NCBI GenBank assembly: GCA_031279875.1
Contig: JAITHS010000152.1
Span: forward strand, 1 to 10,734
From: Tannerella sp.
GTDB taxonomy: Bacteria > Bacteroidota > Bacteroidia > Bacteroidales > Tannerellaceae
Length of the DNA: 10,734 bases
Direction of reading: 5' to 3'
How positions within the stretch are numbered: the stretch's first letter is position 1; every line of letters begins with the position of its first letter. This document shows positions 1 to 10,734 of the stretch, one piece after another. The notes under the pieces are model-generated. The model did no database searches, had not been told where the DNA came from, and saw only the letters and a program-made list of their open reading frames with translations. Made by a program: the position numbers and the translations under genes.

Positions 1-1
1 G

Positions 2-1195
2 TCTGTTGAACACAAAGGTATGCGCGAGGCCGACGAGAAACTCGGTCTGCTGATGAGCATGCGTAACGGTGCGGGGTTGACGATTTTTCCCGACGGTAAC
101 AGGTGGTACGCTTCCGACAACGACCTGCCGCCCGACATAACGCCGGATGATAGCGTACGGGCAAGGCGCGCCTTGCCCCTACCGCCGAACACATTGCCGG
201 ATGAAAACCTCTTCATCAACAAAGGATTGATGATGCTTGCCGAGACCGTAGCAAACGGCGACGACGAGGCTACAATGAACATTATCAACAAATTAGCCCT
301 CTATCAGCAGAAACGTGCCACGCCGAACGCTATTTCGCCCTCACGCACGCGCATTGAGATACTGTACAACAAATTTGACGCCGCCGGTATCCTTTTCAAA
401 GTCAATCTTACGGTCGGTTTTTTGGCATTTGCCTTTTTCATACTGGGATTTATAACTGGCAAAAAGAAGCGTATCGTCGGCATCATTACCCGCTTGACGT
501 GCTTCATGTCGGCGGTAGCGCTTACAGCCGTCATTGCCGGAAGATGGTACATAGCCGAACATGTACCGCTCTCAAACGGCTATGAGACAATGGTTTTCAT
601 CTCCTTAGTATTGCTTGTCGCGGCGCTTGCAACGGCGCTTGCGGCAGGCCGAAGCAACGACCTTTTTCCTGCTGTGGGCTTGCTGCTGTCGGGTTTTACA
701 CTGCTTGTCGCATCCATCGGCTCGATGAACCCTGTCATAACAAGCCTTGTTCCGGTACTTCAATCGCCGTGGTTAAGCTTACATGTCTCATTAATAATGA
801 TTTCCTACGCGCTGTTTGCCTTTATGATGTTCAACGGCATCACCGCGTTAATCCTTCATTTCGTTAGTTCAAACAGTCGTGATTATATCGCTAAACTCCA
901 AATAATCAGTCAGATAATGCTTTATCCGGCAATCTTTACCCTTACCGCCGGTATTTTCATCGGAGCAGTGTGGGCAAACGTATCGTGGGGGCGTTACTGG
1001 GGCTGGGATCCGAAAGAAGTCTGGGCGCTGATAACGATGCTTGTTTACGGTTTTGCCATGCACTCCGGTACGCTAAAAATTTTTCGCCGTGCGATATTTT
1101 TTCATCTATACACCATTTTAGCCTTTCTGACGGTAATAATGACTTATTTCGGCGTTAACATGTTTTTCGGCGGGATGCACAGTTACGGAGGCTAA
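2..1195 (+). CDS. ccsA: Cytochrome c biogenesis protein CcsA/ResC, C-terminal part (5' end outside window)
   Basis: This integral membrane protein belongs to system II cytochrome c maturation, which moves haem across the membrane and helps attach it to apocytochromes. The frame is open to base 2, so the ATG at 20 is internal and the gene is cut by the window edge. The visible part begins with about 130 hydrophilic residues and continues with about eight hydrophobic segments. The tryptophan-rich haem-handling WWD motif is clear at about nt 967-1026 (WGRYWGWDPKEVWAL). Family-typical segments NGYETM and WLSLHVSLIMISYALF, with a candidate haem-ligand His, precede it, and FHLYTILAFLTVIMTYFGVN follows it. 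The soluble region before the first membrane helix fits the Bacteroidales arrangement in which a ResB-like (CcsB) part is fused in front of CcsA, but that part lies outside the window. It is probably transcribed separately from the next gene, which has its own promoter. Confidence 0.93.
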   Translation, partial: SVEHKGMREADEKLGLLMSMRNGAGLTIFPDGNRWYASDNDLPPDITPDDSVRARRALPLPPNTLPDENLFINKGLMMLAETVANGDDEATMNIINKLALYQQKRATPNAISPSRTRIEILYNKFDAAGILFKVNLTVGFLAFAFFILGFITGKKKRIVGIITRLTCFMSAVALTAVIAGRWYIAEHVPLSNGYETMVFISLVLLVAALATALAAGRSNDLFPAVGLLLSGFTLLVASIGSMNPVITSLVPVLQSPWLSLHVSLIMISYALFAFMMFNGITALILHFVSSNSRDYIAKLQIISQIMLYPAIFTLTAGIFIGAVWANVSWGRYWGWDPKEVWALITMLVYGFAMHSGTLKIFRRAIFFHLYTILAFLTVIMTYFGVNMFFGGMHSYGG

Positions 1196-1212
1196 AAATT
1201 TTTCAGGATATA

Positions 1213-1244
1213 TTTGATAAATTAATTTTTTTTTCATACCTTTG
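1213..1244 (+). promoter_or_regulatory. Bacteroidota-type sigma promoter (-33 TTTG, -7 TAnnTTTG)
   Basis: A TTTG at 1213-1216 is followed after 20 nt by TACCTTTG at 1237-1244. This matches the Bacteroides primary-sigma consensus of TTTG, about 19-21 nt, then TAnnTTTG. The spacer is A/T-rich and contains a run of nine T. Transcription should begin a few bases after 1244, close to the first possible start codon at 1249. No comparable motif was seen in the gaps before the next four genes, so this is the likely promoter of the whole downstream set. Confidence 0.75.
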
Positions 1245-1248
1245 TAAG

Positions 1249-2688
1249 ATGAATATGTATAAAATGACACGTAAAAACATTATAATTATCTTAATATCAA
1301 TGATATGTATGGCGTGCGGAGCGCAAAGTCTTGACCGTGCGAAGAAGATGTACAGCGAGGGCAAGTATGCGGAAGTGAAACCTGTTTTCGAGAAATTAGT
1401 AAAGCAGTCGCCTTCAAATTCGTCTTATAATCAGTGGTATGGAGTTTGCTGTTATGAGACGGGCGACTATGTGAACGCCGAAAAATACCTCATGACGGCA
1501 AACAAACGCAACATAATCGCTTCATACCTCTATTTAGCGAAGATGTACTCGGAGCAGTACCGGTTTGACGAATCAGCCGAAATGTACGCCGGATACATTG
1601 AACAATTGCGCAAAAAGAAAGAAGACACTTCCGAATATGAGACGCTGATGGAGAAAGCCCGCAATCTTCACCGGATGCAGGAAAAGGCTGAAGATGTGCA
1701 AGTTATAGACAGTATTGTAGTGTTTAAAAACGATATGCTCGACGCCTACCGGTTGAGCGACGAAAGCGGCTCACTGATGATGTATAGCGACTTTTTCAAA
1801 AACGAAAACGACTTGTTTTCAACCGTTTATGTCAATCAGAAAGGCGACAAAGCCTATTATGCCCGTCCTGCAAACGGCCTCTTTACGGTCGGTACCGTAT
1901 CGAAAATGCACGACGCATCATGGGGCGATGAAAAAACCTTATTGCCCGACAGCAAAGCCGACAATAACTATCCTTTTGTGCTTTCCGACGGCGTTACGAT
2001 GTATTTTGCGTCGAAAGGCTATGGCTCAATCGGCGGCTATGACATTTTCGTAACACGCTATAACACAGCGAATAACAGTTTTCTTGCGCCGGAACAGATG
2101 GGGATGCCGTTTAACTCAACGGCAAACGATTACATGATGGTAATCGACGAGGCAAAAGGTCTGGGGTGGTTTGTTACCGACCGTAATCAGCCGGAAGACA
2201 AAGTATGCGTGTATCTTTTTATTCCCGATCCGAGCCGCAAACGTATTGATATAGAAGCATTTAAATCGGACGAAATAAGACGTCGCGCCTTACTCGCGTC
2301 CATTCAGGATACATGGCGCGACGGAGCGAAAGGATATGCCGAGTTGATAAAAAAGGCTCACGCCGAGTCGGAAGAAAAAGCAGCAGAGAATAAACAAGAC
2401 TTTATATTTGTGGTCAATGATAAGACGGTTTGCTACAACATGGATGATATTAAAAGCCACGAAGCCAAAGAGTTATACTCAGGATATTTATCGCTTTACA
2501 AGCAGATTGGCGTTTTGCGAAAAAAACTTGACGACATCAGGTTTCAATTCACAAAAGGCAACGCATCAACGCGCGAACAGTTGAAGCCGACAATCTTACA
2601 TGCCGAAAACCAGTTGTACAGCCTTATGACAAAAGCCGCCGAGCAGGAAAAGAAAGCCCGCAACGCCGAAAATAGAAACATCAAATAA
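1249..2688 (+). CDS. Exported TPR and WD40-like (PD40) beta-propeller protein
   Basis: The exact function is not known. The protein has an N-terminal hydrophobic export signal, then two to three TPR-like helical repeats at about residues 28-125. After a linker comes a PD40-type beta-propeller region (about 170-330), recognisable by repeated display strands and the segment SKGYGSIGGYDIF near residue 255. The C-terminal 80 residues are charged and probably coiled coil. The order TPR then propeller recalls PorE-like proteins of the type IX secretion system, but no OmpA-like peptidoglycan-binding domain is present, so that identity is not claimed. The signal is ambiguous: ICMAC could be a weak lipobox with Cys24 lipidated, or signal peptidase I could cut after GAQ. 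ATGs at 1249, 1255 and 1264 are all possible starts, and the promoter position favours a later one. It is the first gene of a probable five-gene operon, 11 nt before the peptidase gene. Confidence 0.8.
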   Translation: MNMYKMTRKNIIIILISMICMACGAQSLDRAKKMYSEGKYAEVKPVFEKLVKQSPSNSSYNQWYGVCCYETGDYVNAEKYLMTANKRNIIASYLYLAKMYSEQYRFDESAEMYAGYIEQLRKKKEDTSEYETLMEKARNLHRMQEKAEDVQVIDSIVVFKNDMLDAYRLSDESGSLMMYSDFFKNENDLFSTVYVNQKGDKAYYARPANGLFTVGTVSKMHDASWGDEKTLLPDSKADNNYPFVLSDGVTMYFASKGYGSIGGYDIFVTRYNTANNSFLAPEQMGMPFNSTANDYMMVIDEAKGLGWFVTDRNQPEDKVCVYLFIPDPSRKRIDIEAFKSDEIRRRALLASIQDTWRDGAKGYAELIKKAHAESEEKAAENKQDFIFVVNDKTVCYNMDDIKSHEAKELYSGYLSLYKQIGVLRKKLDDIRFQFTKGNASTREQLKPTILHAENQLYSLMTKAAEQEKKARNAENRNIK

Positions 2689-2699
2689 ATACAAGTTTT

Positions 2700-5600
2700 A
2701 TGAAACAGAAAACATTCATTCTAACAATTTTGCTGATAACGACTTCGCTCATTTCAGCACAGACAAAAGACAAAGTCCTCGACATCCTGAAATCGGAGTT
2801 AGACAGGAACTTTGCGAAACTGAAAACCGAACCTGTTCCGGCATACTACATTGCTTATAGGGTTCATGACGTTCAAAACCGGCGTCTTGCAGTATCATTC
2901 TCCAATTTGACGGTCAACAGCGAGAGCCACAACCGTATCGGAAATGTTGACGTGCGCGTCGGCGACTATAAAATGGACAACACGCGCGAAATCAAAGGCT
3001 TCAGCGGTGGCATGATGTTCTCCGAAATGGATTTCATGCAGCTAATTATGAACGACAATTCCGATGCGCTCAAAACAGCGTTTTGGGAGAAGACAGACGC
3101 TGTTTTCAAAACAGCCATCCAGCGGTATGCCGGCGTTCAGGCAAACACCAAATCAACAGTCGAATCGGAAGACAAATCAGATGATTTTTCACAGGCGACG
3201 CCGGAAAAATACGTTGAAGCAGTTATTCCATTCAAAAACTTCAAATTCAATGAATCCGAATGGATTGCGAAATTAAAGAGTTATGGGGCTGTTTTTGTTG
3301 ATAACAAAGACATTACTAACTGCGACATCAATTTTGATATAGATTTGACCCGCAGATATTTTGTTAGCAGCGAAGGCACTATGATTGCCGCCAACAAGAG
3401 TTCGTGCAGGATACAAATTTCGGCCGTTGCCATAGCCGAAGACGGAATGGAACTGCCTCTGTATAAGAACTATTTCGCTAATGATTTGAAAGACTTGCCC
3501 TCGGATGCGGAAATTCTTAAAGACGTCGCCGCTATCAGCACGATGCTTTCGGCTTTGAAGCAAGCCCCGACAGCAGAATCCTACTCCGGTCCGGCAATTA
3601 TGACATCACAGGCGGCGGGAGTGTTTTTCCACGAGATTTTTGGACACAGAATAGAAGGCTCGCGATTGAAGAAAGAAAATGACGCTCAAACATTTAAAAA
3701 GAAAGTCGGACAGCAGGTTTTACCGTCCGACATGGCCGTTTATTTCGACCCTTCATTGAAGAAATATGGAAACCTATGGCTCAATGGTTCGTATATATTT
3801 GATGATGAGGGTGTTAGAGGTAAAAGAGTAGATGTAGTTAAGAACGGCATTCTGTCTGATTTCCTGATGTGTCGCACCCCGATCGACAACTTCCCTCATT
3901 CCAACGGACATGGGCGGGCATCCATCGACAGAGAACCCGTGTCCAGACAGTCGAATATGGTTATTGAATCATCCAAACCGAAGCCTGTCAGCGAATTACG
4001 GACACTTTTGCTTGATGAACTGAAGCAAACCGGAAAGGAGTACGGGTACGTATTTGACATAGTATCAGGAGGTTTCACTCAAACGGGCAGATATAATCCT
4101 AACGCCTTCAACGTGCAACCGTTAGTTGTTTATAAAATCTTCACCGATGGTCGTCCCGACGAACTCGTGCGCGGGGTGGATGTAGTAGGTACGCCACTGT
4201 CGATTTTCGCACAGATAATAGCCTGCGGCAACGACCATTCGGTTTTCAACGGTTTCTGCGGTGCCGAATCAGGCACTATTCCGGTATCATGTGCCTCTCC
4301 GTCGCTTTTCGTCAAAGTCGTTGAAACACAGAAAAAAGCCAAGACGTCGAACTTGCCTCCGATGCTGCCGCGACCGGTTCTTACATCATCTAATTCATCA
4401 GAAAACATCCTTGACGTTATCAAAACAGAAGTTGACCGCAACATTGCATCACTTAAAAGGGACAATCTACAAAAGCCTTTCTTCATCAGTTATGCAGTTG
4501 CCGACGTCAGGGAAATCAATGTTAATGCACAAAGCGGAGCGCTGCGAACTAATAATGTCAGTAAAACCAGAACTGCCCAGTCGAATTTGTATGTCGGTGA
4601 TTATCAGCGTACTAATGCGAGCGTTAGTTTAAGCGGGCGCAATATCAGCATGGATAATACCGGCATTGCGGTCAATATCTGGCGAGATCTGGATAATCTC
4701 TACAAGCGTGCGGCCGAATCTTATGAAACGAAGTTGTCGGCTATTGCGCAAAAGCAACTTGACCCTGCCGAAGCAGCGTTGCCCGACATGGAACAGACTG
4801 CGCCGACAGAGATGATTTTGCCACCCGAAGAAACATACGACAACCGCGAGTACTGGGCTGATTATGTGAGTAAAGTGTCGGAAGTTCTCAATCAATATCG
4901 CGACTTGATACTGCCGTCGGTAAGTGCGACCGTAACAAATATGATGGTGTACGAATATAACACCGAAGGCACACGTATTGCAATACCGACAACTTTTCAC
5001 GTTGTCGGCGCAAATATTGAGGCTATGACTGACGACGGACAGCGGTTGTCGAGTCGCGTGTCGTTTATTCATCGTAATTTTAAAGATATGCCTGATGTTA
5101 AGCAGTTTACAGATACATGTCGGGCGACGGCAGAGAAATTGCTGGCTATCATAGCGGCAACTAAAATAGAAGACACATATACCGGTCCTGTATTGTTTGA
5201 AAATCAGGCTGTTGCTCACATATTCAGGAATTATTTTCTTAACAATTATTTAATTGCCGCCCGCAAACCGGCTAATTCTATGTTCGGTGGAGGCAATGAT
5301 TTGGAGATGAAAAAAGACCGAAAAGTTATTTCAAGAAGCCTTACAGTCAAGGCATTATCAGGAATGAAAACATATAACGGACATCAACTCGAAGGATATT
5401 ATCCGGTTGATATGGATGGCGTTGTGCCTGCCGACGAGTTAACGCTTATCGAAAATGGTATTCTGCGAAATATGCTCGTCGGACGCTCTCCTACTCTAAA
5501 ATTTGCGCACTCGACAGGTCATAGAATACCTTCTACTTATTCGATTACCGCACCCGGCAATGCGTTGCTGAGTAGCACTAACACTATTTCATCGACTGAA

Positions 5601-5954
5601 TTAAAGCAGAAACTTCTTGATAAAGCTAAAGAAGAAGATCTCGAATATGCCTATATAGTAAGAAATCATGAAAATAATGAGGTTTACAGAATCTATGTTG
5701 CCGACGGTCGTGAAGAATTAGTCAGAAATGTTATTTTTCCTGACCTCAACATAAAGGCTTTCAACAAAATACTTGGCGCATCGTCGGAAGAGATGCTGTT
5801 TAATTATTATTCAGGACGTCCTTTTTCAATCGTAGCGCCTGCAGGACTGCTGTTTGAGGAGTTAGACGTGTCCCGAAATAACAATATCAACGCTCGGAAA
5901 CCGTTTATAGTAGAGAAACCACTACCGGTTACCGAGTCTGTCAAAGCGCATTAA
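2700..5954 (+). CDS. Exported tandem TldD/PmbA-family metallopeptidase, active plus degenerate half
   Basis: A single 1084-residue chain contains two TldD-like copies (about 22-545 and 567-1084); E. coli TldD is about 480 residues. A clear Sec signal (MKQKTFILTILLITTSLISA) predicts export, unlike the cytoplasmic E. coli proteins. The first half has the zinc-site motif HEIFGH (His311, Glu312, His316) and the later family cysteine in FCGAESG (Cys520), so it can be an active metallopeptidase. The second half repeats the plan (VLDILKSELDRN against ILDVIKTEVDRN; NGIL at 382 and 919; DGR..ELVR at 483 and 1002). At the aligned metal site it has Arg843, Asn844 and Asn848, and no cysteine in NYYSGRP. 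It should therefore be catalytically dead, as TldE is in the E. coli TldD/TldE peptidase. A short Pro-rich linker (PPMLPRP) joins the halves. The substrate is unknown; peptide processing in the envelope is an inference. Confidence 0.9.
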   Translation: MKQKTFILTILLITTSLISAQTKDKVLDILKSELDRNFAKLKTEPVPAYYIAYRVHDVQNRRLAVSFSNLTVNSESHNRIGNVDVRVGDYKMDNTREIKGFSGGMMFSEMDFMQLIMNDNSDALKTAFWEKTDAVFKTAIQRYAGVQANTKSTVESEDKSDDFSQATPEKYVEAVIPFKNFKFNESEWIAKLKSYGAVFVDNKDITNCDINFDIDLTRRYFVSSEGTMIAANKSSCRIQISAVAIAEDGMELPLYKNYFANDLKDLPSDAEILKDVAAISTMLSALKQAPTAESYSGPAIMTSQAAGVFFHEIFGHRIEGSRLKKENDAQTFKKKVGQQVLPSDMAVYFDPSLKKYGNLWLNGSYIFDDEGVRGKRVDVVKNGILSDFLMCRTPIDNFPHSNGHGRASIDREPVSRQSNMVIESSKPKPVSELRTLLLDELKQTGKEYGYVFDIVSGGFTQTGRYNPNAFNVQPLVVYKIFTDGRPDELVRGVDVVGTPLSIFAQIIACGNDHSVFNGFCGAESGTIPVSCASPSLFVKVVETQKKAKTSNLPPMLPRPVLTSSNSSENILDVIKTEVDRNIASLKRDNLQKPFFISYAVADVREINVNAQSGALRTNNVSKTRTAQSNLYVGDYQRTNASVSLSGRNISMDNTGIAVNIWRDLDNLYKRAAESYETKLSAIAQKQLDPAEAALPDMEQTAPTEMILPPEETYDNREYWADYVSKVSEVLNQYRDLILPSVSATVTNMMVYEYNTEGTRIAIPTTFHVVGANIEAMTDDGQRLSSRVSFIHRNFKDMPDVKQFTDTCRATAEKLLAIIAATKIEDTYTGPVLFENQAVAHIFRNYFLNNYLIAARKPANSMFGGGNDLEMKKDRKVISRSLTVKALSGMKTYNGHQLEGYYPVDMDGVVPADELTLIENGILRNMLVGRSPTLKFAHSTGHRIPSTYSITAPGNALLSSTNTISSTELKQKLLDKAKEEDLEYAYIVRNHENNEVYRIYVADGREELVRNVIFPDLNIKAFNKILGASSEEMLFNYYSGRPFSIVAPAGLLFEELDVSRNNNINARKPFIVEKPLPVTESVKAH

Positions 5955-5973
5955 TCATTAATAAAATACAATT

Positions 5974-6450
5974 ATGCTTGACATTATAATAATAATTTTT
6001 CTGATGGCGATGGCAATATTTCTGCTGATAGCGGAGATATTTTTGCTGCCCGGCATCACGATAGCAGGGGTAGCGGGAACGCTGTTTGCTATCGGCGGTA
6101 TCGTTTTTGCCTACTCTTGCGGCGCTACGACCGGTAATATCACGCTTTCCGCTTCTGTGGTGGGATTTACGGGCGTGTTTTTGTGGCTGATAAGGTCGAA
6201 TTCGTTCAACAGGGTTTCGCTTAAAACGGACATAGAATCGAAAGTAACATCGCCGCGCGAAATGAACTTGTCGGTTGGCGATGAGGGAGTTACGTTGTCG
6301 CGATTGATGCCAATCGGCAAGGCTCGGTTTGGCAACATAACCGTTGAAGCCAAATCATTAAACGACTTCATTGACGAAAATACTGCGGTGGTAATCGTTA
6401 GTGTCGAAGGATATAATGTGGTTGTTAAAGAATTACAAATTAAGAATTAA
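5974..6450 (+). CDS. NfeD-like membrane protein, short form
   Basis: This 158-residue protein has two to three hydrophobic segments in residues 1-75, beginning at the N-terminus with a run of Ile and Leu and the family-like LAEIF...PG pattern (IAEIFLLPGITIAG). A soluble C-terminal part of about 65 residues (from about 95) matches the small OB-fold domain of NfeD proteins, with VGDEGVTLSRLMPIGKARF followed by alternating beta-type residues. NfeD proteins are partners of flotillin/stomatin-type proteins and are usually encoded next to them, as here with FloA 59 nt downstream. There is no N-terminal serine protease domain, so it is the short class. The start follows the peptidase stop by 19 nt in an A/T-rich leader. 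The last codons (ELQIKN then stop) lie inside a heptanucleotide repeat, so the natural C-terminus may have been altered by that repeat. Confidence 0.87.
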   Translation: MLDIIIIIFLMAMAIFLLIAEIFLLPGITIAGVAGTLFAIGGIVFAYSCGATTGNITLSASVVGFTGVFLWLIRSNSFNRVSLKTDIESKVTSPREMNLSVGDEGVTLSRLMPIGKARFGNITVEAKSLNDFIDENTAVVIVSVEGYNVVVKELQIKN

Positions 6451-6488
6451 AAATTACAAATTACAAATTACAAATTAAGAATTATTAA
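6433..6488 (+). repeat. Heptanucleotide tandem repeat TTAnnAA across the nfeD stop codon
   Basis: Seven consecutive 7-nt units in perfect phase run from 6433 to 6481: TTACAAA, TTAAGAA, TTAAAAA, three further TTACAAA, and TTAAGAA. An eighth unit (TTATTAA) is degenerate. The stop codon of the NfeD-like gene (6448-6450) lies inside the third unit, so the repeat covers the last codons of that gene and most of the gap before floA. No hairpin or coding function is evident. Similar A/T-rich repeats are common between Bacteroidales genes. Confidence 0.85.
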
Positions 6489-6509
6489 CAACTATAAACT
6501 ATTGAAATT

Positions 6510-7496
6510 ATGGATTATTTTTTATTTTTATTGATTGGAGCAGCGTTTATTCTGCTGTGCATTTTTTTCTATTATGTGCCGTTCCTGATGTGGATTTCGG
6601 CAAAAGTATCGGGCGTCAGCATATCGCTGATACAGTTATTCCTGATGCGTATCCGTAAAGTACCGCCCGGATCTATCACCCGCGCAATGATTGAAGCCCA
6701 CAAGGCTGGTTTGAAGACCCTCACGCGCGACGAACTCGAAGCTCACTACCTCGCCGGAGGTCATGTGGAGCGGGTTGTACACGCCCTCGTGTCGGCGTCG
6801 AAAGCCAACATTGACTTGTCGTTCCAAATGGCTACGGCTATCGACCTTGCCGGTCGCGACGTGTTTCTGGCTGTGCAAATGTCTGTTAATCCGAAGGTTA
6901 TAGATACACCTCCGGTAGCAGCAGTAGCCAAAGACGGTATCCAGTTGATAGCGAAAGCTCGCGTAACCGTCCGCGCCAACATCAAACAGTTGGTAGGCGG
7001 TGCAGGCGAAGAAACTATCCTTGCCCGCGTAGGCGAAGGCATTGTGTCGTCGATAGGCTCGTCGGAAAGCCACAAGAGCGTACTCGAAAATCCCGACAGC
7101 ATCTCAAAACTTGTGCTGCGCAAAGGGCTTGACGCCGGTACCGCTTTCGAGATTCTCTCTATCGACATTGCCGATATTGACATCGGCAAAAACATCGGCG
7201 CCGTGTTGCAGATGGACCAAGCACAAGCCGACAAAAACATCGCGCAAGCAAAAGCCGAAGAACGCCGCGCTATGGCCGTAGCGTCAGAGCAGGAGATGAA
7301 AGCCAAAGCACAGGAAGCCCGTGCCAAAGTTATCGAAGCCGAAGCAGAAATACCCAAAGCAATGGCAGAAGCATTTCGTACCGGCAATCTCGGCATCATG
7401 GACTACTATCGCATGAAAAACATCGAAGCCGATACTTCCATGAGAGACGCTATCTCTAAACCCGCCGCTACACAAAGCAAACCGATTAGCAAGTGA
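6510..7496 (+). CDS. floA: Flotillin-like protein FloA (UPF0365)
   Basis: FloA is a membrane-anchored scaffold protein that forms microdomains and affects membrane fluidity, protein secretion and envelope stress tolerance. The length of 328 residues is close to the 331 of B. subtilis FloA (YqfA), and the similarity runs through the whole protein. A single N-terminal hydrophobic hairpin or helix (about 3-30, ending [14 protein letters not shown]) comes first. It is followed by signature segments AHKAGL, ESHYLAGG-type [65 protein letters not shown] and [19 protein letters not shown]. An Ala/Glu-rich coiled coil (about 235-290, [20 protein letters not shown]) ends the conserved part. The ATG at 6510 fits the family N-terminus. 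It lies next to its usual NfeD partner, which supports joint function. Nothing appears truncated or unusual. Confidence 0.97.
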
Positions 7497-7500
7497 AGTA

Positions 7501-7535
7501 GTGGTTAGTGGTTAACGGTTAGTGGTTAACGATTA
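7501..7535 (+). repeat. Heptanucleotide tandem repeat GTGGTTA/ACGGTTA before the regulator gene
   Basis: Five 7-nt units in phase fill most of the 49-nt gap between floA and the next gene: GTGGTTA twice, ACGGTTA, GTGGTTA and ACGATTA. The frame of the following gene is open through the last units, and a GTG of the fourth unit (7522) could formally serve as a start. The more likely start is the ATG at 7546, 10 nt beyond the repeat. The sequence of the unit differs from the TTAnnAA repeat 1 kb upstream, but the period is the same. Confidence 0.85.
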
Positions 7536-7545
7536 TGATAACATT

Positions 7546-10140
7546 ATGACAAGAAAGAAACAAACTCTATATATCCTGTTCATTAGCGGCGCGATGTGGA
7601 TAGCCTTTTCATTAAAAGGTTTTTCGCAGGTTTCGAGTTATGGGTTAGAGTTTGTTTCTTTTGAGGCGGTGCAGGAAAAGCGGACAAGTCTGAACCTTAC
7701 GCCGACGAAGCCGTTTTCGTTTCCCGACGGTTTCAAAATGTCGTTCGACCTGATTTGCTATCCGCGTATGGATTACAATTTCGGCTATATATTCCGCATC
7801 ATCGGACAAAACAGTCATTACATTGATTTTCTGATGAATGAAAGTTATTTGCGGATAATAAACTCCGAAGATGAAGTGCCGGTAGAATATCAGGTGAACG
7901 AGTTGATGTCGTTGAAAAAACCTGTCTCCGTGCCGTTCGTCATAATGTTTGACGTCAAAAAAAAGACGGCTAATATCACTGTCGGACGTAAGAATTATTC
8001 TTTTGAAATACCTTATATTAAGGATTTTAAGACCGTTCATATCGTTTTCGGACGCAACGACAAGCCCGACATGCCGACTACCGATGTTCCGAAAGTTACC
8101 ATCAGCGACATCCGCATCAACGACATCAAAGATAAACCGCTATACTATTGGAAATTAGCCGCTCACACAGACAAAGGCGTTTACGATGAATTAAAACAAC
8201 GGTTTGCGAGTGTTGATAACCCTGCGTGGCTGCTCGACAATCATGCACTCTGGAAAAAAAGGCTTGAAATAAGGTCGTGTCTTAATCCCCAAATAGCATA
8301 TAATCATGCTAATAACAGCATTACGATAGCCGACAGGAAAGATTTTCGCATTTACGATACTAAAACATATTCCCTGATATACGACAAACCTGTAACAGGC
8401 AAATTGCAAAGTTATCATGCCAATCAACTGATTTACAACTCTGTTGACAATCGTTGCTATTCATATAATATGGATATTAATCCTGCTAACAGCACAATAA
8501 CATCATTCGACACCTTGACGGCTGACTGGGGCAATGTCAATAAAACGAGCAATTATATCCACTTCCAGCATCATAACAGGGTTTTCGTGCCGTCCGACAC
8601 AAGTTTATATACCTTCAACGGCTACGGTCATCACAAATACAAAAACAGCGTGATGAAATATTCGTTTAACGACCGCCAATGGAGCGAGTTACGTTTTTCG
8701 GGCGACAGGATACATCCCCGTTACATGAGCGCATTTGGGATGATAGACGCACATCGGGCGCTTCTTTTTGGTGGTTACGGCAACGAAACAGGGCTGCAAG
8801 ACCTCTCTCCGCGTAACTATTACGACCTCTACGAGATAGATTTGCGCTCTATGACGTCAAAAAAACTGTGGGAAATAGATTACGTCAAAAGCCCTTTTCT
8901 TGTTGCCAATTCTTTGGTTGCAGATACGGCGTTGAGATGCTTTTATGCGCTTTGCTTTGCTCATCAACAGTTTAATACTACTCTTGCGCTGGTGCGTTTT
9001 TCGATCGACAAGCCCGAATATGAGACCGTTTCGGATGATATACCGTTTTCTTTCAGAGATGTGCTGTCGTATGCCGATTTGTTTCTCAACCGCGAGACAA
9101 ATGAACTTACGGCTGTAACATACACTTCTTCGACTGTCGATTCCATTTCGGTCGTGTCGCTACGGTCGCTTGCCTATCCGCCTATTTCAACAAGCGCTCT
9201 GTTGCAGTTGCCGACGAAATCAGGCAATCATAAAACGCTGTTATTCGTTATTTTAGCCGTCGCGATTGTAGCGGTTATTGTTTTGTTGATGTACAAAAAG
9301 AAGCGTTCGTTAGCGCAATTACCGCCTCAGGAAAGTATTGAAAATGAAGACGATGACGCCGAAGATGCCGACGTTGCGACACAACATGATGTGCCTTTGC
9401 CGCCAAAGCAATCCGTATTTTTCTTCGGCGGTTTCAGGGTAATCGGACGCGAGGGCAAAGACCTTACCGATGAGTTTTCGCCGCTTCTCAAACAATTGTT
9501 CCTGCTTATCCTGCTCAACACTCTCGAAAAAGACAGTAAAGGTATCTCGTCAACGAAACTGAAAGATATTCTGTGGTTTGACAAGAGCGTAGAGAGTGTA
9601 CGTAATAATCGCGGAGTGATGCTTAACCGTATCCGCCGGATTTTTGAGCGCGTCGGCACGGTGTCGATAGAAGGACAAAACTCGTACTGGACAATCCGCC
9701 TGGGCGACGAAATAAAATGCGACTATCGTGATGCGATAATGCTGATCGACAAAATGAAACACTCTACTACCCGTACAAATGCGGATCTGAAACTTCTACT
9801 TTCGCTTGTTTCACGCGGCTATATGTTGCCTAACGTGCAGACAGAGTGGGCAGATACGTTTAAATCGGAGTTTGCCAACAATCTCGTTGACCTGCTGCTC
9901 GAAATAAGCAACGGCAACGACATCAAACTGTCAAACAAAGAGACTGTTAATCTGGCAGATGCGATACTAATCCATGATGTTCTCAACGAAGACGCCATCA
10001 AACTGAAATGTACGGCATTAGTTCGTATGGGCAAGATAGGTTTGGCCAAAACGGTCTTCAATTCCTACGTCAAAGAATACTCCGCGCTGTTTGGCGTCAA
10101 TTACAAAAGCACTTTTGACGAATTAAGAATTAAGAATTAG
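7546..10140 (+). CDS. Transmembrane one-component regulator: LamG-like/Kelch sensor, TM, winged helix, BTAD-like tail
   Basis: From the ATG at 7546 the protein has 864 residues. A Sec signal ends at about FSQ (residue 28). Residues about 30-200 resemble a LamG/concanavalin-like sandwich (FKMSFDLICYPR, FGYIFRIIG). Residues about 240-555 look like a Kelch-type propeller, clearest at HPRYMSAFG and LLFGGYGN (390-413). One transmembrane helix (about 565-582) is followed by KKKR, which places the C-terminus in the cytoplasm. An acidic linker (596-609) leads to a winged helix like those of SARP/OmpR regulators. It starts FFFGGFRVIG (about 625), has KLKDILW (671-677), a basic recognition-type helix with NNRGVMLNRIRRIF (687-700), and a wing ending YWTI. 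The last 135 residues are helical and resemble a BTAD domain. The role inferred is an envelope sensor that binds DNA directly. The GTG at 7522 is rejected as start because it lies in a tandem repeat and weakens the signal peptide. Ligand and targets are unknown. Confidence 0.82.
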   Translation: MTRKKQTLYILFISGAMWIAFSLKGFSQVSSYGLEFVSFEAVQEKRTSLNLTPTKPFSFPDGFKMSFDLICYPRMDYNFGYIFRIIGQNSHYIDFLMNESYLRIINSEDEVPVEYQVNELMSLKKPVSVPFVIMFDVKKKTANITVGRKNYSFEIPYIKDFKTVHIVFGRNDKPDMPTTDVPKVTISDIRINDIKDKPLYYWKLAAHTDKGVYDELKQRFASVDNPAWLLDNHALWKKRLEIRSCLNPQIAYNHANNSITIADRKDFRIYDTKTYSLIYDKPVTGKLQSYHANQLIYNSVDNRCYSYNMDINPANSTITSFDTLTADWGNVNKTSNYIHFQHHNRVFVPSDTSLYTFNGYGHHKYKNSVMKYSFNDRQWSELRFSGDRIHPRYMSAFGMIDAHRALLFGGYGNETGLQDLSPRNYYDLYEIDLRSMTSKKLWEIDYVKSPFLVANSLVADTALRCFYALCFAHQQFNTTLALVRFSIDKPEYETVSDDIPFSFRDVLSYADLFLNRETNELTAVTYTSSTVDSISVVSLRSLAYPPISTSALLQLPTKSGNHKTLLFVILAVAIVAVIVLLMYKKKRSLAQLPPQESIENEDDDAEDADVATQHDVPLPPKQSVFFFGGFRVIGREGKDLTDEFSPLLKQLFLLILLNTLEKDSKGISSTKLKDILWFDKSVESVRNNRGVMLNRIRRIFERVGTVSIEGQNSYWTIRLGDEIKCDYRDAIMLIDKMKHSTTRTNADLKLLLSLVSRGYMLPNVQTEWADTFKSEFANNLVDLLLEISNGNDIKLSNKETVNLADAILIHDVLNEDAIKLKCTALVRMGKIGLAKTVFNSYVKEYSALFGVNYKSTFDELRIKN
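10121..10140 (+). repeat. Short TTAAGAA heptamer repeat at the regulator's 3' end
   Basis: Two complete TTAAGAA units (10123-10136) and a partial third (TTAG) form the last codons and the stop of the regulator gene. They encode ELRIKN before the TAG stop. The unit is the same as two of those at the nfeD-floA junction, 3.6 kb away. Confidence 0.75.
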
Positions 10141-10155
10141 CAGCAACCCCAACCA

Positions 10156-10180
10156 TTGCAGCGGTTTTAGAACCCTGCAA
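10156..10180. terminator. Hairpin between convergent genes, possible bidirectional terminator
   Basis: TTGCAG, a bulged C and GGTT (10156-10166) pair with AACC and CTGCAA (10171-10180) around a TTAG loop, giving ten base pairs. The hairpin lies 15 nt after the regulator stop and 44 nt from the hisA stop, so it could end transcripts from both sides. No clear T-run follows on either strand, which makes a standard intrinsic terminator uncertain. It could instead block 3' exonucleases or be part of a dispersed repeat. Confidence 0.45.
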
Positions 10181-10199
10181 GTGATTTGGAGCTTACGTC

Positions 10200-10223
10200 C
10201 GTCATTGGTAGGAACGAAGCGAC
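10200..10223 (+). repeat. Possible dispersed repeat remnant beside the hisA stop
   Basis: The stretch begins CGTCATTGG and ends GGAACGAAGCGAC. It resembles the widespread intergenic repeat family whose members read CGTCATTGCGAGGAACGAAGCGAC, differing at two adjacent positions in the middle. It ends one base before the hisA stop codon. The call rests on recognition of that sequence only, because no second copy occurs in the window. Confidence 0.35.
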
Positions 10224-10224
10224 T

Positions 10225-10734
10225 TTATGGACGAAGATAATTGATAATGTCTCTTTTGGTTATTTTGTTTTCGTAGAATGCTTTACCGAATATTACGGCG
10301 GGTACGATATAAGAAAGGTCTTCGATGTCGCGCATTGAGCCGACGCCGCCGCTGGCGATGAGGTAGATGTCGGGTATGGCGGTGAGGATTTGTCGGTAGA
10401 GTTCGTTAGCGGCGCCGATGAGCATTCCGTCGCGTGAGATGTCGGTGCAGATAACTTTGTTGATACCTTTTGTGTGCCATTGTTTGATAAATGTAATCAG
10501 GTCGGTATCGGTTGTTTGCTGCCAGCCGGATACGGATATTTTACCGTTACGGGCGTCGGCGCCGAGTATTATTCTGTCGGCGCCGAAGTGGTTTATCCAG
10601 CGTTCAAAGGTGTTTGGTTGATTGACGGCGATGCTTCCGCCGGTAACCATTGCGGCGCCGCAGTCAAAGGCTATTGCTATGTCTTGGTCGCTTTTAAGTC
10701 CGCCGCCGAAGTCAACGGTTAAAGATGTGGCGGC
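10225..10734 (-). CDS. hisA: Phosphoribosylformimino-5-aminoimidazole carboxamide ribotide isomerase HisA, 5' end outside window
   Basis: HisA is the cytoplasmic TIM-barrel enzyme of histidine biosynthesis that converts ProFAR to PRFAR by an Amadori rearrangement. The reading frame is open to the window edge, and the 28 codons before the ATG at 10650 encode recognisable HisA sequence (SLTVDFGGGLKSDQDI). That ATG is therefore internal and the true start lies beyond 10734. Visible motifs are the phosphate-binding FGGG, MVTGGSIAV, IILGADAR, the ICTDISRDGM segment with the catalytic-type Asp, ASGGVGSMRDI, and the final VIFGKAFYE. About 169 residues are present out of roughly 240 in the family, so about the first 70 are missing, including the N-terminal catalytic Asp region. 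The stop at 10225-10227 converges on the plus-strand operon. A his operon presumably continues to the right, outside the window. Confidence 0.95.
   Translation of the reverse strand, partial: AATSLTVDFGGGLKSDQDIAIAFDCGAAMVTGGSIAVNQPNTFERWINHFGADRIILGADARNGKISVSGWQQTTDTDLITFIKQWHTKGINKVICTDISRDGMLIGAANELYRQILTAIPDIYLIASGGVGSMRDIEDLSYIVPAVIFGKAFYENKITKRDIINYLRP

Follow-up and report, generated by a model that had tools for sequence, protein, structure and literature searches.

A likely membrane-bound, SARP-like activator of polysaccharide utilization loci with a periplasmic Kelch propeller in Tannerella sp. and other Bacteroidota

Polysaccharide utilization loci (PULs) decide which glycans Bacteroidota can eat. 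In the hybrid two-component systems (HTCS) of this phylum, the periplasmic sensor is a propeller. ToxR and CadC are membrane-bound one-component regulators in which an OmpR-type winged helix comes first and the sensor last. The SARP-type DNA-binding part, best known from the antibiotic regulators of soil bacteria, recognizes a repeat unit of seven bases. The Bacteroidetes-specific regulator types named in the available portion of PMC3878776 are SusR, HTCS, and ECF/anti-sigma systems, and HTCS and ECF are also named in an excerpt of PMC10766802. The same portion (PMC3878776) describes SusR as PUL-linked and membrane-bound, sensing on the periplasmic side and binding DNA with a cytoplasmic domain, and HTCS as single polypeptides with a periplasmic sensor, found beside SusC/SusD. 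According to sections of PMC10936776, the promoters on which SARPs act contain direct repeats spaced by 11 or 22 bp, of which the 3′ one lies 8 bp from the -10 element; a SARP dimer on its box also holds sigma region 4; and in large SARPs the SARP unit comes first and extra domains stand behind it.

The gene described here lies in a 10,734-nucleotide stretch of Tannerella sp. DNA (the window) and is likely to encode a membrane-bound one-component, SARP-like PUL activator with a periplasmic Kelch propeller and tandem YTAA targets. Its features are as follows.

7546..10140, + strand: regulator gene, 864 aa, with ATG at 7546 and an in-frame GTG at 7522 as a possible alternative start
7546..7629, + strand: signal peptide, about residues 1-28 (helix 2-25 in the model)
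7633..8229, + strand: beta-rich N-domain, residues 30-228, LamG-like only tentatively
8236..9189, + strand: Kelch-type beta-propeller, residues 231-548
9226..9309, + strand: transmembrane helix, residues 561-588, with KKKR at 584-587 (9295-9306)
9310..9405, + strand: acidic, low-confidence linker, residues 589-620 (pLDDT < 50 at 589-616)
9406..9705, + strand: OmpR-type winged helix, residues 621-720, the family's most conserved region
9589..9648, + strand: predicted recognition helix, residues 682-701, inside the winged helix
9706..10134, + strand: helical BTAD-like domain, residues 721-863

A high-confidence structural model of the 864-aa protein comprised a signal peptide, a beta-rich N-domain, a Kelch propeller, a transmembrane helix, a disordered linker, an OmpR-type winged helix, and a helical domain. 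The initial annotation had proposed this order, from signal peptide through propeller and membrane helix to winged helix and BTAD, and the model bears it out; the winged helix that structure prediction was expected to reveal at residues 620-726 was modeled at 621-720. The segment annotated as a LamG-like domain is indeed beta-rich in the model, but its LamG identity is weakly supported: a profile scan matched Laminin_G_3 in 1 of 38 homologue domains, and a sequence search of the PDB with the N-domain returned no match of weight. A single hydrophobic segment occupied the position of the transmembrane helix in 63 of 64 aligned sequences, and lysines and arginines were seen by eye after it. Given the signal peptide in front and the single transmembrane segment, the positive-inside rule, an established principle of topology, places residues 29-560 outside and residues 589-864 inside. 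The proposed topology, with the sensor outside and the winged helix and BTAD inside, thus agrees with the conserved segment, the model, and the fold match described below. No kinase, receiver, or AraC domain was found in a Pfam scan of the 864-aa protein, in line with the claim that it works without a phosphorelay.

In a fold search, the C-terminal unit matched AfsR, a SARP, and EmbR across its whole length, and the match to the DNA-bound AfsR structure was likewise full-length. The SARP-type arrangement, an OmpR-type winged helix followed by a helical BTAD, is therefore present. Within the recognition helix, N687, N688, R689, V691, and R697 were each conserved at 90% or more among 75 aligned sequences. 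SARP sequence profiles, however, barely detected the family. The C-terminal domain of the window protein had no significant match in Pfam or NCBIfam, SARP profiles included, and among 38 homologue domains there were weak matches to PF00486 in five and PF03704 in four, along with weak NCBIfam matches to AfsR in three and BagI/FevR in one. A sequence search of the PDB with the C-terminal profile yielded only SaeR (best E value, 0.066), so that the fold search was needed to uncover the likeness to AfsR and EmbR. In the source annotations, homologues are called "hypothetical protein" or, by JGI, "two-component SAPR family response regulator." This automatic label implies that the SARP-like part had already been recognized there, yet under a two-component name that the Pfam scan of the window protein does not support.

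Homologues numbered 346 proteins at an E value of ≤1e-3, with 40 to 57% identity over 81 to 100% of the length among the 119 matches listed, self excluded. Named genomes, when scanned, yielded 94 relatives; the best 80 of the 94 gave 79 distinct loci, all from organisms with Bacteroidota names. The hosts were Tannerella and its kin from termite guts, Dysgonomonas, and Bacteroides sp. 51 and 519, as well as Algoriphagus, Catalimonadaceae, Flavobacteriaceae, Sphingobacterium, and others. Of 296 genomes spread across the phylum, 6 carried the family at an E value of ≤1e-20, and of 61 genomes of relatives, 16 carried it, with up to four matches each (the window's own genome is included in both counts). 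The family is therefore sparse across the phylum, with local expansion. When 41 genomes were searched with the C-terminal profile, full matches fell in open frames of 843 to 987 aa, short matches were fragments, and no other architecture for the domain was found. Genome G010 was counted as family-bearing on a C-terminal fragment from this search. In three Bacteroides sp. MAGs (L041, L050, and L060) the family gene was in several open pieces, reflecting either a decaying gene or an assembly fault; in L041 and L050 the split gene adjoins SusC. In a diverged relative (L194, 6902-9459) the protein was divided between two neighboring ORFs, one matching residues 19-457 and the other residues 484-860.

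Clustering of the surrounding genes showed that SusC or a glycan-enzyme cluster is present at 63 of 80 family loci. SusC occurred at 39 loci and a glycan-enzyme cluster at 42 (including a "GH99-like" cluster that rests on a sub-threshold Pfam match), while 17 loci, several on short contigs, had neither. The 80 loci comprise L009, L010, and 78 of the 79 named ones; L080, whose family gene was missed by the ORF caller, is absent from this context count, although its bases are included in the 81-locus site counts below, and L001 to L008, which duplicate the window or named loci, were excluded from all counts. By script count, 12 loci had a co-directional SusC no more than 500 bp downstream, and 9 had a divergent one within 1.2 kb; the first figure overlooks reversed loci, among them L009, where SusC also sits downstream. 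Recurrent partners were SusC, SusD, DUF3823, and enzymes such as GH92, GH3, GH95, GH2, and sulfatases. SusD was present at 28 family loci, in about 1.0 Mb of sequence. Ten such genomes contained 531 SusD in 52.2 Mb, or one per 98 kb, a background that would predict about 10 here.

The 22 regulator-SusC intergenic regions, which served as the discovery set, were compared with 200 dinucleotide shuffles. Pairs of YTAA[TCG] were found 23 times at period 11 (shuffle mean, 1.5) and 18 times at period 12 (shuffle mean, 1.7); periods 22, 24, and 7 were raised as well, less strongly (period 7, 8 versus 1.6). A fixed distance from the last repeat to a TAnnTTTG box was first noticed by eye. An excerpt of PMC7366714 identifies this box as the -7 element for the primary sigma factor of Bacteroidota. 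The predicted signature is therefore a run of direct YTAA repeats spaced by 11 or 12 bp, with 15 nt from the start of the last one to the -7 box, and it was scanned as the strict two-repeat pattern YTAA-N7/8-YTAA-N11-TAnnTTTG.

Across all 81 loci (999 kb) there were 31 strict sites, compared with 1 for the reversed pattern. Among 99 combinations of spacings, period 11 with distance 15 gave 11 sites and period 12 with distance 15 gave 20, and no other combination gave more than 3. Four of the 31 sites fall within the 22 discovery loci. The 59 loci outside the discovery set (673 kb) held 27 sites in 21 loci, 25 of them distinct, since L078 and L086 share two site sequences; the reversed pattern again occurred once. 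By our own ORF calls, all 27 were intergenic, and 23 lay between 14 nt inside and 193 nt before a called gene start, with the other 4 near contig ends. The same spacings stood out in this test, with 11 sites for (11, 15), 16 for (12, 15), and at most 3 for any other of the 99 combinations. The distinct period-12 sites number 21, that of the own genome included; upstream of their two repeats a third appears, and one free position in it was A at every one of the 21. Even close to family genes the signature is not always present, as a strict site was found in only 25 of the 81 loci and 56 were without one; in 8 stretches around further, diverged relatives there were 0. At L078 (6626-6725), L082 (6356-6455), and L086 (10784-10883), one intergenic region common to two divergent genes carries an outward-facing site of 11-bp period on each strand.

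The window's own genome, which is 80% complete, contains one family gene. The strict two-repeat pattern occurred there at 3 sites (reversed control, 1), two of which are not before SusC. The third, at C322:1686-1720, stands 83 bp before susC and reads TTAAT-12-TTAAT-12-TTAAT-15-TATCTTTG. The PUL on this contig encodes SusC, SusD, SusE-like DUF5000/DUF4959 proteins, GH43, GH3, a pectate-lyase/GH2 protein, a GDSL lipase, GH43-GH95, and GH92; upstream, on the opposite strand, is a gene for a DUF4143 ATPase. No regulator was found in the 12 stretches scanned, which cover the main ORFs of the 29.7-kb contig. Three-repeat patterns alone did not exceed their controls: the 12-bp version gave 3 strand-wise matches at 2 places in the own genome and was no commoner than its reversed control (also 3), and the 11-bp version gave 0 matches (reversed control, 2). 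The own-genome SusC genes closest to the SusC of L031, which lies beside the relative with 57% identity, are on C367 and C177 and have no site. The susC of C322 ranks 20th of the 88 matches and was rejected as the counterpart of L031 susC; what links the regulator to C322 is consequently only the site and the fact that no regulator was detected there. The orphan regulator in the window and the C322 PUL, which has a family promoter and no regulator detected, fit each other, as one case, and the window copy would then act on this PUL at a distance.

The window contig also encodes proteins for cytochrome c assembly, a TPR protein, and TldD/PmbA-like, NfeD, and FloA proteins, with HisA recognized by eye. 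The 1,084-aa ORF at 2700-5954 appears to join two TldD/PmbA-like halves in a single polypeptide, with Pfam PmbA_TldD_3rd in two stretches, and an A+T-rich tandem repeat (TTAAAAA, period 7/21) lies at 6425-6484, between nfeD and floA. Tandem heptad repeats (TAGTGGT / GGTTAGTGGTTAAC) at 7499-7535 occupy most of the gap of about 50 bp between floA and the regulator gene. With a period of 7 or 14 bp, spacings other than 11 or 12, they were rejected as an operator. An operator site elsewhere in the window was rejected too, as both scans came up empty: there were 0 matches to the three-repeat 12-bp pattern with up to 2 mismatches (1.0 expected by chance) and 0 to the relaxed two-repeat pattern.

This neighborhood allows a different reading, in which the window copy is a membrane-bound one-component transcription factor for a local envelope function with NfeD/FloA or TldD and only the other family members control PULs. 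It would suit the position of the regulator gene directly after floA on the same strand and the lack of a PUL on the copy's 10.7-kb contig, and the own-genome site that speaks for a PUL target is a single case. However, none of the window's other ORFs clustered with any ORF of the other fetched family loci. The partnership with NfeD, FloA, or TldD, for which homologues beside these genes had been proposed as a check, was accordingly rejected. Furthermore, no domain of the family is better conserved than the winged helix, and a PUL promoter with the family signature is present elsewhere in the same genome. We regard a purely local role as unlikely.

A second concern is whether the YTAA/-7 signature belongs to some other PUL regulator, or to PUL promoters generally, with the protein merely traveling with PULs. 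Genome-wide, 77 strict matches were found in 193.8 Mb of 61 relatives, where the reversed pattern was commoner (96), and the pattern was about 78 times denser around family genes (31 in 0.999 Mb). Same-genus genomes with the family had 31 sites (reversed, 18) in 52.3 Mb, and those where the family was not found had 10 (reversed, 12) in 59.8 Mb, a modest difference in site number. These 10 sites, together with the limited share of family loci bearing one, are what a different owner of the signature would explain. Gene labels at the same-genus sites were assigned solely by likeness to ORFs of family loci, and 22 of the 31 sites in family-bearing genomes were examined, the omitted 9 being those that adjoin family genes or lie at C322. 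On this basis, 4 of the 22 stood before SusC and a few more before other family-locus-like genes (GH2 and clusters c14, c15, and c16), whereas none of the 10 sites in genomes without the family stood before a gene resembling any family-locus ORF. In the own genome, moreover, one such site stands in front of a SusC, against 88 SusC-like matches, pieces included, and the geometry of the signature is near that of SARP targets while the protein's own domain has the SARP fold. Ownership by another regulator, or by PUL promoters generally, thus appears improbable. That the cytoplasmic unit is instead a signaling adaptor with a degenerate winged helix and no DNA binding would suit the missing Pfam and NCBIfam matches of the window protein, but the near-invariant recognition-helix residues, the full-length match to DNA-bound AfsR, and the promoter signature leave this reading very little room.

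Under the favored reading, as a SARP-like PUL activator, the protein probably senses something outside the inner membrane and activates sugar-utilization clusters directly from the membrane. The periplasmic Kelch propeller and beta-domain would receive the signal, most likely a glycan fragment or a periplasmic state reporting one, and the single transmembrane helix would pass it inward. The cytoplasmic winged helix and BTAD are predicted to bind the YTAA repeats arrayed in tandem at 11- or 12-bp spacing, and the bound unit, judging from its fold and from the promoter geometry, may recruit RNA polymerase as SARPs do, with polysaccharide utilization loci as the presumed targets of the family. 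DNA binding, activation, and the ligand are thus what we infer. The one-component design of the initial annotation is supported, with no kinase or receiver domain found; its general role as an envelope sensor gives way to the likelier one of a glycan-locus activator. If this reading is true, the family adds a phosphorelay-free route from periplasm to promoter, and its predicted operator is usable at once for listing target loci. It also suggests that SARP-style activation can operate with the unusual Bacteroidota sigma factor.

Compared with known systems, the protein differs from HTCS in the kinase, receiver, and AraC domains that these carry and that were not found in it. It shares with ToxR and CadC the membrane-bound one-component design and the OmpR-type winged helix, but has the opposite domain order in the model and a BTAD besides. 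SusR-like proteins, which we take to be the DUF6377 proteins, have in common with it a periplasmic sensor first, a membrane anchor, a DNA-binding domain last, and PUL linkage; by eye, however, their sensor and C-terminal HTH are different, PF19904 (DUF6377) was not found in the Pfam scan of the window protein, and kinship was rejected at hhalign probabilities of 0.2% (C-terminal) and 3% (full length). The reversed order that had been pointed out therefore holds relative to ToxR and CadC but is not unprecedented in Bacteroidota, SusR being sensor-first according to the portion of PMC3878776 cited above. The combination of a Kelch propeller with a SARP unit was not found in the open-access literature searched. 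Also close are the SARPs, represented by the activator AfsR of Streptomyces, with EmbR of Mycobacterium as a structural relative. Unlike in large SARPs, the SARP unit closes the chain, preceded by the periplasmic propeller and the membrane helix. The predicted sites come close to SARP geometry, as 15 nt start-to-start from the last repeat to the -7 box equals 8 bp if the unit is 7 bp; the 12-bp spacing, commoner here, differs. The fold match and the promoter match are independent of each other, and both point to a SARP mechanism. What is new is not so much the reversed order, already found in SusR, as the joining of a SARP unit to a propeller, the PUL context, and the predicted operator. Collectively, these comparisons incline us to see in the family a further class of Bacteroidota PUL regulators: propeller-sensing, membrane-tethered SARP activators that use a near-Streptomyces promoter geometry, with a 12-bp variant, at the phylum's own sigma factor.
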